From NCBI GenBank assembly GCA_951812525.1, contig OX638316.1:806001-870000 (forward strand): a stretch of 64,000 nucleotides of DNA. The letters run 5' to 3'. This stretch comes from an uncultured Poribacteria bacterium. Its GTDB lineage: Bacteria > Poribacteria > WGA-4E > WGA-3G. The notes below the pieces were generated by a model, which saw only the letters and a program-made list of their open reading frames with translations, had not been told where the DNA came from and searched no databases. Within the stretch, counting starts at the first letter, position 1. Each line of letters opens with the position of its first letter. Positions 1 through 64,000 of the stretch are shown one piece after another. The translations under genes and the position numbers were made by a program.

Positions 1-2
1 CG

Positions 3-536
3 TTTCGTTTAATGGATGTCTTCCTAAAACAGGTAAATGCGGTCGGATTTTCCGGGGTTCAGAACTTCCCTACGGTGGGTCTAATTGACGGAACTTTTCG
101 TCAATTGCTTGAGGAGACCGATATGGGATATGGGCCTGAGGTGGAGATGATTCGGACAGCGAGCCAGATGGGTATGCTCACCACACCCTACGCCTTCAAC
201 GAAACCGAAGCAGAACAGATGGCAGACGCGGGTGCGGATATTCTCGTCGCACACATGGGACTGACAACGAAGGGGTCTATCGGTGCGCAAACGTCCCTTA
301 CGCTCAAGGACGCCGCTGAACGGGTACAAGCCATCCATGACGCAGCGAAAGGGGTCAATCCAGAGATTCTCGTTATTTGCCACGGTGGTCCCATCGCTGA
401 ACCCGAAGATGCGACGTACGTCTTGGAAAATACTGAAGGTGTTGTCGGCTTCTACGGTGCGTCAAGTGCTGAACGTCTCCCGACGGAGCGTGCGATTACT
501 GCACAAATTGAGGCTTTCAAGCAGATCCGGTTATAG
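3..536 (+). CDS. Phosphoenolpyruvate hydrolase-like TIM-barrel protein, 3' fragment
   Basis: This is the C-terminal part of a TIM-barrel protein of the PEP_hydrolase type. The reading frame is open to the window edge, with Phe-Arg-Leu codons before the first ATG at 12, so the true start lies outside and the ATG is internal. Visible motifs are GFSGVQNFPTVGLIDG near the start, an acidic GADILVAHMG strand and the ICHGGPI turn, all usual for this family. The role is unclear: relatives are annotated as phosphoenolpyruvate hydrolases or Tm-1-like signalling proteins, often in sugar-acid catabolic loci. That fits the catabolic genes a few kilobases downstream, but no direct link can be shown. Confidence 0.75.
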   Translation, partial: FRLMDVFLKQVNAVGFSGVQNFPTVGLIDGTFRQLLEETDMGYGPEVEMIRTASQMGMLTTPYAFNETEAEQMADAGADILVAHMGLTTKGSIGAQTSLTLKDAAERVQAIHDAAKGVNPEILVICHGGPIAEPEDATYVLENTEGVVGFYGASSAERLPTERAITAQIEAFKQIRL

Positions 537-545
537 TCCCCTCTC

Positions 546-574
546 ATTGGTAGGCGCGGTTTCCTAACCGCGCC
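546..574 (+). repeat. Dispersed palindromic repeat, family A, copy 1
   Basis: A perfect 9-bp inverted repeat (553-561 and 566-574) with a 4-base TCCT loop, preceded by the tag TTGGTAGG. The same tag and stem architecture occur at the far end of the window (63948-63976, opposite orientation) with a paired base change on both arms. It sits between two converging genes, so it could also slow transcription from either side, but it has no T-tract. Confidence 0.75.
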
Positions 575-594
575 AGTTCATCCCCAACAAGCAT

Positions 595-2208
595 TTACAA
601 CGGCACAACCCCGGCGTATTTAACACCTGTTAGATACGCAATGTCGCGCACTGAAGTCGTCAAGTCATCAGCGTTAAACTGATTCAGATGCGTATGTCCA
701 CAGGCACGCGCTAAGACCCGCATCAGGGACACAGAAGCACCCAAAAACCGATTTAGGCGTTGTGCGGCAACCTGTACCTGTAGTCGTGAACGGAGATGCT
801 CCTTCTGTGTCGCAATTCCGACAGGGCAGTTATTCGTATGACATGCCCGCATCCCGATACAACCGATTGCTTGCATTGCTGAATTCGCAATCGCCACCCC
901 GTCTGCGCCGAGTGCCAATGCCTTGGCAAAATCTGCCGCTGTCCTCAAACCACCGGTAGCAATAAGCGTAACATCGCTGTTGCCCGTCTCATTGAGATAT
1001 TTTCTGGCACGTGCTAAGGCAGGCATTGTCGGCACCGAGATGTTGTCTCTAAACAGAAGCGGTGCAGCTCCAGTCCCACCACCCCTGCCATCAAGAATAA
1101 TGTAGTCCACACCAACGTGGAGGGCGGCTTCGATGTCTTTCTCAATGTGCTGTGCGGAGAGCTTAAATCCGATCGGGATGCCACCGGTCTCCTTCCGCAC
1201 CAATTCGGCAAACTTTGCGAAATCGTCGAGTGTTTCCCAATCGGGAAACCGTGCCGGTGAAATCGCCGGTTCCCCCGGACGTAGCCCACGCACCGCCGCT
1301 ATCTCCTCTGTTACCTTGCTACCGGGAAGGTGTCCACCTGTTCCCGTTTTAGCACCTTGACCACCCTTGAAATGGAACGCCTGTGCATGTTCCAACTTAT
1401 CGTAAGAGAATCCGAACCGCGCCGAAGCGAGTTCATAAAAGTAGCGACTGTTCGATTCTGCCTCTTCCAACAGCATGCCGCCCTCGCCGGAACAGATACC
1501 TGTCCCCGCCATCTCCGCACCTTTCGCCAATGCGATCTTCGCTTCAGCCGATAAGGCACCGAAACTCATATCGGAGACAAAAATTGGAATCTCCAATTTC
1601 AGCGGTTTTTTCGCTCCTGAACCAATAACCAACTCCGTCCCGACAGGTTCATCATCCAGATGCGGTGTTTTGTGGAGTTGTGCCACTACAAACTGGAGAT
1701 CGTCCCAATTGGGCAAATCCTCCCGTAGCACCCCCATTGCAGCAGTTTGACCGTGGTGTCCAACCTTACTTAGCCCATGGGTTGCCAATTCGCGAATTTG
1801 GGCAACATAAGGCTCTTCGGACGTGCCGTGGATGTCCTGATACGTTCCTTGATAGTCGTCTCGGTGGTAAGGTTGCGGGTTCTGGTGTTCCCACTCCTGA
1901 ATTTCATCTTGGTCAACACAGACGGCATCATCCTCTATCCATGCATTAAATTTAGCGAGGCGTTCCTCGTTGTGGTACTCGCTGATGCCGGTATCGTAGC
2001 GATAATCCCAGTAGTGAACGCCACAAATCAGGTTTTCACCTTCAATGTAACCGTCTGCCAGTAACGCTCCACGGTGATGGCATCGTCCATAGAACACAGA
2101 AACCTCGTCGTCATATCGGATAACAACGAGGTCAACATTCGCAACAAGGGCATACGCCGGTTCGCGATCATTGAGTTCGCTGAGATCAGCGATCTTTATT
2201 TTCGTCAT
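595..2208 (-). CDS. Rieske-domain FMN-binding glutamate synthase family protein
   Basis: A 537-residue fusion. Residues 1-100 form a Rieske [2Fe-2S] domain with CxH at C43/H45 and CxxH at C62/H65. Residues from about 130 onward form the FMN-binding domain of the glutamate synthase large subunit, with the glycine-rich SGEGGML segment, GGRGGGTGAAP, and a CX5CX4C set at C450, C456 and C461 that should bind the [3Fe-4S] cluster. The N-terminal glutaminase domain and C-terminal beta-helix of full GltB are missing. It is therefore probably not an ordinary glutamate synthase. The Rieske domain could pass electrons to FMN. The next gene upstream encodes a membrane dihaem protein, but a functional link is only inference. 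Confidence 0.85.
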   Translation of the reverse strand: MTKIKIADLSELNDREPAYALVANVDLVVIRYDDEVSVFYGRCHHRGALLADGYIEGENLICGVHYWDYRYDTGISEYHNEERLAKFNAWIEDDAVCVDQDEIQEWEHQNPQPYHRDDYQGTYQDIHGTSEEPYVAQIRELATHGLSKVGHHGQTAAMGVLREDLPNWDDLQFVVAQLHKTPHLDDEPVGTELVIGSGAKKPLKLEIPIFVSDMSFGALSAEAKIALAKGAEMAGTGICSGEGGMLLEEAESNSRYFYELASARFGFSYDKLEHAQAFHFKGGQGAKTGTGGHLPGSKVTEEIAAVRGLRPGEPAISPARFPDWETLDDFAKFAELVRKETGGIPIGFKLSAQHIEKDIEAALHVGVDYIILDGRGGGTGAAPLLFRDNISVPTMPALARARKYLNETGNSDVTLIATGGLRTAADFAKALALGADGVAIANSAMQAIGCIGMRACHTNNCPVGIATQKEHLRSRLQVQVAAQRLNRFLGASVSLMRVLARACGHTHLNQFNADDLTTSVRDIAYLTGVKYAGVVPL

Positions 2209-2312
2209 TTTATCGGGACTTACTCAAGGCATCGCACGCCATTATATAAGAAAAGAATAGTGCATATCAAAGAAGGTAACGGTCGAGGCACAGAGTTAGT
2301 CCATCCTCCTAA

Positions 2313-3374
2313 TCACTCGTCAAGATAGTTTTCGTTGACATAACGCGTAATTATCTCAATTTCTTCCTCTTCAAGATAGAGTCCATGCTCTATCATCCGT
2401 GCAATGACCTCAGTTGTCTCCTCCTTAGAACGAGGTGGGTAGTCCTCAACATCGGTGATGGGATGGCATTGCGAGCACTTGTCCTCAAAAAGCACCGTCG
2501 CTTCCGCTTCATCGTAAGTGACTGCTGGTACACCCGTTGCAGCTTCCGCTTCCATAGCGACAGTTGCGATTTGGACAGCCTCTTTCGCTTCATCGGCGCG
2601 CATCCGTTCTTGTCGTTGTTCCCGCATTGAAACTTGGATATCGGGTGTAATCGCGATGAGATACGCTGAGACCGTCCACTCTTCTTCCTGATGAATTGGT
2701 TCACCAATCATAGGCTTTATTGCCATACGATTAACGAGGCGGACCCAGTCGGTAGGTGTACGCGGCTTTACGAGAATGGTACGTAAATCGTGGCAGACGA
2801 CGCACTTGCGCTGTAAGACATGCTGACCTTCTCGTAATTTTCGCTTTGATGCAAGTTGGTCGAGCGGTGCTTCCACTGGCAATCCAGCGTTTTCAAGCAG
2901 CATGCGGGTTCGTGCGATACCTTCATCACTGAATGCTCTCGTTTGTGTCCGCAACGCCGCTTCACGAAATGTGAATGGCACCGATAGCCCGATCAATAGA
3001 TAGGTACAAATCAACAGACAGGTACCAATATACGGCATTGATTCCTCAAAATGACGAAAAAATCGAAGGATTGCAATCTTGACGAGAATCAATACACCGA
3101 TCGTAATGCCGAGCATCAAATGTGCGACGGTGCGCGGTGGCAGTTCAACTTGGTAGTTCCACAAGCGCGGCACCATGTGCCACATCATAAAAATATAAAG
3201 TATGGCATACGCATAACCGATGAGCCGATGGAGCAGCATTAAAGAGGGTGGGGCAGCACTCGTATGCGTCTCTTTGTCAAACGGGTAGCCCCACAACTTA
3301 AACATCAAAAAAACAGAGGCATTCGCTAAGCCTAAAAAAATTAGACCCAGGATTGCACTCGTTGAAGTAGACAT
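2313..3374 (-). CDS. Membrane-anchored dihaem cytochrome c protein
   Basis: A 353-residue protein. The first 140 residues hold four hydrophobic helices with histidines at H49, H66, H85 and H108, spaced as in four-helix b-haem membrane domains. A soluble region follows with two c-haem CxxCH motifs, CVVCH at 191-195 and CSQCH at 300-304, joined by an Arg/Glu-rich linker (about 248-280). The second haem has only about 50 residues after it. It probably moves electrons across or along the membrane. The partner is not visible, though a Rieske-glutamate synthase protein is encoded just downstream on the same strand. The exact family was not recognised. Confidence 0.7.
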   Translation of the reverse strand: MSTSTSAILGLIFLGLANASVFLMFKLWGYPFDKETHTSAAPPSLMLLHRLIGYAYAILYIFMMWHMVPRLWNYQVELPPRTVAHLMLGITIGVLILVKIAILRFFRHFEESMPYIGTCLLICTYLLIGLSVPFTFREAALRTQTRAFSDEGIARTRMLLENAGLPVEAPLDQLASKRKLREGQHVLQRKCVVCHDLRTILVKPRTPTDWVRLVNRMAIKPMIGEPIHQEEEWTVSAYLIAITPDIQVSMREQRQERMRADEAKEAVQIATVAMEAEAATGVPAVTYDEAEATVLFEDKCSQCHPITDVEDYPPRSKEETTEVIARMIEHGLYLEEEEIEIITRYVNENYLDE

Positions 3375-3389
3375 ATCGGATATTCCTTC

Positions 3390-4190
3390 CTACGTCTCCA
3401 ACACGGGACGATTTAATCGAGAATGATAGGGCGGTTCCATCACAGCGCGCTGGCGTTCATTTGCCCATTCCGGTATTTCATAGGCGGGAACATAAGCCAT
3501 GTTGCCTGCGGTATAGCGCGTTAAAATTGAGCGTCTTGGGTGATCAGCAGTCCACGGCAGCGTTCCGTGTGTCACTGCCTCTGTGAAAATTATAACATCG
3601 CCAGCATCGCAGACAAGCTGCCGGATATGCTCTTGGTGCTTCTGATAAAGCCGCATCTCTTGTGGACACGGATAGTTGCTCTTATGACTCCCTGGAATCA
3701 CGATGAGTCCACCTGTCCCCGGCGGCACATCCGTCAACTGGAACGTGACAACAGTCAAACCGTTGTGCATACGTCCATCACGAAAGATATAATACTGGTT
3801 TGGGTCAAAACCGGGTCCAGAGGAGCCATGAAAAGTATGCCCCTCCGCCCCCTTGTCCATTGAAAGCAGGAACATCTGATGATCCATCCGGAACCCCTTT
3901 CCCAATATTACATTCAGATATGGGACGAGTGTCGGATGTGCGAGCATGTGTCGGAAGGGGTTGCACCACGGTTCTTCCCAGCTGAGCATACCGCCGAGTT
4001 CGCCTCTTCCCTGCTCACCTCTCAGTGGAGGCGAGCCACCATCAAGTGCTTGTTCGCGTGGACGGATGCGCCCTTGCTCACTATGTCTATCAATCGCTTC
4101 GTTCGCGAGGGTTACCTCTTCCGGTGTTAGCACATTTTTGATAACAAGGTAACCGTTCAAATCAAATAGATATTTTTCTTCAGCGTTCAT
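3390..4190 (-). CDS. Phytanoyl-CoA dioxygenase (PhyH) family protein, non-HxD subgroup
   Basis: A 266-residue 2-oxoglutarate/Fe(II)-dependent dioxygenase-like protein. The ATG at 4190 is chosen because GGAGGAA lies at 4198-4204, six to seven bases upstream; a longer frame to 4211 has no such signal. The fold is shown by the N-terminal LNGYLVIKNVL segment, the GGLIVIPGSHKSNYP strand-turn and the C-terminal FTEAVTHG...RRSILTRY region, where H208 and the Arg pair should bind iron and 2-oxoglutarate. The usual HxD iron motif is absent; the corresponding stretch reads HG at 121-122 and MHNGL at 141-145. The same pattern occurs in the PhyH protein at 58236-59042. The substrate is unknown. Confidence 0.8.
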   Translation of the reverse strand: MNAEEKYLFDLNGYLVIKNVLTPEEVTLANEAIDRHSEQGRIRPREQALDGGSPPLRGEQGRGELGGMLSWEEPWCNPFRHMLAHPTLVPYLNVILGKGFRMDHQMFLLSMDKGAEGHTFHGSSGPGFDPNQYYIFRDGRMHNGLTVVTFQLTDVPPGTGGLIVIPGSHKSNYPCPQEMRLYQKHQEHIRQLVCDAGDVIIFTEAVTHGTLPWTADHPRRSILTRYTAGNMAYVPAYEIPEWANERQRAVMEPPYHSRLNRPVLET

Positions 4191-4218
4191 GTTCGATTTC
4201 CTCCAGCTCATGAATAGC

Positions 4219-4243
4219 CATCAGTTGTCAGTTATCAGTAACC
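4219..4243. repeat. Dispersed TCAGTTRTC-type repeat, family C, copy 1
   Basis: Direct iterations of a TCAGTTGTCAGTTATCAG unit between two minus-strand genes. Related stretches occur at about 10079, 20634, 20667, 50348, 51029 and 59058. They look like short unstable tandem repeats seeded in intergenic DNA. Confidence 0.6.
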
Positions 4244-4302
4244 CGCTGTGACGATTGCCACCGTTTGTCTACACCACACGCTCTACTAACCGCTGAGAGC
4301 AG

Positions 4303-5430
4303 TTATACAGCATAAGCGACAGAACCGTCTTCACGAAGCGGTGTTGAACCGGTGTTCATCGGTTGATAAGGGGTCTCTTCGATCAAACTATCGTCAAGTT
4401 CAATGCCCAAACCTGGAGCTTCAGGGATCGGAATATAACCACCTTCGCGTTGATATGAGACTTTATAAACAGCGAATTTTTCTGACTCATCGCCCTTCGT
4501 ATATTCCTGTGTGATGAAGTTCGGGATACTCGTATCTAAGTGAAGTGCTGCGGCAGTAATGAGCGGTCCGAGGAAGTTATGTGTAACAACCGCGCTGTGA
4601 TACGCCTCAGCAAGTGCAGCGATTTTCTTGCAGTGTGTTATGCCGCCTGCTAAACCGAGATCCGGACGCACATATTGCGGTCCGCCTGCCTCAAGGAGCT
4701 CACGGAATTCCCAGATGCTTACATTACGTTCGCCGACAGCAAGAGGGGTTGTCATCCGTTTCGCTAATTCCGCCTGCGTTGAGATGGTGTCTATCTGAAT
4801 CGGGTCTTCAATGAAATATAGGTTGAAGGGTGCCAACGCCGCTTCCAACACGATGCTGTTCATAGGGGTCAGTTTCCGATGCACCTCAACGATCAAATCA
4901 AGGTCGGGTCCACCACCTTCACGTGCCGCGGCAACGATGTCGCGCGCTGTCTTGACGAGTCTATCCACTGTCATGTCTTGAAAACCGCCAACCACCGGGT
5001 CAAATTTGAGTGCCGTAAAGCCCTCTTCAACAGCGGCTTTCGCTGCTTCATACATCGTTTCTGGTGTGCTCCCACCACCGAGGAGGTGGAGTCGGATTTT
5101 ATCGCGACAGTTCCCGCCTAACAACTCCCAGATCGGTACGCCGAAATGTTTACCCTTGATGTCCCATAAGGCGATGTCCACCGCACTGATAGCACCGCTC
5201 AATGCTGTCCCACGGAAGGGACCCATGCGGTAGAGGTATTGCCAGTGGTGTTCAATCCGTAACGGATTCTGCCCGATAAGGTACTTCTCAAAGGTGTTCA
5301 CGATTCTCTCAACAGCTTCTGGATAGCCCCAGCAAGCCGTCTGTCCGACTCCGCTGAGACCTGTATCCGTATGAATCCGAATCACGTAGCCATTCCCAAT
5401 GAAAAAGGACTCGATTTTATCAATCTTCAT
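4303..5430 (-). CDS. Mandelate racemase/muconate lactonizing enzyme family protein (enolase superfamily)
   Basis: A 375-residue enolase-superfamily enzyme, probably an acid-sugar dehydratase. The ATG at 5430 has AGGAGG about four bases upstream; the longer frame to 5499 does not. The capping domain (1-120) has the AVDIALWDIKGK signature near 83-94. Metal ligands are visible as E182 (VEVH), E208 (FIEDP) and E234 (GERN), with LKFD at 141-144 and H284 (VVTHNFLGP) as candidate acid/base residues. VEVH at the first ligand and the His in THNFLGP resemble D-galactonate/D-mannonate dehydratase-like groups, but the substrate is not decidable. It lies between a PhyH gene (downstream) and a divergent Gfo/Idh/MocA gene. 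Confidence 0.85.
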   Translation of the reverse strand: MKIDKIESFFIGNGYVIRIHTDTGLSGVGQTACWGYPEAVERIVNTFEKYLIGQNPLRIEHHWQYLYRMGPFRGTALSGAISAVDIALWDIKGKHFGVPIWELLGGNCRDKIRLHLLGGGSTPETMYEAAKAAVEEGFTALKFDPVVGGFQDMTVDRLVKTARDIVAAAREGGGPDLDLIVEVHRKLTPMNSIVLEAALAPFNLYFIEDPIQIDTISTQAELAKRMTTPLAVGERNVSIWEFRELLEAGGPQYVRPDLGLAGGITHCKKIAALAEAYHSAVVTHNFLGPLITAAALHLDTSIPNFITQEYTKGDESEKFAVYKVSYQREGGYIPIPEAPGLGIELDDSLIEETPYQPMNTGSTPLREDGSVAYAV

Positions 5431-5528
5431 ATAGCCCTCCTGAAGAAAATGAGGTAACTTAGTCCGTTGCATTGTAACACAAGCATACGAATTTGACAAC
5501 AGAGAAAACGTAAACTCAAATCAAACGG

Positions 5529-5557
5529 TTGACACAAATTTGCGAGCGTGTTAATAT
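5529..5557 (+). promoter_or_regulatory. Sigma-70-type promoter for the 5610 gene cluster
   Basis: TTGACA (5529-5534) and TAATAT (5552-5557) are separated by 17 bases and lie about 50 bases before the start codon of the Gfo/Idh/MocA gene. The -35 box is perfect and the -10 box matches four of six positions. Confidence 0.6.
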
Positions 5558-5609
5558 AAAGGCAAGTTTCGGAAACCTATAACTGCATGCTTCAACGAGG
5601 AGGCACATT

Positions 5610-6644
5610 ATGGCGATGTATCGAACTGGGATCGTTGGCGGAAGGCGGGGTGTACACCATGCCCGACGTTATGAAGGCATCGAAAATATGAAGGTAGTTG
5701 CCATCTGCGAAATTGATGACGAACGTTTAAAAGAAGCGGTAGAGGAACTGAACATTCCGGGATACAAAGATTACGCCGAGATGTTGGAAAAGGAAAAACC
5801 TGATATTATCCACGCAGTAACAGAGCCGACGGTACCGCGGCATATCTGGGTAGAGCCAGCCGCCGAAGCCGGCGTTAAGGCGTTGGTGATAGAAAAACCG
5901 CTCGCACTCAGACCCCGTGAAGCTGATGCACTCACCGCCGCGCACGAGAAAACAGGCTTGAAGATTATCGTTAACCACCAACGCCGATATCTGCCTTTTG
6001 CCGAAAAACTGCTAGAGTTTTTTGCCGACGATAGCCTCGGCGATATACACTTCATCCGTGCCTGCACTGAAGGCGACATTACCGACATGGACACCCATTT
6101 GATGGATGTCGTGCTTTTCGCCCTTAAAGACGTTCCGATTACGCACGTCTGGGGTGCTGTTCAGGGAGCCGAAACCTATCATATTCCACACCGACAATGC
6201 CCCGAAGATTTGATGGCGATTTATACGTTTGAAAACGGTGCTCGCGTCCATTTTGAATCCGCACGGACAGCCTTCGGAACCATCGATTTCCCGGGTAGTA
6301 ATCCACGGTGCAACCTCGATTTCTGGGGAACAAAAGGTAGGATGTGGTGGCGTGAAAACGGCACGTGGGGTTACCAATTTGATGGTATGGCACAACATTT
6401 CGTCGAGAAAACCCACTTCGGTGAAGACGACAAATTCGGACAGCGTGATTTTACGCAAGCCATCGCGACTTGGTTGGATGACGAAAATCAACCGCATCGT
6501 AATAGATTGGAATTCGCGATGCTCGGTTTTGATTTGATTATGGCAGCGTACCGCTCTGCACTCATCGGCAAGCGGATTGCGTGGCCCCCAAAACTCACTG
6601 ATGAAGAATGGGTGGAACTCAAAAATAGGGTAACCGGCACCTAA
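5610..6644 (+). CDS. Gfo/Idh/MocA family oxidoreductase
   Basis: A 344-residue NAD(P)-dependent oxidoreductase. The N-terminal Rossmann fold shows GIVGGRRG at 7-14, an acidic CEIDD end of the second strand, and the family EKP motif at 95-97. The C-terminal half is the alpha/beta dimerisation and substrate domain, with HLMDVVLFAL in the place of the usual active-site GxxxxDxxxH helix. GAGGAGG at 5597-5603 precedes the ATG. It starts a plus-strand cluster with two PhyH genes and a ThDP enzyme, and is divergent from the enolase-superfamily gene. The substrate is probably a sugar or inositol derivative, but this is inferred only from family and context. Confidence 0.88.
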   Translation: MAMYRTGIVGGRRGVHHARRYEGIENMKVVAICEIDDERLKEAVEELNIPGYKDYAEMLEKEKPDIIHAVTEPTVPRHIWVEPAAEAGVKALVIEKPLALRPREADALTAAHEKTGLKIIVNHQRRYLPFAEKLLEFFADDSLGDIHFIRACTEGDITDMDTHLMDVVLFALKDVPITHVWGAVQGAETYHIPHRQCPEDLMAIYTFENGARVHFESARTAFGTIDFPGSNPRCNLDFWGTKGRMWWRENGTWGYQFDGMAQHFVEKTHFGEDDKFGQRDFTQAIATWLDDENQPHRNRLEFAMLGFDLIMAAYRSALIGKRIAWPPKLTDEEWVELKNRVTGT

Positions 6645-6724
6645 CATAAAACATAACAGCGCAGGGAACCGCAAAATCGATCGTACTAACAAATAGATAC
6701 TAATAGATACTATAGGAGGTAGGT

Positions 6725-7537
6725 ATGCTCAACCAAACGCAGGTTGACACATTTCGTGAAAAAGGGTTTCTTCTCGGGAACCGCGTTTTAAGTGATGAAC
6801 AGGTCGACGAATTACGTTCGGAATTGGCGCGCGTCATTGATAGTTATGAAAAACCCGAAGTCCCGCAGCCAGTCCGTATTGCTAACCTTGGCGGTAAAGA
6901 AGAGAGTCCAGTCTGGCAGATCGTTAATATTTGGGAAGCGAGTGCTGCCTACCACCGACTCATTCACAACCCGACCATTGTGGAAGAGATTGGACAACTC
7001 ATGTCAGCGACAGAATTGCGCGTCTGGCACGACCAGATCCAATACAAACCGCCAAAAGTTGGTGGGGTCAATCGTTGGCACCAGGACTCGCCATTGTGGG
7101 GCATTCTCACCCCCAAAACGAGTCAGGTAAGTGCCTGGGTTGCGTTGGACGATGCTAATGAAAGCAACGGGTGTATGCGGATGGTCCCTGGCTCTTACCA
7201 TTGGGGCAGTCAGATGCCGTTTTTGCGCGAGGTCGGGGACATTGACGCAATGCCAGAGCACTTTGAAGATAACGCATTGGAAGTAGAACTCTGTCCTGTG
7301 CCGAAGGGTCATGTTCATTATCATCATGCCTTGACGTGGCATGGATCGCATGACAACGCCAGTGGGAGCCCTCGACGCGCGATTGCAGTGCATTATATGA
7401 CTGGCGAAACCCTCTACGATGCATGTGGAAACCACATCATGAAACGTTTTGTTACCATCAATGATGGTAACAAATTAGCGGGCCACCATTTTCCGCTTGT
7501 GATGGACACAGGGAAACCGACGAAGCCTAATATATAG
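6725..7537 (+). CDS. PhyH family dioxygenase, tandem copy 1
   Basis: A 270-residue Fe(II)/2-oxoglutarate dioxygenase. The iron triad is visible as HQD at 119-121 and H206 in LTWHGSHDN; R218 in SPRRAIAV should bind 2-oxoglutarate. AGGAGGT lies just before the ATG. It is followed after 21 bases by a paralogue with about four of five residues identical, so the two are a recent tandem duplication. Both open with the same 18 residues and share the active-site block; differences cluster around 38-57 and 162-190, which could tune substrate choice. Confidence 0.88.
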   Translation: MLNQTQVDTFREKGFLLGNRVLSDEQVDELRSELARVIDSYEKPEVPQPVRIANLGGKEESPVWQIVNIWEASAAYHRLIHNPTIVEEIGQLMSATELRVWHDQIQYKPPKVGGVNRWHQDSPLWGILTPKTSQVSAWVALDDANESNGCMRMVPGSYHWGSQMPFLREVGDIDAMPEHFEDNALEVELCPVPKGHVHYHHALTWHGSHDNASGSPRRAIAVHYMTGETLYDACGNHIMKRFVTINDGNKLAGHHFPLVMDTGKPTKPNI

Positions 7538-7558
7538 CCTTTTCTATGGGAGGAAAGT

Positions 7559-8368
7559 ATGCTCAACCAAACCCAGGTTGACACATTTCGTGAGAAAGGT
7601 TTCCTTCTTGGAAGCCGTGTTTTAAGTGATGAACAGGTTGAGGAATTGCGGTCAGAATTGGACCGTGTTATGGCTGATTACGAGAAAGCCGATATTCCGC
7701 AGCCGGTACACATTGTCAATCTCGGTCGCAAAGAAGAAAGTCCAGTCTGGCAAATTGTTAATATTTGGGAGGCGAGTGCTGCCTACCACCGACTCGTTCA
7801 CAACCCGGTCATTGTGGAAGAAATTGGGCAACTGACCTCAGCAACAGAGCTGCGCGTCTGGCACGATCAGATCCAATATAAACCACCCGAAGTCGGGGGT
7901 GTCAACATGTGGCATCAGGATTCACCCTATTGGCCCATTCTTACCCCGAAAACGAGTCAGGTAAGTGCCTGGGTTGCGTTGGATGATGCTGATGAAAGCA
8001 ACGGATGTATGCGGATGGTCCCCGGTTCTTACCATTGGGGCAATCAGATCCCGTTCTTGCACGCCATCAAGGATATCCATTCCATGCCCAATCACTTTGA
8101 AGACAACGAATTAGAGGTAGAGTTCTGCCCTGTGCCGAAAGGACATGTCCACTACCATCATTCCTTAACGTGGCACGGGTCGCATGACAACACCAGCGGC
8201 AGTCCTCGGCGTGCGATTGCAGTGCATTATATGACTGGCGAAACCCTCTACGATGCCAGCGGAAAACACGTTATGAAACCCTTTGTCGCCGTTAATGATG
8301 GCGATAAATTGGCAGGCGACCATTTTCCGCTTGTGATGGATGCCGGAACACCAACGAACCCCAGTTGA
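7559..8368 (+). CDS. PhyH family dioxygenase, tandem copy 2
   Basis: A 269-residue paralogue of the preceding gene, also preceded by a GGAGGAAAGT ribosome-binding site. HQD at 119-121, the distal LTWHGSH histidine and the SPRRAIAV arginine are all retained, so both copies look active. Differences from copy 1 include G57R, K111E, R117M, L124Y and G126P near the HQD loop and a variable 165-190 segment. This pattern fits divergence in specificity rather than decay. It is probably co-transcribed with copy 1 and perhaps with the ThDP gene after it. Confidence 0.88.
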   Translation: MLNQTQVDTFREKGFLLGSRVLSDEQVEELRSELDRVMADYEKADIPQPVHIVNLGRKEESPVWQIVNIWEASAAYHRLVHNPVIVEEIGQLTSATELRVWHDQIQYKPPEVGGVNMWHQDSPYWPILTPKTSQVSAWVALDDADESNGCMRMVPGSYHWGNQIPFLHAIKDIHSMPNHFEDNELEVEFCPVPKGHVHYHHSLTWHGSHDNTSGSPRRAIAVHYMTGETLYDASGKHVMKPFVAVNDGDKLAGDHFPLVMDAGTPTNPS

Positions 8369-8390
8369 TAAGTCTTTTTCATAGACATAA

Positions 8391-8412
8391 GGCGATCAGA
8401 AGATCGCGACTA
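8391..8412 (-). repeat. Dispersed palindromic repeat, family B, copy 1
   Basis: GCGATC (8392-8397) and GATCGC (8402-8407) form a 6-bp stem with a four-base loop, followed by GACTAC. The same stem and a GACTCC continuation occur on the minus strand at 61053-61092. It lies in the leader of the ThDP gene. Confidence 0.5.
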
Positions 8413-8428
8413 CGGATTGGAGACAAAC

Positions 8429-10063
8429 ATGAAAGTTGTTGATGCAGTTGCAAAAGTTCTCAAAGCAGAAGGGGTAGAGTACCTATTCGCTTATCCCGTC
8501 AACCCGATCATCGAGGCAGCAGCAAAGCTGGACATCCGCCCGATTATCGTCAGACAGGAACGGATCGGACTTCACATGGCAGATGCAATGAGCCGAATGA
8601 CCTCCGGAGACAAGATTGGTGTGTTCTGTATGCAGAGCGGACCTGGCTCCGAAAATGCGTTCGGTGGTGTTGCGCAAGCGTATGGTGACTCCGCACCAAT
8701 TGTTGTCTTGCCGGGTGGCTATTCCAGAAGCGTAACACAGATCCAACCGAATTTCAATTCTGCATTGAACTATAGGCACGTAACAAAGTCGTGTGAACAG
8801 GTTACAATGCCCGAAGCTGTTCCAGAAGCGATGCGGCGCGCCTTTACTCAAGTTCGGAATGGTAGACCGCGTCCAGCACTTGTTGAATTCCCGTCGGATC
8901 TGTTTGGCGAGGAAATTCCCGATTCCTTTGACCCGAAACCAGTACCCACTGTCCGCTACGGACCTGACAGTTCGTCAATTGACGCTGCCGCAGCGGCACT
9001 GCTTGATGCCGAATGTCCTGTGATCTATGCCGGGCAAGGCGTACATTACGCACAGGCATGGGATTCTCTGAAAGAATTGGCGGAGCTCCTCGGCGCACCT
9101 GTGACAACAAGCTTAGGCGGCAAAAGCGCATTTCCTGAAGATCACGCGTTAGCACTCGGTTCCGGCGGACGCGCAATCCCGAAAGCGGTGCATCACTTCC
9201 TCCAAAAAACAGATCTAATTCTCGGTATCGGATGTAGCTTCACTCGAACCGGCTTCGGTGTTAGGATTCCTGAGGGAAAACGAGTTATTCATGCTACATT
9301 AGATCCAGCAGATATCAACAAGGACGTTCCTGTTGAAACTGCTCTTGTTGGCGACGCAGGTTTGATTTTAGAGGGATTGGTAGAAGCCGTTCGCGACCGT
9401 TCCAACGGCACATCCGAGAGTCGTAAGGCTGCCGTCACTGATGAAATTAGTGGGGTTAAAGCCGAATGGCTCGGACAATGGAAGTCTAAACTCACCTCCG
9501 ACGAGGTGCCGATGACACCGTATCGTGTCATTTGGGATCTACTACACACTGTCGATGCCAAAAACACCATTATTACGCACGATGCAGGAAGTCCACGCGA
9601 TCAAATGTCCCCCTTCTGGCAGTCTGTTGCGCCGCTCACCTATATCGGTTGGGGCAAGACGACGCAGCTCGGCTACGGACTCGGACTCGCGATGGGTGCC
9701 AAACTGGCGAGACCCGATCATCTCTGTGTTAATGTCTGGGGCGATGCTGCCATTGGTTTCACTGGTATGGATTTCGAGACTGCCGTGCGAGAAAGAATCC
9801 CGATTTTGTCGGTGCTGTTCAACAATTTCTCTATGGCAATCGAGATTCCGATTATGCCCGTATCTACCGAGAAATTCCGTAGTACAGACATCTCCGGTCA
9901 CTATGCAGATATGGCAAAAGCATTCGGCGGTTATGGTGAGCGCGTTGAGACACCCGACCAGATTATCCCGGCTATCCAACGCGGTATCCAGAAGACGCAG
10001 GAGGGTGTCCCGGCACTCCTTGAGTTCATCACCGCAAAGGAAATTCAGATTTCCAGTTTCTAA
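8429..10063 (+). CDS. Thiamine pyrophosphate-requiring enzyme (acetolactate synthase-like family)
   Basis: A 544-residue ThDP enzyme with the usual three domains: pyrimidine-binding (1-170, catalytic-type E44 in VRQERIG), central (about 185-320, SSIDAAAAALLDAECPV onward) and pyrophosphate-binding (about 350-540). The last carries the GDAA...NN motif (GDAAIGF to LFNNFSM) that binds Mg-ThDP. The ATG at 8429 is preferred over an in-frame TTG at 8417 because the GGAG ribosome-binding site overlaps that TTG. Relatives include acetolactate synthase, sulphopyruvate and oxalyl-CoA decarboxylases. No regulatory subunit gene is nearby, so anabolic acetolactate synthase is unlikely; a 2-oxoacid decarboxylase or ligase in the local catabolic pathway is the more natural reading. 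Confidence 0.85.
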   Translation: MKVVDAVAKVLKAEGVEYLFAYPVNPIIEAAAKLDIRPIIVRQERIGLHMADAMSRMTSGDKIGVFCMQSGPGSENAFGGVAQAYGDSAPIVVLPGGYSRSVTQIQPNFNSALNYRHVTKSCEQVTMPEAVPEAMRRAFTQVRNGRPRPALVEFPSDLFGEEIPDSFDPKPVPTVRYGPDSSSIDAAAAALLDAECPVIYAGQGVHYAQAWDSLKELAELLGAPVTTSLGGKSAFPEDHALALGSGGRAIPKAVHHFLQKTDLILGIGCSFTRTGFGVRIPEGKRVIHATLDPADINKDVPVETALVGDAGLILEGLVEAVRDRSNGTSESRKAAVTDEISGVKAEWLGQWKSKLTSDEVPMTPYRVIWDLLHTVDAKNTIITHDAGSPRDQMSPFWQSVAPLTYIGWGKTTQLGYGLGLAMGAKLARPDHLCVNVWGDAAIGFTGMDFETAVRERIPILSVLFNNFSMAIEIPIMPVSTEKFRSTDISGHYADMAKAFGGYGERVETPDQIIPAIQRGIQKTQEGVPALLEFITAKEIQISSF

Positions 10064-10078
10064 ATGGTTAACGGTCTT

Positions 10079-10100
10079 CGGTTATCAGTTGTCGGTTAAG
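10079..10100. repeat. Dispersed family C repeat, copy 2
   Basis: A GGTTATCAGTTGTCGGTTAAG stretch in the gap after the ThDP gene, matching the intergenic units at 4219-4243 and 51029-51055. The rest of the 150-base gap shows no gene. Confidence 0.5.
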
Positions 10101-10216
10101 AGGTGATTTGTGGCAGATATGACTTAGGCAGCCGCCACATGAGCAACCAATTACTGAAAGGTTTGTGTAGCAAACGCGCCGACAACTGTTAACGATAATA
10201 AAGGAGTTTACCGGTT

Positions 10217-10987
10217 ATGAAGTCCATTATCACAGTTTTTTCACTCATCGCCTTGGGGCTCAGTGTCAACACATGGGCAATAAATGACGACAAGGCACTG
10301 ATGTTGTACTTCACTTTCGATGAAGACAACGGCGGCAAGGTAAAAGATGTAAGTGGAAATAACATTGAAGGCACCCTTGAAGGTGCAGTCTGGTCGAAAG
10401 ATGGCAAATTTGGTGGTGCCGTCCATCTTGAAGATTCCGAAAAGTTTGTAGAGGTAGACGCAGTTCCTGAACTCGACATCACCGACGAACTGACAATTCA
10501 GGGGTGGTTTTTCCCCGAAGAATCCCAAGGTGACTCTAACCTGATGGGACGCAGGAGTTCAGCGAACGTTGGTGGCTATTGCCTCCAGTGGAGTGCACAG
10601 TTTACCGGTGCTCCGCAAATTGAGACATGGATTAACATCGGTGGATGGCAAGGTTCTCGGAATAAACAGACCATCAAGCCCGATTTAGAAAAATGGCATC
10701 ACGTCTCTTCTACTTTCGATGGCGATATGATTCGCCAATATATTGACGGTAAATTGGATGTTGAATTCGCGCCACCGAAGGGGAAGATTAACAGCATTGA
10801 GGTGGTTTTCCGTATCGGTAAGGCACAAACGGGGTTACCCGGTATGATAGGTTTGGTCGATGAGGTAGCCATCTATAATCGCGCACTCTCCGTTGATGAG
10901 ATTAATCAGGATATGGAAAACGGCGTTTACTTTGCTGTATCTCCTAATGACAAACTTGCTACAACGTGGGGCAAGCTCAAAATGTAG
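10217..10987 (+). CDS. Secreted LamG/concanavalin-like domain protein
   Basis: A 256-residue protein with a signal peptide (1-21, cleavage after NTWA) and one LamG-like jelly-roll domain. The domain opens with LMLYFTFDEDNGG and DVSGNNIEGTLEGA and ends with IGLVDEVAIYNRALS, the standard LamG_3 signature. Such domains usually bind carbohydrate or matrix, so a role on the cell surface or outside the cell is likely. The C-terminus KLATTWGKLKM closely matches the end of the next LamG protein (KLTTMWGNLKR) and may be a sorting or structural tag. An AAAGGAG-like site precedes the ATG and a terminator follows at 11063. Confidence 0.85.
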   Translation: MKSIITVFSLIALGLSVNTWAINDDKALMLYFTFDEDNGGKVKDVSGNNIEGTLEGAVWSKDGKFGGAVHLEDSEKFVEVDAVPELDITDELTIQGWFFPEESQGDSNLMGRRSSANVGGYCLQWSAQFTGAPQIETWINIGGWQGSRNKQTIKPDLEKWHHVSSTFDGDMIRQYIDGKLDVEFAPPKGKINSIEVVFRIGKAQTGLPGMIGLVDEVAIYNRALSVDEINQDMENGVYFAVSPNDKLATTWGKLKM

Positions 10988-11062
10988 GCAGATAAACACC
11001 CCTTTTCTCCGTTGTAGTGGCAGTGCTATAAAGCCTGCCTATTGCTAAGTTTTACCTAAAGT

Positions 11063-11089
11063 GCGGGTTCTCATACCCGTCTTTTTATT
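11063..11089 (+). terminator. Rho-independent terminator
   Basis: GCGGGT (11063-11068) pairs with ACCCGT (11075-11080) around a six-base loop and is followed by CTTTTTATT. It lies about 80 bases after the first LamG gene. Confidence 0.75.
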
Positions 11090-11112
11090 CACTCTACAAG
11101 GAGGAACCACTG

Positions 11113-11901
11113 ATGAAAGCCCTAATGTACCTAACGCTATGCGTTTTTCTCAGTTTATCCATCTGCCAAGTAGGATTAGGTGCGGGTGGAAAAGGTAATG
11201 TGAAACAACTCGGTGAGAAGATATATGTCTGGCATTTCGATGAAGGCAAAGGCGACAAGACGGAGGACGAAACTGCTGGCTTGGTTGGTGAATTTAACGG
11301 CGATATAAAGTGGGCTGAAGGCATTTCAGGAGACGCCGTACAAATGGCTGGCAAAGCCGGCAAAGCCGATTTTATAGAGGTTGAACACTCCGATGAAGTC
11401 GATATGGATGAAGCCATTACAATGATGGCATGGATTTATCCTGACGAACTCCCAGGGGGTGGACAGGAAAACAAATTTACTATCTTTTACAAGAACACGT
11501 ACTATTTGCAAATCGAACCCGGTGCGGGGCAACTTGCCTACTACTTCTACGACACCAGCGCCCCTGGTTACCATATTTCTGACGGAAAGGTGAAGGCGAA
11601 AGAGTGGAGCCATGTTGCGCTTGCGTGGGATGGGAGTGAAGCCCGTTTTTATATCAACGGGGAATCCGGCGGCAAAGCCATCGGGCAGAAGGGACCTGGT
11701 CGTAGTATGCCGGATAAGGCATTACGATTCGGCGGCGAGAATAACGGGTGTTGTCCCCGTTTCTTTCAAGGACGTATTGATGAGTTGATGTTAGCCAACT
11801 ATGCCCTTTCTCAGGCGGACATTCAGAAAACCATCAATGATACACTCGATGTTGCTGCTCGTGGTAAGTTAACAACGATGTGGGGTAATTTGAAGAGATA
11901 G
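11113..11901 (+). CDS. Secreted LamG/concanavalin-like domain protein
   Basis: A 262-residue paralogue-like neighbour of the LamG protein at 10217. It has a signal peptide (about 1-24, ending GLGA), a LamG domain starting YVWHFDEGKGD and ending GRIDELMLANYALSQADI, and the C-terminal KLTTMWGNLKR. AAGGAGG precedes the ATG and a strong terminator follows. The two LamG genes have terminators between and after them, so they are separate transcripts. The domain probably binds glycans; the ligand is unknown. Confidence 0.85.
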   Translation: MKALMYLTLCVFLSLSICQVGLGAGGKGNVKQLGEKIYVWHFDEGKGDKTEDETAGLVGEFNGDIKWAEGISGDAVQMAGKAGKADFIEVEHSDEVDMDEAITMMAWIYPDELPGGGQENKFTIFYKNTYYLQIEPGAGQLAYYFYDTSAPGYHISDGKVKAKEWSHVALAWDGSEARFYINGESGGKAIGQKGPGRSMPDKALRFGGENNGCCPRFFQGRIDELMLANYALSQADIQKTINDTLDVAARGKLTTMWGNLKR

Positions 11902-11937
11902 AGACTGCGTATATCTGTTTGTTACTTGTTGGAATGG

Positions 11938-11968
11938 AAATGGGCGGGATTCATTCTCGCCCATTTTT
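11938..11968 (+). terminator. Rho-independent terminator
   Basis: AAATGGGCG (11938-11946) and CGCCCATTT (11958-11966) form a 9-bp stem with an 11-base loop ending in a T-run. It closes the second LamG gene. It also lies inside the longest possible reading of the following ATPase frame, which argues for the later ATPase start. Confidence 0.85.
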
Positions 11969-11970
11969 CG

Positions 11971-11999
11971 TTGCAAATAGGCAAGAATGCACGTATAAT
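11971..11999 (+). promoter_or_regulatory. Sigma-70-type promoter for the ATPase gene
   Basis: TTGCAA (11971-11976), 17 bases, then a perfect TATAAT (11994-11999). It lies directly behind the LamG terminator and 33 bases before the ATPase start, so the ATPase is an independent transcript. Confidence 0.7.
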
Positions 12000-12032
12000 T
12001 GGTTTAAAATCATTGCCGGTAGGAAAACAACA

Positions 12033-13460
12033 ATGCCAAAGACTAAGAATGGACACCAGCACCCAAATATTCAAATTGCAGTGGAGAATTTCGGACCGAT
12101 AGAGAAGGCACAGATAGATCTCCGTCCACTGACTGTGTTTGTTGGCGAGAGCAATACCGGTAAGACGTATCTTTCCGTTCTCATTTATACATTACAGCGT
12201 ATCTTTGAAGGTATTTCACGAGTCCCTTGGTCCCCGCATCGTATCCTCCGATTAAGACATCCAACTCAGACATTACCAAAAGAAGAAACGCCTGACGTAG
12301 TTAAGATAGCAGCTGGTCATCCGTTCAAGTTTTCAGATTCCCCTCAGTGGGTGCGCGAACGGTTGCAATCTGATTTGGAAGATACTGAAGGGTTTGTAAA
12401 TGAGCTCAAACGGTACTTCGATATTGAATCCGCTTTAGAACTGATAAAGTTCACTGAGAGTCATACCAATACAATGAAGGTTTTATTGGAAGTACAAGAG
12501 GATAATCAAATCCTCTGGTCCTTTGATATCCATGACTCTGGATCCGGCATTACTACAGGCGGATTTGTCAACGGGGACACAGTCCTACCTCTCGACCATA
12601 GAACAGCCTTGTGGGAGATATTGGACCCGAGACTCTTGGAAGAACCAGTGCGCGTTTTTAGTTGGAACACGCCAGCAACATCTTATTACCTACCTGCAGC
12701 CCGAAGTGGTATCATGCAAAGCCATGGTGTGATTGCCAGTTCGCTTGTAGATCGCGCCACCCGTGTCGGATTGGAACGATTTCCTGAAATTTCCACGTTT
12801 TCAGGGATGATAGCGGACTTTTTAAAGCAAATCATAAATTATGATGAACGCCGCCTATCTTCAGATGAAATGAGTGGAATTGCCAAAGTTCTAGAGGACG
12901 ACGTGCTACATGGAGAGATAGAAGTCAGGCGACCTGCAGCAGGATATCCAGAATTCTACTACCGACCACAGCAGGCAGAACAGACGCTGCGTATGAGCCA
13001 ATCTTCGTCAATGGTATCGGAACTCGCGCCGTTCGTCTTGTTTTTGCGAGGTGTCATCAGTGCGGGAGATACACTCATTATTGAAGAACCTGAAGCGCAT
13101 CTGCATCCTGCCGCCCAAACTAAGGTTGCTTTGACGCTTGCCCGTTTAGTGCGAGCAGGTGTACGTGTGATCATCACAACACATAGCGATTGGCTCCTTG
13201 AGCAAATTGGAAATCTGATCCGCGAAGGCGAAGTGATGAAACTAGGAAAAAATAAAACAGAACCAACGACTTGGTTGACGAAGGAAGAAGTTGGCGCATG
13301 GTGGTTTCATAGAGACAAACCTGTAGAGGAAATTCCATTTGACTGCATCGAAGGCATAGAGCCAAAAGACTATTATGACGTTGCTGAGGAACTCCATAAT
13401 GATGCCGTTGAATTCCAACAACATCTCCTGAATGAGGAAGAATTCAGTGATGATGAGTGA
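12033..13460 (+). CDS. OLD-like/ABC-type AAA ATPase
   Basis: A 475-residue ATPase of the SMC/ABC-like class seen in OLD-family and defence proteins. Walker A is GESNTGKT (38-45). Near the C-terminus are the Walker B LIIEEPEAHLHP and the H-loop segment ITTHSDWLLEQI, with an SSMVSELAPFVL signature-type helix between them. The ATG at 12033 has AGGA nine bases upstream and a promoter just before it. There is no TOPRIM nuclease domain, so it is not a complete OLD nuclease. Such ATPases usually act with a nuclease encoded next door; here only a 26-codon overlapping frame (13450-13530) follows, so the partner may be lost or distant. Confidence 0.8.
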   Translation: MPKTKNGHQHPNIQIAVENFGPIEKAQIDLRPLTVFVGESNTGKTYLSVLIYTLQRIFEGISRVPWSPHRILRLRHPTQTLPKEETPDVVKIAAGHPFKFSDSPQWVRERLQSDLEDTEGFVNELKRYFDIESALELIKFTESHTNTMKVLLEVQEDNQILWSFDIHDSGSGITTGGFVNGDTVLPLDHRTALWEILDPRLLEEPVRVFSWNTPATSYYLPAARSGIMQSHGVIASSLVDRATRVGLERFPEISTFSGMIADFLKQIINYDERRLSSDEMSGIAKVLEDDVLHGEIEVRRPAAGYPEFYYRPQQAEQTLRMSQSSSMVSELAPFVLFLRGVISAGDTLIIEEPEAHLHPAAQTKVALTLARLVRAGVRVIITTHSDWLLEQIGNLIREGEVMKLGKNKTEPTTWLTKEEVGAWWFHRDKPVEEIPFDCIEGIEPKDYYDVAEELHNDAVEFQQHLLNEEEFSDDE

Positions 13461-13592
13461 AGTTCTCAGCAAAATTCGGGAACGGGTTGGCGAAGAAAAC
13501 CTTATTAATTCATGTAGTGGTCGTGGGTGAGGAATTTGGCGAATGCGTTGTCTCAATCCGATAATCTCTGAGCGTGCCCTTCAGAGTCGCTA

Positions 13593-14225
13593 TTACGGAA
13601 GTTCGGAGACAACACCTTTAAGTGCGTTTTCTTGCTGTGCAAACGTCTTGAGTTCAGGGTTTAGGTTTACCGCCTCAGTGAGAGAGTCTATCGCTTTCTG
13701 TGACTCACCCTCTAACGCGTAAGCACATGCAAGGTTGTAATGGAGTAGGTCAGTCTTGGGGAAAGTTTGAAGGGCACGCAGGCACGACGTGCGCGCATCA
13801 GCAGGCAAATTCTGCCGGAGATATGCTGTTGTAAGATTGATGTACCCCTCGACTATATCGGGTGCCATCTCAATCACTTTTTCAAAGTTCGCTATTGCTT
13901 CGGCGTATTCTTCGGCATACAGATACGCCTGTCCAAGGTTGTTGTAAACGGAAGGCTCTTTTGTAAAGAAAATCGTCCGAGTCTTATTTTTAATTGCTTT
14001 CTGATACGCTTCAATCGCTTGTTCTGCTTCACCGTTGCGCATCAGAAAAGTTGCCTTCCGATAGTGGTCGTTGAACTGCGTTTGGTGATGCCAGACCCAG
14101 AGAAACAGCACTGTTACCGCAAGGCAAAACGTCATACAGACGATTCTGAAAGTTTTATTGCCAGGCGTCTGTTCCTCTTCCTCTGTAGATGGATTTTCTG
14201 GAACTTGGTTCTCGTTGGAAGTCAT
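13593..14225 (-). CDS. Membrane-anchored TPR protein
   Basis: A 210-residue protein. An acidic N-terminal tail (ENPSTEEEEQ) precedes one transmembrane helix (about 26-46), then at least three tetratricopeptide repeats (GEAEQAIEAYQKAI, EEYAEAIANFEKVIE, GESQKAIDSLTEAVN). The start MTSNENQ at 14225 is preferred; the frame to 14279 would run into the upstream region of the divergent gene. TPR domains mediate protein-protein contacts, and the helix places them at the membrane. No specific partner is suggested; the neighbour at 14283 is divergent. Confidence 0.75.
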   Translation of the reverse strand: MTSNENQVPENPSTEEEEQTPGNKTFRIVCMTFCLAVTVLFLWVWHHQTQFNDHYRKATFLMRNGEAEQAIEAYQKAIKNKTRTIFFTKEPSVYNNLGQAYLYAEEYAEAIANFEKVIEMAPDIVEGYINLTTAYLRQNLPADARTSCLRALQTFPKTDLLHYNLACAYALEGESQKAIDSLTEAVNLNPELKTFAQQENALKGVVSELP

Positions 14226-14282
14226 AATTTTTCTAAACTCGCAATCACAAATCTTCACTTTCACAAAAGGAATACACAAAAT

Positions 14283-15332
14283 ATGAAAACATACGGATTC
14301 GGTATTATTGGCTGTGGAATGATCTCAGATTTCCACTCCGCCGCAATTTCTGAATTAGAACACGGTCAACTTGTTGCAGTCAACTCACGAAAGGCTGAGA
14401 ACGCCAAACGGCTCACCGATCGATATAACGTTGACAGTTACACCGATTACGAGGAAATGCTCAAACGGGACGATCTGGACATCGTCTGCATCTGTACGCC
14501 GAGCGGTGCGCATCTGGAACCCGCCGTTGCTGCCGCAGAAGCCGGTAAACACGTCATCGTTGAAAAACCGCTGGAAATCACCTTACAACGGTGTGACGAG
14601 ATCATCGCAGCATGTGACGCGTCAGGCGTTCGGTTGTGCGCTATTTTCAATTCCCGTTTCACTGAAAGCACACAACTTGTTAAATCCACGATTGAGAGCG
14701 GACGGTTCGGTAAACTCACCTTGGGTGATGCCTACATCAAATGGTACCGTTCGCAAGAATACTACGACAGCGGCGGTTGGCGCGGCACGTGGGATCTTGA
14801 TGGTGGTGGCGCGCTCATGAACCAATCTATCCATGCCATCGACCTGCTCCAGTATTTCATGGGTCCCGTCAAATCCGTCCAAGCCTTTACCGATACATTA
14901 GCACACGAACGGATCGAGGTTGAAGATGCCGCTGTCGCTGCACTTCGGTTTGAGAACGGTGCACTCGGTGTCATCGAAGGTACGACCACTGCTTACCCAG
15001 GTATGCTCAAGAAAACCGAAATCTCCGGCACACACGGAACTGTTGTCTTAGCCGAAGAGGACATCGTGACTTGGGAATTTGACCCGGAACTTCCCGAAGA
15101 TGCAGAGATCCGAGAGAAATTCGCGCAAAGAACAGATACCGGTGGAGGTGCTTCCGATCCACGCGCTATTAACCACGCAAATCACCGGCGGCAGATGGAA
15201 AACCTTATTAACGGACTTGAACACGACGCCTCTCACCTCGTTGATGGACGTGAGGGACGCAAAGCAGTTGAAATCATCCTCGCTATCTACCAATCAAGTC
15301 GTGAAGGACGTCCCGTCGAATTACCGCTGTGA
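14283..15332 (+). CDS. Gfo/Idh/MocA family oxidoreductase
   Basis: A 349-residue NAD(P)-dependent oxidoreductase. The Rossmann motif GIIGCGMI is at 7-14 and EKP at 94-96; the C-terminal domain shows GGWRGTWDLDGGGALMNQSIHAIDLL, which includes the family Asp/His active-site helix (HAIDLLQYFMG). The ATG at 14283 has AAAAGGAA ten bases upstream. The frame is open much further upstream (to 13767), but that part overlaps the divergent TPR gene and carries no family sequence. The substrate is likely a sugar derivative; it ends near the convergent dehydrogenase gene. Confidence 0.88.
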   Translation: MKTYGFGIIGCGMISDFHSAAISELEHGQLVAVNSRKAENAKRLTDRYNVDSYTDYEEMLKRDDLDIVCICTPSGAHLEPAVAAAEAGKHVIVEKPLEITLQRCDEIIAACDASGVRLCAIFNSRFTESTQLVKSTIESGRFGKLTLGDAYIKWYRSQEYYDSGGWRGTWDLDGGGALMNQSIHAIDLLQYFMGPVKSVQAFTDTLAHERIEVEDAAVAALRFENGALGVIEGTTTAYPGMLKKTEISGTHGTVVLAEEDIVTWEFDPELPEDAEIREKFAQRTDTGGGASDPRAINHANHRRQMENLINGLEHDASHLVDGREGRKAVEIILAIYQSSREGRPVELPL

Positions 15333-15355
15333 CGCTGAACGGAGCCTATCTACTA

Positions 15356-16321
15356 CTATTCGTAGTCAAAGACAATCTTGACCGCTTCATGTTTCCTGTT
15401 CAGTGCCATCTCGAATCCGAGTTGCGCCTCTGTAAAAGGTAGATGATGCGTAATAATCGGGGACACATCAAAGCGACCCTGAGCAATCATATCCATCGCC
15501 AGCGGGAAGTCATTTGGAGCATCCGGTCCGACCGATCCGATAAAATTAATATTTTTCCGGAAGAAATCGGCGAAGTGGAAATCGTAAATCTGGTCGTCTG
15601 GCACACCGAAGGCGAGGAGCGTTCCGCCGCGTTTCAGCAGTGTGAGACATTCGTTGACAGTCTCCGTCTGGTGTCCAACTACCTCAATAACCAGATCTGC
15701 CATTCTACCTTCTGTAATCTCCTCAACAGCAGCAACCGTATCTTGCTTGTCAGCGTTAATCGTGTGCGTGGCACGCATCTTCTTGGCAACAGCGAGTCGG
15801 AAGTCAACAACGTCGGTTGTGATCACCGTACGCGCGCCAAGATTGCTCAACATGTGCGTAAAGAGAAGCCCCATGGGTCCCTGTCCGACGACGACCGTAT
15901 CAAGATTGAGTAGATTTGGCAACTTCCGACATGCCCAAACGACAGTACCGAGCGGTTGAGACATCAGGATGCAGTCCTTTCGCGGGAAATCCGTTAGCGG
16001 TATCGTGACGCTCTCATCCGATAGGAAGTACTCCGAAAGTCCACCGATGTAACGTGGCAGGGCGAGAACCTCATCTCCTACCTTGAACTTGTCCGATTTA
16101 CTGTCTGTGATAACGCCAATTGCTTCATGAATTGACAATCCGGGTGAAAGCGGGTAACTTTCCGCTGGATGCTCAAGCACAAAGGACGGCATATCAGTGC
16201 CACAGATAGCACTATGGAGAGTCTTTATCATCACCGTCCCATCAGGATAATCGGCGAGGTTAGGTTTTTCTATGTCAACAATCTCAATCTGATGCGGTGC
16301 AACAATTTGCCCAGCTTTCAT
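15356..16321 (-). CDS. Medium-chain (zinc-type) alcohol dehydrogenase-like protein
   Basis: A 321-residue MDR-superfamily protein. The catalytic domain has ICGTD (catalytic zinc Cys) and PGLSIHEAIG, where the usual GHE reads IHE. The Rossmann domain shows VVGQGPMGLL. The structural-zinc lobe with four cysteines is absent, which explains the short length. A GAGGAG site precedes the ATG, and the gene follows the phosphatase gene after 15 bases, so both are probably in one transcript with the uracil-DNA glycosylase and glycoside hydrolase genes. It may oxidise a sugar alcohol or similar polyol; the substrate is inferred only from the family. Confidence 0.85.
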   Translation of the reverse strand: MKAGQIVAPHQIEIVDIEKPNLADYPDGTVMIKTLHSAICGTDMPSFVLEHPAESYPLSPGLSIHEAIGVITDSKSDKFKVGDEVLALPRYIGGLSEYFLSDESVTIPLTDFPRKDCILMSQPLGTVVWACRKLPNLLNLDTVVVGQGPMGLLFTHMLSNLGARTVITTDVVDFRLAVAKKMRATHTINADKQDTVAAVEEITEGRMADLVIEVVGHQTETVNECLTLLKRGGTLLAFGVPDDQIYDFHFADFFRKNINFIGSVGPDAPNDFPLAMDMIAQGRFDVSPIITHHLPFTEAQLGFEMALNRKHEAVKIVFDYE

Positions 16322-16336
16322 ACGCTCTATTGCTCC

Positions 16337-17296
16337 TCATAGGTTAGATAATGCGTTCAAAACGTGTTGATGAAGCTTTCCGTTCGTCGCGACAATACCG
16401 CGATTCTCATGCATTCGTTTCCCACTTAAAAAATTAAGGGGTGCACCGTTCGCGTCTGTAACGGTTCCACCCGCTTCCTGCACAACAATCATCCCCGCAG
16501 CATGATCCCAGATGCACTCGCGATAATCCGGGGATGCAGGGTTAGGCAGACGGATATAGAGTGACGCTTCACCACGGGAAACAACACCGTACTTCGCCTG
16601 ACTGTCCATTCGGACCGGCGTCGCTGTAATTCCGAGTGCTTCCGCAATTTTGCTGTGTGCGTCGCTATCACCATGCGAGGATTCAAAACTCTCTGCGAAG
16701 CGATGCGTCTCCTCCGATACGTAGACTTGCTCCAAAAAATCCCCTGCTGTTGTATAAAGCCCCGTGCCTTCACCACGGACTGCAACAAAAAGACACCCAC
16801 GTTCAGCGTCTATAGCGTCTAAACGGTATGTGAGATTAGGACATCCCAAAACACCGAGTTGAACAACGCCATCAACAATATAAGCTAAAGCGATCGCATA
16901 TTGATCATGACGCAGAAAGCCTTTTGTACCGTCAATTGGATCCAGCGTCCAGAAGGACTTCCCAACATCACCACTTCCGCGGTCAATCCACTCACTGACA
17001 GTACCCACTGAAACCGTCTCTTTTGTAAAGCCGTCCACATAATTTGTGACGCGCGCTAAGAGTGTGGCGTTCTCCTTAAGTGCCTGTGCGTCCTCCTCAG
17101 CAACAATAACATCGTCAGGAAAGGCATCACCGATTGCTTTACATATCAGCGCTTGCGACCCGAAATCAGCAACAGTTACAGGACTCCGGTCTGTCTTTTG
17201 AATTGCATCGGTCGATACCATCTCAGCCTGCACCTGCTCACAGAGTCGCATCGCTTTCAGCACAGCATCCATAGCAATTTGTCTCTTTAACGGCAT
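16337..17296 (-). CDS. Inositol monophosphatase superfamily protein, 3'(2'),5'-bisphosphate nucleotidase-like
   Basis: A 319-residue Mg-dependent phosphatase. Metal ligands lie in VIVAEEDA, WTLDPIDGTKGFL (the family DPxDGT motif) and the C-terminal CIWDHAAGMIVVQEAGG. The DPIDGTKGF form and the length fit Hal2/CysQ-type enzymes, which remove the 3'-phosphate from PAP made in sulphate assimilation, better than inositol monophosphatase, which is shorter. It sits between uracil-DNA glycosylase and alcohol dehydrogenase genes in a minus-strand run, a context that does not reveal its role. Confidence 0.8.
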   Translation of the reverse strand: MPLKRQIAMDAVLKAMRLCEQVQAEMVSTDAIQKTDRSPVTVADFGSQALICKAIGDAFPDDVIVAEEDAQALKENATLLARVTNYVDGFTKETVSVGTVSEWIDRGSGDVGKSFWTLDPIDGTKGFLRHDQYAIALAYIVDGVVQLGVLGCPNLTYRLDAIDAERGCLFVAVRGEGTGLYTTAGDFLEQVYVSEETHRFAESFESSHGDSDAHSKIAEALGITATPVRMDSQAKYGVVSRGEASLYIRLPNPASPDYRECIWDHAAGMIVVQEAGGTVTDANGAPLNFLSGKRMHENRGIVATNGKLHQHVLNALSNL

Positions 17297-17345
17297 TTTT
17301 CCTCTTCTTTTTTCGGATAGCCTGTATGTATCCGAGATTCCAAGA

Positions 17346-18068
17346 CTAAAAAAGTGTTAATTTCGGTAGTACTTCAGATTCCTGTACCTTCCGCTTCGCC
17401 TCGGCGATGTCGTTAATAACGATTTGCCGGATAGCCCCAAAATCCTCGCCTTCCTGTCTCAGGACATAAGCCGGGTTAAAGGTTGCCATAGCGAAGGGAG
17501 CATATAGCGTATCCGTAAACCAGACACCGCGCTCTTCAGTAATACGGAAACTTCGATGAATGAGTGCCTTCGCAGCGGGTGCTCCCATACACAAAATCAC
17601 GGAAGGTTGAATGTAGGTTAGTTCCCCATCAAGCCACTTAGAGCATGCTTTAATTTCCGAGGCTTTTGGTGGTCGGTTCTTCAACACCCCACCCTTAAGA
17701 CTTGCCGCTCGGCACTTAATGATATTCGTCAGCCAGATCTGGGTGCGCGTTAAATCGTTTGCAGCGAGGACCTCATCAAGTAAATTCCCAGCAGGACCTG
17801 AAAACGGAAGCGTCGTATGATTATCAGCAGCCGACGGTCCCTCTGCGACAATCGCTAATTTTGCCTCGCCGCTCCCGCTACCAAAGACGACATTCGTACG
17901 CGTTTTCGCCAAATCACATGCTGTACATACGCTCGCTCGCGCTTTGAGGGCTTGCAGCTGAGTCTGAATAGTACTCACATTCCGATCCTCGATTCCTTGC
18001 AGCATGAGGTTGCTCAGGAACGTATCTGGGCGGCATCCATACGTATTGGGGTTACAAACCCCTCCCAC
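17346..18068 (-). CDS. Uracil-DNA glycosylase, family 4/5 (Fe-S) type
   Basis: A 240-residue iron-sulphur uracil-DNA glycosylase, which removes uracil from DNA to start base excision repair. Cluster cysteines are C48, C51 (CTACDL), C119 (IIKC) and C142 (IKACSKWL). The active-site segment AEGPSAADN and PFSGPAGNLL matches the family GEAPG...PFxGxAG pattern, with EGPS in place of EAPG. The start is a GTG at 18068 with GGAGG about eight bases upstream; it overlaps the end of the glycoside hydrolase gene by 17 bases, so the two are translationally linked. Confidence 0.85.
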   Translation of the reverse strand: MGGVCNPNTYGCRPDTFLSNLMLQGIEDRNVSTIQTQLQALKARASVCTACDLAKTRTNVVFGSGSGEAKLAIVAEGPSAADNHTTLPFSGPAGNLLDEVLAANDLTRTQIWLTNIIKCRAASLKGGVLKNRPPKASEIKACSKWLDGELTYIQPSVILCMGAPAAKALIHRSFRITEERGVWFTDTLYAPFAMATFNPAYVLRQEGEDFGAIRQIVINDIAEAKRKVQESEVLPKLTLF

Positions 18069-20604
18069 CAGGAGTACCTCCGGATGTCTTAGCGAATTGG
18101 ATACTTGCCTGTATCAGCTTGCCTGGTTGCGTTCCCGTAAACGTTAGCTGACAGACAGGAGCGTCCCAGTTGTATTGATAACCGCTGCCGTAAGCCGCGA
18201 CACCTACCGGTAAATACTCCTCTGGAACATGAACAAAGCAGGTGCTATCCGCCTGGCTAAGCGGTTTGCAGACGAGTAAATAACTCTGGTTGTGATCGTC
18301 CCAACCCGCAGATAGGACTTCAACTGCTCCTTGGGTATAGTGCATATCAGTTGCAAGCAGCTGTGGAACCTTTTGCTCTTCACGAAAACAGAGCAATTTG
18401 ACGGAGCGCGGCGGAATATTCAATAAGGTTAAGCCGTGCGAAGCCTTTCCGAGGTATCGACGCATCCAGAAATCGTGGACGAGATACTCTTTAGATGTTC
18501 CAAGTCCAAGGACATCAAGTTCAAAGTAAACATCATCCTCATGGTCGTTCCAATTGAAGATTGCCGCAAGATGCCAAGCTTCACTCGGTGTTGAAACGGG
18601 TAGGCTCCAGATCCGCGGGAACGGTTCATCATAAAGGTCAATCGGTGTAGCCGCGTCACCTAAGAGGGGAAAGATTCGCGATAAGTAGGCTGCCCGCGAA
18701 GAAGCAAGTTTAGTTAACTGGTCGGTGCAGAAGACTGTTCCGCCACTCAACGCCGCCGCTGTCATCTCCACAATTGCCTCATTGACAGGTCTGGGTTCAT
18801 CGACAGCCAACTCGCCAAAAACATGTCGCCAGAGGGTGTTATGCTCGCGTATATGTGTAGCATATCTACTCAAGCGATGTTTTGTGCCACGCTGATGGTG
18901 CCACGGATCATTAACGCGATTTGAAATCGCCCCTATGCTGGAGAAAGGCGGGTTGATAAGTGGAGCGTTCAATGAGATGTTCCCAAGACACGGTCCCGTG
19001 ATGGCATTGTACCCAGCAAGCAAAACTTCTCCATTCGTAGATGTGCTCTCCGAGCGTGCTTCGCTAATAGCATCTCTCAACAATTCGCCAGCAAGGCGAT
19101 AGAGCTGGACAGATGTAAGGGATTTGTTGTGCCATCGCAAGTTGTGTGTGCCATTGGTGAGTCCCGTCGTATATGCTGTAAAATCTACATTGATGAGTGA
19201 ACACCCATACCCGTTGACTATCTGTTTAATCTGGTTGCGGATATGTCGCTGCACTTCCGGGTGGGAAACATCTAACAGGGCAACCTCTGTACTGTTCTCT
19301 GGTAGATGTGTTGTGGCGGGTTTGTATCCGTTACGCCCTGAACGCCGACGCGTCCTTTCTCTCCCTCTTCGGGTCGAAACCTCTTCTTGTATGCAGTAGT
19401 TCGGATGTTTCCGTACAAGTTGTGAATCAAGCGTTGCACAAAACGGATTGATTCGGATCCCAGTCTTGAAGCCTTTCGCCCGAATTTGATTGAGAGCCAC
19501 TTGCATTCCATCAGAAGCTTGTGCTTCTGAGTTCTCTCCAGCCGGTGTATCATGTTCTAAGCGCGATTCCAGCCCGACATCTAATTGAATATAACCCATC
19601 CCGCCGGAGAAGTTTGGTTGAAAAAACGGATTTGCCGTAAGCTCATCGGTCTGTGTTAAAATAGTATTCGCGTCTAATGGAAGTTGCGCAGAAGAAAGAT
19701 TCCAAGCAGTAATAGGGGTATCACACGAAGCCGATACATCAGTTTCCAGACAACCGTTCTTCACTGCCAACATCTGCATGTAGTGTTCATAGCATGCTGC
19801 GGTATCTCCTGCAAAGTTGAGATACACAGTCTCCGAGGTAATTTCTTCTCCGAAATCACACCGTTGTCCACACTGATGATAGAGAGACCAAGGGTTAGCA
19901 CCTGATGTTGATGCCTTTTTAGATGAGGATTGCGATTTGGATCTCGAATCACTTTGACAGCCAACCTGGATTCGGGGCCACCATTTCTCTGTCGTCAAAA
20001 ACCCAAAAACGAGGGTCTTGTCGTTTTCGGTATCGCGCAGCATACCATCGGGACAAGGATGTTTGGCATCTGTTTCACTCAACAAAAACCCGTCATAGAG
20101 TCTCCTACTCACGCCTGGGGAAAGAGGCGGCATGTTGATGAAAAGGTGACAATCCGACGGAGCCCCGCCGACCAATACGGCACCGCGGTTCTTCGAAACA
20201 CCAAGCACCGTTAAAGTGTCTAATTGGAGCGGCTGCCCTTGCTTGAGGTTTTCAACCCCAACTTTCAGCAAGATAGCAGGTTGTGCATCATAGCAATTGA
20301 GGTAAGTATTTATCCGGACACCCTTCCCCTTCGCTTCGTGCGAGAAATGGATCTGGTGATAGGTACCAAACGCATCCTTCTGTGGAACCGCCGTGATAAA
20401 TTCACGGGTTCCAGCATCTTCGGTCTTGACAACGCTCCCGTCACCGAGGGTTATCTGCGTGCATCCGTTGCGGATAATTATGTCGCCGCTCTCATCAATG
20501 TAATCCCATGTTCCTTTTGAAAGGTTGAATTTAATCTCAAATTTATTGTGGTTTATCACGACAAGGTTTCCCCGTCGTGAGACAGCTACATCGTCTGATT
20601 TCAT
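18052..20604 (-). CDS. Alpha-galactosidase-like glycoside hydrolase (GH36/clan GH-D type)
   Basis: An 850-residue protein. An N-terminal beta-rich domain (1-300) is followed by a TIM barrel (about 310-660) and a C-terminal beta domain (about 665-840). Barrel motifs are GMGYIQLDVG, KTGIRINPF, LLDVSHPEV and SLINVDFTAY, the last holding the probable Asp nucleophile of clan GH-D. There is no signal peptide, so it should act in the cytoplasm on imported oligosaccharides. It begins a minus-strand run with uracil-DNA glycosylase, phosphatase and dehydrogenase genes. Raffinose-synthase-like proteins share this layout; the specificity is not decidable. Confidence 0.7.
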   Translation of the reverse strand: MKSDDVAVSRRGNLVVINHNKFEIKFNLSKGTWDYIDESGDIIIRNGCTQITLGDGSVVKTEDAGTREFITAVPQKDAFGTYHQIHFSHEAKGKGVRINTYLNCYDAQPAILLKVGVENLKQGQPLQLDTLTVLGVSKNRGAVLVGGAPSDCHLFINMPPLSPGVSRRLYDGFLLSETDAKHPCPDGMLRDTENDKTLVFGFLTTEKWWPRIQVGCQSDSRSKSQSSSKKASTSGANPWSLYHQCGQRCDFGEEITSETVYLNFAGDTAACYEHYMQMLAVKNGCLETDVSASCDTPITAWNLSSAQLPLDANTILTQTDELTANPFFQPNFSGGMGYIQLDVGLESRLEHDTPAGENSEAQASDGMQVALNQIRAKGFKTGIRINPFCATLDSQLVRKHPNYCIQEEVSTRRGRERTRRRSGRNGYKPATTHLPENSTEVALLDVSHPEVQRHIRNQIKQIVNGYGCSLINVDFTAYTTGLTNGTHNLRWHNKSLTSVQLYRLAGELLRDAISEARSESTSTNGEVLLAGYNAITGPCLGNISLNAPLINPPFSSIGAISNRVNDPWHHQRGTKHRLSRYATHIREHNTLWRHVFGELAVDEPRPVNEAIVEMTAAALSGGTVFCTDQLTKLASSRAAYLSRIFPLLGDAATPIDLYDEPFPRIWSLPVSTPSEAWHLAAIFNWNDHEDDVYFELDVLGLGTSKEYLVHDFWMRRYLGKASHGLTLLNIPPRSVKLLCFREEQKVPQLLATDMHYTQGAVEVLSAGWDDHNQSYLLVCKPLSQADSTCFVHVPEEYLPVGVAAYGSGYQYNWDAPVCQLTFTGTQPGKLIQASIQFAKTSGGTPGGRGL

Positions 20605-20633
20605 CCATCAATTTCCTTTTTTCGTCTTTTATG

Positions 20634-20732
20634 GTGTCAGTTGTCAGGACGGTTTGCTATGTAAACTTTTCAGTTGTCAGTTAAGAAGCAGTTTGATAAG
20701 GCACAAACTCTTTAAGCGATAACTGATAAACC
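20634..20732. repeat. Dispersed family C repeats, three units
   Basis: Three related stretches upstream of the glycoside hydrolase: GTGTCAGTTGTCAG (20634-20647), TTTTCAGTTGTCAGTTAAG (20667-20685) and the inverted GCGATAACTGATAAACC (20716-20732). This is the densest cluster of the family in the window. Confidence 0.6.
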
Positions 20733-20792
20733 ATTCCTCCAATCACTGACAATCCTTACACGTCCGAAATAAATATAAGGACATCAAGGCTA

Positions 20793-21521
20793 CTAAGAAG
20801 AGACAACTGCCCAACAACATATTATTGTAGTCGGCTCATCCCCTGCGTGCGAAAGTGAAAAGGTGTCTCCAGGGGCGAGGTAGAGAACATCGTGTTGTTT
20901 CAACGAGCGTACCCCAGCATCAGATGTCACTTCAGCACATCCATCTCTTAACACATAGATTGATTCAGTTTCTATCGGTTCGTGCGTAAACCCCTCATCT
21001 TCATTAAGGTGGATGTAGTCTAAGGAGAGGTGTACAGAGCCTTTGTGCGGGGAGACGACGCTTCGCCACTCGACAGACTTTCCAAAAACTGGCCCGCTTC
21101 GTGCCATATTAATGACCTGGACGTTACTCCGGTGTCCATGTTCTGGTATCGGTGCCTCAGCAGGTGTATCCCTCTCACCTCGGTAGAGTGCCATATCTGG
21201 TGGGGATTGGAAACTAATTAAGCGTGCCATGTTCGGTGTGGTGTTGACAGTTCCGTGGACTTCCCGCGCAGGCACAAAAATAAGATCACCTGCAGCGATC
21301 GGGGTATAGGCATCGCCTTGTCGAATAGCCCCACCACCCTCTAACACAACAATAGCGTCTTCTGAGGCATCATGGTAATGCTGTGTGAATTCCTGACCGG
21401 GTGCGTGAAGTCCATGGTTCAGCGTCAACTGGGTTGAGCCCATATCTGGATGCACGACACGCCAGTTTTTCCCTTTGCCCATCTGAAAAGGCGTTCCGGA
21501 TTGGAGATTCAAGATTTTCAT
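20793..21521 (-). CDS. Bicupin protein
   Basis: A 242-residue protein with two cupin domains. The first (about 30-105) has HYHDASEDAIVVLEGGG and PAREVHG, a standard metal-binding set of His/Glu/His. The second (about 155-238) has FTHEPIETESIYVLRDG and LAPGDTFSLSH with fewer metal ligands. Cytoplasmic, with no signal peptide. Bicupins include dioxygenases, isomerases and sugar-binding proteins. No partner gene points to a function; rsmD follows upstream on the same strand. Confidence 0.75.
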   Translation of the reverse strand: MKILNLQSGTPFQMGKGKNWRVVHPDMGSTQLTLNHGLHAPGQEFTQHYHDASEDAIVVLEGGGAIRQGDAYTPIAAGDLIFVPAREVHGTVNTTPNMARLISFQSPPDMALYRGERDTPAEAPIPEHGHRSNVQVINMARSGPVFGKSVEWRSVVSPHKGSVHLSLDYIHLNEDEGFTHEPIETESIYVLRDGCAEVTSDAGVRSLKQHDVLYLAPGDTFSLSHAGDEPTTIICCWAVVSS

Positions 21522-21590
21522 ATTTGCTCTTCCACCAGCGTTGTTGCACCGGTGCTTAAAGGAGAGGATTCCTTAATAATGCTTAGATAT

Positions 21591-22190
21591 CTACAAATTC
21601 ATTTGATAAAACGACACGAGTGTATCTCCGTAACGCGTCTGCCGATTTCGGATTAAACTCCCGACAGTGTCAGGTAGAACAACCTGCTTTGCATGTTCAA
21701 CAAGCAATGTACCACTGGCTTCAAGCAACATGGTCTCCGCAAGAAGTGCTAAACTCATGGTGTACAGTTCAATACAGTTCTGCGAATTGTCCCTTAAACC
21801 GACACTATAGGGCGGATCGAAATAGATAATTTCGTACACAGCTGCCCGTTTATGAAGATACGCAATCCCTTTTAAAATATCACGACAGAGTAGATTATAC
21901 CTCGCGCCGGATCCAGTCGTGAGACCACAAACGCCGAGATTTCGCTCTATAATCGCAATACACCGCCGATCTCGGTCCAAAAACGTAACGTGTTTCGCAC
22001 CGCGGCTTAACGCCTCAATACCCATACTCCCTGTACCGGCACAGAGGTCAAGAAAATCGGCATCAACAACCTGCTCCCGTAGGATACTAAACACCGATTC
22101 TTTTACCCGATCGGTAGTTGGACGAACGAGACGATTCCCTTTCGGGACAGCCAAGCGTCTGCCTCTGAATGTGCCAGCAATAACTCTCAT
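21591..22190 (-). CDS. rsmD: 16S rRNA (guanine(966)-N(2))-methyltransferase RsmD
   Basis: A 199-residue SAM-dependent methyltransferase that methylates G966 of 16S rRNA during 30S assembly. It begins with the family sequence MRVIAGTFRGRRL, then RPTTDRVKESVFSIL. The SAM site is FLDLCAGTGSMGIEALSRGA, and the catalytic motif is IYFDPPYS. Length is normal. The frequent partner coaD is not adjacent here. Confidence 0.93.
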   Translation of the reverse strand: MRVIAGTFRGRRLAVPKGNRLVRPTTDRVKESVFSILREQVVDADFLDLCAGTGSMGIEALSRGAKHVTFLDRDRRCIAIIERNLGVCGLTTGSGARYNLLCRDILKGIAYLHKRAAVYEIIYFDPPYSVGLRDNSQNCIELYTMSLALLAETMLLEASGTLLVEHAKQVVLPDTVGSLIRNRQTRYGDTLVSFYQMNL

Positions 22191-22255
22191 TGTCTGTCCG
22201 AACTTGTGCGTCCTTAAAACTTACACCTCAGTAATATGCGCTTGCAAGCTGCGCG

Positions 22256-23596
22256 CTACAGTGTCTCGAATAGCTCCTCTATAACCATGCCATCGTTGAC
22301 AACTCGAATCGGTCGTCCAGAACTGGAGTAATTCTCTTCATCAGCATTGATCCCAAGTGCAAAGCAGAGCGACGCGAAAAGGTCCGGCACACCGAGAGCA
22401 CCACTGACAACTTCGGTTCCATCTTCACCTGTGCCTCCGATTACCTGTCCACCGCGTGTGCCACCCCCTGCGACAACAGCAGACCAACCGTTGGTATGAT
22501 GATCTCTCCCATCGTTGTTATTAATCTTCGGCGTACGTCCGAATTCACCGAGCCAAAGCACAACTGTTTTATCAAGGAGATCGCGTTCGGATAAGTCCTT
22601 CAGGAGCATTGCAAACGCTGGGTCTACTACACTAAGAAGTTCTTTCGTTCGTTCAAAGTTATTTTGGTGTGTATCCCATCCGTCTAATGAAACTTCCACA
22701 AACTTGACACCAGCCTCTACGAGGCGACGCGCCATCAGGCATCCTTGACCGAACTTATTCATGCCATAGGCTTCGCGGACAGCGGTCGGCTCATCGTTGA
22801 GTTGAAATGCCTCTATTTTAGAGGAGTTGATGAGCTGATCCGCCTTTTTGTAAATCGCTTCGTGTGCTTCTGTGCTGCGACCCGTCCGTTTGGTGATAAA
22901 ATCCTTTTCAATCGCTCTGAGCATCTTGAGCCGTTCGTGAAAACGATGCGTGTCCATCTGTGCTGGATACGAGAGGTTCTCCATAGGACGCATCGGATCG
23001 TTGACTAAAAACGGATCGTGCGTGGCACCAAGAAAACTACCAGCGTACGTCGGTGCATTAATATTAACACAACTCGGAAGATCCGACTGACTATCGTCAA
23101 GATAGTAAGAGGCGAGTGAGCCGAAGGTTGGATGTCTGACTGCTCCACCTGGGGCGTATCCCGTATGCAGTAAGTAGCGGGCACGTTCATGATTCCCTTC
23201 GCGTGAAACCATCGATCGAATGATAGAGAGATGATGTGCCTGCTCCGCAATATATGGGAGGTGTTCGGACACTTGAACGCCATTAACGCTTGTCGGAATC
23301 GCTGCAAAGGGACCACCGTTTTTGGTGCCAGGTTTGGGATCGAAAGTGTCTATCTGACTCGCACCACCGTTCATGAACAGAACGATGCAATGCTCGGCAT
23401 GTGGTAGAACACCCTCAAGCTGCGCAAAACCCTTGGTGTCGAAGTGCTGCATCGCGACGAGTCCGAGAAAACCTGTGATACCACTCTTGAAAAAATTGCG
23501 ACGCGACGTTTTAACATTGGCTTGCAAGCTGCGCCAAAATTCCTTATGCCATAACTCCGGGGTGTCATACTCTGGAACCCATAATTTTGCGTCCAT
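22256..23596 (-). CDS. DUF1501 domain protein with Tat-type signal
   Basis: A 446-residue protein of the DUF1501 family, related to the alkaline phosphatase/sulphatase fold and common in Planctomycetes and Poribacteria. Residues 30-50 carry a twin-arginine signal (SRRNFFKSG followed by a hydrophobic stretch), so it should be exported folded. Family motifs include LFMNGGASQIDTFDPKP, WDTHQNNF and VVLWLGEFGRTP. The ATG at 23596 has AGGAGG seven bases upstream; a GTG two codons earlier is too close to it. DUF1501 genes are often paired with DUF1800 or PSD1 cytochrome genes, but none is here. Confidence 0.85.
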   Translation of the reverse strand: MDAKLWVPEYDTPELWHKEFWRSLQANVKTSRRNFFKSGITGFLGLVAMQHFDTKGFAQLEGVLPHAEHCIVLFMNGGASQIDTFDPKPGTKNGGPFAAIPTSVNGVQVSEHLPYIAEQAHHLSIIRSMVSREGNHERARYLLHTGYAPGGAVRHPTFGSLASYYLDDSQSDLPSCVNINAPTYAGSFLGATHDPFLVNDPMRPMENLSYPAQMDTHRFHERLKMLRAIEKDFITKRTGRSTEAHEAIYKKADQLINSSKIEAFQLNDEPTAVREAYGMNKFGQGCLMARRLVEAGVKFVEVSLDGWDTHQNNFERTKELLSVVDPAFAMLLKDLSERDLLDKTVVLWLGEFGRTPKINNNDGRDHHTNGWSAVVAGGGTRGGQVIGGTGEDGTEVVSGALGVPDLFASLCFALGINADEENYSSSGRPIRVVNDGMVIEELFETL

Positions 23597-23627
23597 GTCC
23601 ACCCTCCTCAGTTATCTTGTCCATACC

Positions 23628-23657
23628 ATTCTAACACGTCCCAGCATTTATAAACAA
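23628..23657 (-). promoter_or_regulatory. Sigma-70-type promoter for the DUF1501 gene
   Basis: On the minus strand TTGTTT (23657-23652) and TAGAAT (23633-23628) are 18 bases apart and about 30 bases before the DUF1501 start. The rest of the 23603-23805 gap shows no gene. Confidence 0.45.
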
Positions 23658-23805
23658 GAGAAAATTTCCACACAGCAAAATCCAAAAAGACAGAGATAAA
23701 AACTCATCTGCACATTTACTACCTACTGCCCACATGCTTTAACCAATGCTTCAAGGGACAAACACAACGCACACAGAACCATTTCATATCCACAATATGG
23801 GATGT

Positions 23806-24576
23806 TTAAATATTTGAATGCGACTGGCATCCATCAACATTCACACATGCACCTGTTACAAGGCTTGCCCGTTCCGATGCGAGAAAGACGACAACATTGG
23901 CAATCTCCTCCGGCTGCCCAAATCTACCGAGCGGCATATCACTTTTCACAAAGGCTTCCATCGCTTCTGGATCTGCCGCTATCCGGCGCGCCCAACCGCC
24001 ACCCGGAAAGAGTATCGAACCAGGAGCAACGCTATTCACACGGATATTGTCGGGTGCGAGTTCCTTTGCCAACGACTTCGTCATACTAATCTCGGCGGCT
24101 TTCGAGGCGTTATATGTAATATGTCCACCGCCTTCTCTACCGTAGATAGAAGTAATCATTAGAATTGCGCCACCGCCTTGCTTTTTCATTTCGGGGATCG
24201 CGAGTTTGTTCACTCGTGCTGCAGAAACCAAATTCAGATCAAGAATTTCGTGCCACTCAGTATCCGAAATATCCTCTAAAGGGGTCCACCGACTACCACC
24301 GACGTTGTTCACAACAACATCGATTCTGCCGTAAGTCTCCACCGTTTCCGATATAAATGCTTCAACTTGACCTGTATCCGTAACATCCGTGAGTTTAGCG
24401 AAGACTTGCGCGCCTTTTTCCGTAAGTTCATCCGTTATGTTTTGGAGTGTATCTTCGGTTCTACCGCAGATACTCAGGCGTGCCTCCTCATCAGCAAAGC
24501 CGTGCGCGATCGCACGTCCGATGCCGCGGCTCGCACCCGTTACAACTACTACTTTGTCTTTTAGTCCTAAATCCAT
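23806..24576 (-). CDS. SDR family oxidoreductase
   Basis: A 256-residue classical short-chain dehydrogenase/reductase. The cofactor site is TGASRGIG (13-20), followed by NNVGG (90-94) and the catalytic set S143, Y155 and K159 (YNASK). CGRTED after the second strand carries Arg, which would favour NADP. The C-terminal GACVNVDGCQ is typical. AAGGAG precedes the ATG. It could be a 3-oxoacyl or sugar dehydrogenase; nothing nearby narrows this. Confidence 0.87.
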   Translation of the reverse strand: MDLGLKDKVVVVTGASRGIGRAIAHGFADEEARLSICGRTEDTLQNITDELTEKGAQVFAKLTDVTDTGQVEAFISETVETYGRIDVVVNNVGGSRWTPLEDISDTEWHEILDLNLVSAARVNKLAIPEMKKQGGGAILMITSIYGREGGGHITYNASKAAEISMTKSLAKELAPDNIRVNSVAPGSILFPGGGWARRIAADPEAMEAFVKSDMPLGRFGQPEEIANVVVFLASERASLVTGACVNVDGCQSHSNI

Positions 24577-24716
24577 TTGAATCTCCTTATTTTTTTAATA
24601 TCATAATATATGGCTTGAAAGCAATCCCCTGATAGGGTTATACCTTCGTTATTATAGTTCAGGGAACCCAGAATGTCAACCGAAACAAAACGCCCGTATT
24701 CCTATAAAAAACACAC

Positions 24717-24745
24717 TTGACAATGTGTAAAGATTGTGGTACAAT
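24717..24745 (+). promoter_or_regulatory. Strong sigma-70-type promoter for the polyferredoxin-gmk-coaBC-rsmA run
   Basis: TTGACA (24717-24722), 17 bases, TACAAT (24740-24745). One mismatch to consensus in total. It leaves a leader of about 65 bases that contains the hairpin at 24776-24794. Confidence 0.75.
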
Positions 24746-24775
24746 ATATGCATTGAGAGTCTCATGAAAGTTTGT

Positions 24776-24794
24776 GGGGTTGAGAAACCTCGCC
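24776..24794 (-). repeat. Dispersed palindromic repeat, family A, partial copy 2
   Basis: On the minus strand GGCGAGGTT, a TCTC loop and AACCCC form an imperfect hairpin that matches the family A stems at 546 and 63948 but lacks the TTGGTA tag. It lies in the ferredoxin leader. Confidence 0.5.
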
Positions 24795-24815
24795 AGCGAA
24801 ACAGGAAAAGGACTT

Positions 24816-25274
24816 ATGGCATACTATATCACTGACGAATGTATTGGATGTATGGCATGTTTAACCAATTGCCCAGTTGACGCGATAACGGGCGATAGGA
24901 ATATGCTGCATATTATTGATCCAAACATTTGTATTGACTGCAGCGCGTGCGGGATGGTTTGCCCCGTCGAGGCGATCCGAGATCAATTCGGCGAGGTATG
25001 CAAGTTCATTCGCCGACCAACACACCGACCTATTGCTGTTATTTACGAAGAACTTTGCTCTGGATGCGACTTCTGTGTCCACATTTGTCCATGGGAATGT
25101 CTCGAACTCAAGGATCCAGACACCGGCGAACACGCCGAAAGTTTCTTCGGTATCTGCGAATTGGTTAAACCCAAGGATTGTGTCGGCTGCAAGTTGTGCG
25201 AAGAGGTCTGTATCAAGGACGCCATCCGTATTGAATCACCCGTGCTTGTGGAGCTAGCTGAAGCTGCAGACTAA
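24816..25274 (+). CDS. Polyferredoxin with four [4Fe-4S] motifs
   Basis: A 152-residue cytoplasmic electron carrier. Four cysteine clusters are visible: CIGCMACLTNCP, CIDCSACGMVCP, CSGCDFCVHICP and CVGCKLCEEVC, so it should hold four [4Fe-4S] centres as two bacterial-ferredoxin pairs. The ATG at 24816 directly precedes the first cluster and has AGGA nine bases upstream; the frame to 24774 is open but would start inside the leader hairpin. It is the first gene after a strong promoter and precedes gmk by 37 bases. Its redox partner is not encoded in the window. Confidence 0.87.
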   Translation: MAYYITDECIGCMACLTNCPVDAITGDRNMLHIIDPNICIDCSACGMVCPVEAIRDQFGEVCKFIRRPTHRPIAVIYEELCSGCDFCVHICPWECLELKDPDTGEHAESFFGICELVKPKDCVGCKLCEEVCIKDAIRIESPVLVELAEAAD

Positions 25275-25311
25275 CACTTGCGAACGCTACACACATCTTT
25301 TCAAGGGCGCG

Positions 25312-25974
25312 ATGCTTCCAATGGCGAACACACATCTCTATAAACCGAACCTTGTTATCGTCATCTCCGGTCCGTCCGGTTCAGGGAAAAGCAGCGTAAT
25401 CAATACCCTCTGCGAAGCGGATGAAACCTTACAGTTATCCGTTTCTGCGACGACGCGTAATCCGCGCCCGGGCGAAGTGGATGGTGTTAACTATCACTTC
25501 CTATCAAAAGCAGAATTTGAAAAACATATTCAGCAGGGCAGCTTTTTAGAATGGGCAGAATATGGCGATAACCTCTACGGCACGCTCAAATCTGAAATTG
25601 CTGCCGCACGTGAAGCTGGGAAAGATGCCATTTTAGAGATTGAAGTAGAGGGTTCCCTGCAAATCAAAGAACAAGACCTTACCCCAGCGAAAACCCTTCT
25701 CATTTTTATCATACCACCATCCTTTACTACCCTGGAGGAACGCCTCCGTCGCAGACAAACAGAATCGGAAAAGGAACTGAAGCAGCGTTTGGACATTGCT
25801 AAATCCGAAGTCCTTCAGATTCAGCACTACGACTACTGGGTTAGCAACCCAGAAGACGGAGTCCAGCAAGCGGTTAACCAGATTCAGGCGATCATTATTG
25901 CTGAGCGCTCTCGTATTGACGATAAACTGATAGAGACAATCAACCCACTGCTCGGTGTTGACTGCACAGATTAG
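25312..25974 (+). CDS. gmk: Guanylate kinase
   Basis: A 220-residue kinase that phosphorylates GMP to GDP. The P-loop GPSGSGKSS is at 20-28, followed by the GMP-binding SATTRNPRPGEVDGVNYHF and the YGT segment. The ATG at 25312 has AAGGG about five bases upstream; a second ATG three codons later is further from it. In many genomes gmk is followed by rpoZ and coaBC; here rpoZ is absent and coaBC follows directly. Confidence 0.95.
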   Translation: MLPMANTHLYKPNLVIVISGPSGSGKSSVINTLCEADETLQLSVSATTRNPRPGEVDGVNYHFLSKAEFEKHIQQGSFLEWAEYGDNLYGTLKSEIAAAREAGKDAILEIEVEGSLQIKEQDLTPAKTLLIFIIPPSFTTLEERLRRRQTESEKELKQRLDIAKSEVLQIQHYDYWVSNPEDGVQQAVNQIQAIIIAERSRIDDKLIETINPLLGVDCTD

Positions 25975-26027
25975 ATTCAGGGTCGGCGATTAAAAACGAG
26001 ACCTCTTCGGCAACTCAGAAGAAAAGT

Positions 26028-27263
26028 ATGGAATACAAAGATCGGACGATTATCTTAGGTGTTACAGGTGGTATAGCCATCCACAAATCACTCGACGTGG
26101 CAAGTCAACTCGTCAAAAGTGGAGCATCTGTTCACGTCGTTATGACAGAAAACGCCACTCGCCTCGTCCAACCTTTGCAGTTCCAAGTCATCTCGCGAAA
26201 TCCCGTCCTCTTAGATTTATTTGAGGTAGGTACAGATTGGAAACCACCCCACATTGATCTCGCTGACCGTGCTGATCTACTCATGATCGTCCCGGCAACG
26301 GCAAACATTATCGGCAAGCTTGCAAACGGCATCGCCGATGATCCGCTTTCTACCGTTGCCGTTTCTGTCCACTGCCCGACCCTTCTCGCCCCTGCAATGA
26401 ATGGACACATGTGGCAGAATCCCTTCGTTCAACGGAATATCAACACCTTGAAAACACACGGTTTTCATTTCATTGAACCCGCAAGCGGCGATTTGGCATG
26501 CGGTTATGAAGGCGTAGGACGTTTGAATACAGTGGAGACGATCCTCGAAGGCGTAAGCGGTATCTTGAAACGTCGCGATTCGGAGATCCTTCCTACCGGA
26601 ACAGCAGACAATCTGCAAGGCACACGCGTCCTTGTCACAGCAGGTGCGACGCGCGAGTACATCGATCCTGTCCGATTCATCACCAACCGCTCCAGTGGCA
26701 AGATGGGTTACGCTATCGCCGAAGCAGCAGCGCAACGCGGTGCGGAAGTACACTTAATTAGTGGGGTCGCCACTATCTCCCCACCTGTCGGCATCAGAAC
26801 GCAATATGTCGAATCAACACTCCAGATGTACAACGAAGTCTTGGAAGCATTCGATGGAACAGACATTGTTATTATGGCAGCCGCGCCGGCGGATTATCGT
26901 CCACGCGAATTTACACCGCATAAAATCAAAAAGACAAATGACACACTTACACTCCCACTTGATAGGAATCCGGACATAGCCCAAGCCCTTGGCGAACAGA
27001 AAACGCATCAGACCCTCGTCTGTTTTGCCGCCGAAACGGACGACCTTCTTGAGAACGCTAAAAAGAAACTCATACGTAAGAATTGCGATCTCATTGTCGC
27101 AAACGACATCCTTGAGGAAGGTGCGGGATTCCAATCCGACACCAACATTGTCACTCTTTTAGATAGACACGGCACCTGTGAACAATTGCCACGCGATTCT
27201 AAACGCAACATAGCGGACGCAATTCTAACAAAGGTCGTTACGATACGAAACGGTTCAAAATAG
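26028..27263 (+). CDS. coaBC: Bifunctional phosphopantothenoylcysteine decarboxylase/phosphopantothenate-cysteine ligase
   Basis: A 411-residue coenzyme A biosynthesis enzyme. The CoaC half (1-180) has the flavin-binding GVTGGIAIHKS, the catalytic His in HIDLADRADL, the PAMN substrate motif and the active-site Cys in LACGYEGVGRL. The CoaB half (about 205-411) starts VLVTAGATREYIDPVRFITN and includes KMGYAIAEAA, AAPADYRP and KKTNDTLTLPL. Both halves look complete. It follows gmk and precedes rsmA by 17 bases. Confidence 0.95.
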   Translation: MEYKDRTIILGVTGGIAIHKSLDVASQLVKSGASVHVVMTENATRLVQPLQFQVISRNPVLLDLFEVGTDWKPPHIDLADRADLLMIVPATANIIGKLANGIADDPLSTVAVSVHCPTLLAPAMNGHMWQNPFVQRNINTLKTHGFHFIEPASGDLACGYEGVGRLNTVETILEGVSGILKRRDSEILPTGTADNLQGTRVLVTAGATREYIDPVRFITNRSSGKMGYAIAEAAAQRGAEVHLISGVATISPPVGIRTQYVESTLQMYNEVLEAFDGTDIVIMAAAPADYRPREFTPHKIKKTNDTLTLPLDRNPDIAQALGEQKTHQTLVCFAAETDDLLENAKKKLIRKNCDLIVANDILEEGAGFQSDTNIVTLLDRHGTCEQLPRDSKRNIADAILTKVVTIRNGSK

Positions 27264-27280
27264 ACCGTTCATTACCAAAT

Positions 27281-28168
27281 ATGAATCAACGACAAGTCCG
27301 GGACTTTTTTGCCCTCCATCATGCCCGCCCTAAAAAGCAATTAGGGCAAAATTTCCTCGTCAATCCAGATGTCCTCAATATTATTCTTGAAGCCGGAGAA
27401 CTTACAGACAATGATACCGTCATAGAAATCGGTGCTGGGTTAGGATGTCTCACCGATGCATTGGCACAATGTGCCAAGCGGGTGATAGCCGTTGAGGTAG
27501 ACGAGCTATTATACAAGAGTTTAGCATCGCGTTTTGGCACAGCTTGCGAGCCAAAACTTAATCCACAAACATCAACAAACTCAAGCGTCCAACTCCTTAA
27601 CGCAGACATCCTCAAACTAGAACTTAATACACTGCTGTCAGACAGCACAGGAACTGCACCTACTACATTTAAAGTTATCGCAAACCTGCCTTACAACATC
27701 ACAACACCCATCTTGTGGAAGCTTATCGCGCATCAGAAAGAGATCCATAACTGCATCCTAATGATGCAGAAGGAAGTAGCGGAAAGGATTGTTGCTGGAC
27801 CTGGAGGGAAAGATTATGGTGCATTGACAATTGGAGTCGGCTATCATGCTGAGGCGACGCTAATAGCCACTTTGTCGCCAGAAAATTTCTATCCTGCACC
27901 AAAGGTAGATTCTGCCCTTTTAAAACTGACGATGCGCCAAAGTCCGAAGGTTGACGTTGAAGATGAGGCACTATTTTTTAAAATAGTGCGAACAGCGTTC
28001 AGAACACGACGGAAGATGCTAAAAAATGCTTTAGTCAGGGGCAGATTCGCGTCAGCTGACGGGTTGGCAGCTGCATTTGAAGAACTCGGGATAGCACCCG
28101 AGCGACGTCCCGAAACACTGGATATTGCAGAATTCGCAGCCCTCGCGAATTTCTTGGCTCAGTGTTAG
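27281..28168 (+). CDS. rsmA: 16S rRNA (adenine(1518)-N(6)/adenine(1519)-N(6))-dimethyltransferase
   Basis: A 295-residue KsgA/RsmA methyltransferase that dimethylates two adenines near the 3' end of 16S rRNA. It shows KKQLGQNFLVNPDV, the SAM motif VIEIGAGLGCLT and the catalytic NLPYNITTPI. A serine/threonine/asparagine-rich insertion (about 90-105) separates two strands of the SAM domain. The C-terminal helical domain is complete. It is the last gene of the plus-strand housekeeping run. Confidence 0.95.
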   Translation: MNQRQVRDFFALHHARPKKQLGQNFLVNPDVLNIILEAGELTDNDTVIEIGAGLGCLTDALAQCAKRVIAVEVDELLYKSLASRFGTACEPKLNPQTSTNSSVQLLNADILKLELNTLLSDSTGTAPTTFKVIANLPYNITTPILWKLIAHQKEIHNCILMMQKEVAERIVAGPGGKDYGALTIGVGYHAEATLIATLSPENFYPAPKVDSALLKLTMRQSPKVDVEDEALFFKIVRTAFRTRRKMLKNALVRGRFASADGLAAAFEELGIAPERRPETLDIAEFAALANFLAQC

Positions 28169-28213
28169 GTGCTTATATCGTCGCCTGCAAGTCCGGAAAC
28201 TCCATCCTTGACA

Positions 28214-28999
28214 TCACAAACGGATGTCTATTTCAAGAAGTTGCCAATACACAATTTTCCAGTCTGTACCTTCACGGCGGAAGTCAAATTTACAGCCTGC
28301 TCTGATTTCTCTCAAGTCTTCATCGAGCTCTTTTCTTGCATTTACATCAAGCCGAAGTGTTACTGCTGCCTTCCTCGCATGCGTTATATCCATTTCTATA
28401 TTCGTGAACAGGAATTCAAGAAAGACATATTCCTCAAAGAGTTGAGTTATCGCTGGAACAACATCTGCATAATTTTCAGGAATAATTCCTGATGCCACAC
28501 CGAAAAGGGTAGCATCGTCATCTGCAGCGACATAGGTTTCCGAAAAGAGTGCCTCAATCGTCTCAATATTTTCCGTGTCCACGGACTCAAGCAGGTCAGA
28601 AAAACCATCAAAAAATTCCCGCATTTCCTGCACCGAGTCCCTTAACGGCGTTAGCGCGACATCTACGGTCACGCGCTGCTGGCTGAGGGCAAAGGACTGA
28701 CTGTAAGGCTTGTAATCTGCGTCCTCCACAACCAAGGTATGATTGTCCCCATAAACAACATTTTGAAAAGTGTAAATGCCACCTAAGCCAGTTTGCATCG
28801 ATTGCTCAAGTAAGGTCACAGTCACTCCAGGTATAAGATTTCCTGTTTCAGCATCAGTGACAGATCCAGAGACTGTCCCGTATTCAAGTACTACCGGTAC
28901 TTCGGGTTCAGGTTCGAGTTCAAGCGGATCTTCAGTCCTCTCGCATGCGAAGATGCACGTTATTAAGAAAAAAAGTAAAATAGTTTTCTTGAGTATCAT
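28214..28999 (-). CDS. Lipoprotein with carboxypeptidase-regulatory-like domain
   Basis: A 261-residue exported protein. The signal peptide ends in the lipobox IFAC (Cys at about 19), and a proline/glutamate linker (LELEPEPEVPVV) follows. Residues about 40-115 are a CarboxypepD_reg/PEGA-like beta domain (GTVSGSVTDAETGNLIPGVTV, GGIYTFQNV). The rest (about 120-261) is helical then beta and resembles NTF2-like domains in outline (ALFSETYVA, WKIVYWQLLEI), but that is a weak call. It should sit on the periplasmic or outer membrane. It follows the symporter gene after 48 bases on the same strand. Confidence 0.65.
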   Translation of the reverse strand: MILKKTILLFFLITCIFACERTEDPLELEPEPEVPVVLEYGTVSGSVTDAETGNLIPGVTVTLLEQSMQTGLGGIYTFQNVVYGDNHTLVVEDADYKPYSQSFALSQQRVTVDVALTPLRDSVQEMREFFDGFSDLLESVDTENIETIEALFSETYVAADDDATLFGVASGIIPENYADVVPAITQLFEEYVFLEFLFTNIEMDITHARKAAVTLRLDVNARKELDEDLREIRAGCKFDFRREGTDWKIVYWQLLEIDIRL

Positions 29000-29047
29000 A
29001 GTTTATTTATTACCTCTTCTATTATTTTGTCATCGCTTTAATCGAAA

Positions 29048-30493
29048 TTAATTGAAAAATCTTTTAAGTATGTGTTGGCTCGGTGGTTTCGTGAATAGAG
29101 AAACGACTATTAACATAAAAGACGAAACAACAATCAGAACCGCAACAGGCATAATCCCGGTTCCACCTACAGTATACCCGGGTGTTTGCCAATTTCGGAG
29201 AAAGAAATAGAGCCACAACAAGATAACACTTATAATTGCAGCGAACACACCGTGCTTTGTGCTACGTTGCCAAAACAGTGCTGCAACCACAATCGGAAAA
29301 AGCCCAGAGAATCCGGTAAATGACCAAACGGCGAGCCTGAAAATACTCGGCGTGGCGATGAGCGATATAAGATAAGTAATACAAAGCACGCCGGTCACAA
29401 ATAGCCGTCCGACCCATACCTGCTGTTTCTCTGAAAACGCGTCACGGCGATAATGCCCAACGATATCGTGTGTAAACATGCTACCAATAGCAAGCGACTG
29501 CGAATCCAGCGAGGACATAATTGCAGCGAAAACACCTGCACCTAAAAACCCAGCCAAGACCCCAGGCGCGTGTATATGAATCATCTGAATTAGTACGTTG
29601 TTTGCCTGTGAACCTTTTAAACCGGGGACATCCACATTCCCTAACATCCCCAACAACACGCTCGGAATCCAAACAACAGCAATACACACCGGATACAAGA
29701 TAATCGCATAGCGGAACGTCCCTACCTCCTTCGCCGTCAGGAAATGCGAAAAGATATGTGGAAACATGCCAACACAAAGCGGCATACAGATGTATGTCAA
29801 TAACTCCAACGGCTTAATATGCTCCGCTTGCATCAGCAAACCCGTATCCACTTTAGAGAGAGCGTTTGAAAATCCACCCATCCGGCTTACAATGACGAAG
29901 AAGGTAATGCCTCCGAGCGTCATAAAAACAAGCGTTTGGAAGGTGTTCACCCAAGCAGTGCCTCGCATACCGCTGTAGGTAACGTAACTGAGGACAACAG
30001 CACATATAAGCAAACCGCCTATCCATTGTGGAATCTTACCATCTGTGAGTGTCGCTAATGTTCCACCGCCACCCATCACACCGATGAGGAGATACGGAAT
30101 GAGCAGTAGCACAAGCACGATGAAGAGTAGCAGTCCCAAGCCATCGGACTGCCATCGATCGCGAAAGTACTGCACCTGTGTTACATAGCCAAACCGCTTT
30201 CCAAGTTGCCAGAGACGAGTCCCGATAAAAAGGAATACACACGGTGCAACTATAGCCGTAGATGAAGCCATCAGCGCAAACACACCGATCCCCCTGTGAT
30301 AGGCTTCACCCGACGCACCGAGAATCGAGAACGCAGTCATGTTCGTGCCGAAAAGGGTCATCAATAAGACAAACCAGTTGATCGTTCGACTCGCAACAAA
30401 GTAGTCTTCCCCAGTATTGCGGAAGAGTTTATGGCTCAGGACCCCGAGCACCAGCACCATAACAAGATAGATAAAGATGACGGCGATGCTCAT
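29048..30493 (-). CDS. Sodium:solute symporter (SSS) family transporter
   Basis: A 481-residue membrane protein with about 13 hydrophobic helices. Family features are DYFVASRTINWF, the TNMTAFSILGASGEAY region and MSSLDSQSLAIGSMFTHDIV, which holds the usual Na-binding Ser/Asp helix. The ATG at 30493 has GGAGGAA four bases upstream; an in-frame TTG at 30505 overlaps that site. Its start overlaps the stop of the DUF3311 gene as ATGA, so the two are translationally coupled, the usual SSS/DUF3311 arrangement. The substrate could be a carboxylate, sugar or amino acid. Confidence 0.88.
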   Translation of the reverse strand: MSIAVIFIYLVMVLVLGVLSHKLFRNTGEDYFVASRTINWFVLLMTLFGTNMTAFSILGASGEAYHRGIGVFALMASSTAIVAPCVFLFIGTRLWQLGKRFGYVTQVQYFRDRWQSDGLGLLLFIVLVLLLIPYLLIGVMGGGGTLATLTDGKIPQWIGGLLICAVVLSYVTYSGMRGTAWVNTFQTLVFMTLGGITFFVIVSRMGGFSNALSKVDTGLLMQAEHIKPLELLTYICMPLCVGMFPHIFSHFLTAKEVGTFRYAIILYPVCIAVVWIPSVLLGMLGNVDVPGLKGSQANNVLIQMIHIHAPGVLAGFLGAGVFAAIMSSLDSQSLAIGSMFTHDIVGHYRRDAFSEKQQVWVGRLFVTGVLCITYLISLIATPSIFRLAVWSFTGFSGLFPIVVAALFWQRSTKHGVFAAIISVILLWLYFFLRNWQTPGYTVGGTGIMPVAVLIVVSSFMLIVVSLFTKPPSQHILKRFFN

Positions 30494-30690
30494 CGTTCCT
30501 CCCAATCTTCACCACCCTTGACGAAGATAGCCATTAGTAATGTGACGGCGAGACAGAATCCGATATGATAAAGCAACCCTACTGGTAGCCCTAAAACCAG
30601 CTGCGGTGTTTTCCAGAACCAGAAGTCGTTGTGAAACAAGAACAGTAACACAATCAGGCAGTAGAACAGCCATTTAGCTCGACGTTTCAT
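30490..30690 (-). CDS. DUF3311-type small membrane protein, SSS transporter partner
   Basis: A 66-residue protein with two hydrophobic helices (about 6-22 and 36-58) and a charged tail (VKGGEDWEER). Size, topology and position directly before an SSS symporter match DUF3311 proteins, proposed small subunits of such symporters. The ATG at 30690 has AAAGGAG eight bases upstream. It overlaps the TRAP permease gene by 17 bases and the symporter by four bases, so three transport genes are chained. Confidence 0.75.
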   Translation of the reverse strand: MKRRAKWLFYCLIVLLFLFHNDFWFWKTPQLVLGLPVGLLYHIGFCLAVTLLMAIFVKGGEDWEER

Positions 30691-32776
30691 GAAGTGTCTC
30701 CTTTTTCTGCCAATTATAGTAAAAAATAGCAGCACTTGCAACTATTACTATTCCATGAATCCAGATGAATTGTATAGCGGTAGGCGCGAAAAAGAGGATA
30801 AACGCAGCGATAAACAGCATACAGCGCGCTGATAGCACTAATTTGTTAAAGAGGTAACCTGCGATAGCCGCAGCAAGGACAATCGTCCCAACCAACGTTA
30901 GAGAGAAATTCCCTAAAACTGTCCACAGCTCTGGTGTCCCACCATCAGCGTGCAACCAGAGCAAAGCAGGTCGCAGTACAAACGCGTAAGGTAAGGCAAA
31001 ACCGACAAGAGCGAATCTGAATGCTGCGAACCCAGTTGCCATTACCCCTGAACCGGCGATAGCAGCGGCAGCGTATGCAGCCAATGCAACTGGCGGTGTC
31101 ACCATCGACATCATCCCAAAATAAAAAATAAAAAAGTGCGCTGCAAGTGGAACAACACCTAAGTCCAAAAGCACAGGACCCACCAAAATAGCCATCAAGA
31201 GATAGCAAACTGATGAAGGCAATCCCATTCCCAGAATAATCGTTGAAATCATCAGAAAGAACAGTGCCAACATCAGGTTCGTCGCTGCAAGTGGTAAAAG
31301 TGCCGACGGCAACTTACCACCGATGCCAGTCAATGTTACCACCCCTAAAATGATACCGACACATGCAGCAGCTGCGATCAGCGAAACACCGCTCTGCGCC
31401 GCCCGTTTACAAGGCGACACCAAGAAGTCCACGCCTCTCAACAAATCCTGAACTCCAATACTCGGCTCCGTTGTATCATCCCGCTTACCAATCCTCCGCA
31501 CCGAAAAGTTCAACAGGCATATAGCAGTAACTACCAACAGACTCCAACTCACGGCGCGGAACGCCGTAGCACCCATCAGTAGAAACCCAATGAGCGTGAC
31601 AAACGCAGCCAGAAAGATACCGCCCTGTACTGTCCAAATCTTACTCTGTTCCGCCGTCTGCGCATCGCTATATGCTTCATCGGGACTGTGAACGGCAGAA
31701 AGCGTGTCCGTACTACTTTTCACCGACTTCTCCATAGCAAGTTTTCCGCTCGCACGCTTCGCGGACTTTTCCATAGCAAGTTTTCCGCTCGCACGCTTCG
31801 CGGAAAAATGCACCATGCACAGTATCCCGGTATAGTAGAGGATTGCTGGTAGTAGCGCTGCCTTGATAATCTCCAAGTAGGTGACAGCAGGTTCGACAAT
31901 TTCCAGCATCATATACGCCGCCGCTCCCATGATAGGTGGGACCAATGCGCCACCAGAACTCGCTGCAGCTTCAATACCGCCCGCCATTGCTGATTGAAAG
32001 CCAGAACGCTTCATCAACGGGATGGTAAACGTTCCAGTCGTTGCTGTGTTGGCAACCGCTGAGCCAGATAGTGATCCCATCATACCGCTGCTCAGCACTG
32101 CGACCTTTGCAGGTGCTCCGACACTCGAACCGAATACGCGTCTTGCTAAATTCAGGACATAACCCGTTGCCCCAGTACGTTCTAGCAACGTACCAAACAG
32201 CACAAAGAGAAATACATAAGTGAACATCACCCGTAGTGCGATGCCGAATGTGCCTTGGCTATGTAAAAATGTTTGGCTAATAATACGTTGAATGGAGTAC
32301 CCGCGATGTGGAAACAGCCAATCCGGCATAAACTGCCCAAAACTGGCATAGAGGAGAAATACAAAAGAGAGTAGTGGCAGCGTCATACCGATAGAACGGC
32401 GCGTCGCTTCCAAGATTAGGATAAGCCCAAACCCACCAATGATATAATCAAGTTGCAACTCAGCTCCTGCCCGCTCACCGAGAGGTTTGCCATCTAACCA
32501 GAAGTCTTGAAAAACTGGCTCCGTCTGAATCACAACGTAGCCGAAGCAGACAAGCACCACACCTATCAACAACACATCGAGTAGTCGAAAAGCGCGGTTG
32601 TCAGCAAAGCGTTGATGTACAGGATAATTCAAAAATACCACTATTAAGCCGAACATCGCGAAGAGTGCCAACTCAGTTTGAGGCGCGAGTTGCGGATAGT
32701 TAACCTCAGCTAAGATAAAGAAGCACAACAACACTGAAACTGCGAGAAAGATGGTATCTTTTAGCTTTTGTTCCAA
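30674..32776 (-). CDS. TRAP transporter fused 4TM/12TM permease
   Basis: A 700-residue permease joining the small (DctQ-like, first about 160 residues) and large (DctM-like) TRAP subunits, as in TAXI-type systems. DctM motifs include SSGMMGSLSGSAVANTATTGTFTIP and SGGALVPPIMGAAAY. Residues about 322-350 hold an in-frame 13-residue duplication (two copies of SAKRASGKLAMEK) in a cytoplasmic loop. The start is a TTG with no clear ribosome-binding site; later Met codons would delete the first helix. TRAP systems need a periplasmic binding protein, but none is encoded in the window. The substrate is unknown. Confidence 0.85.
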   Translation of the reverse strand: MEQKLKDTIFLAVSVLLCFFILAEVNYPQLAPQTELALFAMFGLIVVFLNYPVHQRFADNRAFRLLDVLLIGVVLVCFGYVVIQTEPVFQDFWLDGKPLGERAGAELQLDYIIGGFGLILILEATRRSIGMTLPLLSFVFLLYASFGQFMPDWLFPHRGYSIQRIISQTFLHSQGTFGIALRVMFTYVFLFVLFGTLLERTGATGYVLNLARRVFGSSVGAPAKVAVLSSGMMGSLSGSAVANTATTGTFTIPLMKRSGFQSAMAGGIEAAASSGGALVPPIMGAAAYMMLEIVEPAVTYLEIIKAALLPAILYYTGILCMVHFSAKRASGKLAMEKSAKRASGKLAMEKSVKSSTDTLSAVHSPDEAYSDAQTAEQSKIWTVQGGIFLAAFVTLIGFLLMGATAFRAVSWSLLVVTAICLLNFSVRRIGKRDDTTEPSIGVQDLLRGVDFLVSPCKRAAQSGVSLIAAAACVGIILGVVTLTGIGGKLPSALLPLAATNLMLALFFLMISTIILGMGLPSSVCYLLMAILVGPVLLDLGVVPLAAHFFIFYFGMMSMVTPPVALAAYAAAAIAGSGVMATGFAAFRFALVGFALPYAFVLRPALLWLHADGGTPELWTVLGNFSLTLVGTIVLAAAIAGYLFNKLVLSARCMLFIAAFILFFAPTAIQFIWIHGIVIVASAAIFYYNWQKKETLHETSS
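31731..31804. repeat. 39-bp tandem duplication inside the TRAP permease gene
   Basis: Thirty-five bases at 31731-31765 recur identically at 31770-31804, a period of 39 bases, so the reading frame is kept and 13 residues are added. The exact identity suggests a recent event. Confidence 0.85.
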
Positions 32777-32916
32777 TAGATCAAACCCAATCTGTTTTCT
32801 GGACTGAAAAATCCAGATGCCACTAGTAGGAGAGTGCTAAACCACAAGCAGTAAACCCGTAAACCTTATTAAGTGTAACAGGAAATTAGGCGAAGATTCA
32901 AGGAAAAAGGAAGGAT

Positions 32917-33975
32917 TCATGCCGAGTCGTTTTCATGAGTATCAAGGTGCTCTGGCACTGTTTTTGCCTGCCGAACAGTGCCTTTAAACACGGCATAAAG
33001 ATACAAAAAAGCAGGCACCAACAGAATACCCCCGACACCTAAAATGATTAAGGTCGAACGCAGTACAACATCCGGTGCAGCTACATTTGAAAAGGTTAAA
33101 TCTGGTGTGACAAGATACGGATATTGTGCCAATCCCCAACCGAAAACAATCAGCGTAACCTGTATCGGAACGAGGATACGCGCAAGCCGAAATTGACGCT
33201 TCCAAATCGCCCAGATTGCCCACAGAGCCGCCGCACCCGTCAAGATATGAAACGGGATCGACCAAGGTGCGCTACTGAGTCCACTGCGAATTGCCGGCGC
33301 GCCTTCAACAGATAAAATAAAACTTAGTCCTGCCATTACACCGACACTCACCGCCGCAATGAGTGCTCGAAGCCGAAAATCCTCCTGTAATTCGAGGTCC
33401 TTAGTTTCCAATGTGAGATACACTGCCGCAAGCAAGGCACAGAGCGTCAAGGTGAAAAAACCGATTGCAAATGGAAATGGTGCAAGCCAAGCCGAGAAGA
33501 AGTCGGTTTCTACCTGTCCACTCACCACGTCAACATGAATCGTGCCGGACGCAACTGCCCCTAACGTAATCCCTAACATGACAGGTGTGATCGCACTTGC
33601 AATAGCAAAAACTTGACTCCAGCGGCGATGTGTAGTATCCGATTGGACATCGTAGGTCCGAAACACAAACGCCGAGCCGCGAAGCACAATACCGATGAGC
33701 ATTAACGTTAGCGGAATATGCAAAGCCGTACTAATCGCCGCGAACGCCACTGGAAATGCCACGAAAAGCAGCACGATAATCACAATCAACCAGACATGAT
33801 TGGCTTCCCAGATCGGAGCGATGGCTTCCATAATCAGGGTACGTTGCGCTTTGGCACGACGACCGGTCGCGAACAAATCCCAAATCCCACCACCAAAATC
33901 AGCACCACCCGTCAGCATATAGATAATGAGGGAGATAAGCATCACACTAGCGATGCAGAGTTCAAGTGTAAACAC
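32917..33975 (-). CDS. cydB: Cytochrome bd ubiquinol oxidase subunit II
   Basis: A 352-residue membrane subunit of cytochrome bd oxidase. Family motifs are GGADFGGGIWDL near 24-35 and WEANHVWLI near 55-63, with eight to nine hydrophobic helices. It lies 66 bases after cydA. CydX-like small subunits were not found between or after the genes. With CydA it reduces oxygen to water using quinol, with high oxygen affinity. Confidence 0.93.
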   Translation of the reverse strand: MFTLELCIASVMLISLIIYMLTGGADFGGGIWDLFATGRRAKAQRTLIMEAIAPIWEANHVWLIVIIVLLFVAFPVAFAAISTALHIPLTLMLIGIVLRGSAFVFRTYDVQSDTTHRRWSQVFAIASAITPVMLGITLGAVASGTIHVDVVSGQVETDFFSAWLAPFPFAIGFFTLTLCALLAAVYLTLETKDLELQEDFRLRALIAAVSVGVMAGLSFILSVEGAPAIRSGLSSAPWSIPFHILTGAAALWAIWAIWKRQFRLARILVPIQVTLIVFGWGLAQYPYLVTPDLTFSNVAAPDVVLRSTLIILGVGGILLVPAFLYLYAVFKGTVRQAKTVPEHLDTHENDSA

Positions 33976-34041
33976 AACATCTCTCCACTAAGCTCACCAC
34001 AAGTTCAAACATTGGATCTTTCGATAGTAGACTGTTTGCTT

Positions 34042-35334
34042 TCAAGCAGCGTTAAAAATATGGCGGCGTAATAGGACGAAAACAATAATCGAGAGAAAAA
34101 TGTAAAGCACCGTAAAACTGGCAAAAGGCACAATAAGGTGCGGCATCGGGGTTACTGCATCTGCCGTGCGCATGATGTTATAGATAACCCACGGTTGCCG
34201 TCCAACTTCAGTGACCGTCCAACCCGCTTCAATCGCAATAAATCCAAGCGGCGTGCAGAGGGTGACGAACCGAAGATACCAACGTTGAGTTGGCAGCCCT
34301 TTGCGCCTCCATGCCAGCCAACCACCCAGCACGCCAGCGGTAATCAATACGATTCCACATGCTACCATAATCTGAAATGCGAAATGCACGATTGCTACAG
34401 GCGGACGATTTTCTCGCGGCACCGCTTTGAGTCCCATAATCTCAGCGTTGAAATCGGAATGTGCGAGAAAACTGAGTGCCTTGGGAATTTCAAGTGCGTA
34501 GCGGGTTTCTTCGGTGTCTTCGTTCGGAATACCCCCAATCCGTAAGGGTGCGCCGCGCTCGGTCTCCCATTGTGCCTCCATTGCGGCAAGTTTAACAGGC
34601 TGGTACTTAGCTAGTCGCTTGGCACTAATATCGCCCGAAATCGGTTGGAGAAGCGCGAATACGCCACCAACACTCAAGGCAATGGCGAACGCACGACGAT
34701 GGAAAAGGTTATTCGGATCGCGCCTGAGAAAATAGGCGTGAATGCCAGCCACTGCAAACGCGACAGCAAGAAAGGCAGCAATGGTCATGTGCAGTGCCTG
34801 GCTGAATGAGGAGGGATTGAGCATTGCCGCAATCGGATCAATGTTTGTCACTTTACCATCGACAATCGAAAAGCCGGTGGGTGTATTCATCCACGCGTTC
34901 GCGGTAACAACGAAGATACCGGAAAACATACCGCCGAGGAGTACCATCATACCAGCGAACCAGTGGGCATATTTTGGAATGCGGTCCCAACCGTAGAGGT
35001 AAAGCCCTAAGAAGATCGCCTCAAGGAAAAAGGCGAAACCTTCCAATGAAAACGGCATACCGATGATCGGACCGGCGTAAGCCATAAAATTGGGCCACAA
35101 CAAGCCGAGTTCAAAAGACAAAACGGTGCCAGAGACAGCCCCAACAGCGAACATTATAGCCGTCCCTTTTGCCCACTGTTTTGCTAGTGTTAGGTAAACT
35201 TCCTCTCGCGTTTTGAGCCACAATCCCTCTGCAATCACCATCAGCAGTGGCATTGCGATACCGACCGCTGCAAAAATGATATGAAAGGCGAGGGACATCG
35301 CCATCTGTGCCCGTGCTGCCAATAAATCTGTCAT
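34042..35334 (-). CDS. cydA: Cytochrome bd ubiquinol oxidase subunit I
   Basis: A 430-residue subunit carrying haems b558, b595 and d. The ATG at 35334 has AAGGAG nine bases upstream. The N-terminal ARAQMAMSLAFHIIFAAVG holds the high-spin haem histidine, ALHMTIAAF another axial His, and GWTVTEVGRQPW the conserved quinol-side segment. The length is clearly below E. coli CydA (522 residues), because the Q-loop between helices 6 and 7 (about residues 240-310) is short. That places it with short-Q-loop enzymes. Confidence 0.93.
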   Translation of the reverse strand: MTDLLAARAQMAMSLAFHIIFAAVGIAMPLLMVIAEGLWLKTREEVYLTLAKQWAKGTAIMFAVGAVSGTVLSFELGLLWPNFMAYAGPIIGMPFSLEGFAFFLEAIFLGLYLYGWDRIPKYAHWFAGMMVLLGGMFSGIFVVTANAWMNTPTGFSIVDGKVTNIDPIAAMLNPSSFSQALHMTIAAFLAVAFAVAGIHAYFLRRDPNNLFHRRAFAIALSVGGVFALLQPISGDISAKRLAKYQPVKLAAMEAQWETERGAPLRIGGIPNEDTEETRYALEIPKALSFLAHSDFNAEIMGLKAVPRENRPPVAIVHFAFQIMVACGIVLITAGVLGGWLAWRRKGLPTQRWYLRFVTLCTPLGFIAIEAGWTVTEVGRQPWVIYNIMRTADAVTPMPHLIVPFASFTVLYIFLSIIVFVLLRRHIFNAA

Positions 35335-35415
35335 GAGATCATCTCCTTCATGCACCAGCTGCACATCAACGAGCGAGCACAGACACCCACCCTATTTGTT
35401 AACTACGTGGACTTA

Positions 35416-36243
35416 TCACGCACCCCACGGTTCAAGCCCAAGGAGTCTTTCCCCTAAAGGGGTCAACTCGGCTGTTTGCCCGTGGTAGTGCTCCTTTTCC
35501 TTACTCTCTCTGCCGAGACCTGTTAACCGTTCGCGCCACCCAGTAATCCGACTTTCACGCGACGCAGAATCGCCGTTCGTTGGCGCGGGTGACATGGTAA
35601 TGTATTGTGCCATCCGAGGACGTTCAGCAGAGTTTGGACTGCTACCGTGTGGCAACGCACTGTGCCAGATAACCAGATCACCGGCTTTTCCGGCAACTGG
35701 AACCGCTTCGGATTGGTATTCTCGGACCACTTCTCGTGGATTCGCATCAGCAGGCAGATCCTCTAACCACGACTCCAACTTCCGATGGAACCCCGGGATA
35801 CACGTAAATGCTCCCTGATTGCCCGGCGTATCCGCCAAATACAGAACACCTTGTACCTTTAAGCGCACTGGCATATCGTCCAACGACATATCCCAATGTA
35901 GGAAAGGACCGGTGAACTGCCAATCCGGGCGCTCCGGCGGATTCATGCTTGCACGATCAAAACTGACCCAAAGCTTCTCTGAGTCCCATATCTCTGAGAA
36001 AGCCTGATGCACACGCGGATATTGGCGGTTATTCCACAACGCTTGGTGCTGATAAATCTCCACCATAATGCTCTTACGCGGTGGATCTGGATACCAACTA
36101 TCTGAATCCTCACGATCCATTTCAAGAAAATCCCAAACGGCTTGTTCTGCAGCGCGGCAGTTTTCAAGGGGCACCGCTTCTGGCACAACAACATAGCCGT
36201 TCTCTTCCCAAAATTCTAAAGCTTCTGCATCAAAAACTGGCAT
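35416..36243 (-). CDS. PhyH family dioxygenase
   Basis: A 275-residue Fe(II)/2-oxoglutarate dioxygenase with the canonical HxD motif (HWD, 116-118), distal H199 (SALPHGS) and an Arg at 208-210 (RPRMAQY). The N-terminal FWEENGYVVVPEAV and CIPGFHRKLE are typical. It differs strongly from the tandem pair at 6725 and 7559, so the family has several distinct lineages here. It sits next to cydA on the same strand but after a gap of about 80 bases, and is divergent from a Gfo/Idh/MocA-PhyH pair. Confidence 0.85.
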   Translation of the reverse strand: MPVFDAEALEFWEENGYVVVPEAVPLENCRAAEQAVWDFLEMDREDSDSWYPDPPRKSIMVEIYQHQALWNNRQYPRVHQAFSEIWDSEKLWVSFDRASMNPPERPDWQFTGPFLHWDMSLDDMPVRLKVQGVLYLADTPGNQGAFTCIPGFHRKLESWLEDLPADANPREVVREYQSEAVPVAGKAGDLVIWHSALPHGSSPNSAERPRMAQYITMSPAPTNGDSASRESRITGWRERLTGLGRESKEKEHYHGQTAELTPLGERLLGLEPWGA

Positions 36244-36623
36244 GAGCTTCTCCTTACCAATTGGCTCGGTTTCAAACTGTTCACAAACAGAGAAACACTT
36301 GGTTGTCTGAAAACTAATGTGGTGTTAAGAGAATACCACAAAATATTCAGAGAATCAAACTTTTTGATCTATACGCCAGTACGACTTGGTAGCAGCTTAC
36401 AGCCACAGGTGAAATCAGAAGCTTCCAGTAGAAAACACTGCAATAAAAAAACGAGATAGGTAGAAAAGGGTTTACACTCACACTAAAACGAAATCAATGA
36501 AAACTGCCGACCCGACTCCCAGATAACCGAAAAATATTCTTGCTTTCAATTTAGGTTTGTGCTACAGTATGGGCACATTAAAATGGGCAAAACTTCGCGA
36601 ATATTGAGGCAAAGGAGAGTCCT
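36244..36623. other. Divergent intergenic region
   Basis: This 380-base AT-rich gap separates the PhyH gene (minus) from the Gfo/Idh/MocA gene (plus). It holds an inverted repeat TGTGGT/ACCACA (36318-36323 and 36335-36340, 11-base loop) that could be an operator, and a candidate plus-strand promoter at 36540-36568. No gene was seen. Confidence 0.5.
36540..36568 (+). promoter_or_regulatory. Candidate sigma-70-type promoter
   Basis: TTGCTT (36540-36545), 17 bases, TACAGT (36563-36568), about 55 bases before the Gfo/Idh/MocA start. The -35 box is weak, as expected for an activated promoter, but no activator site was identified. Confidence 0.4.
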
Positions 36624-37577
36624 ATGCTTAAAGCAGGATTTATCGGTGCAGGGGGACGCAGCCAAGGCGCACATTATCCAAACGTTAACCGTCTCGAAGA
36701 TGATGTTGAGATGCTCGCAGCGTGTGAATTGGACGAGGAAAAACTCGCACAAGTCGCACAGAAATATGAGTTTCCACACACTTACACAGATCACAGGGAG
36801 ATGTTGGATTCACAAGACTTAGACATCGTCTATTGCGTGATGAACGAAAAGTGGATTTTGCAGCCCGCCTTGGATTGTCTGAACGCAGGCAAGCATCTGT
36901 TCATTGAAAAGCCGCCTGGCGCAAACAGCGACGAAACTCAACAATTACTCGAGGCAGCGATTGCCAACGATGTCTACTGTATGGTAGGGTTTCAGCGTAG
37001 ATATGCCGCTGTTACACGCGAAGCGATGCGGCGCGTCGCCGAAAAGGGACCTGTTACATTAGCTGTCACCACCTTTAACAAGCAAATGATTGGGCGGAAC
37101 CGAGAATTTACGACAACCCTCTGGAACGATGTCTGCCACGTCGTTGATCTACTCCGCTATATGGCAGGCGGCGAGCCAGTGGAAGTCACTGCCCATCGCG
37201 ATATATTCGACGCAGAACAACGCAACTTCTACACTGCCTTCGTCCGTTTTGATAACAATGTTACAGGTGTGCTCTTTGGGAGTCGCGCATCGGGTGGGCG
37301 CGTGCTACGTTCTGAACTGCACGGAGTCGGCATCGGTTGTTACATGAAAATCCCCGAAGAAATAGAAATCTATGAGGATAATAACAGAAGTGTTATGGGA
37401 GGCTGGGAAGTTGACGGTGTTGACGAACGCGACTCAGCAAACTATGAAGGCGTATTGACCATGCATCGCCACTTCGTTGATTGCGTCCGCAACGGGGAAG
37501 TTCCGCTCACAGACCTCCGTGATGTCATTCACTCTATTCACTTTGTCGACCAAATAGAAGGTCCTTTACCCGATTAA
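36624..37577 (+). CDS. Gfo/Idh/MocA family oxidoreductase
   Basis: A 317-residue NAD(P)-dependent oxidoreductase, shorter than the other three in the window. GFIGAGGR (5-12) opens the Rossmann fold and EKP is at 95-97. The C-terminal domain has TLWNDVCHVVDLLRYM with the family Asp/His helix. AAAGGAG precedes the ATG. It is followed after about 48 bases by a PhyH gene, probably one transcript. The substrate is unknown. Confidence 0.85.
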   Translation: MLKAGFIGAGGRSQGAHYPNVNRLEDDVEMLAACELDEEKLAQVAQKYEFPHTYTDHREMLDSQDLDIVYCVMNEKWILQPALDCLNAGKHLFIEKPPGANSDETQQLLEAAIANDVYCMVGFQRRYAAVTREAMRRVAEKGPVTLAVTTFNKQMIGRNREFTTTLWNDVCHVVDLLRYMAGGEPVEVTAHRDIFDAEQRNFYTAFVRFDNNVTGVLFGSRASGGRVLRSELHGVGIGCYMKIPEEIEIYEDNNRSVMGGWEVDGVDERDSANYEGVLTMHRHFVDCVRNGEVPLTDLRDVIHSIHFVDQIEGPLPD

Positions 37578-37625
37578 CCTATTCGCGTATCCTTGGGCAA
37601 ACATCACAAATTGGAGACCTAAGCC

Positions 37626-38492
37626 ATGCTTGACGAAAGACATCTACAACATCAACTTACTGACGAACAACGTTGTGCTATGAATGAAGATGGATATTTC
37701 ATCGTTGAAAATGCCCTCCCACCAGATCTTGTTGAACGGCTTGAAACACGGGTGGACAACATCTACCAAGCACATCTTGACGCAGGATACGACCCATATA
37801 GTAAAAATCAACTAACTGAGCATAACAACTTCTTCTACCCGAATTTCCTCGGCACAGATCAGGTGTTTGTGAATATTTTGGACTGGTATAAAACGTTCCC
37901 GAAGATCTGGGGCATTCTGGGGTGGAACATCTATTCCTACCACAGCCATTTTATCATTACACCCCCACGTCCGGAGGAGGTTCGCGGTAAACCGACACCA
38001 CTCGGTTGGCATCAGGATAGTGGACGTGTTAACATGGAAATGGAAAGCTCACCCCGCCCCCGCCTCTCTATCAAACTCGTGTACTGGTTATCAGACTGCT
38101 CAGAGCCTGGACGCGGGAACTTTTACATTATCCCCGGAAGCCACCTATGGGATAGACTCGAGGACCGTCCGACAGACGGCTCGCTGCCTACAGGTGCGAT
38201 ACCGGTCTGCTGTAAACCTGGGGATGCGGTCTACTTCGATCGCCGACTATGGCATTCCCGCAGCGAAAACGATTCAGACATCACCCGCAAAGGACTTTTC
38301 TACGGATACGGCTATCGATGGCTACGGAGCAAAGATAACATGACCATTCCGCACGAGATGTTCGAGCGAAACGATCCGATTCGGCAGCAGCTTCTCGGCG
38401 GTGGGACAGATGCCAATGGGCATTTTTCACCCAAAGATGGAGATGTGCCTTTGAAAGTATGGCTTGAAGAACAGGGCATTCTTTCAAATTGA
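37626..38492 (+). CDS. PhyH family dioxygenase
   Basis: A 288-residue Fe(II)/2-oxoglutarate dioxygenase. Iron ligands are HQD (129-131) and H210 (RRLWHSRSEN), with R221 as the probable 2-oxoglutarate anchor. The N-terminal half is longer than in the tandem pair, with FYPNFLGTDQVF and HSHFIITPPRPEE. The position after a Gfo/Idh/MocA gene repeats the arrangement at 5610-7537. The substrate is unknown. Confidence 0.87.
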   Translation: MLDERHLQHQLTDEQRCAMNEDGYFIVENALPPDLVERLETRVDNIYQAHLDAGYDPYSKNQLTEHNNFFYPNFLGTDQVFVNILDWYKTFPKIWGILGWNIYSYHSHFIITPPRPEEVRGKPTPLGWHQDSGRVNMEMESSPRPRLSIKLVYWLSDCSEPGRGNFYIIPGSHLWDRLEDRPTDGSLPTGAIPVCCKPGDAVYFDRRLWHSRSENDSDITRKGLFYGYGYRWLRSKDNMTIPHEMFERNDPIRQQLLGGGTDANGHFSPKDGDVPLKVWLEEQGILSN

Positions 38493-38543
38493 AGGACAAG
38501 GCTATCGAAGCACGAAATAGTGCTACGCTGAACGCAGTTTTTC

Positions 38544-38572
38544 TTGACACTCACAAGCGATTGGCGTATAAT
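38544..38572 (+). promoter_or_regulatory. Perfect consensus sigma-70-type promoter for the selenoprotein gene
   Basis: TTGACA (38544-38549), exactly 17 bases, TATAAT (38567-38572). All twelve positions match consensus. It lies 69 bases before the GTG start of the double-UGA peroxiredoxin gene, so strong constitutive expression is expected. Confidence 0.85.
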
Positions 38573-38641
38573 TTCGGTAATAATATTTTTCGGTGAAGCT
38601 GTAAACCGAAAACTTGCAATAAAAACTTGTGGAGGCACAAT

Positions 38642-39655
38642 GTGATATTTCTAACACGGCTTAATGTGAGCGTCTGGGCTGCTATCCTCATGACAGCCCT
38701 TATAATTTCAGCAGCTTCAGGGGAGGAAGCAGTGACAACGCCAGATATGCTAATAGTGGGGGTGATCGCCCCAAATTTCACACTGAAAGATGAAGAAGGT
38801 GTCGAGCGGAATCTCAGCGACTACTTAGGTAAAAAGAGTGTGGTTCTCGCCTTTTATCCCAAAGATTTTACGGGTGGCTGAACAGCCGAACTCAACTCGC
38901 TCCGGGATAGTTTGAGCGAGATAGAAGCAACCGATAGTGTCCTTTTTGGCGTGAGTGTTGACAGCGTTGACTCACACAAGCGGTTTCGTGCAGAGCAAAA
39001 ATTTGGCTTCTCTTTACTGGCGGACACCGAATTCAAGGTGAGTACGCAGTACAGCGGCATCATCGAAAATTTCAATGCGTCAAAACGGACGACTTTTATC
39101 ATTGATAAAGCTGGATACATCCGCGCTATTGATAGAGAAGTTAACACAAAAACACACGGCGAAGATGTCGTCGCACTACTTAACGAGGTATTGCCGAAGA
39201 TAGCGGTTGGACAAACCGCCCCTGATTTTATTGCCGTTGACGGTAATGGCGAAACGCACCAACTTAGTGAAGTCTATCAGAACAAGAACGTTGTACTTGC
39301 GTTCTATCCGCGCGACTTTGGTCGTGGCTGAACGGCACAAGTTTGCTCGCTCCGTGATGAGTCGAGTAGTTTTGCCGAGCACAATGCTCAGATTTTTGGA
39401 ATCACTGGAAACGATGCCGATTCCCACCAGAAATTTTCCGAAGAAAATCAGTTGAATTTTCCTCTTTTAGTAGACACGAGTCGCAATCTTGCACTCCTGT
39501 ATGGCGCGACAAATGCCCCAGACGGAAGCATCAAGCGTTTAGCGATTATTATTGATAAAGAGGGAAAGATTTTGGAAATTGATAAGGAAGTCAACGCCAG
39601 TACACACGGTGCAGACTTAGTTAATTTCTTTAAAACGTTGGAAACGTCAAACTAA
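38642..39655 (+). CDS. Exported tandem-domain peroxiredoxin with two UGA-encoded selenocysteines
   Basis: A 337-residue protein read through two in-frame UGA codons (38879-38881, codon 80; 39329-39331, codon 230). Residues 1-28 look like a signal peptide. Two Bcp/AhpC-type thioredoxin-fold domains follow (about 36-180 and 185-337). In each, UGA falls where the peroxidatic Cys should be: FYPKDFTGG-U-TAEL and FYPRDFGRG-U-TAQV, compared with the usual FYPxDxTPGCT. Domain 2 has a resolving Cys five residues later (UTAQVC); domain 1 has Asn. Domain 2 also has Gly for the active-site Thr. Start: GTG at 38642 with GGAGG six bases upstream. Each UGA precedes a SECIS-like hairpin. Sec genes are not in the window, so decoding is inferred. 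Likely role: peroxide reduction outside the cytoplasm. Confidence 0.85.
38882..38920 (+). promoter_or_regulatory. Candidate bacterial SECIS element 1
   Basis: After the first UGA and a 14-base spacer, CTCGCTC (38896-38902) and GAGCGAG (38914-38920) form a perfect 7-bp stem with an 11-base loop whose second base is G. The loop begins 21 bases after the UGA. This fits the known form of bacterial SECIS elements, which lie inside the coding region just downstream of the UGA and recruit SelB. Confidence 0.75.
39332..39366 (+). promoter_or_regulatory. Candidate bacterial SECIS element 2
   Basis: After the second UGA and the same 14-base spacer, CTCGCTC (39346-39352) pairs with GAG (39359-39361) and CGAG (39363-39366), leaving one bulged T at 39362 and a six-base loop with G in second position. 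The loop again begins 21 bases after the UGA. The 3' arm differs from element 1 but still pairs. Confidence 0.7.
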
Positions 39656-39658
39656 TTG

Positions 39659-40273
39659 ATGACGCATAGGACCCTATCGACAATTACGGCACGGTTGGCA
39701 TGGTGCACCTCTGTCGTATTTAGCCCTTTTTTGGTACCAATTGCGACAGCTATCGGAGTTGTCCAAAAACATGCAGCACCTCAAGACATCCTCCGGTGGA
39801 TGGGGATCATCGTATTATTTGTTACCGTGTTACCAACCCTGTCAATAGCAATAATGGTCCGGTTTGCTAAAGTCAACGACTTACATCTGAAAAACAGAGA
39901 GGAACGGTTCCTACCGTTGTGCTGTACGCTTGTCAGTATGATTGTAGGGACCTTTCTATTGCACGAACTCGGCGCAGCACGTGAAATAGTTTGGGCAGGT
40001 GTTGCTTATATCGCAAATAGCATCGTCTTTTTCGCAATCACTCTCATGTGGAAAATTAGCTTTCACAGTGGCGTTGCCACGGGATGCGTTACCGTCCTTG
40101 TAATGCTTGTTAATCCGCAATTTGGTTGGTTATTCTTGCTGATTCCGTTGATTGCTTGGGCACGGGTTTACCGAAAACGACACACACTCCTGCAAACCGT
40201 TGTCGGTGCTGTGTTAGCCGTTGGCAACACGGCACTCGTTTTGCACTTAGCAAAACTTGGAAGCCCAACTTGA
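39659..40273 (+). CDS. PAP2-superfamily-like membrane protein
   Basis: A 204-residue protein with about five to six hydrophobic helices. ISFHSGVATG and WARVYRKRHTLLQTVVGAV resemble PAP2 phosphatase motifs 2 and 3 (PSGH-like and SRxxxxxH), while motif 1 is only loosely matched by LKNREERFLP. It may be a lipid phosphatase or a degenerate relative. It starts three bases after the selenoprotein stop, so the two are probably co-translated. The ATG at 39659 is used rather than the TTG before it. Confidence 0.55.
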   Translation: MTHRTLSTITARLAWCTSVVFSPFLVPIATAIGVVQKHAAPQDILRWMGIIVLFVTVLPTLSIAIMVRFAKVNDLHLKNREERFLPLCCTLVSMIVGTFLLHELGAAREIVWAGVAYIANSIVFFAITLMWKISFHSGVATGCVTVLVMLVNPQFGWLFLLIPLIAWARVYRKRHTLLQTVVGAVLAVGNTALVLHLAKLGSPT

Positions 40274-40333
40274 AGTCAGCAGAATCTTCTTTGAAAAACA
40301 AGGAACCAAGTTTTATGCTTTAATCTTGCATCA

Positions 40334-41113
40334 TTATAGCTGTTTTAATGGTGGCAGATTATCCCAATCGCATTCCAGACAGAAATAGCCTTCTCTACCG
40401 AGACGGCGCACACGACCGCTACATTCAGGACAGTTCGTCATGTGGGACAAGGAGGTTTCCTCGTTAGCCGGTGGAAACATAAGCAACTGTTCCAGCGGTA
40501 AATTCTGCTCTCTTTCCCTCATGAGTTCGAGTTGGACATTCTCTATTATATCGCGTGTATCCAGTTTAAAGGGTGAGGGGGAATTCCGAGTGAGATTGAT
40601 AAAATCGCTCCGGTAAACCCGAATTGTGTTGTCTTCCCGAACCTGTCTTATAAAAAGCGTATACTTATCCGGTGCTACCAAATAAGCTGCAGTATCTACA
40701 ATGTATCTGCGCGGTTTGATTGCTATTTCATAACCGCGGTAGTGGAGGATGGAATGGCTTGCGTCAGGTTGTATCTGGCAAATCTCAAAAAGTTCGTGAG
40801 AACGCGAGGCAGAGAGAAGCAACGCATACCGACGACAAGAATATTGTGTGAGGTACTCAAAGGGCAGGAAATTTTGTGGATCTGCACTATCCCGGAGGAA
40901 CGTAACAAAGGTCGCGTAGGCACTTTCGGTGGCTTCTTGCAAGATTAACTGGCTCAACCTTTGGCGCCGCGTTGTAGACGCCATATCGGCAGGCTCAAAT
41001 TCCCGCGAGTAAAATTCAAGTTGAACATCAACATCAATAGACTGATTTCCAGCATTGATTCGCTGTAGACGTTCCACCGGTTGGTCCGCGATCTTCAGAA
41101 CAAAAGGTAACAT
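40334..41113 (-). CDS. Uncharacterised protein with C-terminal zinc ribbon
   Basis: A 259-residue cytoplasmic protein that I do not recognise. The C-terminal 35 residues form a zinc ribbon: CPEC, then a basic loop (GRVRRLGREGYF), then CLEC. The N-terminal part is mixed alpha/beta, rich in Gln, Arg and Tyr, with an ILHYRGYEIAIKPRRYIVD segment. Zinc ribbons of this form often contact nucleic acid or mediate protein contacts. The gene stands alone, convergent to the peroxiredoxin/PAP2 pair and divergent from yebC. Confidence 0.6.
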   Translation of the reverse strand: MLPFVLKIADQPVERLQRINAGNQSIDVDVQLEFYSREFEPADMASTTRRQRLSQLILQEATESAYATFVTFLRDSADPQNFLPFEYLTQYSCRRYALLLSASRSHELFEICQIQPDASHSILHYRGYEIAIKPRRYIVDTAAYLVAPDKYTLFIRQVREDNTIRVYRSDFINLTRNSPSPFKLDTRDIIENVQLELMREREQNLPLEQLLMFPPANEETSLSHMTNCPECSGRVRRLGREGYFCLECDWDNLPPLKQL

Positions 41114-41252
41114 AACAACCCATTACACTCCTTAAACGTGGGATGTAATAAGTTTAACACACATTTTGATTTTTGTCCAGTCAATTATGGCTTGCTTGCG
41201 TTTAACCGATGTTAGCAAGACAGGACTCCGGCTCCCGTAGCACAGATTTAGG

Positions 41253-41281
41253 TTGTATCTTTTTTAGAGTTACGCTATACT
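41253..41281 (+). promoter_or_regulatory. Sigma-70-type promoter for yebC
   Basis: TTGTAT (41253-41258), 17 bases, TATACT (41276-41281), about 35 bases before the yebC start. It probably drives the yebC-ruvAB-queA-yajC run. Confidence 0.55.
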
Positions 41282-41316
41282 AATTCAATCAGCAATAATT
41301 AGAAAGGACACAGATT

Positions 41317-42063
41317 ATGTCAGGACATTCTAAATGGTCTACAATTAAACACAAAAAAGCAGCGAACGATTCCAGGCGCGGTAAACTTTTCTCAAAGATG
41401 GTTAAGGAAATTACTGCGGCGGCACGTATCGGTGGTGGCGATGTGGATATGAATCCACGGCTCCGTACTGCAATCACGGCTGCACGGTCAAGTAACGTTC
41501 CCAGTGACAATATTGAGAAAGCTATTCTTCGTGGCACGGGTGAACTCGAAGGTGCTACCTACGAAGAAATCGTCTATGAAGGCTACGGACCCGGTGGTGT
41601 CGCAATGATGATAGAAGTCTTAACCGACAACCGCAATCGAGCCGTTGCAGCAGTACGACATGCCCTCACCAAACATGAAGGTAGAATTGGGGAACGTGGG
41701 TGTGTTGCTTGGACCTTCGACAAACGCGGACTGATTGTCGTAGCACCCGATAGTATCGAAGAGGAAGAGCTTTTTATGATTGCAGTTGAAGCGGGTGCTG
41801 AAGATGTCACGGCTTCGGAGACTAGCATTGAAATCCTTACACCATTTGAGATGTTTGATAGCGTTCTAACGGCAGTTCAAGAAACTTCAGCGAGTATTCA
41901 ACTTTCTGAAATCAGCATGATTCCGCAGAACACAGTGAAACTTGAAGGGAAAGAAGCGGAACGGATGCTACGGCTTATGGACGCTCTCGATGATCTCGAT
42001 GACGTCCAGAAGGTCTACGCCAACTTTGATATCCCCGACAACTTATTAGAAGCAGCAGCTTAG
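41317..42063 (+). CDS. yebC: YebC/PmpR family protein
   Basis: A 248-residue protein of the TACO1/YebC family. It starts with the family signature [23 protein letters not shown] (shown here in part), then [23 protein letters not shown] and [12 protein letters not shown]. Members act as transcriptional regulators or help ribosomes through polyproline stretches. It leads the RuvAB cluster, a common arrangement, and GAAAGGA precedes the ATG. Confidence 0.93.
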
Positions 42064-42232
42064 GTGCGAAACACAAGCCGAGCCGATTTAAGTAGGTATA
42101 TCGCATGGAATCACCTCACCTCGACCATGTGGCGGATGTACTTGTATTTCGCCCATTCCCGTTCCTACAAAGCACTTCAATGCTGTGGCAATTAGTAGTA
42201 GCGACTGTTCATCCACCTAAAGGACTGTCAAC

Positions 42233-42829
42233 ATGATTTCTTACATCAAAGGGGTTTTCGTCCATAAAGACACAAAGCAGGTTACCGTAGATGTAAACGG
42301 TGTTGGATATGCCGTTGATGTGTCACCGAGGACCCTAACGGACCTACCACCTATAGGTGATACTGTTACTCTCTACATATACTATCACCAAAATCGCGAC
42401 AACAAGATTACGCTTTATGGATTCATCTCAAGAGACGCTCTAAAAGTCTTTGAATTAGCACTGACTGTCTCAGGTGTAGGACCGACACTCGCGCAAAACA
42501 TCGTTGCGAGGTTATCTCCAGCACAATTCCAACGCGCGATCCACAGTGGCGATACCGCTGCTTTGACGCGAATTCCACGCTTAGGTAGAGAACTCGCGCA
42601 AGTCATGATCTCCAAACTTAAAAAGAATATCACAAAAATGGCGTTTGAGGGCGAAGTTGACATCGAAAACACCGTGTCTCTAAACACAGAGGTAATCGAA
42701 TTGCTTATCAACCTCGGCGCACCAGAACTTCAAGCGGAAAAAGCCGTTGAGAAGGCACAAAAAATTCTGGGACCCTCCGCAAAACGAGAAGACATAGTGC
42801 AACACGCGCTTCGCTATGTTCAAAATTAA
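42233..42829 (+). CDS. ruvA: Holliday junction branch migration protein RuvA
   Basis: A 198-residue junction-binding subunit that loads RuvB. Domain I (MISYIKGVF...YYHQNRDNKITLYGF) is a beta barrel, domain II has helix-hairpin-helix motifs (VSGVGPTLAQNIVARL, LTRIPRLGRELAQVMI), and domain III (about 150-198) binds RuvB. AAAGGA lies before the ATG. The ruvC gene that usually stands between yebC and ruvA is absent; the 170-base gap holds only a 43-codon frame without similarity to RuvC. Confidence 0.93.
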   Translation: MISYIKGVFVHKDTKQVTVDVNGVGYAVDVSPRTLTDLPPIGDTVTLYIYYHQNRDNKITLYGFISRDALKVFELALTVSGVGPTLAQNIVARLSPAQFQRAIHSGDTAALTRIPRLGRELAQVMISKLKKNITKMAFEGEVDIENTVSLNTEVIELLINLGAPELQAEKAVEKAQKILGPSAKREDIVQHALRYVQN

Positions 42830-42923
42830 TCTCCAAGAATGTGAGTTGATGCAAACTGTACTAAACAGGCGAATTTACCTGAAAACAACAAGGTTCTGAA
42901 ACCTGTCACGACAGGACAAAAAC

Positions 42924-43943
42924 ATGGATAATCACGACCCTCGGATGCAAGATTTGGCAATTGAAGACGATGACTTTGGATATAGTCTCCGACCGGAAAC
43001 ACTGGACGAATTTATCGGACAGGAGAGAGCCAAAGAACAACTTCGTATCCACATTGAAGCCGCTAAAAAGCGAGGCGATGCGTTGGAGCACGTTCTTCTT
43101 GTGAGTCCACCGGGTCTCGGAAAGACCACGCTTGCAAAGATTATTGCTAATGAAATGCAGACCAACTTTAAACAAGCCATCGGTCCCATAATGGAACGAC
43201 TCGACCTTGCTTCAACTTTAACGAATCTCGAAAAGAGTGATATCCTGTTTATCGATGAAATCCACCGAATGAAAGGGTACGTGCAAGAGTCACTTTATCC
43301 AGCAATGGAAGACTACCAACTCGACTTAGCCATTGGACAGGGACCGGCATCGGATGTCGTACAAATCTCTATTGCGCCCTTCACACTCGTTGGTGCAACA
43401 ACACGTGAAGGCTTGCTTGCTGGACCCTTTCGTGATCGCTTTGGTATCCGCATACACCTCGATTACTATGAAGCAGAAGACATTCAACAAGCCATTCGTA
43501 TCAACAGTGGAAAACTCGACATTAATATAGACGAAAACGCAGAATATAATTTAGCCCGGCGTTCGCGGGGTACAATGCGAATCGCCAATAAGTTGCTTGC
43601 AAACGTTAGGGATTATGCCCAAGTCAAAGGTGACGGTGTGCTCTCACATGAGATTGCGGAGGAGGCACTCGAATTCTTCGGGATTGACGAACGCGGATTA
43701 GATGCACAAGACTACGCCTATTTTCAAACACTTATTAAGAAGTTCAACGGACGTGCAGGGCTTAAGGCACTTGCCGTCGCTCTTAGTGAAGATGAACGCA
43801 CTATCTCAGAGGTTTACGAACCGTACTATATTAAAGAAGGGTTTTTGATGTTGACCCCGGGTGGACGTGTCGCAACCGATTCCGCTTATGAATACTTCGA
43901 TTATCCTGTCAATTCCCAAATATCACTATTCTCTCAGCCATAA
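42924..43943 (+). CDS. ruvB: Holliday junction branch migration ATPase RuvB
   Basis: A 339-residue AAA+ motor. Visible features are the N-terminal LRPETLDEFIGQ, Walker A PPGLGKTT, Walker B ILFIDEIHR, sensor 1 LVGATTREG with arginine finger GPFRDRFG, and the C-terminal winged helix (YYIKEGFLMLTPGGR). It works with RuvA to move Holliday junctions and lies 94 bases after ruvA. Confidence 0.95.
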   Translation: MDNHDPRMQDLAIEDDDFGYSLRPETLDEFIGQERAKEQLRIHIEAAKKRGDALEHVLLVSPPGLGKTTLAKIIANEMQTNFKQAIGPIMERLDLASTLTNLEKSDILFIDEIHRMKGYVQESLYPAMEDYQLDLAIGQGPASDVVQISIAPFTLVGATTREGLLAGPFRDRFGIRIHLDYYEAEDIQQAIRINSGKLDINIDENAEYNLARRSRGTMRIANKLLANVRDYAQVKGDGVLSHEIAEEALEFFGIDERGLDAQDYAYFQTLIKKFNGRAGLKALAVALSEDERTISEVYEPYYIKEGFLMLTPGGRVATDSAYEYFDYPVNSQISLFSQP

Positions 43944-43969
43944 ATTGTACTTTGCCGCATCGGATAGTT

Positions 43970-44998
43970 ATGAAAGTCACAGATTTTGATTACCACCTAC
44001 CGCCTGACCGAATCGCGCAAAGTCCCCTCCAACAGCGCGATGCATCACGACTCTTGGTAGTTGACCGCAGCACCCACACGTTTCACCACACCCACTTTTC
44101 GCAGATTGGAGGATACTTGCCGGACGCTGCACTCTTAGTACTGAACGACACAAAGGTTATACCAGCGCGGCTCATTGGGAATAAGCGTGGAACAGGAGGA
44201 AAGATAGAATTACTGCTTATCCGTGAACAAGAGACAGATATCTGGGAAACACTGGCAAAACCACGTCGGAATCTTCGGATCGGCACACAAATTGTATTCG
44301 GAAATGGTATTCTAACAGCAGAGGTCATCGCGAAGCCAGATGATGGGCATTGTATTGTTCGTTTCAACTACAAAGGAACGTTTTTAACCATTCTCGCGGA
44401 CATCGGTATGATGCCGTTACCGCCTTACATTCGTCGGGCACCGAATGCTGAAGACAAAGTACGCTACCAATCAGTTTACGCTGCTACTGAAGGGGCAATC
44501 GCTGCCCCGACAGCAGGACTGCATTTCACACAGGAATTGCTGGGGGAATTGAAAGATAACGGGATAGAAACTGCGACGCTTACACTGCATGTCGGACCCG
44601 GAACATTTCAACCAGTGCAAGTGGAAAATATTCAGACACACAAAATGCACTCTGAATACATTCACCTTGCTGAAACAGAAGCGAATTGCATCCGCTCGGC
44701 GCGGGAGGCAGACACGAAGATTGTTGCGATTGGGACCACGGTGGTGCGTGCCCTCGAAACTGCTGGTACAACAGGAGCCGTTCGTCCTTACAGCGGTTAT
44801 AGCAAACTTTTCATCTATCCGGGACACCGATTTAACGCTGTAGATGCACTGGTTACCAACTTCCATCTACCTAAATCAACTTTACTCATGCTTGTGAGTG
44901 CTTTCGCTGGAAAGGACCTAATTCAGAAAGCGTATCAAGAAGCACTCCAGCACAATTACCGTTTTTATAGTTATGGCGATGCCATGCTGATACTTTAA
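43970..44998 (+). CDS. queA: S-adenosylmethionine:tRNA ribosyltransferase-isomerase
   Basis: A 342-residue enzyme that adds the epoxycyclopentane ring during queuosine synthesis in tRNA. It begins MKVTDFDYHLPPDRIAQ and shows LLVVDR, LVLNDTKVIPARL, AAPTAGLHFT and YLHLAE-like and TNFHLPKSTLLMLVSAF segments. The ATG at 43970 is preferred over a TTG at 43952, because the family starts at MKVxDFDY. tgt, its usual neighbour, is absent; yajC follows. Confidence 0.94.
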   Translation: MKVTDFDYHLPPDRIAQSPLQQRDASRLLVVDRSTHTFHHTHFSQIGGYLPDAALLVLNDTKVIPARLIGNKRGTGGKIELLLIREQETDIWETLAKPRRNLRIGTQIVFGNGILTAEVIAKPDDGHCIVRFNYKGTFLTILADIGMMPLPPYIRRAPNAEDKVRYQSVYAATEGAIAAPTAGLHFTQELLGELKDNGIETATLTLHVGPGTFQPVQVENIQTHKMHSEYIHLAETEANCIRSAREADTKIVAIGTTVVRALETAGTTGAVRPYSGYSKLFIYPGHRFNAVDALVTNFHLPKSTLLMLVSAFAGKDLIQKAYQEALQHNYRFYSYGDAMLIL

Positions 44999-45019
44999 AT
45001 AAAGAGAAGGAGAAATTTT

Positions 45020-45322
45020 ATGGACCAGATAATGGGTTTGCTTGTTCCGTTTATTGCGATGGGTGCCATCATGTATTTCCTATTATGGCGACCGGAACAA
45101 GCCAAACGGAAGAAACATCAGAATATGCTGGAAAATCTATCCAAGGGTGATGAAATTGTAACCAATGGCGGATTGCACGGCAAAATTCTTGGTCTTAGTA
45201 ACGATAAGAATATTATTCTTATCACCGTTGGAGAACTGAACAATCAAGAAGTAAAAGTTCAAATCTCACGGAGTGCTGTCGCTTTTCTCAAGAAGGGTGG
45301 CGAACTCATCGAAGGTGAGTAG
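45020..45322 (+). CDS. yajC: Preprotein translocase subunit YajC
   Basis: A 100-residue protein with one N-terminal helix (about 5-22), then RPEQAKRKKHQNMLENLSKGDEIVT (part of the family signature), GGLHGKI and a beta-rich tail. It associates with SecDF and SecYEG. AAGGAGAAA precedes the ATG. secD and secF, which usually follow, are not here; the next gene is convergent. Confidence 0.92.
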   Translation: MDQIMGLLVPFIAMGAIMYFLLWRPEQAKRKKHQNMLENLSKGDEIVTNGGLHGKILGLSNDKNIILITVGELNNQEVKVQISRSAVAFLKKGGELIEGE

Positions 45323-45359
45323 GACTGAACCTGCTTCAGCGATAAGGGACTTGGCACCT

Positions 45360-46037
45360 CTATAAATCGGGTTGCACCCACAACTGGTAGCCAATCCCTT
45401 TAGATGTTACGGACACGATGCTATCGTGTGCTGAGAGCATCAGTACATCGTTGTTATACATTGGCACGCGCTCCGTTTTTTTGCCATCTACGGTGCGCGT
45501 GATATCGAGAACCGCAGCAGCGTCCGCATTATGCGATCTATAGAGGCAGATTGCCTCTCCATCCGTAGGCATTCCGTACGCGGTTCTTGCATTTACACTC
45601 GAATCATCCGACAAGACGTTTTCCCAAATCCTGATGTGTGTCTCGTGTTCGGCTGCTGTCTCTCCGGCACCGAGGATCACCGCCGCCGATTCCGAATGAG
45701 ACTCCACTTTGCACACCGCGACTTCCATACCCACTTCTTCTGTGATCATCTCATAAGTCGTGTGATGTGGGATATGCGCTACACACGCCTCATCTTGGAA
45801 GACATCTGGACGGTCTCCCAAAACGCCATACGCTTTGTTGCCGTTATGCCCTACCAACAGGGTGCAATGCCCGCCCAACGCAATGAGTGCGACTTCGGTA
45901 TCATCAGAGTGGTCAAAAAAAGTTGACTGGGGAGTTAGCGCAAGAATTCCGAAATGAAGTTTGGTGATCCCCATTTCGCCGGACTTTACAATTTCGGTAT
46001 AGCCCTCGGTGGGAGTGTAGTTTTTAGATGCCGACAT
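45360..46037 (-). CDS. KduI/IolB-like family protein
   Basis: A 225-residue double-cupin protein. The layout (GYTEIVKSGEMGITKLHFG, VALIALGGHCTLLVG, LGDRPDVFQDEACVAHIPHHTTYEM, AVCKVESHSES) matches 5-deoxyglucuronate isomerase IolB, which acts in myo-inositol catabolism. It is somewhat shorter than typical IolB and the metal-binding His set of the C-terminal half is not clear, so a different sugar isomerase is possible. No other iol genes are beside it, but Gfo/Idh/MocA proteins, which include inositol dehydrogenases, occur elsewhere in the window. Its start overlaps the maf gene by 14 bases. Confidence 0.6.
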   Translation of the reverse strand: MSASKNYTPTEGYTEIVKSGEMGITKLHFGILALTPQSTFFDHSDDTEVALIALGGHCTLLVGHNGNKAYGVLGDRPDVFQDEACVAHIPHHTTYEMITEEVGMEVAVCKVESHSESAAVILGAGETAAEHETHIRIWENVLSDDSSVNARTAYGMPTDGEAICLYRSHNADAAAVLDITRTVDGKKTERVPMYNNDVLMLSAHDSIVSVTSKGIGYQLWVQPDL

Positions 46038-46632
46038 CGGATTGAAAATGGGAGAGGTGTTCGACGAGGCTCGCTAAGGGTAAACCGACGACATTGAAAT
46101 AGCAGCCCTCAATGCGTCTAACGAAAGCGGCACCTCGTTCTTGGATTCCGTATGCGCCAGCTTTATCTGCCGCTTCGCCGGTAGCAATATAGTCCGCAAT
46201 TTCGGTCCTATGTAATTCTCGAAAATAAACCTGTGTCGTTTCCGCCCAAACAATAGTGCGTTCTGTTAAAGCGTCAACCAACGCCACCCCTGTTACAACC
46301 TCGTGAGAGGTGCCGCTAAGCTGCGTCAGCATCGCCAAAGCATCTTTATCATCAGTTGGTTTGCCGAGAAGCTTTCCATCTAACGCTACCAACGTATCCG
46401 CGCCGATAATTACGCCTTCGTTGCACTGTCGCGCAACAGACCTCGCCTTAAACAAGGCAAGTTCTCGCGTTACTTCACCCACCCGTTTGTCTGAATATGT
46501 GCTGTGTGGCGGTTCAGGAATATCGCTCGGACGGATCTCAAACGCCAAGCCAATCTGGGATAACAACGAGGCACGCCGAGGTGACGCAGAGGCTAATACG
46601 AGACGCAAGAGTTTTAAAGTCGGTTCGCTCAC
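46024..46632 (-). CDS. Maf family nucleotide pyrophosphatase
   Basis: A 202-residue protein that hydrolyses non-canonical or modified nucleoside triphosphates. Family motifs are LASASPRRASLL, VIGADTLVALDGKLLGKP and GAYGIQERGAAFVRRIEG. Length is normal. The stop overlaps the IolB-like start by 14 bases, so the pair is translationally linked. The dTTP/UTP (YhdE) and m7GTP (YceF) subgroups are not separated here. Confidence 0.92.
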   Translation of the reverse strand: MSEPTLKLLRLVLASASPRRASLLSQIGLAFEIRPSDIPEPPHSTYSDKRVGEVTRELALFKARSVARQCNEGVIIGADTLVALDGKLLGKPTDDKDALAMLTQLSGTSHEVVTGVALVDALTERTIVWAETTQVYFRELHRTEIADYIATGEAADKAGAYGIQERGAAFVRRIEGCYFNVVGLPLASLVEHLSHFQSDVGI

Positions 46633-46639
46633 TTGTATT

Positions 46640-46948
46640 TTATTTCAGACAATACCAACATGTATTCTGTTCTTCGCGGGTTTGCAACAAATTCGCTCGC
46701 TTCAACTCCTTGAGGCCGGTCTCAATCTCGGTTTTGGAAAAACCAATTTTCTGAAGAAGCGGATCGCGTTCTGGTATGCTAAACCAGTCCGGCTTGTCGG
46801 AAGAACGATATTTTTTCTTCAAAACCTCCAGCGCATTGTATAGGCGTAGGGTCTTGACAGGCAACCCAACAAGTGGGTTAATTTTAGCGAAGGATTGAAT
46901 TGATTCATTCGGCATCGCTGCAGTCCATAAATTAATAGTATTTTCCAT
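46640..46948 (-). CDS. Small winged-helix-like protein
   Basis: A 102-residue protein I do not recognise. GFSKTEIETGLKELKRANLLQTREE (residues about 69-93, given in part) has the spacing of a winged-helix recognition region, as in helix-turn-helix regulators. The C-terminus ends CWYC, a possible metal or redox pair. It stops seven bases before maf begins, so it may belong to the same transcript. Confidence 0.5.
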   Translation of the reverse strand: MENTINLWTAAMPNESIQSFAKINPLVGLPVKTLRLYNALEVLKKKYRSSDKPDWFSIPERDPLLQKIGFSKTEIETGLKELKRANLLQTREEQNTCWYCLK

Positions 46949-47060
46949 ACTTTACATAACGTATGTTTTTGAGAATGGGTTACAAAAAAGCGACCCCACC
47001 TGTCTTTTTATATAAAGGTGTTGCAGCGTGTTGTGCAGTGCCGACTTCAATACACTGCAT

Positions 47061-47089
47061 TTGACAACGCTTCGCGCTTATGTTAGACT
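47061..47089 (+). promoter_or_regulatory. Sigma-70-type promoter for the 47122 membrane protein gene
   Basis: TTGACA (47061-47066), 17 bases, TAGACT (47084-47089). The predicted transcript start is close to the TTG start codon at 47122, leaving a leader of about 25 bases. Confidence 0.6.
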
Positions 47090-47121
47090 CTACAAAACTG
47101 TCAGTATAGGATACTGCGATA

Positions 47122-49074
47122 TTGCTTCCTACCAATGAAAACCGTCTATCAGGACGTTCTGTCCTTCTCGGTATCTGCTTCGTTATTGTTATATGTTGCA
47201 TCGTTTCCTATGCGGAATTAGTAATCACCTACATCCAAATTGGGTTTTTACAACTGCCGCCTGCGGTTATTGGGCTGTTCTTCTTTCTCGTCTTAGGGAA
47301 TCGGTTGCTCGAAAAGCTAAACAATCGATTTGGGCTGTCCCCGCGGGAATTGATGGCTATCTACTGTATGATGTTGGTTGCCTCAATGATCTCATCGCGC
47401 GGCGTGATGGAAAAACTCATTCCGGCACTCATCGCAGTCAACTACTTTACCAACGAAACTAACAGTTGGGACACCCTCTTTTTTCCACATATCAAACCGT
47501 GGCTAATCCCATTTTCGCCGGAACAAAAAGGGCAAGCATCTATTGCTATCAGTTTCTATGAAGGCAGGCAGACAGGTGACGCGATTCCGTGGCAGACATG
47601 GATAGAACCGTTGTTCGTATGGGGAATACTTGTTTTCTTAGTGTTTACTGCGTTTCTTTGTCTCGCGGCAATCCTACGGAAACAGTGGATCGAAAACGAG
47701 AAACTGACTTTCCCATTAGTTTCGCTGCCGCTTGAGTTCGTACATGAGGGACGCGGTTTTCTTAGAAATCGCCTTATGTGGTTAGGGTTCGGACTGCCTG
47801 CCCTTATCTTCACTTTAAATGGACTTCATGAAATCTGGCCCCAAATTCCGAGTATCTCGCTGCGGTATCTGCTCAATCAATACTTCACGGAACGACCTTT
47901 CAACGCTATCTTCTACACTCCGATTTTTCTCTCCTTCGCGGCGGTAGGATTTTTCTACCTATTGCCGACACAACTGCTTTTCAGTCTATGGTTCTTTTTC
48001 CTACTTACACGGCTCCAGGACGTCGTCGCGGCGATGTTTGGCTTACGGGTAAGCGGGATGCCGCTCTACCCAACCCGGCTCTATTTAGGTTACCAAGTCG
48101 CCGGCGCTTATGTCGTGCTGGTAATCTCGTTTATCTATATGGGACTTCCACATTTCAGGCGCGTGTTTCGCAACGCGTTTACTGCAAATACAGCAGATGA
48201 CACACCGGAACTTATGCCTTACCGTACGGCGGTTTGGGGTCTTATTGGCAGTATGGTTTTGGCAATAGGGTGGTGTTACGCAGCAGGGCTGAATTTGGGG
48301 TTTGCCGCATTCGAGATAGTTGTTTATATCTGCATCATAGCGGTAGTAATGGCGCGTAGCACAGCTGAAGGCGGATTGCTAATGACAGAAACATCTTTCC
48401 GCCCCATAGATCTCTATCAACTCATCGCGAGCAAAGCGACACTGGGGGCACCGAGCCTTACCATACTCTCGTTCCTTGATGCTATCTTCACTCGCGACCA
48501 GCGCGGATTGATTCTTACTGGTTTCTTAGACGGCTTAAAAATCAGAGATCGGGTAGGAATGTCGTATCGTTCACTCTTGGGAGTATTCGTGTTAGGTTGT
48601 ACGCTTGCGTTCTTATGTGCGGCTGCCCTCCACTTATGGCTCCCGTATACGCATGGTGCAAATTATATGTATAGCTACACCTATCGGGGAAACCCTTTGT
48701 GGGCATTTCAGGACAACGTCGCGGCGATGGAAGGGTTAGGGACAGATTTACGTACAACTGGAGGGATCTTTTTCGGCGTTGGGGCACTCGTGACGACCGG
48801 ATTGGTTATTCTGCGGATGTTATATTGGTGGTGGCCCCTGCATCCGCTTGGGTATGCATTATCCGCTTCGTGGACGCTTATCGTATTCTGGTTTCCGGTT
48901 CTCATCGCGTGGGGTATCAAGATGCCGATATTACGTTACAGCGGCATTCGGCAATATCAACGCCTCCGCCCTTTCTTCTTAGGCATGGTGTTCGGGGAAT
49001 TTAGTATGGCAGTTGTGTGGACGCTCATCAGTTGGGGAGCGAACGTGCCAGCACCGTTCTTTCCGTGGCCGTGA
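47122..49074 (+). CDS. Large polytopic membrane protein (DUF6785/DUF6784-like)
   Basis: A 650-residue protein with about 14-16 hydrophobic helices. It resembles the DUF6784/DUF6785 proteins that are frequent in Planctomycetes, Armatimonadetes and Poribacteria and appear related to oligopeptide (OPT) transporters; typical segments are RLSGRSVLLG, LSPRELMAIYCMML and RSTAEGGLLMTETSFRP. The start is a TTG 33 bases after a good promoter; AGGA lies further upstream than usual, so the start is uncertain by a few codons. A transport role is likely; the substrate is unknown. It is convergent with the aldolase gene. Confidence 0.65.
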   Translation: MLPTNENRLSGRSVLLGICFVIVICCIVSYAELVITYIQIGFLQLPPAVIGLFFFLVLGNRLLEKLNNRFGLSPRELMAIYCMMLVASMISSRGVMEKLIPALIAVNYFTNETNSWDTLFFPHIKPWLIPFSPEQKGQASIAISFYEGRQTGDAIPWQTWIEPLFVWGILVFLVFTAFLCLAAILRKQWIENEKLTFPLVSLPLEFVHEGRGFLRNRLMWLGFGLPALIFTLNGLHEIWPQIPSISLRYLLNQYFTERPFNAIFYTPIFLSFAAVGFFYLLPTQLLFSLWFFFLLTRLQDVVAAMFGLRVSGMPLYPTRLYLGYQVAGAYVVLVISFIYMGLPHFRRVFRNAFTANTADDTPELMPYRTAVWGLIGSMVLAIGWCYAAGLNLGFAAFEIVVYICIIAVVMARSTAEGGLLMTETSFRPIDLYQLIASKATLGAPSLTILSFLDAIFTRDQRGLILTGFLDGLKIRDRVGMSYRSLLGVFVLGCTLAFLCAAALHLWLPYTHGANYMYSYTYRGNPLWAFQDNVAAMEGLGTDLRTTGGIFFGVGALVTTGLVILRMLYWWWPLHPLGYALSASWTLIVFWFPVLIAWGIKMPILRYSGIRQYQRLRPFFLGMVFGEFSMAVVWTLISWGANVPAPFFPWP

Positions 49075-49092
49075 GCGTCCCATTTCAAGGAT

Positions 49093-50202
49093 TTAGGCAG
49101 CACTTCGATTGCGCGCCGTGACTTCCCAAGTCCCCCGACAATATCCATCAGTATCTATGACATAGTAAAACGGATGCAGCGCAACACAGGGACAGATATG
49201 CGTCGGACAGACGTAAATTTCTTGCCCAATGTACATCGGTGCGCTGTCAGGAACATCAATCGCCCAATGCTCCTCATGCTGTTTGCCTACCTCAGCATCC
49301 TCAACATTCAAAATAACCCCACGCGCGCCATCAGGATCTGCAGCAATGGCTTTATGACCCAAATCAAGTGTAATCCGGTTTGGCGTAGGGATACTAATAA
49401 TGCGACTCAGGAGCAGAGCTGCTGGCGTAAAACCGAGATCGGGGAAAAGGGTCGTGTAACCGTAATCGTGGAAAATGAAGGTACCCGGCGATGCCTCCAC
49501 GCCTGGGGTCTTCGCATACATTGGGAATGTCGGTGTACCGCCCATCACAATCAACGGGACTTCAAGCCCTTTGGCAAAAAGTCTATCCTGCATCTCTTGG
49601 GTCTGAGCAATGCTTTTGTTGCAGGATGCTTGCCGCTCAGTGACATCTTCATCGTGGATATGTCCGTCGTAAACGTGTAAACCCCATGCCTGTAATCCAT
49701 CTGATGCCTCAATCTGAGCGTACACATCAACAGCCGCGTCGCCAACCGGTATACCAGTCCGATGCATACCGACATCCAAGTCCAGCATAACTTTGACCGT
49801 TAAACCGGACTTTGCTACAGCTGACGAGAGTGCCGTTACTGCCGCTGAATGATCTACAACGACCTTGAAATCAGCATCTGGATATGTCTCCTGTAGCGCA
49901 ACGAACCTGTTGATATTCGGTCCTACCATCTGATAGGCAATCAGAATATCTGCTATACCGTTTTGCGCCAGCACCTCTGCTTCGCGCAGGGTCGCACATT
50001 TGTGTTTAGAGATGCCAGCATCGCGTTCCATAGCGATAATCTCTGCGGTTTTATGGGTCTTCGCATGCGGTCTAAGCCTTGAGACATCGCCATCAACCAT
50101 AGCAATGGCACGTTCAATGTTCTGCCGAACCTGTGCGAGATAGACAACCAGTGATGGACTCGGTATCGTCTCAGCATTCTGAATACGGTATTTCTTATCC
50201 AT
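49093..50202 (-). CDS. D-threonine aldolase-like PLP enzyme (alanine racemase fold)
   Basis: A 369-residue fold-III PLP enzyme. K48 in RPHAKTHK should bind PLP; the C-terminal beta domain carries LDLGHKAIAADPDG and CPTHICPCVAL, corresponding to the divalent metal site of D-threonine aldolases. The ATG at 50202 has a GGGGTGAG site upstream; the frame to 50223 does not improve on it. Relatives cleave D-3-hydroxyamino acids into glycine and an aldehyde, or act as D-serine dehydratases. The gene stands at the end of the pth run, after a repeat-bearing gap. Confidence 0.82.
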   Translation of the reverse strand: MDKKYRIQNAETIPSPSLVVYLAQVRQNIERAIAMVDGDVSRLRPHAKTHKTAEIIAMERDAGISKHKCATLREAEVLAQNGIADILIAYQMVGPNINRFVALQETYPDADFKVVVDHSAAVTALSSAVAKSGLTVKVMLDLDVGMHRTGIPVGDAAVDVYAQIEASDGLQAWGLHVYDGHIHDEDVTERQASCNKSIAQTQEMQDRLFAKGLEVPLIVMGGTPTFPMYAKTPGVEASPGTFIFHDYGYTTLFPDLGFTPAALLLSRIISIPTPNRITLDLGHKAIAADPDGARGVILNVEDAEVGKQHEEHWAIDVPDSAPMYIGQEIYVCPTHICPCVALHPFYYVIDTDGYCRGTWEVTARNRSAA

Positions 50203-50347
50203 AATCTCACCCCTTCGCGTCAAGTCATAGATTGTGACATAGAAACAGAAGCACGTGTTTACTTTTTGCCCGCGAATATTACCACAAACGCGGGGTAAAC
50301 GTTATACGCCTATTTTACGCCATAATTTGAATAAGGTCAAGTTTATT

Positions 50348-50378
50348 GGCTATCAGCCGTCGGCTGTCGGCTGTCAGC
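50348..50378. repeat. Dispersed family C repeat, copy 4
   Basis: GGCTATCAGCCGTCGGCTGT and the following CGGCTGTCAGC are direct iterations of the GGCTGTCAG variant of the family, in the gap between pth and the aldolase gene. Other units occur about 650 bases away at 51029. Confidence 0.6.
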
Positions 50379-50426
50379 GACTGGAAGTTGTTCCTACAGG
50401 AAAGGCGGATGGATAGATAGATACAT

Positions 50427-51014
50427 TTAGGTTATCTGTTGCCGTCTGTTAAACCGATTCATAACCGTTAGGATGTCGTTTTTGACAAAGGCTTCAACAG
50501 CATCAACTGCTCGATCAATAGTCGGTTCGATCTCTATCTCTTCGGCTTCCGAAAATTCCGTAAGAACATAACCGGTCAAATCACCGATCGGTTCACCGAT
50601 GCCAATGCGTAGGCGCGGAAACTCGTTTGTACCCAAGTGATGAATGATAGACTTCATCCCCTTTTGTCCGCCATCGCTCCCTTTCTGTCGTATTCGAAGC
50701 ACACCGATGTCCAAATGAATATCATCGTACACGACACAGAGTTGCGAGAGTGGTACCTCAAACCGATCCATCAGTGCAGCAACAGCGACACCACTGTTGT
50801 TCATATATGTCATCGGCTTTGCGAAGATAACAGGCGTGTCATGCCATGTGGTCTGCATAACAAGCGATCTGCAGATCGATGTTGGGGTGTGACGCGGCAC
50901 ACGCGAATTGTTTTGGGTTTTTTCGTGGAGGGCATCAATTACGCGAAAGCCGACGTTGTGTTTAGTGTGTAGGTAGCGCAGCCCGGGATTACCGAGCCCA
51001 ACAATGAGTTTCAT
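50427..51014 (-). CDS. pth: Peptidyl-tRNA hydrolase
   Basis: A 195-residue enzyme that recycles tRNA from prematurely released peptidyl-tRNA. It begins MKLIVGLGNPGLRYLHTKHN, with the catalytic His in KHNVGF at 19, and continues with KPMTYMNNSGVAV, VVYDDIHLDIG and GGQKGMKSIIHHLGTNEFPRLRIG (given in part by its core GMKSIIHHLG). Length is normal. It lies downstream of the GerMN gene in the ispE-rplY run. Confidence 0.95.
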   Translation of the reverse strand: MKLIVGLGNPGLRYLHTKHNVGFRVIDALHEKTQNNSRVPRHTPTSICRSLVMQTTWHDTPVIFAKPMTYMNNSGVAVAALMDRFEVPLSQLCVVYDDIHLDIGVLRIRQKGSDGGQKGMKSIIHHLGTNEFPRLRIGIGEPIGDLTGYVLTEFSEAEEIEIEPTIDRAVDAVEAFVKNDILTVMNRFNRRQQIT

Positions 51015-51028
51015 TTTTTTTGCGTGGT

Positions 51029-51055
51029 GGTCGGTTGTCAGTTGTTGGTTAAGAA
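51029..51055. repeat. Dispersed family C repeat, copy 5
   Basis: GGTCGGTTGTCAGTTGTTGG and the adjoining TTAAGAA match the unit at 10079-10100. It lies just upstream of pth, in the gap to the GerMN gene. Confidence 0.6.
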
Positions 51056-51123
51056 TTTGTGTTGGTCGTCTATGTTTCCTTCACATGAATGGCTCTCGCC
51101 CGATAACCCGTTTCTCCCAAACC

Positions 51124-51717
51124 TCAATCGAAAAAATGCAGAGGCTGTGAGAGGTTAAGATGTCCGGCAAGCGTCTTCACTTGGTTCCCATCAATCAGAA
51201 TCTGAACCTGTTTAATGTCATCAGGGAATGCATCAAAGACAGTCTTAAGAATCGCCATGACTGTTAAGCCCTCAGCGGTTGTGCCACCGATATGACCGTC
51301 AGCGAGATGGTTTGAAAAATCCAAGTAGGCAGTCTGATCGCTGTCAATATAGACCTCGTTGAGGAGTGTGCCACGTGGAATAGGATTTCTAAAGTTGGGA
51401 GGTGTCTCTTGGATAAGTGCTTTGACGACTTGACTCAAACGCTTGGTAAGCTCCGTATGAAGTCGGCGTTCAATTTTGACAGGAACAAGCGTGAGTGCGG
51501 TCGGATCTATAAGAAATAGGTTGACCTCTTGCGGCGGTGGCGGTGTATCTGACGGGTTAGCAGCAACAGGTAACGGTGGTGGTGCAGTTGGAATAATCGT
51601 TTGCTTCGACTGATTAATCAGATATAGCGTCGCAATGAGAGAGAGAACAAGAATAATAAGGGTTATTCCCCATATCACTAAGAGTCTCGAAAAGCCAGCA
51701 CTGCCGTTGTATTCCAC
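51124..51717 (-). CDS. GerMN-domain membrane protein
   Basis: A 197-residue protein. One N-terminal transmembrane helix (about 14-34) is followed by a proline-rich linker (TAPPPLPVAANPSDTPPPPQ) and a GerMN domain (about 62-190) with IPRGTLLNEVYID, AYLDFSNHL and ILIDGNQVKTLAGH. GerMN domains occur in cell-envelope and spore proteins and are often encoded beside N-acetylmuramoyl-L-alanine amidase, as here. It may help position the amidase or bind peptidoglycan; this is inferred from neighbourhood. Confidence 0.8.
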   Translation of the reverse strand: MEYNGSAGFSRLLVIWGITLIILVLSLIATLYLINQSKQTIIPTAPPPLPVAANPSDTPPPPQEVNLFLIDPTALTLVPVKIERRLHTELTKRLSQVVKALIQETPPNFRNPIPRGTLLNEVYIDSDQTAYLDFSNHLADGHIGGTTAEGLTVMAILKTVFDAFPDDIKQVQILIDGNQVKTLAGHLNLSQPLHFFD

Positions 51718-51878
51718 TGTTTTGTCCCTATATGGCGAAAGTTCTCTTTACTCCAGTCTGCTACTATTTTAAGCTAGGAAGCTGCCCGTGAGACGCGCTT
51801 GCCAACGTTCTCTGCTTCCTGATTGATTGTCATAGGTTCCGTTCCATAACTATCGGCGTATTGGATTCAATTGATGGA

Positions 51879-53024
51879 CTATTGCTCTGAGACTGTTGCG
51901 GGGGCAGACTGATTCACTGAAGAAATGTAGCGCTGGATAGCACGGGTGACGGCTTGTGAAACGCTTGCGATATACTCAGGATTAGAGAGTTTCCCTAAAT
52001 CCTCGACATTAGAAAGATAACCGAGTTCCAAAACAACAGCTGGCATATAGATTTCAGATAATGTGATAAGCGGGAGCTCGGTAATCGTTACTGGGATTTC
52101 TGTTAGAAAATTTAGCTCTGCTTGCAGCACAAACGCGAAGTCCCGACTCTGCTTCAAAAAATTGGCTTGTGCGAGGATCTTTAATCTCTGTCCTGCAGGT
52201 GCTTGCCCGACAGCAGTTGGAAACCGGATTTCTCCTTTGGGATTATTCAGATAAACCTTGACACCCTTCTCGTGCGGTGAAAAAGATGCGTTGCAGTGTA
52301 AACTGAGAAAGAGTTTCCCTTGATTCCGGTTAGCAACTTGAATACGCTCAAAGTGTGTTTTTTTCGTATCACCCTGACGGGTGAGGTAAACCCGCATCTC
52401 TTTCTGTTTACTAATTTCTTGAATCTGCTTTGCAAGCGCGAGGACAATATCTTTTTCAAGGAGTCCGGTGTTCCCTTCACATCCCCGATCATCCGCGCCA
52501 CCGTGTCCGGGATCGATGATGGCTGCCCAGTTCTGAGAGTCGGTTTCCTCCGCAGGTATCCAAGACCCCTTAGGTCTCATTTGGACCCTTCTCAGGCTCG
52601 GATTATAGATAACTTCAACATCATTGAGAATTGGCAGGAGTTGCGTGAAAAAAGTGATAGGCACCATCGGCTGCTGTGCAATAATCATCGGAGGCATCGA
52701 GAGCGTGATTATCTTTCCACCGGGATCGATGGTAACTGTCGTCTTGCCCATCTGCAAGCGAATCCGCTTGTTCTTAGTTCTGAGGGTGAGTCGTTTACGC
52801 GGGTGGTTATACTGATCTGTCATTGCGGGGTCAAAAACCTGTTTCACGGCATCAACGGAGAGGTAAACGTTCTCGTCGTTGAGCTGCGCAGTCACTTCCG
52901 CAATTATTTTTCCATCGACATCAATAAAATGGACATGGGGTTCTTGGGCAATACCCTTGAACGCAATAGACCACACAAGAACACCTAAGAAAAGCGCGTA
53001 AACAACTACAGAGTGTCTGTTCAC
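51879..53024 (-). CDS. N-acetylmuramoyl-L-alanine amidase (Amidase_3)
   Basis: A 381-residue secreted zinc amidase that cuts the peptide from muramic acid in peptidoglycan. The signal peptide covers about 1-26 (ending FKGIAQ). Residues 30-155 form a copper amine oxidase-like N-terminal domain (FFTQLLPILNDVEVIYN). The catalytic domain (about 165-370) has IIDPGHGGADDRG, SLHCNAS and VVLELGYLSN, which give the zinc His, second His and catalytic Glu. The start is GTG at 53024 with AGGAG eight bases upstream; longer frames overlap rplY. Confidence 0.9.
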   Translation of the reverse strand: MNRHSVVVYALFLGVLVWSIAFKGIAQEPHVHFIDVDGKIIAEVTAQLNDENVYLSVDAVKQVFDPAMTDQYNHPRKRLTLRTKNKRIRLQMGKTTVTIDPGGKIITLSMPPMIIAQQPMVPITFFTQLLPILNDVEVIYNPSLRRVQMRPKGSWIPAEETDSQNWAAIIDPGHGGADDRGCEGNTGLLEKDIVLALAKQIQEISKQKEMRVYLTRQGDTKKTHFERIQVANRNQGKLFLSLHCNASFSPHEKGVKVYLNNPKGEIRFPTAVGQAPAGQRLKILAQANFLKQSRDFAFVLQAELNFLTEIPVTITELPLITLSEIYMPAVVLELGYLSNVEDLGKLSNPEYIASVSQAVTRAIQRYISSVNQSAPATVSEQ

Positions 53025-53058
53025 GCGCACATCTCCTGGATTCTTGATATAGACAAGC

Positions 53059-53733
53059 TTATTCGTCAGCCTCGTCATCATCCTGCCGACGGGAGATAAT
53101 CTCTGGCTCCGTAGGCTGTTCTTCAGCGGCTTCATCCCCTTCCAGTTCGCCATCTTCAGCCTCTTCTTCGAGTTGGATACGCGGTTGGCTTACCATTGCA
53201 ATAATCCGTTCGGATTCGTCTATGACTTCAATTTCATCGGCGAGGTCTAAATCACCTATATGGATAACATCACCGATTTCTAATTCACTGACATTAACGG
53301 AAATCTCAGTAGGCAGTTGCATAGGCAGACAGTGAAGGGTTACTTGACGGAGTGGGGCTTCAAGAACACCACCCTCCTCAATACCCAGGGGGATGCCTAC
53401 CAAAACCACCGGTACAGGCGAGGTTACAGGTTCATCCAAGGAAATTCTAATAAAATCAGCATGGACGAGTTGATGCTTCTCTACCGGATCACGTTGAATT
53501 TCTTTGATAATGACGGGCTCGGTGTCACTATCACCGATCGCCATATTAATGATAACGTTCTCCCCGTACGTGCGTAGGAATTGCTTGAAGATCCGCGCGT
53601 TGAGTTGAATTGCTAAGGTATCTTGTGAGCGTCCATATAAGACGGCGGGAACTCCACCTTCACGTCGGAGTGCACGAGCACTCTGTTTCCCGAAAACGTC
53701 GCGTGGTTGAACTTCTAATTTTGCTTGTTGCAT
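53059..53733 (-). CDS. rplY: 50S ribosomal protein bL25 (Ctc form)
   Basis: A 224-residue protein binding 5S rRNA. MQQAKLEVQPRDVFGKQSAR (as separate parts: an N-terminal beta strand and FGKQSARALRREGGVPAVLYG) is the L25 domain, about 1-95; residues 100-185 form the TL5/CTC domain (ADFIRISLDEPV, EIGDVIHIGDLDL). The tail is very acidic (EEEAEDGELEGDEAAEE). The ATG at 53733 is used because the longer frame to 53874 would run over the tRNA gene. It lies between ispE/tRNA-Gln and the amidase. Confidence 0.92.
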   Translation of the reverse strand: MQQAKLEVQPRDVFGKQSARALRREGGVPAVLYGRSQDTLAIQLNARIFKQFLRTYGENVIINMAIGDSDTEPVIIKEIQRDPVEKHQLVHADFIRISLDEPVTSPVPVVLVGIPLGIEEGGVLEAPLRQVTLHCLPMQLPTEISVNVSELEIGDVIHIGDLDLADEIEVIDESERIIAMVSQPRIQLEEEAEDGELEGDEAAEEQPTEPEIISRRQDDDEADE

Positions 53734-53845
53734 TTTTCTTGTCCATGCATCGTCGCGTAAGATGCGTTCTATAGTCCTGTGAATATCGCGCCGTGTTCCA
53801 TATCCAGAAGAGACGCGATCAAAAAATTCGTATTTAAAAAGGAGA

Positions 53846-53917
53846 CAGGGCGGGTAGGATTCGAACCTACGCATGCAGGTTCCAAAGACCTGTGCCTTAC
53901 CGCTTGGCCACCGCCCT
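53846..53917 (-). tRNA. tRNA-Gln (UUG)
   Basis: A 72-base cloverleaf on the minus strand. The acceptor arms AGGGCGG and CCGCCCT pair over seven bases, with discriminator G. The anticodon stem CAGGT/ACCTG holds the loop CTTTGGA, giving anticodon TTG. The T arm GTAGG-TTCGAAT-CCTAC is perfect. CCA is not encoded. It lies between ispE and rplY, as in many bacteria. Confidence 0.93.
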
Positions 53918-53925
53918 TCAATTCA

Positions 53926-54804
53926 TCAATATATATACACACCAACAGGGCTGGTTACCGTGGATGTGCAAAAACTAACGCTGTTTTTGAAGTGTGATTC
54001 GCTTCGGTGCGCGGTATCCTTATCAGACATCACAGCGAACACTGTAGCACCACTCCCTGACATCAACGCGCCGTAACACCCAGTCTGCGTAGATAACTCG
54101 TTTTTTAGCGCGGCAACTTCAGGATGCTGGGAAAAGACCGGTACCTCAAGACGATTGTAAAGGTTTTTTCCGACACCAACGACATCACCCTTCTCTACGT
54201 AAGTCTTTATAATTATACCCGTCTCTTCGCGCTTTGTCAAGGAAAACTTTAATTTCTTAAAAACCGATGCAGTCGAAACTTCAATCCCCGGGTTTAAAAG
54301 CAGGAAAGACACATCAGAAAGCGCGGGAAGGTGCGTGAGTCGGTCGCCGACGCCAAGTCCTAACGCCGCACCACCGTGCAAACAGAAGGGAACATCTGCC
54401 CCTAACTGTGCCCCAAGACGCATCAGCACGTCCTGTGTGAAACCGAGTCCAAAAAGTTGATTCATGCCGTAAAGCACGGCAGCAGCGTTTGCACTTCCAC
54501 CGGCGAGACCTGCTGCAACCGGAATCCGTTTATAGATGTCAATTGCGATCCCACCGATGCCACCTACTTCATCGCTGAGGCATTGTGCGGCACGGTGTGC
54601 CAGATTGCGGGAATCGCACGGGACCCGTGGGTGTTCACAGTGAACCGTTATGCCCGCTGTCGCCTGTCTGCGGATGATAACTTCATCATGCAAACCGATT
54701 GAGTGGAAGATCGTTTCTAGGTTGTGATAGCCGTCCTCGCGCTTGCCTACCACATCCAGATAGAGATTGATTTTCGCATGGGCGCGAACCCGTATGTCTT
54801 GCAC
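53926..54804 (-). CDS. ispE: 4-diphosphocytidyl-2-C-methyl-D-erythritol kinase
   Basis: A 292-residue GHMP kinase of the non-mevalonate isoprenoid pathway. It shows HAKINLYLDVVGKREDGYHNL (core AKINLYLDV), the ATP-binding PVAAGLAGGSANAA, GADVPFCLHGG and a C-terminal MSGSGATVFAV. Length is normal. Its start lies 12 bases after the stop of the LolB-like lipoprotein gene, an arrangement reminiscent of lolB-ispE in gammaproteobacteria. Confidence 0.95.
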   Translation of the reverse strand: MQDIRVRAHAKINLYLDVVGKREDGYHNLETIFHSIGLHDEVIIRRQATAGITVHCEHPRVPCDSRNLAHRAAQCLSDEVGGIGGIAIDIYKRIPVAAGLAGGSANAAAVLYGMNQLFGLGFTQDVLMRLGAQLGADVPFCLHGGAALGLGVGDRLTHLPALSDVSFLLLNPGIEVSTASVFKKLKFSLTKREETGIIIKTYVEKGDVVGVGKNLYNRLEVPVFSQHPEVAALKNELSTQTGCYGALMSGSGATVFAVMSDKDTAHRSESHFKNSVSFCTSTVTSPVGVYIY

Positions 54805-54816
54805 AATTCTTGTCTA

Positions 54817-55689
54817 CTACTCCGACAATTCCGACAAGGGGACAACTTCGATGTCCTCACCCAGAAAAGGTTCCACATCGAACTTGCTATCTTTAATCTC
54901 GACATTCAGTTCGACTTTGGCAATTTTCACTGCGACCCGTGTCTGGTCAAGCGGACGCTCAATTTCGACCTTGTGAGGTCGGAGAATGCCGCTCACCTCA
55001 CGATAGTCGGAAAAAGCGGCGCGCTGTTGAAGCGTACCATTTTTATCGTGAATGTGCCATTCTGTAACTCGTGGTTCATCTTCGCGGATAAAGAGCGTAA
55101 TGGTCTCTACATGTCCGTCTTGGATACCGGGACGCGTGATGATATATTTCGCTCCAGATTTTTCGACCGATATGGACTCAGTGGTGCGTCCATCAAGGAA
55201 TGGATTGGCAAAAATGGCACTCAATACATCCGATACGCGCAGATCCACACCGAAAATGTCTCGCAAAGCACCGTCTGATAGTGTACCTAGATACGCTTTT
55301 TGCTCGTTCAGAAGGACAAGCAGGAATTGATTCCTGTCCTGATTGGCAATTGCGACACCGCGCGGTTCATTAACCGGTCCCAACGCTTGGATCTGGAGTA
55401 ATTCCCCGCCGTTCTCCGACTTTTTATACCATAGCAACTCCCGGAGTTCCTCACTCCGATCCCCATCTTGAATCGTTACCATCATCCGGGTAATTTTCAA
55501 GGAACCGGTTAGATCATATCTCACTTGCAGTGTGTTGAGAATAGTATCTAACTCGGCACGGGTTGCGGGTGACAACTGAATCGTCGTCGTACTGCCAACA
55601 CATCCAACAATAGCTGCAAGAAGAAGTAAAGAAGTTGCGATTCGGAGATCGCTCTTACTTAGCAAGATTGTGGGTCTAGCGTATCGCAT
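54817..55689 (-). CDS. LolA/LolB-like outer-membrane lipoprotein
   Basis: A 290-residue predicted lipoprotein with a signal peptide ending in the lipobox IVGC (Cys at about 30). The rest is a run of beta strands (LKITRMMVTIQDG, LLWYKKSEN, RVTEWHIHDKNG, VAVKIAKVELNVEI) typical of the half-barrel LolA/LolB and DUF4292 fold. Location directly before ispE supports a LolB-type role in placing lipoproteins in the outer membrane. Sequence alone does not prove it. The start codon directly abuts the argD stop. Confidence 0.65.
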   Translation of the reverse strand: MRYARPTILLSKSDLRIATSLLLLAAIVGCVGSTTTIQLSPATRAELDTILNTLQVRYDLTGSLKITRMMVTIQDGDRSEELRELLWYKKSENGGELLQIQALGPVNEPRGVAIANQDRNQFLLVLLNEQKAYLGTLSDGALRDIFGVDLRVSDVLSAIFANPFLDGRTTESISVEKSGAKYIITRPGIQDGHVETITLFIREDEPRVTEWHIHDKNGTLQQRAAFSDYREVSGILRPHKVEIERPLDQTRVAVKIAKVELNVEIKDSKFDVEPFLGEDIEVVPLSELSE

Positions 55690-56880
55690 CTAAAGGACTT
55701 CCGACATTGACTTCTCAACAATACCAACAGCCTCCTCAACATGACTCGAATTGATATTAAGGGGCGGTAAGAATCGGAGAACGTAATCGTTAGTGCATAT
55801 CGTGACCAAGCCGTTTTCAATACACTGCGCTGCCAAGGGTTTAGCATCGACATCCATGACCAAGCCGCGAAGCAATCCCTTTCCACGTATCTCCTTGACT
55901 GGATACTTGTCTTTCAGTTCCATCAGTCCACCAGCAAGATAATTCCCCATTTTGACAGCGTTCACAGCAAGATTCTCTTCCAAGATGGTTCTAACGGTTG
56001 CGGATGCCGCCGCGGTAACCAATGGATTTCCACCGAATGTCGCTGCGTGGGTGCCAGGGACAAAGCTCTCTGCTATCTGCCGTTTTGCCAACATCGCGCC
56101 GATCGGCACACCACTACCGAGTGCTTTCGCCATTGTAATCACATCAGGCACGACACCGTAACTTTGATAACCGAAGAAAGTTCCCAATCTCCCCATGGCG
56201 GTCTGCACCTCGTCAAAGATGAGCAGCAGATTATGTTTATCGCACATTTCCCGTAAACCTTGAAGGTAACCGTCACTAGGAATATTAACGCCACCTTCGG
56301 ACTGAATCGGCTCGACTAAAATAGCACAAGTCTTAGAACTGATAGCGGCTTCGGTTGCTTCGAGATCATCAAACGGCACGTATGCGAAGCCTTCAAGCAT
56401 CGGCTCAAACCCGACGTGATATTTCGTTTGAGCAGTAGCGGTGATAGTCGCCATCGTCCGCCCGTGGAACGAATTATCCATCGTGATGATTTCATAAGCA
56501 TCTGTTCTGCCACTGTCTTTGGCGTATTTCCGTGCCAACTTGATAGCGGCTTCATTCGCTTCAGCACCACTATTACAGAAGAAACACTGATCCATATCGG
56601 AGTTGTCGATAAGTAGTTTTGCGAGTTCTGCCTGCGGTTGTATATAATAGAGATTGGAGGTATGCAGTAGGTTACCTGCCTGCTCACGGATCGCGGCGAC
56701 GACCTTCGGGTGGCAATGTCCTAAACCGTTAACAGCGAGTCCACCGAGAAAGTCGAGGTATTTTTTCCCATCGGCATCCCACAAGTAGGGTCCCTCGCCC
56801 TTAACGAACGCTAAATTTCTGTCGCCGTAAGTATTGATAATATATTCGGTCGCCATCGCTTTAATTTCAGCTGTTGTCAT
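55690..56880 (-). CDS. argD: Acetylornithine/ornithine aminotransferase
   Basis: A 396-residue class-III PLP aminotransferase. Motifs are YLDFLGGLAVNGLGHCHPKV, FCNSGAEANEAAIKLARKYA (core NSGAEANEAAIKLA), SFHGRTMATI, LLIFDEVQTAMGR and the PLP lysine in TMAKALGSGVPIG. This matches ArgD/AstC more than GABA aminotransferase. Arginine genes are not nearby; the start of the lipoprotein gene abuts its stop. Mitochondrial-type ornithine aminotransferase is the main alternative. Confidence 0.88.
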   Translation of the reverse strand: MTTAEIKAMATEYIINTYGDRNLAFVKGEGPYLWDADGKKYLDFLGGLAVNGLGHCHPKVVAAIREQAGNLLHTSNLYYIQPQAELAKLLIDNSDMDQCFFCNSGAEANEAAIKLARKYAKDSGRTDAYEIITMDNSFHGRTMATITATAQTKYHVGFEPMLEGFAYVPFDDLEATEAAISSKTCAILVEPIQSEGGVNIPSDGYLQGLREMCDKHNLLLIFDEVQTAMGRLGTFFGYQSYGVVPDVITMAKALGSGVPIGAMLAKRQIAESFVPGTHAATFGGNPLVTAAASATVRTILEENLAVNAVKMGNYLAGGLMELKDKYPVKEIRGKGLLRGLVMDVDAKPLAAQCIENGLVTICTNDYVLRFLPPLNINSSHVEEAVGIVEKSMSEVL

Positions 56881-56944
56881 TCATTTCTCTCCTTCGTTGT
56901 TAGATGTGTGCATCAAACTTTAAGTGTGCCTGTTACCTTTAAGA

Positions 56945-58078
56945 CTACCAGTTCGTATAAGAACCGTCATCGCGTTGATAGCCGTGGGGCGGTCCATATT
57001 CTTGCGTTGAGACGTTGGTAAGTGCGTCTTCGTTGAATTCGATACCGAGTCCGGGACGTTCCGGCGGTAGGAGATACCCTGATTCAAACGGCACCTGCAC
57101 CGGGAACACATCAGTGAGCGATGACATCGGGGCGCGTGGGAGTTCTTGTACACCAACGAGCGGCGATGCGAGACAAAGTTGTAGGCACGCCGCAGCGGAC
57201 ACGGGTCCCAACGGATTATGTGGTACTACATGGATGTAATGTGTTTCGCACCAGCCTACGATTTTACGTGCCTCTGTCAGCCCACCGGCAATGCACAAAT
57301 CGACGCGGCAGTAATCCATGAGATCCTCTTCGATAACTTCCCGGAACGTCCATTTACTATCAAATTGCTCGCCGACAGCAAGTGGCACGGAGGTCTGCTG
57401 CCGAAGTCGTCTGAGACTCGCCGGATTTTCGGCTCGAAGCGGGTCCTCAATAAAAAATGGATTGTACTGTGCCACCTTGTTACAGAAATCAAGACTGTCT
57501 GCTGGATCCAGACGGGTGTGCACATCAATCAGTATTTCGAGATCATCGCCGAATGCGTGGCGGACAGCTTGCACCTTCTCAACTGTGTCCTGGACCGCAC
57601 GTCTCGGTTCAAACGTCCCCATCCCAGAGTCGTCAACCACGCTCCATCGGACAAACTTCCAACCGGCTTCGTAGGTTTGTCGACAATTCTCAATGAGCGC
57701 ATCGATCGAGCCACCACCGTTATGCGGATAGCAGACGACCTTGTCTCTTGTCCGTCCACCTAAAAGTTCATAGACGGGAACATTCAGTGCTTTTCCTTTG
57801 ATGTCCCAGAGCGCAATATCCACAGCACTCACTGCAGAAGATTGGACGACACCGCCAGGGAAAAAGCCGCCGCGGAACATCACTTGCCACAGATGCTCAA
57901 TTCTGAACGGGTCTGCCCCAATAAGAAACGGTTCAAAAGAACGAATAACCTCAGCCATGGCGAGAGCACGGCGGCGTAGCCCACCCTCTCCGACACCGTA
58001 GATGCCAGCATCGGTTTCGACCTTTACAAAGAAATGACCCTCCGCTGAAACAAAAGACTTAACATTCGTAATTTTCAT
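56945..58078 (-). CDS. Mandelate racemase/muconate lactonizing enzyme family protein
   Basis: A 377-residue enolase-superfamily member, probably an acid-sugar dehydratase. AVDIALWDIKGKALNVPVY marks the end of the capping domain. Metal ligands are D185 (LIDVH), E211 (FIEDP) and E237 (VGEQF); H187 and H287 (PHNPLGP) are candidate catalytic residues, as in the mannonate/galactonate dehydratase group. It is distinct from the enzyme at 4303 (different second ligand position and catalytic surrounds). It is followed on the same strand by nothing close and preceded by a PhyH gene, repeating the 3390-5430 pairing. Confidence 0.87.
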   Translation of the reverse strand: MKITNVKSFVSAEGHFFVKVETDAGIYGVGEGGLRRRALAMAEVIRSFEPFLIGADPFRIEHLWQVMFRGGFFPGGVVQSSAVSAVDIALWDIKGKALNVPVYELLGGRTRDKVVCYPHNGGGSIDALIENCRQTYEAGWKFVRWSVVDDSGMGTFEPRRAVQDTVEKVQAVRHAFGDDLEILIDVHTRLDPADSLDFCNKVAQYNPFFIEDPLRAENPASLRRLRQQTSVPLAVGEQFDSKWTFREVIEEDLMDYCRVDLCIAGGLTEARKIVGWCETHYIHVVPHNPLGPVSAAACLQLCLASPLVGVQELPRAPMSSLTDVFPVQVPFESGYLLPPERPGLGIEFNEDALTNVSTQEYGPPHGYQRDDGSYTNW

Positions 58079-58110
58079 CTTTTAACTATGTCCCTCACAG
58101 TATTCATTGT

Positions 58111-58160
58111 CAGAATCAGGATTTACAAGATTCAAGGATTTGTCGGATCGTGAATCCTTC
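58111..58160. repeat. Imperfect inverted repeat with GATTCAAGGATT unit
   Basis: AAGGATT (58134-58140) and AATCCTT (58153-58159) flank a 12-base loop, preceded by GGATTTACAAGATTC. The repeat of GGATT/GATTC units suggests another dispersed element. A weaker relative may lie at 32890-32912. It stands between the enolase-superfamily gene and PhyH. Confidence 0.35.
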
Positions 58161-58235
58161 TAATTGACAACACCCTTTATAGAATTAGCGAAATATTTTC
58201 TTACACTTCATGGAACTTCGCTGGTGATGCATACA

Positions 58236-59042
58236 CTACACGGCATCCAAGGTTGGTGTATTGTCCTGACAGTGGACGGGACGGAAGAGCGTTTGACGTT
58301 TGAACGGCATCTCTTCAACATGTTTCGGGTGCGGTTCCCACTTATGCCATTTGTTTCCAACGGTATTATAGCAGTGAAAAATGGCGACCCGATCAATTTC
58401 TTCCTCTGTCCACCTAGCACCCGTGTGCGTAATTGCCTCCGTGAAAATAAGCATAGAGCCAGCAGGACAGGAGTAATCCTCCCAGAGCGGCGAATTGCGA
58501 TCCTCTGTTGACTGAGGTGCAGGAAACGCCCCTTTATGACTACCTGTCAGGAACATCGTTCCACCACCGCCTTGCTGAACCGGATTAAGCTCCCAGACGA
58601 CGCGCGTCAATCCGCTGTGTGCCTTGTCATGGTGTAGATGATAGGTATGCGAGTTGCCGGGGAAATTGAGCATCCCGCGCCCCCCGTGCGGACGGAAGTT
58701 GTCGTGTCCCTTCGGACGAATGGTTAGGAATGTGCCTTCCAATCTGAAGCCGTAGCAATTCTCGTTGGCATACCCCGATGTCAGAAATTCGTCCATAAAT
58801 CCGAACACAACCGGATGATCGGTCAGCACCTCAAGAGGACCTCCGATAGGAGAACGATGGTGTTCAGGGATTGATTCGGGATCCTCTTTGAGTTGATAGC
58901 AGAACTCGCGCATCTCTTTAACCTCTATTTCGCTGAGTACTCCTGGGAACAGGAGCCACCCGCGAGTATCAAAGAGAAAACGTTGTTCTTCCGTGAGTGG
59001 GATTGGTGGCAGATTGTCAGCATTTGTCGTAGGATTCGGCAT
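58236..59042 (-). CDS. PhyH family protein, non-HxD subgroup
   Basis: A 268-residue relative of the PhyH protein at 3390-4190. The N-terminal RFLFDTRGWLLFPGVLS and the LTGSHKGAFPAP segment are typical of the family. The HxD iron motif is missing; PHGG (118-121), AHSGL (141-145) and TEAITH (H206) occupy the same places as HG, MHNGL and TEAVTH in the 3390 protein. Two members with the same substitution pattern and the same gene context argue for a separate functional group, not decay. The substrate is unknown. Confidence 0.8.
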   Translation of the reverse strand: MPNPTTNADNLPPIPLTEEQRFLFDTRGWLLFPGVLSEIEVKEMREFCYQLKEDPESIPEHHRSPIGGPLEVLTDHPVVFGFMDEFLTSGYANENCYGFRLEGTFLTIRPKGHDNFRPHGGRGMLNFPGNSHTYHLHHDKAHSGLTRVVWELNPVQQGGGGTMFLTGSHKGAFPAPQSTEDRNSPLWEDYSCPAGSMLIFTEAITHTGARWTEEEIDRVAIFHCYNTVGNKWHKWEPHPKHVEEMPFKRQTLFRPVHCQDNTPTLDAV

Positions 59043-59057
59043 AGTTTTCTTCCTCTA

Positions 59058-59171
59058 TTGGCTGTCAGATAAAAAGTGTTGAGTTTCACTGACATCTTTC
59101 TTCGCAATGTAAGTTTGATTTTTGATGCTCCGTTCAACCCAACCTACGTGCTGGTACCTGATAACCGATAA
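59058..59171. repeat. Dispersed repeats, families C and D, in the PhyH-Gfo gap
   Basis: TTGGCTGTCAGATAA (59058-59072) and CCTGATAACCGATAA (59157-59171) are family C-like. Between them TTCAACCCAACCTACGTG (59133-59150) is family D, matched at 60904-60920. Confidence 0.5.
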
Positions 59172-60329
59172 CTACTTATACAAACGTTCGTCTTCCAACG
59201 ATAGCCAAGTGCCGTAATCGCGTGGCATCTCTTTTATTGGACCTAAACCGGCTTCTTCATGCCACTGTAATAGCGGATGTTCTCGGTTTTTCTGCGGCAA
59301 CTCCACACGCCTACCATAGATGGAGGACTCAAAGATGCCCATCAGAATTTCAATGACATGACGACCTTCCTCGCCGTTAGACATGTGGTCTCGGTTTTCA
59401 TCCAATGCGTTCACATATTCGTCAACGAAGCAGTAATCATCAGCGTTTGCGCCCTTATCGGGGTCAAAATGCTCTGGATAGATAGACGGGAGTGCCTGCC
59501 ACTGATCGTGTGTGCCATCAGGGACGAAATGAGGCGTAGGTAGCCACCATGAACCTTTCAATTCCGACCAGAAAAGTCTACCTTCGGTGCCGTAGAGTTC
59601 CATGACGTATGCATCGGTATCGACCTTCGGAAATCTGTGCTGAATGAGGGTGCCAGTGACATTTCCGTCGAATTGGAGTGTTGCTGTGACATACTCGCCC
59701 ACGACTGTCCCCATGCCAGCTGGTGAGGGAAGCACATCATCGTGGACGATGGCACGACCACCCGTCGTCGCCTGCGTCACGACGCTTCGGCACCTTCCTC
59801 CGAAACGGAGCATATTGTTAACGACATGGGTTCCGATGTTCATTAGCCCGTAACCGGCGTAGTAGCCTTTTCCACTGGCGTAGATGTATCGGATGTCGCC
59901 GATTTTCCCTTCGTCTAAGGCTTTCGCGACCGCATGCATCGACGGACTGGTGCGTCGCTGATGATGCACGGCGACGCGAGCGTTTTTCTCTTTCGCCTTC
60001 GCCAGCACCTCATCCGCTTGAACGAGATCAATACAGAGCGGTTTCTCGACTTCGATGTTCACACCGTGTTCAAGAACACGCATACAGAGCGGATAGTGTG
60101 CCTCTGTTGCTGTCGGGATTGCTACAATATCGGGTGCTGTCTGCCGAATCATCTCGTCTAAATCGGTGAAGTGTACTGAGACATTCACGATATTGCCGAG
60201 GGTATCTAACCGATCTTGGACGAGGTCACAGAGTGCCACGATTTCAGTACGGGGGTGTGCGTAATACGCCTTTGCTGCTGAGGTGCCTCGACTTCGGCAG
60301 CCTAATATGGCAACGCGATAAGTTTTCAT
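59172..60329 (-). CDS. Gfo/Idh/MocA family oxidoreductase
   Basis: A 385-residue NAD(P)-dependent oxidoreductase, the longest of the four here. The Rossmann motif reads AILGCRSRG (7-15), with the last Gly of the usual pattern in place and Ser-Arg inside it. EKP is at 95-97, and VHHQRRTSPSMHAV is a typical active-site strand. The C-terminal extension ends HEEAGLGPIKEMPRDYGTWL. It stands upstream of the PhyH gene on the same strand, so the three genes (Gfo, PhyH, enolase-type) form a module like that at 3390-7537. Confidence 0.87.
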   Translation of the reverse strand: MKTYRVAILGCRSRGTSAAKAYYAHPRTEIVALCDLVQDRLDTLGNIVNVSVHFTDLDEMIRQTAPDIVAIPTATEAHYPLCMRVLEHGVNIEVEKPLCIDLVQADEVLAKAKEKNARVAVHHQRRTSPSMHAVAKALDEGKIGDIRYIYASGKGYYAGYGLMNIGTHVVNNMLRFGGRCRSVVTQATTGGRAIVHDDVLPSPAGMGTVVGEYVTATLQFDGNVTGTLIQHRFPKVDTDAYVMELYGTEGRLFWSELKGSWWLPTPHFVPDGTHDQWQALPSIYPEHFDPDKGANADDYCFVDEYVNALDENRDHMSNGEEGRHVIEILMGIFESSIYGRRVELPQKNREHPLLQWHEEAGLGPIKEMPRDYGTWLSLEDERLYK

Positions 60330-60484
60330 AATTGGTTTAATCCGGGAAACCTTTAAGCCCCATTTCCTTTATAGAGTCAATTGCTTAATCTTAATCTATT
60401 TTAGGATTAACTGTCAAGTGCTTTGTTGGATAGGGAGAGGTGTTCGATTTACTGTGCAGTGTTCTCTGATAGGGTTCCGCCTTG

Positions 60485-60520
60485 AAAAGTTACCAAATGG
60501 TAACTTTGTGGTAACTTTTT
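60485..60520. repeat. GGTAAC inverted repeat with two alternative right arms
   Basis: AAAGTTACC (60486-60494) pairs with GGTAACTTT at 60499-60507 and, alternatively, with a second GGTAACTTTT at 60510-60519. The second pairing ends in a T-run, so it could act as a plus-strand terminator. Confidence 0.6.
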
Positions 60521-60619
60521 GATTTGGGTCGTGAAGCCAGTTAGCGTCTGGGTTTAGAGGCGTTTTTTGTGCTATTTTTTGCTGTGAAAAATATTGACGA
60601 AGGACGTGAGCTTACCCAA

Positions 60620-60643
60620 AAATGTTACACTGGTGTAACATTT
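60620..60643. repeat. 24-bp palindrome
   Basis: AAATGTTACAC and GTGTAACATTT are exact inverted 11-mers around a TG centre. The GTGTAAC half recurs at 60738-60744. It looks like an operator or a recombination or hairpin site. Confidence 0.7.
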
Positions 60644-60888
60644 GGATTGGGGAGGTTACTGGCAGAAAACCCAGTGGTTGTAAGGGTTCGTTGGCATTTC
60701 GTCCTGACTCTCGGAAATGAAAAAAAATAAATTGGTGGAAGTGTAACATTTTTTATTTCATGTGAATACGGATTGCGTGGATTTCGCAGGTTATGTGGTC
60801 CCTTTTTGATTGATAACTGTTTTTCTGGGGTTATGTAATTGTCTTTTTAAACCTTATGCAGAACTATCGTGTGTGATTTGGATGTTGT

Positions 60889-60920
60889 GTTGGATTTCAC
60901 GACGTTTAACCCAACCTACG
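60889..60920. repeat. Dispersed palindromic repeat, family D, copy 2
   Basis: GTTGG (60889-60893) and CCAAC (60911-60915) frame the element, which ends AACCCAACCTACG as at 59136-59148. Confidence 0.5.
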
Positions 60921-61052
60921 ACTTAATTCATATCTACATTATATATGATAATATAATTGAATGAAAAAGGCAAATTTATTTTTTATTTTATGAGGTATTT
61001 ATATGGATAGGACGTGCGTGGATATAAGTTTTCGATTTATTAGGCGTTCAGA

Positions 61053-61092
61053 CGGGAGTCGCGATCAGGAGATCGCTCCTACAGCGGAATCA
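61053..61092 (+). repeat. Dispersed palindromic repeat, family B, copy 2
   Basis: GCGATC (61061-61066), AGGA, GATCGC (61071-61076) then TCCTACAGCGGAATCAT (61076-61092 region). The downstream tag recurs at 63775-63791 behind a different stem. Confidence 0.6.
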
Positions 61093-61156
61093 TGTGAGTC
61101 AGATGGGAAATCAAGGAAAGATACAACTTGATGGAATTGCTTTTCCGCTGTCGGGA

Positions 61157-61654
61157 TTAGAAAATCCAGTTTTCTTTTTTTATTAAGTCCACTATTTTGA
61201 TGCACTGAAGGTTGAAATAAGCACAAACATCAGGAATCTTCGGTCTATTCTGGCTATGTGTAGGGTTCTCTTCTGTCACAACAACACAGTTTTCAAAGGT
61301 AAGTGCTAAGGCAATGACCCACGGGTCCGCCCCTGATTTTCCTGTCCGATTGTCTACTAATCTTGGAAACTGCGATAGTACCTCGTTGACATGCTCCTGC
61401 ACTGCCTCATCAATTGTCACTTGAAAATCTTGTTTTAATTGATTTTGATCGCACCACTGTTTTATTTCTGTATCTCTCATCGCCTCCTCGAAAACAATTT
61501 GCGACATTTTCAGACGACCATTTCTTATCAATTCCTCAATCCGATGCCATAAAGAATCAAAGTTTTCGATTGGGTATCGTTCATGAAAAGCCGCTATTAG
61601 CGCGCTCGTGTCAAGGCTGTAAATTACCTGATCGTGATTAAGCAACGAATTCAT
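61157..61654 (-). CDS. DUF4411 family PIN-like protein
   Basis: A 165-residue protein. It opens YSLDTSALIAAFHERYP, a PIN-like first strand with D15, and has GADPWVIALAL and VVTEENP near the C-terminus, which place further acidic residues as in PIN nucleases. Length and order fit DUF4411. These proteins usually stand next to an HTH-ImmA/IrrE protein, as here: its ATG overlaps the stop of that gene by four bases. A toxin-antitoxin or defence role is inferred from this pairing; nuclease activity is not proven. Confidence 0.8.
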   Translation of the reverse strand: MNSLLNHDQVIYSLDTSALIAAFHERYPIENFDSLWHRIEELIRNGRLKMSQIVFEEAMRDTEIKQWCDQNQLKQDFQVTIDEAVQEHVNEVLSQFPRLVDNRTGKSGADPWVIALALTFENCVVVTEENPTHSQNRPKIPDVCAYFNLQCIKIVDLIKKENWIF

Positions 61655-62823
61655 ACAAAGATAGCACTTTCAATTCCAGCAAGGTGTTTTGTGTCACAAT
61701 TGGAAAGAACAGAGGCTAATTCAGCGCGTGTGATTTTCTGTTCATAATAAGCCGTGAAAGCAGTCCGCGCGAAATATTCACCAGAAGTATTGAGAAGGCG
61801 ATTGTGATAAGGTGCAGCTCCACCTGTTCGTGCTGGAGTATTCCTGTACTTTGCCAATTGGCGGTTTCTGTACATTTGATAGTTACGTCGCGGCACGCTT
61901 CCGAGGGTTAGCAGTCGCCTCATAATAACTTCAGAACTAACATGAAAGTGCTTGGAGATTCCGAGTAGATCTTCTTCGAGTGTCTCCAAATTTACCATCC
62001 TCAGCAATTCATTTTCCGGGACTAAGACCTCAGCAGCAACCTGATTACAAAAGACTTCAATCGGATCTAGATTAGGAGAAGTTATTTCTTCAAAGTCAGT
62101 ATTCTGGATAGCACTTTCCCCAAGTGCTATATGAACCAACTCGTGAATGAGCGTAAAAATACGACCATAGGGACTGTCCTTAGGATTAACCACGATTACT
62201 GGGAAAGGCCTCTGTGCAACACAGAATCCACGGACTGTTTCCAGTTCAACAGAAAGATGTGTGTTCACGGAAGTATGACAGACCAAAATACCTTTCGCTT
62301 CGACAGTCTGTTTCCAAAACTTCAAGGCGGCGTATGGGTCATTTGCTCTGTGTAGATTTGTTCTGTTGAATTCAAGAAATTCCGTTATTTTTTGCACCGC
62401 GCGTCCCAGATCCTCATGCCTATTAACATCCAACATAATCTCAGGTGGAGACTCTTCTAATAATTCATAAAGTTCAATGAGAATCTCACGCCTTTCAAAT
62501 GCCTCAACGATATTGGCATTTAATCTATAGAGTTGTTCCTCATCAGTCGCGAGTTGTTCAGGCAATACTCGATAATCTGTAAGTGGCTGAAAATCGGTAG
62601 GCGGTTTCGGTAGATAGAAAATAGAGATATGGGTTTTATACAGTTTCGCAATTTTTTTTAGCTGCGTAAAGGTGGGTTGCTCTGTTCCATTTTCCCATGC
62701 TTCAAGGCGTTTGGCATCTATCCCTAACCTTTTTGCCACGTAATCTATCTCTAACTTGATGCGTCTTTCACGCGCCCATTTGAGAACTTCCGGCGTAATG
62801 AGTGCTTTGACAGATTTAGCCAT
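61651..62823 (-). CDS. HTH-domain ImmA/IrrE family metallopeptidase
   Basis: A 390-residue protein. Residues about 24-65 are a Xre-type helix-turn-helix (VAKRLGIDAKRLEAWENGTEQPT, given in part by its core LGIDAKRLEAWENG). The ImmA/IrrE zinc peptidase domain (about 160-300) has HELVH at 227-231, with a Glu-rich downstream helix (FCNQVAAEVLVP). The HTH plus protease form usually represses its own operon and cleaves a partner. It is the first gene of a two-gene transcript with DUF4411 and lies behind a near-consensus promoter with an inverted repeat at the start site. Confidence 0.88.
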   Translation of the reverse strand: MAKSVKALITPEVLKWARERRIKLEIDYVAKRLGIDAKRLEAWENGTEQPTFTQLKKIAKLYKTHISIFYLPKPPTDFQPLTDYRVLPEQLATDEEQLYRLNANIVEAFERREILIELYELLEESPPEIMLDVNRHEDLGRAVQKITEFLEFNRTNLHRANDPYAALKFWKQTVEAKGILVCHTSVNTHLSVELETVRGFCVAQRPFPVIVVNPKDSPYGRIFTLIHELVHIALGESAIQNTDFEEITSPNLDPIEVFCNQVAAEVLVPENELLRMVNLETLEEDLLGISKHFHVSSEVIMRRLLTLGSVPRRNYQMYRNRQLAKYRNTPARTGGAAPYHNRLLNTSGEYFARTAFTAYYEQKITRAELASVLSNCDTKHLAGIESAIFV

Positions 62824-62937
62824 AATCTGTATCCCTACAAACTGATTGGTTCATTGTAAAATCATCAATTGAGCGATGTTAACTCCAAGAATCACACAAG
62901 TAAATAAATCGAACAGCAAAAATATACTTAACATGTC

Positions 62938-62951
62938 TTACTTACAAGTAA
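62938..62951. promoter_or_regulatory. Candidate operator of the HTH-IrrE/DUF4411 operon
   Basis: TTACTT (62938-62943) and AAGTAA (62946-62951) form a perfect 6-bp inverted repeat with a two-base centre, six bases past the -10 box, over the expected transcription start. A second AAGTAA half-site lies at 62898-62903. The position suits a repressor, most simply the HTH protein itself. Confidence 0.6.
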
Positions 62952-62956
62952 TTTAA

Positions 62957-62985
62957 AGTATACCATAAAAAAATTGAATTGTCAA
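62957..62985 (-). promoter_or_regulatory. Near-consensus sigma-70-type promoter of the HTH-IrrE/DUF4411 operon
   Basis: On the minus strand TTGACA (62985-62980), 17 bases, TATACT (62962-62957): eleven of twelve positions match. The leader to the start codon is about 130 bases. Confidence 0.75.
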
Positions 62986-63014
62986 AAGAGGGTTTGTATA
63001 AACGTGCCACCAAA

Positions 63015-63035
63015 GGCGAGATTAGGATACCTCGC
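63015..63035. repeat. Dispersed palindromic repeat, family A, degenerate copy 3
   Basis: GGCGAG and CTCGC frame a ten-base loop (ATTAGGATAC). It resembles the family A stems at 546 and 63948 with extra mismatches and lies directly after the sodC terminator. Confidence 0.4.
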
Positions 63036-63040
63036 TGACA

Positions 63041-63070
63041 GAAAAACGGGTGAGGCACAGGACCTCACCC
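63041..63070 (-). terminator. Rho-independent terminator of sodC
   Basis: On the minus strand GGGTGAGG and CCTCACCC form a perfect 8-bp stem with a seven-base loop, followed by GTTTTTC. It lies about 32 bases past the sodC stop. Confidence 0.88.
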
Positions 63071-63101
63071 AACAATATTTGGCAGAAGTGGAATTTTAAG
63101 A

Positions 63102-63677
63102 CTATTCTGCCAACGCAATTGCACCGCAACCGATGCGTGCGCCTGCATCGCCTGACGGCTGCGAGGTGAAATCGTCTGCACCGGCATGGACGACGATGCC
63201 TCTGCCGACAACATCTATGTCAGAACCGGTCCCGATTTCCCAAAGACTTGTCGTCAATTCAATACCGCCTGTGCCGTCCTCACCGACAGTAATATTACCA
63301 AGATCTCCGAGATGGAATTCGCCTTCTCCCCATTTTCCGTGTGCGACACCGGTCGGATTCCAGTGACCACCGGCGGATTTACCGTCAGGTGAACTACAAT
63401 CGCCGTTTTCGTGGATGTGAACGGCATGGATACCCGGAGATGCGTTCTGGATCTCAATGGTAAGTGTGATTTGGTCGCCGTTTTGTGTGAAAGTCGCCAT
63501 TCCGGTTACGCTACTACCGCTCGCTGAACCGATTGTGGCGATTGCCTGTTTCGTTGAAGGGATTGAAAGAACACCTGCTTGTTGTTGTATTCTATCACAA
63601 CTCATCAACACAAGAAAAATACCGATTAGTAAGAGAAATGAGGTATTTATGCCAAGCGTAATTAATCTCTTTTTCAC
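63102..63677 (-). CDS. sodC: Superoxide dismutase [Cu-Zn] lipoprotein
   Basis: A 191-residue exported SodC. The signal peptide ends in LMSC (lipobox, Cys27), so it should be anchored as a lipoprotein. Metal ligands are all present: H87 and H89 (HIHENGDC), bridging H105 (GGHWNP), H113, H122 and D125 (HLGDLG), and H164 (VVHAGADD). C94 and C184 can form the usual disulphide. The start is GTG with GGGGGA upstream. It removes periplasmic or external superoxide and would complement the exported peroxiredoxin at 38642. Confidence 0.93.
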   Translation of the reverse strand: MKKRLITLGINTSFLLLIGIFLVLMSCDRIQQQAGVLSIPSTKQAIATIGSASGSSVTGMATFTQNGDQITLTIEIQNASPGIHAVHIHENGDCSSPDGKSAGGHWNPTGVAHGKWGEGEFHLGDLGNITVGEDGTGGIELTTSLWEIGTGSDIDVVGRGIVVHAGADDFTSQPSGDAGARIGCGAIALAE

Positions 63678-63756
63678 TGTTGGGTCCCCCGTTACAACTT
63701 GTTAATCTATGGTAGATTTTAGAATTACCTATACATTGCACATCGATAAGAATAAG

Positions 63757-63791
63757 TCGGGAATCGGAGTTCCCTCCTACAGAAGAATCAT
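63757..63791 (+). repeat. Dispersed palindromic repeat, family B, copy 3
   Basis: GGGAA (63759-63763) and TTCCC (63770-63774) form a stem with a six-base loop, followed by TCCTACAGAAGAATCAT (63775-63791), nearly identical to the tag of copy 2 at 61076-61092. Confidence 0.6.
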
Positions 63792-63947
63792 TAAAATGTA
63801 AATGTATTTTCATAATTCACCATAAATGCTAATATTACAGAATCGCGGTGGTAAATTCCTGACCACCTATCCATCAAAATGATAAGGGATTTCACAGGAA
63901 AAGTAAAGGTTAAATATCGAATGTAGAAGGATTTTTTGAGGTCTACC

Positions 63948-63976
63948 GGCGAGGTTGGGAAACCTCGCCTACCAAT
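63948..63976 (-). repeat. Dispersed palindromic repeat, family A, copy 4
   Basis: On the minus strand ATTGGTAGG leads into GGCGAGGTT, a four-base loop and AACCTCGCC. Compared with copy 1 a C-G pair in the stem is replaced by A-T on both arms, so pairing is kept. Confidence 0.75.
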
Positions 63977-64000
63977 TTTAAAGAAAAACCTAGCCTGCCA

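Follow-up and report, generated by a model that had tools for sequence, protein, structure and literature searches.

Does a reading frame broken by two TGA codons, in the genome of an uncultured, sponge-associated Poribacteria bacterium, encode one protein in which both codons are read as selenocysteine (Sec), and what would such a protein do? We examined this in a stretch of 64 kb (the window), which is positions 806001-870000 of a single contig of 5,062,467 bases. From comparative sequence evidence, we regard it as nearly certain that the locus encodes a true double selenoprotein and as quite probable that the protein is a peroxidase; for the two taken together we put the probability at roughly 0.85.

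Gene layout and predicted product

A single forward-strand frame (38642-39655) runs from a GTG to a TAA and is interrupted just by TGA at codons 80 and 230. Its product of 337 residues has a hydrophobic N-terminal segment followed by two AhpC/TSA stretches, and the TGA codons lie in the contexts FYPKDFTGG-U-TAEL (U80) and FYPRDFGRG-U-TAQV (U230). The first-pass annotation had given this frame with the same coordinates, TGA codons, flanking residues and length, all of which were recovered unchanged, and had read it as two peroxiredoxin domains, in agreement with the PF00578 and PF08534 profiles, each of which matches in two stretches. The features of the locus are as follows.

38631-38635, forward strand: GGAGG, likely ribosome binding site, upstream of the GTG at 38642
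38642-39655, forward strand: tandem double-Sec peroxiredoxin gene (predicted), 337 codons plus TAA, GTG start
38642-38740, forward strand: putative signal peptide and short linker, codons 1-33; hydrophobic, fast-evolving, low model confidence
38741-39199, forward strand: domain 1, residues 34-186, BCP/PrxQ-like, with Sec80 (putative), N at U+5 and without a resolving Cys
38879-38881, forward strand: TGA codon 80, peroxidatic position (putative Sec)
38896-38920, forward strand: hairpin after TGA80, putative bSECIS, CTCGCTC pairing with GAGCGAG
39200-39652, forward strand: domain 2, residues 187-337, BCP/PrxQ-like, with Sec230 (putative) and Cys235 five residues on
39329-39331, forward strand: TGA codon 230, peroxidatic position (putative Sec)
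39344-39346, forward strand: codon 235 (TGC), putative resolving Cys, the sole Cys of the window protein
39345-39367, forward strand: hairpin after TGA230, putative bSECIS, GCTCGCTC, loop CGTGAT, then GAG, a bulged T and CGAGT
39656-40273, forward strand: adjacent membrane protein, weakly PAP2-like; the listed frame starts right after the stop codon

GGAGG is present within 30 nt upstream of the start in 27 of 30 genus sequences, the window copy counted, the remaining three having been cut from another start codon. The N-terminal segment is likely a signal peptide, from which export of the protein to the cell envelope would follow. A mechanical listing of open reading frames breaks the gene into three fragments (38627-38881, 38912-39331 and 39452-39655), as many as the false genes that gene callers had been expected to produce, and because the gene is cut up in this way it has likely been overlooked in annotation.

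Conservation of both TGA codons and selection on the coding region

Codon alignment of a first set of 43 tandem homologues gave TGA at both columns in 43/43, and the aligned coding regions contain no further stop. In an enlarged set the codon pair is TGA/TGA in 61 of 62 tandem genes and TCA/TGA in the other (L159); two genes with runs of N and one readable domain (L051 and L160) were dropped from this set and genomes G082 and G083 lie outside it. Across the phylum a match at E <= 1e-30 was obtained in 71 of 84 genomes. When counted from rows, the same order comprises 72 genomes, 65 with a match and 62 with a full tandem gene holding two TGAs. In six of these 62 rows an extra TAA or TAG is flagged which, by its coordinates, is the gene's own end. 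The three matching genomes without a full tandem gene have an N gap (G034), an assembly gap (G066) or a single-domain form (L062 in G038). Seven of the 72 gave no match at this threshold (G003, G004, G013, G015, G022, G067 and G073), six of them at 73-89% completeness and G073 at 96%. Outside the order, 6 of 12 genomes match, through single-domain relatives with either a single TGA or no TGA. Identity to the window protein drops to 48% among 40 aligned rows (40 of the 43 tandem genes, L027, L055 and L057 being left out for irregularities of start or end), and the double-TGA pattern is therefore old. One further subset took in 38 of the 43 genes of the first set.

A scan of named genomes found 159 stretches encoding a relative. 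Among the 80 that were kept there were 35 tandem forms, all in genomes titled Poribacteria, while the other 45, which are non-poribacterial, have the active-site block with Cys and are single-domain where parsed. Because the scan relied on two domain-1-like peptide patterns and went on with 80 of the 159 stretches, it may have passed over tandem genes in other lineages. A search of 400 sampled genomes from the phylum of a Dehalococcoidia-titled genome (G085, which holds L132) gave 0/400 at E <= 1e-48 and, having no positive-control genome, shows nothing.

In closer relatives the gene sits between a PhyH-type dioxygenase gene and the gene for the membrane protein, whose PAP2 match is weak and below the cut-off. 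Within the DNA available for 35 named poribacterial loci, the PhyH gene is present in 23 and the membrane gene in 24, the locus with the membrane gene alone ending at a contig edge. The other 11 loci, all at <=67% identity, have neither neighbour; the TGAs are therefore kept in different surroundings and, as the tested neighbours hold in closer relatives only, they supply no partner that accompanies the gene throughout the order.

The ratio of median dN to median dS, for 120 pairs among 16 of the 30 genus sequences, was 0.069 for codons 34-79, 0.079 for codons 81-229 and 0.088 for codons 231-337, as against 0.72 in the signal region. Values of 0.07-0.09 before, between and after the TGAs indicate that the protein is selected as a whole, past both stops. 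The first-pass annotation had argued that two chance errors at these codons were improbable, had proposed aligning relatives at both columns and had named frame decay as the observation that would count against its reading; both columns proved to be TGA, and not decayed, in the proportions given above. A pseudogene or a sequencing error, in which an otherwise ordinary tandem peroxiredoxin had acquired two nonsense mutations or two wrong base calls, would account for a frame interrupted by two stop codons and for the copy with a degenerate domain 1 in the related genome G080 (L159), but is refuted by a codon alignment of genes from many assemblies with TGA at both sites in 43/43 and 61/62, no stop elsewhere in the 43 and low dN/dS flanking each TGA, which leaves it a vanishingly small chance.

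Selenocysteine machinery and the meaning of UGA

The first-pass annotation had asked whether the genome holds selA, selB, selD and tRNA-Sec, and all four were found. SelA (514.7 bits) lies at 879379-880476, 9.4 kb past the window end. The tRNA-Sec (78.1 bits) has the anticodon tca, and 40 bases from it is a SelB match of 336.1 bits against a cut-off of 242.25. SelD (358.5 bits; L076, 3914052-3914975 of the same genome) has an in-frame TGA of its own (CAGUASK). Weaker SelA-family matches of 44.4 and 22.6 bits occur at 1333562 and 5059156 (L002 and L003). When the phylum was searched for tRNA-Sec with stricter filters, 70 of 81 genomes scored above the cut-off; six drafts with the double gene (G024, G030, G033, G042, G064 and G070) gave no match under these filters.

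We also considered a changed genetic code or an opal suppressor tRNA, by which UGA would be read as Cys or Trp. Cys is the residue replaced here, and decoding of UGA as Cys would yield an ordinary enzyme. However, the tRNA search gave 45 matches in the genome (150 of 238 candidates scored), and ARAGORN, run on the matched loci and the tRNA-Sec, returned 46 distinct tRNAs that cover all 20 amino acids, among which the anticodon UCA belongs to tRNA-Sec alone, Trp having CCA and Cys GCA. Moreover, 55 non-overlapping mechanical ORFs of at least 150 aa in the window end 22 times in TAG, 18 times in TAA and 15 times in TGA, so TGA is an ordinary stop here, and in two relatives (L055 and L057) the frame reaches a further TGA at the normal gene end. 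A code change was rejected on these grounds and we give it a very slim chance. Taken together, the Sec machinery, the sole UCA tRNA and the TGA-ended ORFs indicate that UGA is a normal stop that the cell can recode as Sec.

Elsewhere in this genome are three more peroxiredoxin-like frames that contain TGA, with the motifs UGNC, WUPFC and WUPNS (L014, L016 and L017 at 397819, 791146 and 2797187), and with SelD and the tandem gene they make five candidate selenoprotein genes. When the window was scanned for more Sec genes by opening TGA frames, five candidates were obtained, none of which resembled a known protein by eye.

Hairpins downstream of each TGA

Residue-normalised synonymous variability in 12-codon windows has its gene-wide minima from codon 237 (0.35) and codon 82 (0.50), with a median of 1.06. 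Fold energy was compared with synonymous resampling, in which codons were redrawn from the pooled homologues for 18 genomes of the 43-gene set with 40 draws per window; the lowest of 317 windows was at codon 231 (mean z -2.26) and the next separate peak at codon 79 (mean z -1.37). Folding is also strong in a stretch near codons 209-213 (z -1.25), which lies apart from the TGA hairpins.

The second hairpin lies 21 nt from TGA230; its stem of 8 bp contains a single bulged base and its loop is CG[T/G]GAT. Over 36 of 43 sequences, 97.2% of cells are paired and in five cells both sides have changed, values each reached by 1 of 500 shuffles. Pairs with changes on both sides number 2, a count matched in 47 of the 500 shuffles, and every shuffle reached the observed number of pair types. 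At least five of the six tested pairs form in 62/62 genes, and all six in 61. The first hairpin occurs in two forms. That of the window family (columns 18-24 with 36-42) has, in the window genus, a spacing of 21 nt, a 7-bp stem and a loop of 11 nt, or of 5 nt if two G-U pairs form, and its covariation in a mixed set was no better than in shuffles. The other form is bulged with a 6-nt loop and was found in 10/10 sequences of families f2 and f4, with three of f3 falling short; over 13 of 43 sequences (f2-f4), 92.9% of cells are paired and two pairs show changes on both sides, a level that 13 of 500 shuffles attained. One form or the other is nearly complete in 58 of 62 genes, the four failures being the three f3 TGA genes and L159.

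The passages of PMC13188914 on the bSECIS model give a loop of 3-9 nt with G in the first two loop positions, a stem of 4-16 bp and a spacing of 16-37 nt. The second hairpin agrees with this rule, as there given, in loop, stem and spacing. The first hairpin of the window genus fits the same published rule in spacing and stem, and its 11-nt loop exceeds the range unless the two G-U pairs are counted; it is the weaker and less canonical of the two.

Genome G080 has a normal copy of the gene (L161, TGA/TGA) and a second copy (L159, on G080:C108) with TCA for TGA in domain 1, the sequence of which is AFCPTDFLIGSTV. This copy has lost its domain-1 hairpin, of which 3/6 and 2/7 pairs remain by the two forms, and has retained TGA, Cys and hairpin in domain 2. 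The loss agrees with a hairpin that is tied to the TGA, as a single case in a domain that has degenerated elsewhere too.

The sequence data support a model in which SelB and tRNA-Sec would recode both UGAs, guided by the hairpin just 3' of each codon. A rival to this model is programmed partial decoding: UGA80 would mostly terminate translation, the supply of Sec would set the ratio of products, and short products, either the signal with half a domain or a form with a single Sec, would matter physiologically. Yield should fall when two recodings must follow one another, and the weakness of the first hairpin would point the same way; however, the fragment ending at codon 79 is without an active site, and segment 231-337 is as constrained as the rest, which argues that the full-length product is what is selected. 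We consider partial decoding improbable.

Family membership and proposed mechanism

By its profile matches the tandem protein is a member of the peroxiredoxin superfamily. The AhpC-TSA profile (PF00578) scores 230 bits for the whole protein against a cut-off of 26, in two stretches that represent both halves, and the Redoxin profile (PF08534) has the better of its two stretches in the second half. Equivalog models placed the protein less closely. For the BCP model NF006960 the domains alone score 92.8 and 87.0, below the cut-off of 140, and the 174.5 of the whole tandem protein exceeds it because the scores of two domains add up and for no other reason. For NF040737 (233 positions), which we take to be the model for PrxU, the selenocysteine peroxiredoxin, the whole protein scores 104.1 and the domains 61.9 and 43.8, below the cut-off of 270. 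Sequence matches to solved structures include 3drn (Bcp1, Sulfolobus) for residues 37-183 and 5epf (BcpB, Mycobacterium) for residues 189-323, among others, and both TGAs align with the peroxidatic Cys of the matched enzymes. An AlphaFold model (pLDDT 86.4, pTM 0.85) is confident except in the signal region, and its best PDB matches are the one-domain chains BCP, Bcp1, BcpB and AhpE, which cover about 155 of 337 residues.

An FYPxxF-type block precedes each U, and T81, R149 and R299 are invariant in the 40-row alignment; in peroxiredoxins such a block, with such T and R residues, fits a peroxidatic site. The position U+5 is Cys in domain 2 of 62/62 tandem genes, and this residue (C235) is the only Cys in the window protein; in E. 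coli BCP the peroxidatic and resolving Cys are likewise spaced by five residues. In domain 1 of the 62 genes the same position is C in 23, R in 13, Q in 13, N in 9, K in 3 and S in 1. By analogy, we lean towards a 2-Cys-type enzyme, its pair being Sec and Cys, for domain 2 and, in 39 of 62 genes, towards a 1-Sec type for domain 1.

A Sec-dependent redox relay, or a thiol oxidase or chaperone, could be proposed in place of a peroxidase, given the probable envelope location, C235 as sole Cys of the window protein and a domain 1 without a resolving Cys in those 39 of 62 genes. These alternatives are unlikely, as the FYPxxF-type block and the invariant T81, R149 and R299 fit a peroxidatic site and the predicted fold is nearest to BCP and AhpE.

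The double-Sec tandem peroxiredoxin proposed in the first-pass annotation has thus gained the backing of the Sec machinery, TGA conservation, dN/dS and hairpins, and for this peroxidase we envisage the following mechanism. One exported polypeptide would present two BCP/PrxQ-type domains with Sec as the attacking residue in each, and in the cell envelope, where it is presumed to reside, each Sec would attack peroxide and become a selenenic acid. In domain 2, Cys235 may resolve Sec230 as an internal selenenylsulfide, and an extracytoplasmic thioredoxin-like reductant would reopen this Sec230-Cys235 bond, as the E. coli BCP-type spacing suggests. Domain 1, because a resolving Cys is absent in the window clade and throughout the 39 of 62 genes, would act as a 1-Sec peroxidase for which an outside thiol, or else domain 2, is the reductant. 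Such a division of resolution between a Sec-Cys pair and a 1-Sec domain seems, on balance, the better guess from analogy. An intramolecular selenium relay, in which Sec80 passes its oxidation to Sec230/Cys235 via a diselenide or selenenylsulfide, is rather doubtful; if it were true, three redox residues (U, U and C) would both attack and resolve peroxides in the cell envelope.

Relation to known selenoproteins

The nearest known system, the BCP/PrxQ thiol peroxidase (NF006960), shares with the tandem protein the fold, the active-site block and, for domain 2, the spacing of five between peroxidatic and resolving residues, but differs in that the tandem protein has two domains, Sec for Cys in both (as predicted) and a likely signal peptide. 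PrxU, which was first reported from Eubacterium acidaminophilum (reference cited in passages of PMC13188914), has Sec at the peroxidatic position of a peroxiredoxin as its point of likeness, whereas the Prx in the table of that review, in the part consulted, has TxxU and one Sec. Double selenoproteins of bacteria are listed in the table passages of the same 2026 review, namely MbdU, a methyltransferase/UXPK-star protein and a HUGP/GUXX-star fusion; these resemble the present protein in having two Sec in one bacterial protein and have, to judge by name, other domains, and a tandem peroxiredoxin is absent from those passages. The Prx-like thiol:disulfide oxidoreductase in the consulted passages, with UxxC or UxxU and one or two Sec, has the AhpC-TSA fold and may also carry two Sec, but by its motif the Sec pair of the UxxU form is three residues apart, whereas the tandem protein would have one per domain, 150 apart. 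Passages of a marine survey (PMC2398784) describe the fusion of a Sec-Prx with a PP2C-type phosphatase, along with other marine fusions of Prx, which are alike in placing a Sec-Prx in a fusion and differ in that the partners are other domains and not a second Sec-Prx.

No description of a tandem double-Sec peroxiredoxin was found in the literature searched, which included few subscription papers and excluded preprints. Nor did we find literature that joins Poribacteria with a selenoprotein or peroxiredoxin, or a Sec peroxiredoxin with a sponge symbiont; the passages available from literature naming both Poribacteria and selenocysteine are not on a tandem peroxiredoxin, and the text of PMC12013277 does not mention Poribacteria, peroxiredoxin or Prx, sponge, or two or multiple Sec. 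Thus, as far as the sources searched go, the chemistry and the decoding are known and the architecture is not.

According to passages of PMC5649159, SelA and SelB co-occur in most sponge-symbiont bins of various phyla and are missing in most related references; in those passages the target protein is not named. A two-Sec peroxidase kept across a poribacterial order is a plausible Sec target in Poribacteria, and the tandem gene is a concrete candidate selenoprotein for the co-occurrence reported in that part of the source. A conserved bacterial gene with two UGAs that would be recoded serially, and with two separate hairpins, is also a small test system for the efficiency and processivity of bacterial Sec decoding, for which L159, having lost UGA and hairpin together, offers a natural control.

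History of the two domains

A tree of 98 domains places domain 1 in one group (SH-aLRT 97) and domain 2 together with L062 in another (99), and the groups join (94). The tree was built by a quick method from 36 of the 62 tandem genes and 26 single domains, on 148 columns, with SH-aLRT as the only support and a root for drawing only. The topology fits a single duplication that predates the spread of the order, with Sec kept by both copies. The single-domain form L062 (G038:C35, same order) clusters in this tree with domain 2, yet by eye its start resembles domain 1 of its relatives, as would result if the two domains had recombined and one had been lost. In a Bacteroidetes-titled genome, two BCP-like genes, each coding for a single domain with Cys and a hydrophobic N-terminus, are arranged head to tail with a 4-base overlap (L131, 2989-4082), a gene pair that is a possible parallel to the stage preceding fusion.

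Follow-up and report, generated by a model that had tools for sequence, protein, structure and literature searches.

A DUF4411/HTH-peptidase cassette of Poribacteria as a probable VapBC52-type toxin-antitoxin operon with a candidate operator

What kind of system is encoded by a pair of overlapping genes, specifying an HTH-peptidase protein and a DUF4411 protein, in the genome of an uncultured member of the Poribacteria, and how might its expression be controlled? The stretch of DNA analysed here (the ‘window’) comprises 64,000 nucleotides, at positions 806001-870000 of a 5.06-Mb single contig, with genome-wide checks made through pattern and protein searches. On the basis of the observed anatomy, homology, catalytic residues, selection, promoter and dyad, we consider it likely that the cassette represents a toxin-antitoxin operon of the VapBC52 type, for which we propose a mechanism below. 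The kind of system is thus one already known, and the cassette is an ordinary, intact copy of it; the new points are modest, namely a conserved dyad and an absent cysteine switch.

The features of the locus are collected in Table 1. The original prediction had picked out the ATGA through which the two genes overlap; it is indeed there, and the same 4-base overlap is found in 22 of 22 relatives belonging to the cassette’s own clade. Its description of the flanks as AT-rich also holds, the flanking intergenic DNA having a GC content of 35-38% versus 50-52% in the neighbouring genes, with the cassette coding sequence at 42%.

Table 1. Features of the cassette and its surroundings (window coordinates, or residues where stated).
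Feature	Position	Strand	Details and basis
Antitoxin gene	62823..61651	-	390 aa; Pfam HTH_3 and Peptidase_M78; homology to 9vzy chain A
Antitoxin, HTH domain	residues ~14-67		Pfam HTH_3
Antitoxin, IrrE/ImmA-type Zn peptidase	residues 178-304		HELVH 227-231, third ligand E256
Antitoxin, C-terminal domain	after peptidase		alignments
Toxin gene	61654..61157	-	165 aa; Pfam DUF4411; homology to 9vzy chain D
ATGA, antitoxin stop/toxin start overlap	61651..61654	-	sequence
Promoter TTGACA-N17-TATACT	62957..62985	-	TTGACA 62985-62980, TATACT 62962-62957, 17 bp between; sequence, conserved in relatives
Candidate operator, TATACTT-N26-AAGTATA inverted repeat	62923..62962	-	column shuffles, 12 loci
14-bp palindrome TTACTT-GT-AAGTAA	62938..62951	.	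covers expected start site
Cu/Zn superoxide dismutase (SOD) gene	63102-63677	-	upstream neighbour of cassette
Gfo/Idh/MocA oxidoreductase gene	59172-60329	-	downstream neighbour of cassette
Palindromic repeat GCGATCAGGAGATCGCTCCTAC	61061-61082		~70 genome matches (<=2 mismatches)
Palindrome TGTTACACTGGTGTAACA	60623-60640		four exact copies in genome
Palindrome, GTTACC-AAAT-GGTAAC type	60490-60509		same intergenic region as TGTTACACTGGTGTAACA

The downstream gene encodes a match to Pfam DUF4411 (E 1e-34), whose residues 7-165 are homologous to VapC52, chain D of PDB entry 9vzy (E 1e-22); according to the data statement of the corresponding paper, entries 9vzy and 9vzz belong to work on M. tuberculosis VapBC52 (Rv2514c-Rv2515c) (PMC13273310). 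The PIN catalytic residues D15, E57, D110 and E129, which correspond to D6, E48, D99 and E117 of VapC52, are invariant in an alignment of 13 sequences, and the AlphaFold model of the toxin (pLDDT 89.5) matches VapC structures in Foldseek. Neither 9vzy nor 9vzz was among these Foldseek matches, the database copy used ending in April 2026 and possibly lacking both. By analogy with VapC52, which cuts tRNA (PMC13273310), the DUF4411 protein is predicted to be a ribonuclease of the PIN-domain class, with tRNA as its most probable substrate.

Its partner matches both HTH_3 (E 2e-8) and Peptidase_M78 (E 3e-17), and is homologous over residues 10-372 to VapB52, chain A of 9vzy (E 1e-40); an AlphaFold model of this protein (pLDDT 57) was too weak and was left out of the analysis. 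The zinc ligands H227, H231 and E256, equivalent to H216, H220 and E245 of VapB52, are invariant in an alignment of 14 sequences, and the Y84-R85 pair aligns with the FR cleavage motif of VapB52. At the position of the VapB52 switch residue, Cys229, the window antitoxin has Q240, a glutamine shared throughout its clade and invariant in 14 relatives. With the cysteine-switch residue missing, activation as in VapB52 cannot be transferred unchanged to the window pair and, to judge from the alignment, its peptidase must be restrained otherwise than by a cysteine, or less tightly.

Does this substitution set the cassette apart from the wider family? A genome scan found 230 relatives, of which the best 80 were kept; the closest matches outside the Poribacteria within this set are 44-46% identical. 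Toxin relatives occur, in addition, on 23 plasmids and in one phage record. An open reading frame of more than 200 aa immediately precedes the DUF4411 gene in 59 of the 60 non-poribacterial loci examined, and 58 of these 59 carry an HExxH motif (the exception had just 488 bp of upstream DNA), such that the HTH-peptidase and DUF4411 pair stays together over many phyla. The cysteine-switch position in the 58 distant antitoxins is occupied by Cys (38), Ser (16), Thr (2), Asp (1) or Gly (1). As the switch cysteine is present in only 38 of the 58, Gln240 is no bar to membership at the level of the family; about a third of the sampled pairs are without the proposed switch cysteine, which limits the generality of the cysteine-switch mechanism.

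A reading that overlaps with the VapBC52-type explanation, differing from it in biological role, is that of a RosmerTA-like anti-phage system (RmrA plus RmrT) acting in abortive infection rather than in a general stress response. We regard this as a serious possibility, if one that falls somewhat short of an even chance. Several of the RmrA models in PADLOC are hit by the antitoxin (best E 4e-18), NetFlax ties ImmA-type antitoxins to PIN-like toxins in a zone rich in phage defence (PMC10440598), and VapC52 itself gives phage resistance in M. smegmatis (PMC13273310); the RmrA matches, however, cover the profiles incompletely and involve a diverse model set, and the toxin has no match in PADLOC.

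Turning to expression, the near-perfect TTGACA-17-TATACT promoter that the original prediction had proposed is present, and sites of the form TTGACA-N16-18-TATA[ACT]T number just four in the 64-kb window. The arrangement TTGACA-N16/17-TA[TC]ACT recurs in 19 of the 21 homologous loci with upstream DNA, drawn from two poribacterial genera, a degree of conservation that argues for this predicted promoter being more than chance. The 14-bp palindrome over the expected start site is likewise present, but the operator role assigned to it does not survive comparison. Perfect 6-2-6 palindromes number 16 in the window, so that by itself it is no rarity; it is perfect in the window genome only, and as a unit shows no conservation. 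The original prediction had rested on its being conserved upstream of homologous cassettes, and in 12 same-genus loci it does no better than chance, with a mean of 3.2 of 6 pairs retained, a value reached by 64% of column shuffles.

What is conserved is a wider inverted repeat, TATACTT-N26-AAGTATA, the first arm of which overlaps the -10 box, whilst the second sits ~33 bp downstream within a conserved TTAAGTATA box (97% conserved, versus 75% for the stretch preceding it). Across the same 12 loci a mean of 6.4 of its 7 pairs is kept, matched by none of 5000 column shuffles, and in a second genus the arrangement is similar, if imperfect. An RNA hairpin formed from the outer arms was rejected, the -10 arm lying upstream of the expected transcript start; since this arm is outside the transcript, the dyad is most simply taken as a candidate DNA site for a protein. 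A regulon search of the whole genome with the 40-bp dyad pattern returned the cassette itself as its sole match and, the dyad being single in the genome, its role is likely to be local autoregulation of the cassette operon. Counting against it as an operator, relatives differ in the spacing of the arms by 1-2 bp, a variation seldom expected where a rigid dimer binds, and one arm is the -10 box, the conservation of which the promoter alone accounts for. The suggestion that the HTH-protease acts on its own promoter thus remains probable, with the element reassigned from the 14-bp palindrome to the wider repeat. By eye, several members of a second, ~30% identical subfamily have an ATGTT-N10-AACAT inverted repeat near their own promoter.

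Synthesising these observations, we propose a model in which toxicity, neutralisation, the ssDNA trigger, DNA binding and autoregulation are what we infer. The antitoxin would bind the PIN toxin through its N-terminal HTH and C-terminal domains and so hold it inactive, much as VapB52 neutralises VapC52 in a 1:2 complex through its own N- and C-terminal domains (PMC13273310), whilst the HTH domain, alone or toxin-bound, would repress the operon at the inverted repeat overlapping the -10 box. Single-stranded DNA arising from phage attack or DNA damage might then activate the peptidase, by analogy with VapB52, in which ssDNA induces self-cleavage that is proposed to release the toxin from the N-terminal HTH domain (PMC13273310). 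The antitoxin would cut itself between HTH and peptidase, at Y84-R85, freeing the toxin and opening the promoter. The fully specified version, a VapBC52-type system gated without a cysteine switch, with a single self-cleavage event serving to release the toxin and also to open the promoter through the dyad running from the -10 box to ~33 bp downstream, we put forward as speculative and rather unlikely to hold in every part.

Could the peptidase instead be, in the main, a regulator of the transcription of other genes, akin to ImmA/ImmR or IrrE/DdrO, with the PIN protein as an accessory nuclease? The fusion of an HTH to an IrrE/ImmA-type domain would suit such a role, and wider regulatory cascades were considered by Makarova et al. 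in 2009 (PMC2701414). Against this, no separate repressor gene adjoins the cassette, the single genomic occurrence of the 40-bp dyad means that no regulon is seen, the PIN gene is a constant partner over many phyla, and the homologous VapBC52 is a proven toxin-antitoxin system; taken together, we find this reading improbable.

The VapBC52-type operon appears, in addition, to be mobile, at least locally. Examining its distribution across strains, as originally suggested, we find it patchy, with toxin relatives in 38 of the 59 genomes of the family, and with signs of movement. The cassette is flanked by the SOD and MocA genes in the window genome (G000) and in G058, G034, G048 and G045, and has a SOD gene near it in G022; in G040 and G046 the SOD and MocA genes stand without a cassette, 176 and 325 bp apart respectively. 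The SOD-MocA gap of G053 (L079, 989-3936) contains short stretches resembling cassette-side sequence, an intact cassette lying elsewhere in that genome, and is possibly the scar of a lost cassette. There is also a conflict between trees, G045 grouping with G022 for the antitoxin (99/99) and with G053 for MocA (99/92), although this reference tree, built on one gene, approximates species history only roughly. The present, absent and decayed states of the locus, along with this conflict, indicate that the cassette moves inside the family, which fits a history of gain, loss and exchange. The proposal that the cassette was acquired by transfer is supported inside this family only, at the conserved SOD-MocA locus; the closest of the matches kept from outside the Poribacteria are 44-46% identical.

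As for the repeats to which acquisition had also been tied, the 3’ flank does contain GCGATCAGGAGATCGCTCCTAC and TGTTACACTGGTGTAACA; neither marks a boundary of the cassette. GCGATCAGGAGATCGCTCCTAC is interspersed genome-wide, in places as short tandem series, and part of the flank towards MocA can likewise be aligned (68%) with G037, which has no cassette, such that we rejected the flanking repeats as mobility boundaries. Copies of TGTTACACTGGTGTAACA and GCGATCAGGAGATCGCTCCTAC lie no more than ~440 bp apart here, near 3441387-3441648 and near 4473045-4473313.

Several homologous loci depart from the standard arrangement. In G028, G038 and G057 the toxin is broken beside a full-length antitoxin, a pattern to be anticipated were the toxin the harmful component, albeit some of these breaks may be draft-assembly errors. 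At L046 (G027, 6666-7663), the antitoxin match covers residues 219-389 only, ahead of a nearly full-length toxin, the HTH half being apparently missing. The toxins of L053 (G045), L054 (G022), L055 (G016) and L057 (G008) are 45-51% identical to that of the window, in contrast to 61-74% for their antitoxins, reflecting either quicker divergence of the toxin or a swapped toxin beside a kept antitoxin. The window genome itself holds a second HTH-M78/DUF4411 pair, ~30% identical (L067, G000:C1:4599528-4601133), the toxin C-terminus of which seems to sit in another reading frame and may be frameshifted.

That the window cassette is itself a dead or decaying remnant without function, as the decayed copies in relatives and the frameshifted look of this second DUF4411 copy might suggest, is highly improbable, since both of its reading frames run to full length, the catalytic residues are intact, and both genes are under purifying selection (dN/dS against five relatives of 0.06-0.10 for the toxin and 0.10-0.18 for the antitoxin).

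How, then, does the cassette compare with known systems? Classical VapBC modules pair a PIN-domain VapC with a small VapB antitoxin, the DNA-binding N-terminus of which is of RHH, AbrB or Phd type; the window toxin is likewise a PIN protein whose model matches VapC structures, but its partner is a 390-aa HTH-peptidase protein and not a small VapB. The original prediction had taken ImmA/ImmR as its model. The ImmA/ImmR pair of ICEBs1 and IrrE/DdrO of Deinococcus similarly couple an IrrE-family peptidase to an HTH repressor, but as two separate proteins, where the window has one fused protein together with a PIN nuclease gene, and VapBC52 is the closer relative. CapP/CapH of CBASS, to which VapB52 has been compared, also employs an IrrE-family peptidase, the cysteine switch of which is activated by ssDNA (PMC13273310); CapP cleaves a partner repressor and possesses the switch cysteine, whereas the window protein is fused and is without it. 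RosmerTA (RmrTA) resembles the window pair in joining an HTH-ImmA antitoxin with a toxin, PIN-like partners being mentioned, but its validated Kita phage toxin depolarises membranes, whereas the window toxin is a predicted PIN nuclease without an RmrT model match (PMC10440598).

Closer still are the operons of PIN and COG2856-HTH genes that Makarova et al. predicted in 2009 to be toxin-antitoxin loci, which likewise combine a fused HTH-Zn-peptidase gene with a PIN toxin gene; there the peptidase was suggested to cleave a separate Xre repressor, whereas the only HTH of the window operon is fused to the peptidase (PMC2701414). VapBC52 is the closest of all. It differs in having Cys229 in the switch loop where the window has Gln240, and identity is ~35% or less. 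Autoregulation by VapB52 is not treated, nor an operator described, in that work (PMC13273310), and the dyad offers a specific candidate operator for this family. Both window proteins are nonetheless homologous to their VapBC52 counterparts over nearly their full length, sharing the HTH - Zn peptidase - C-terminal domain order, the D/E/D/E residues of the PIN domain, the HExxH and E ligands and, at the motif for self-cleavage, an F/Y-R pair, thereby extending a recently solved toxin-antitoxin architecture to the sponge-associated Candidatus Poribacteria.
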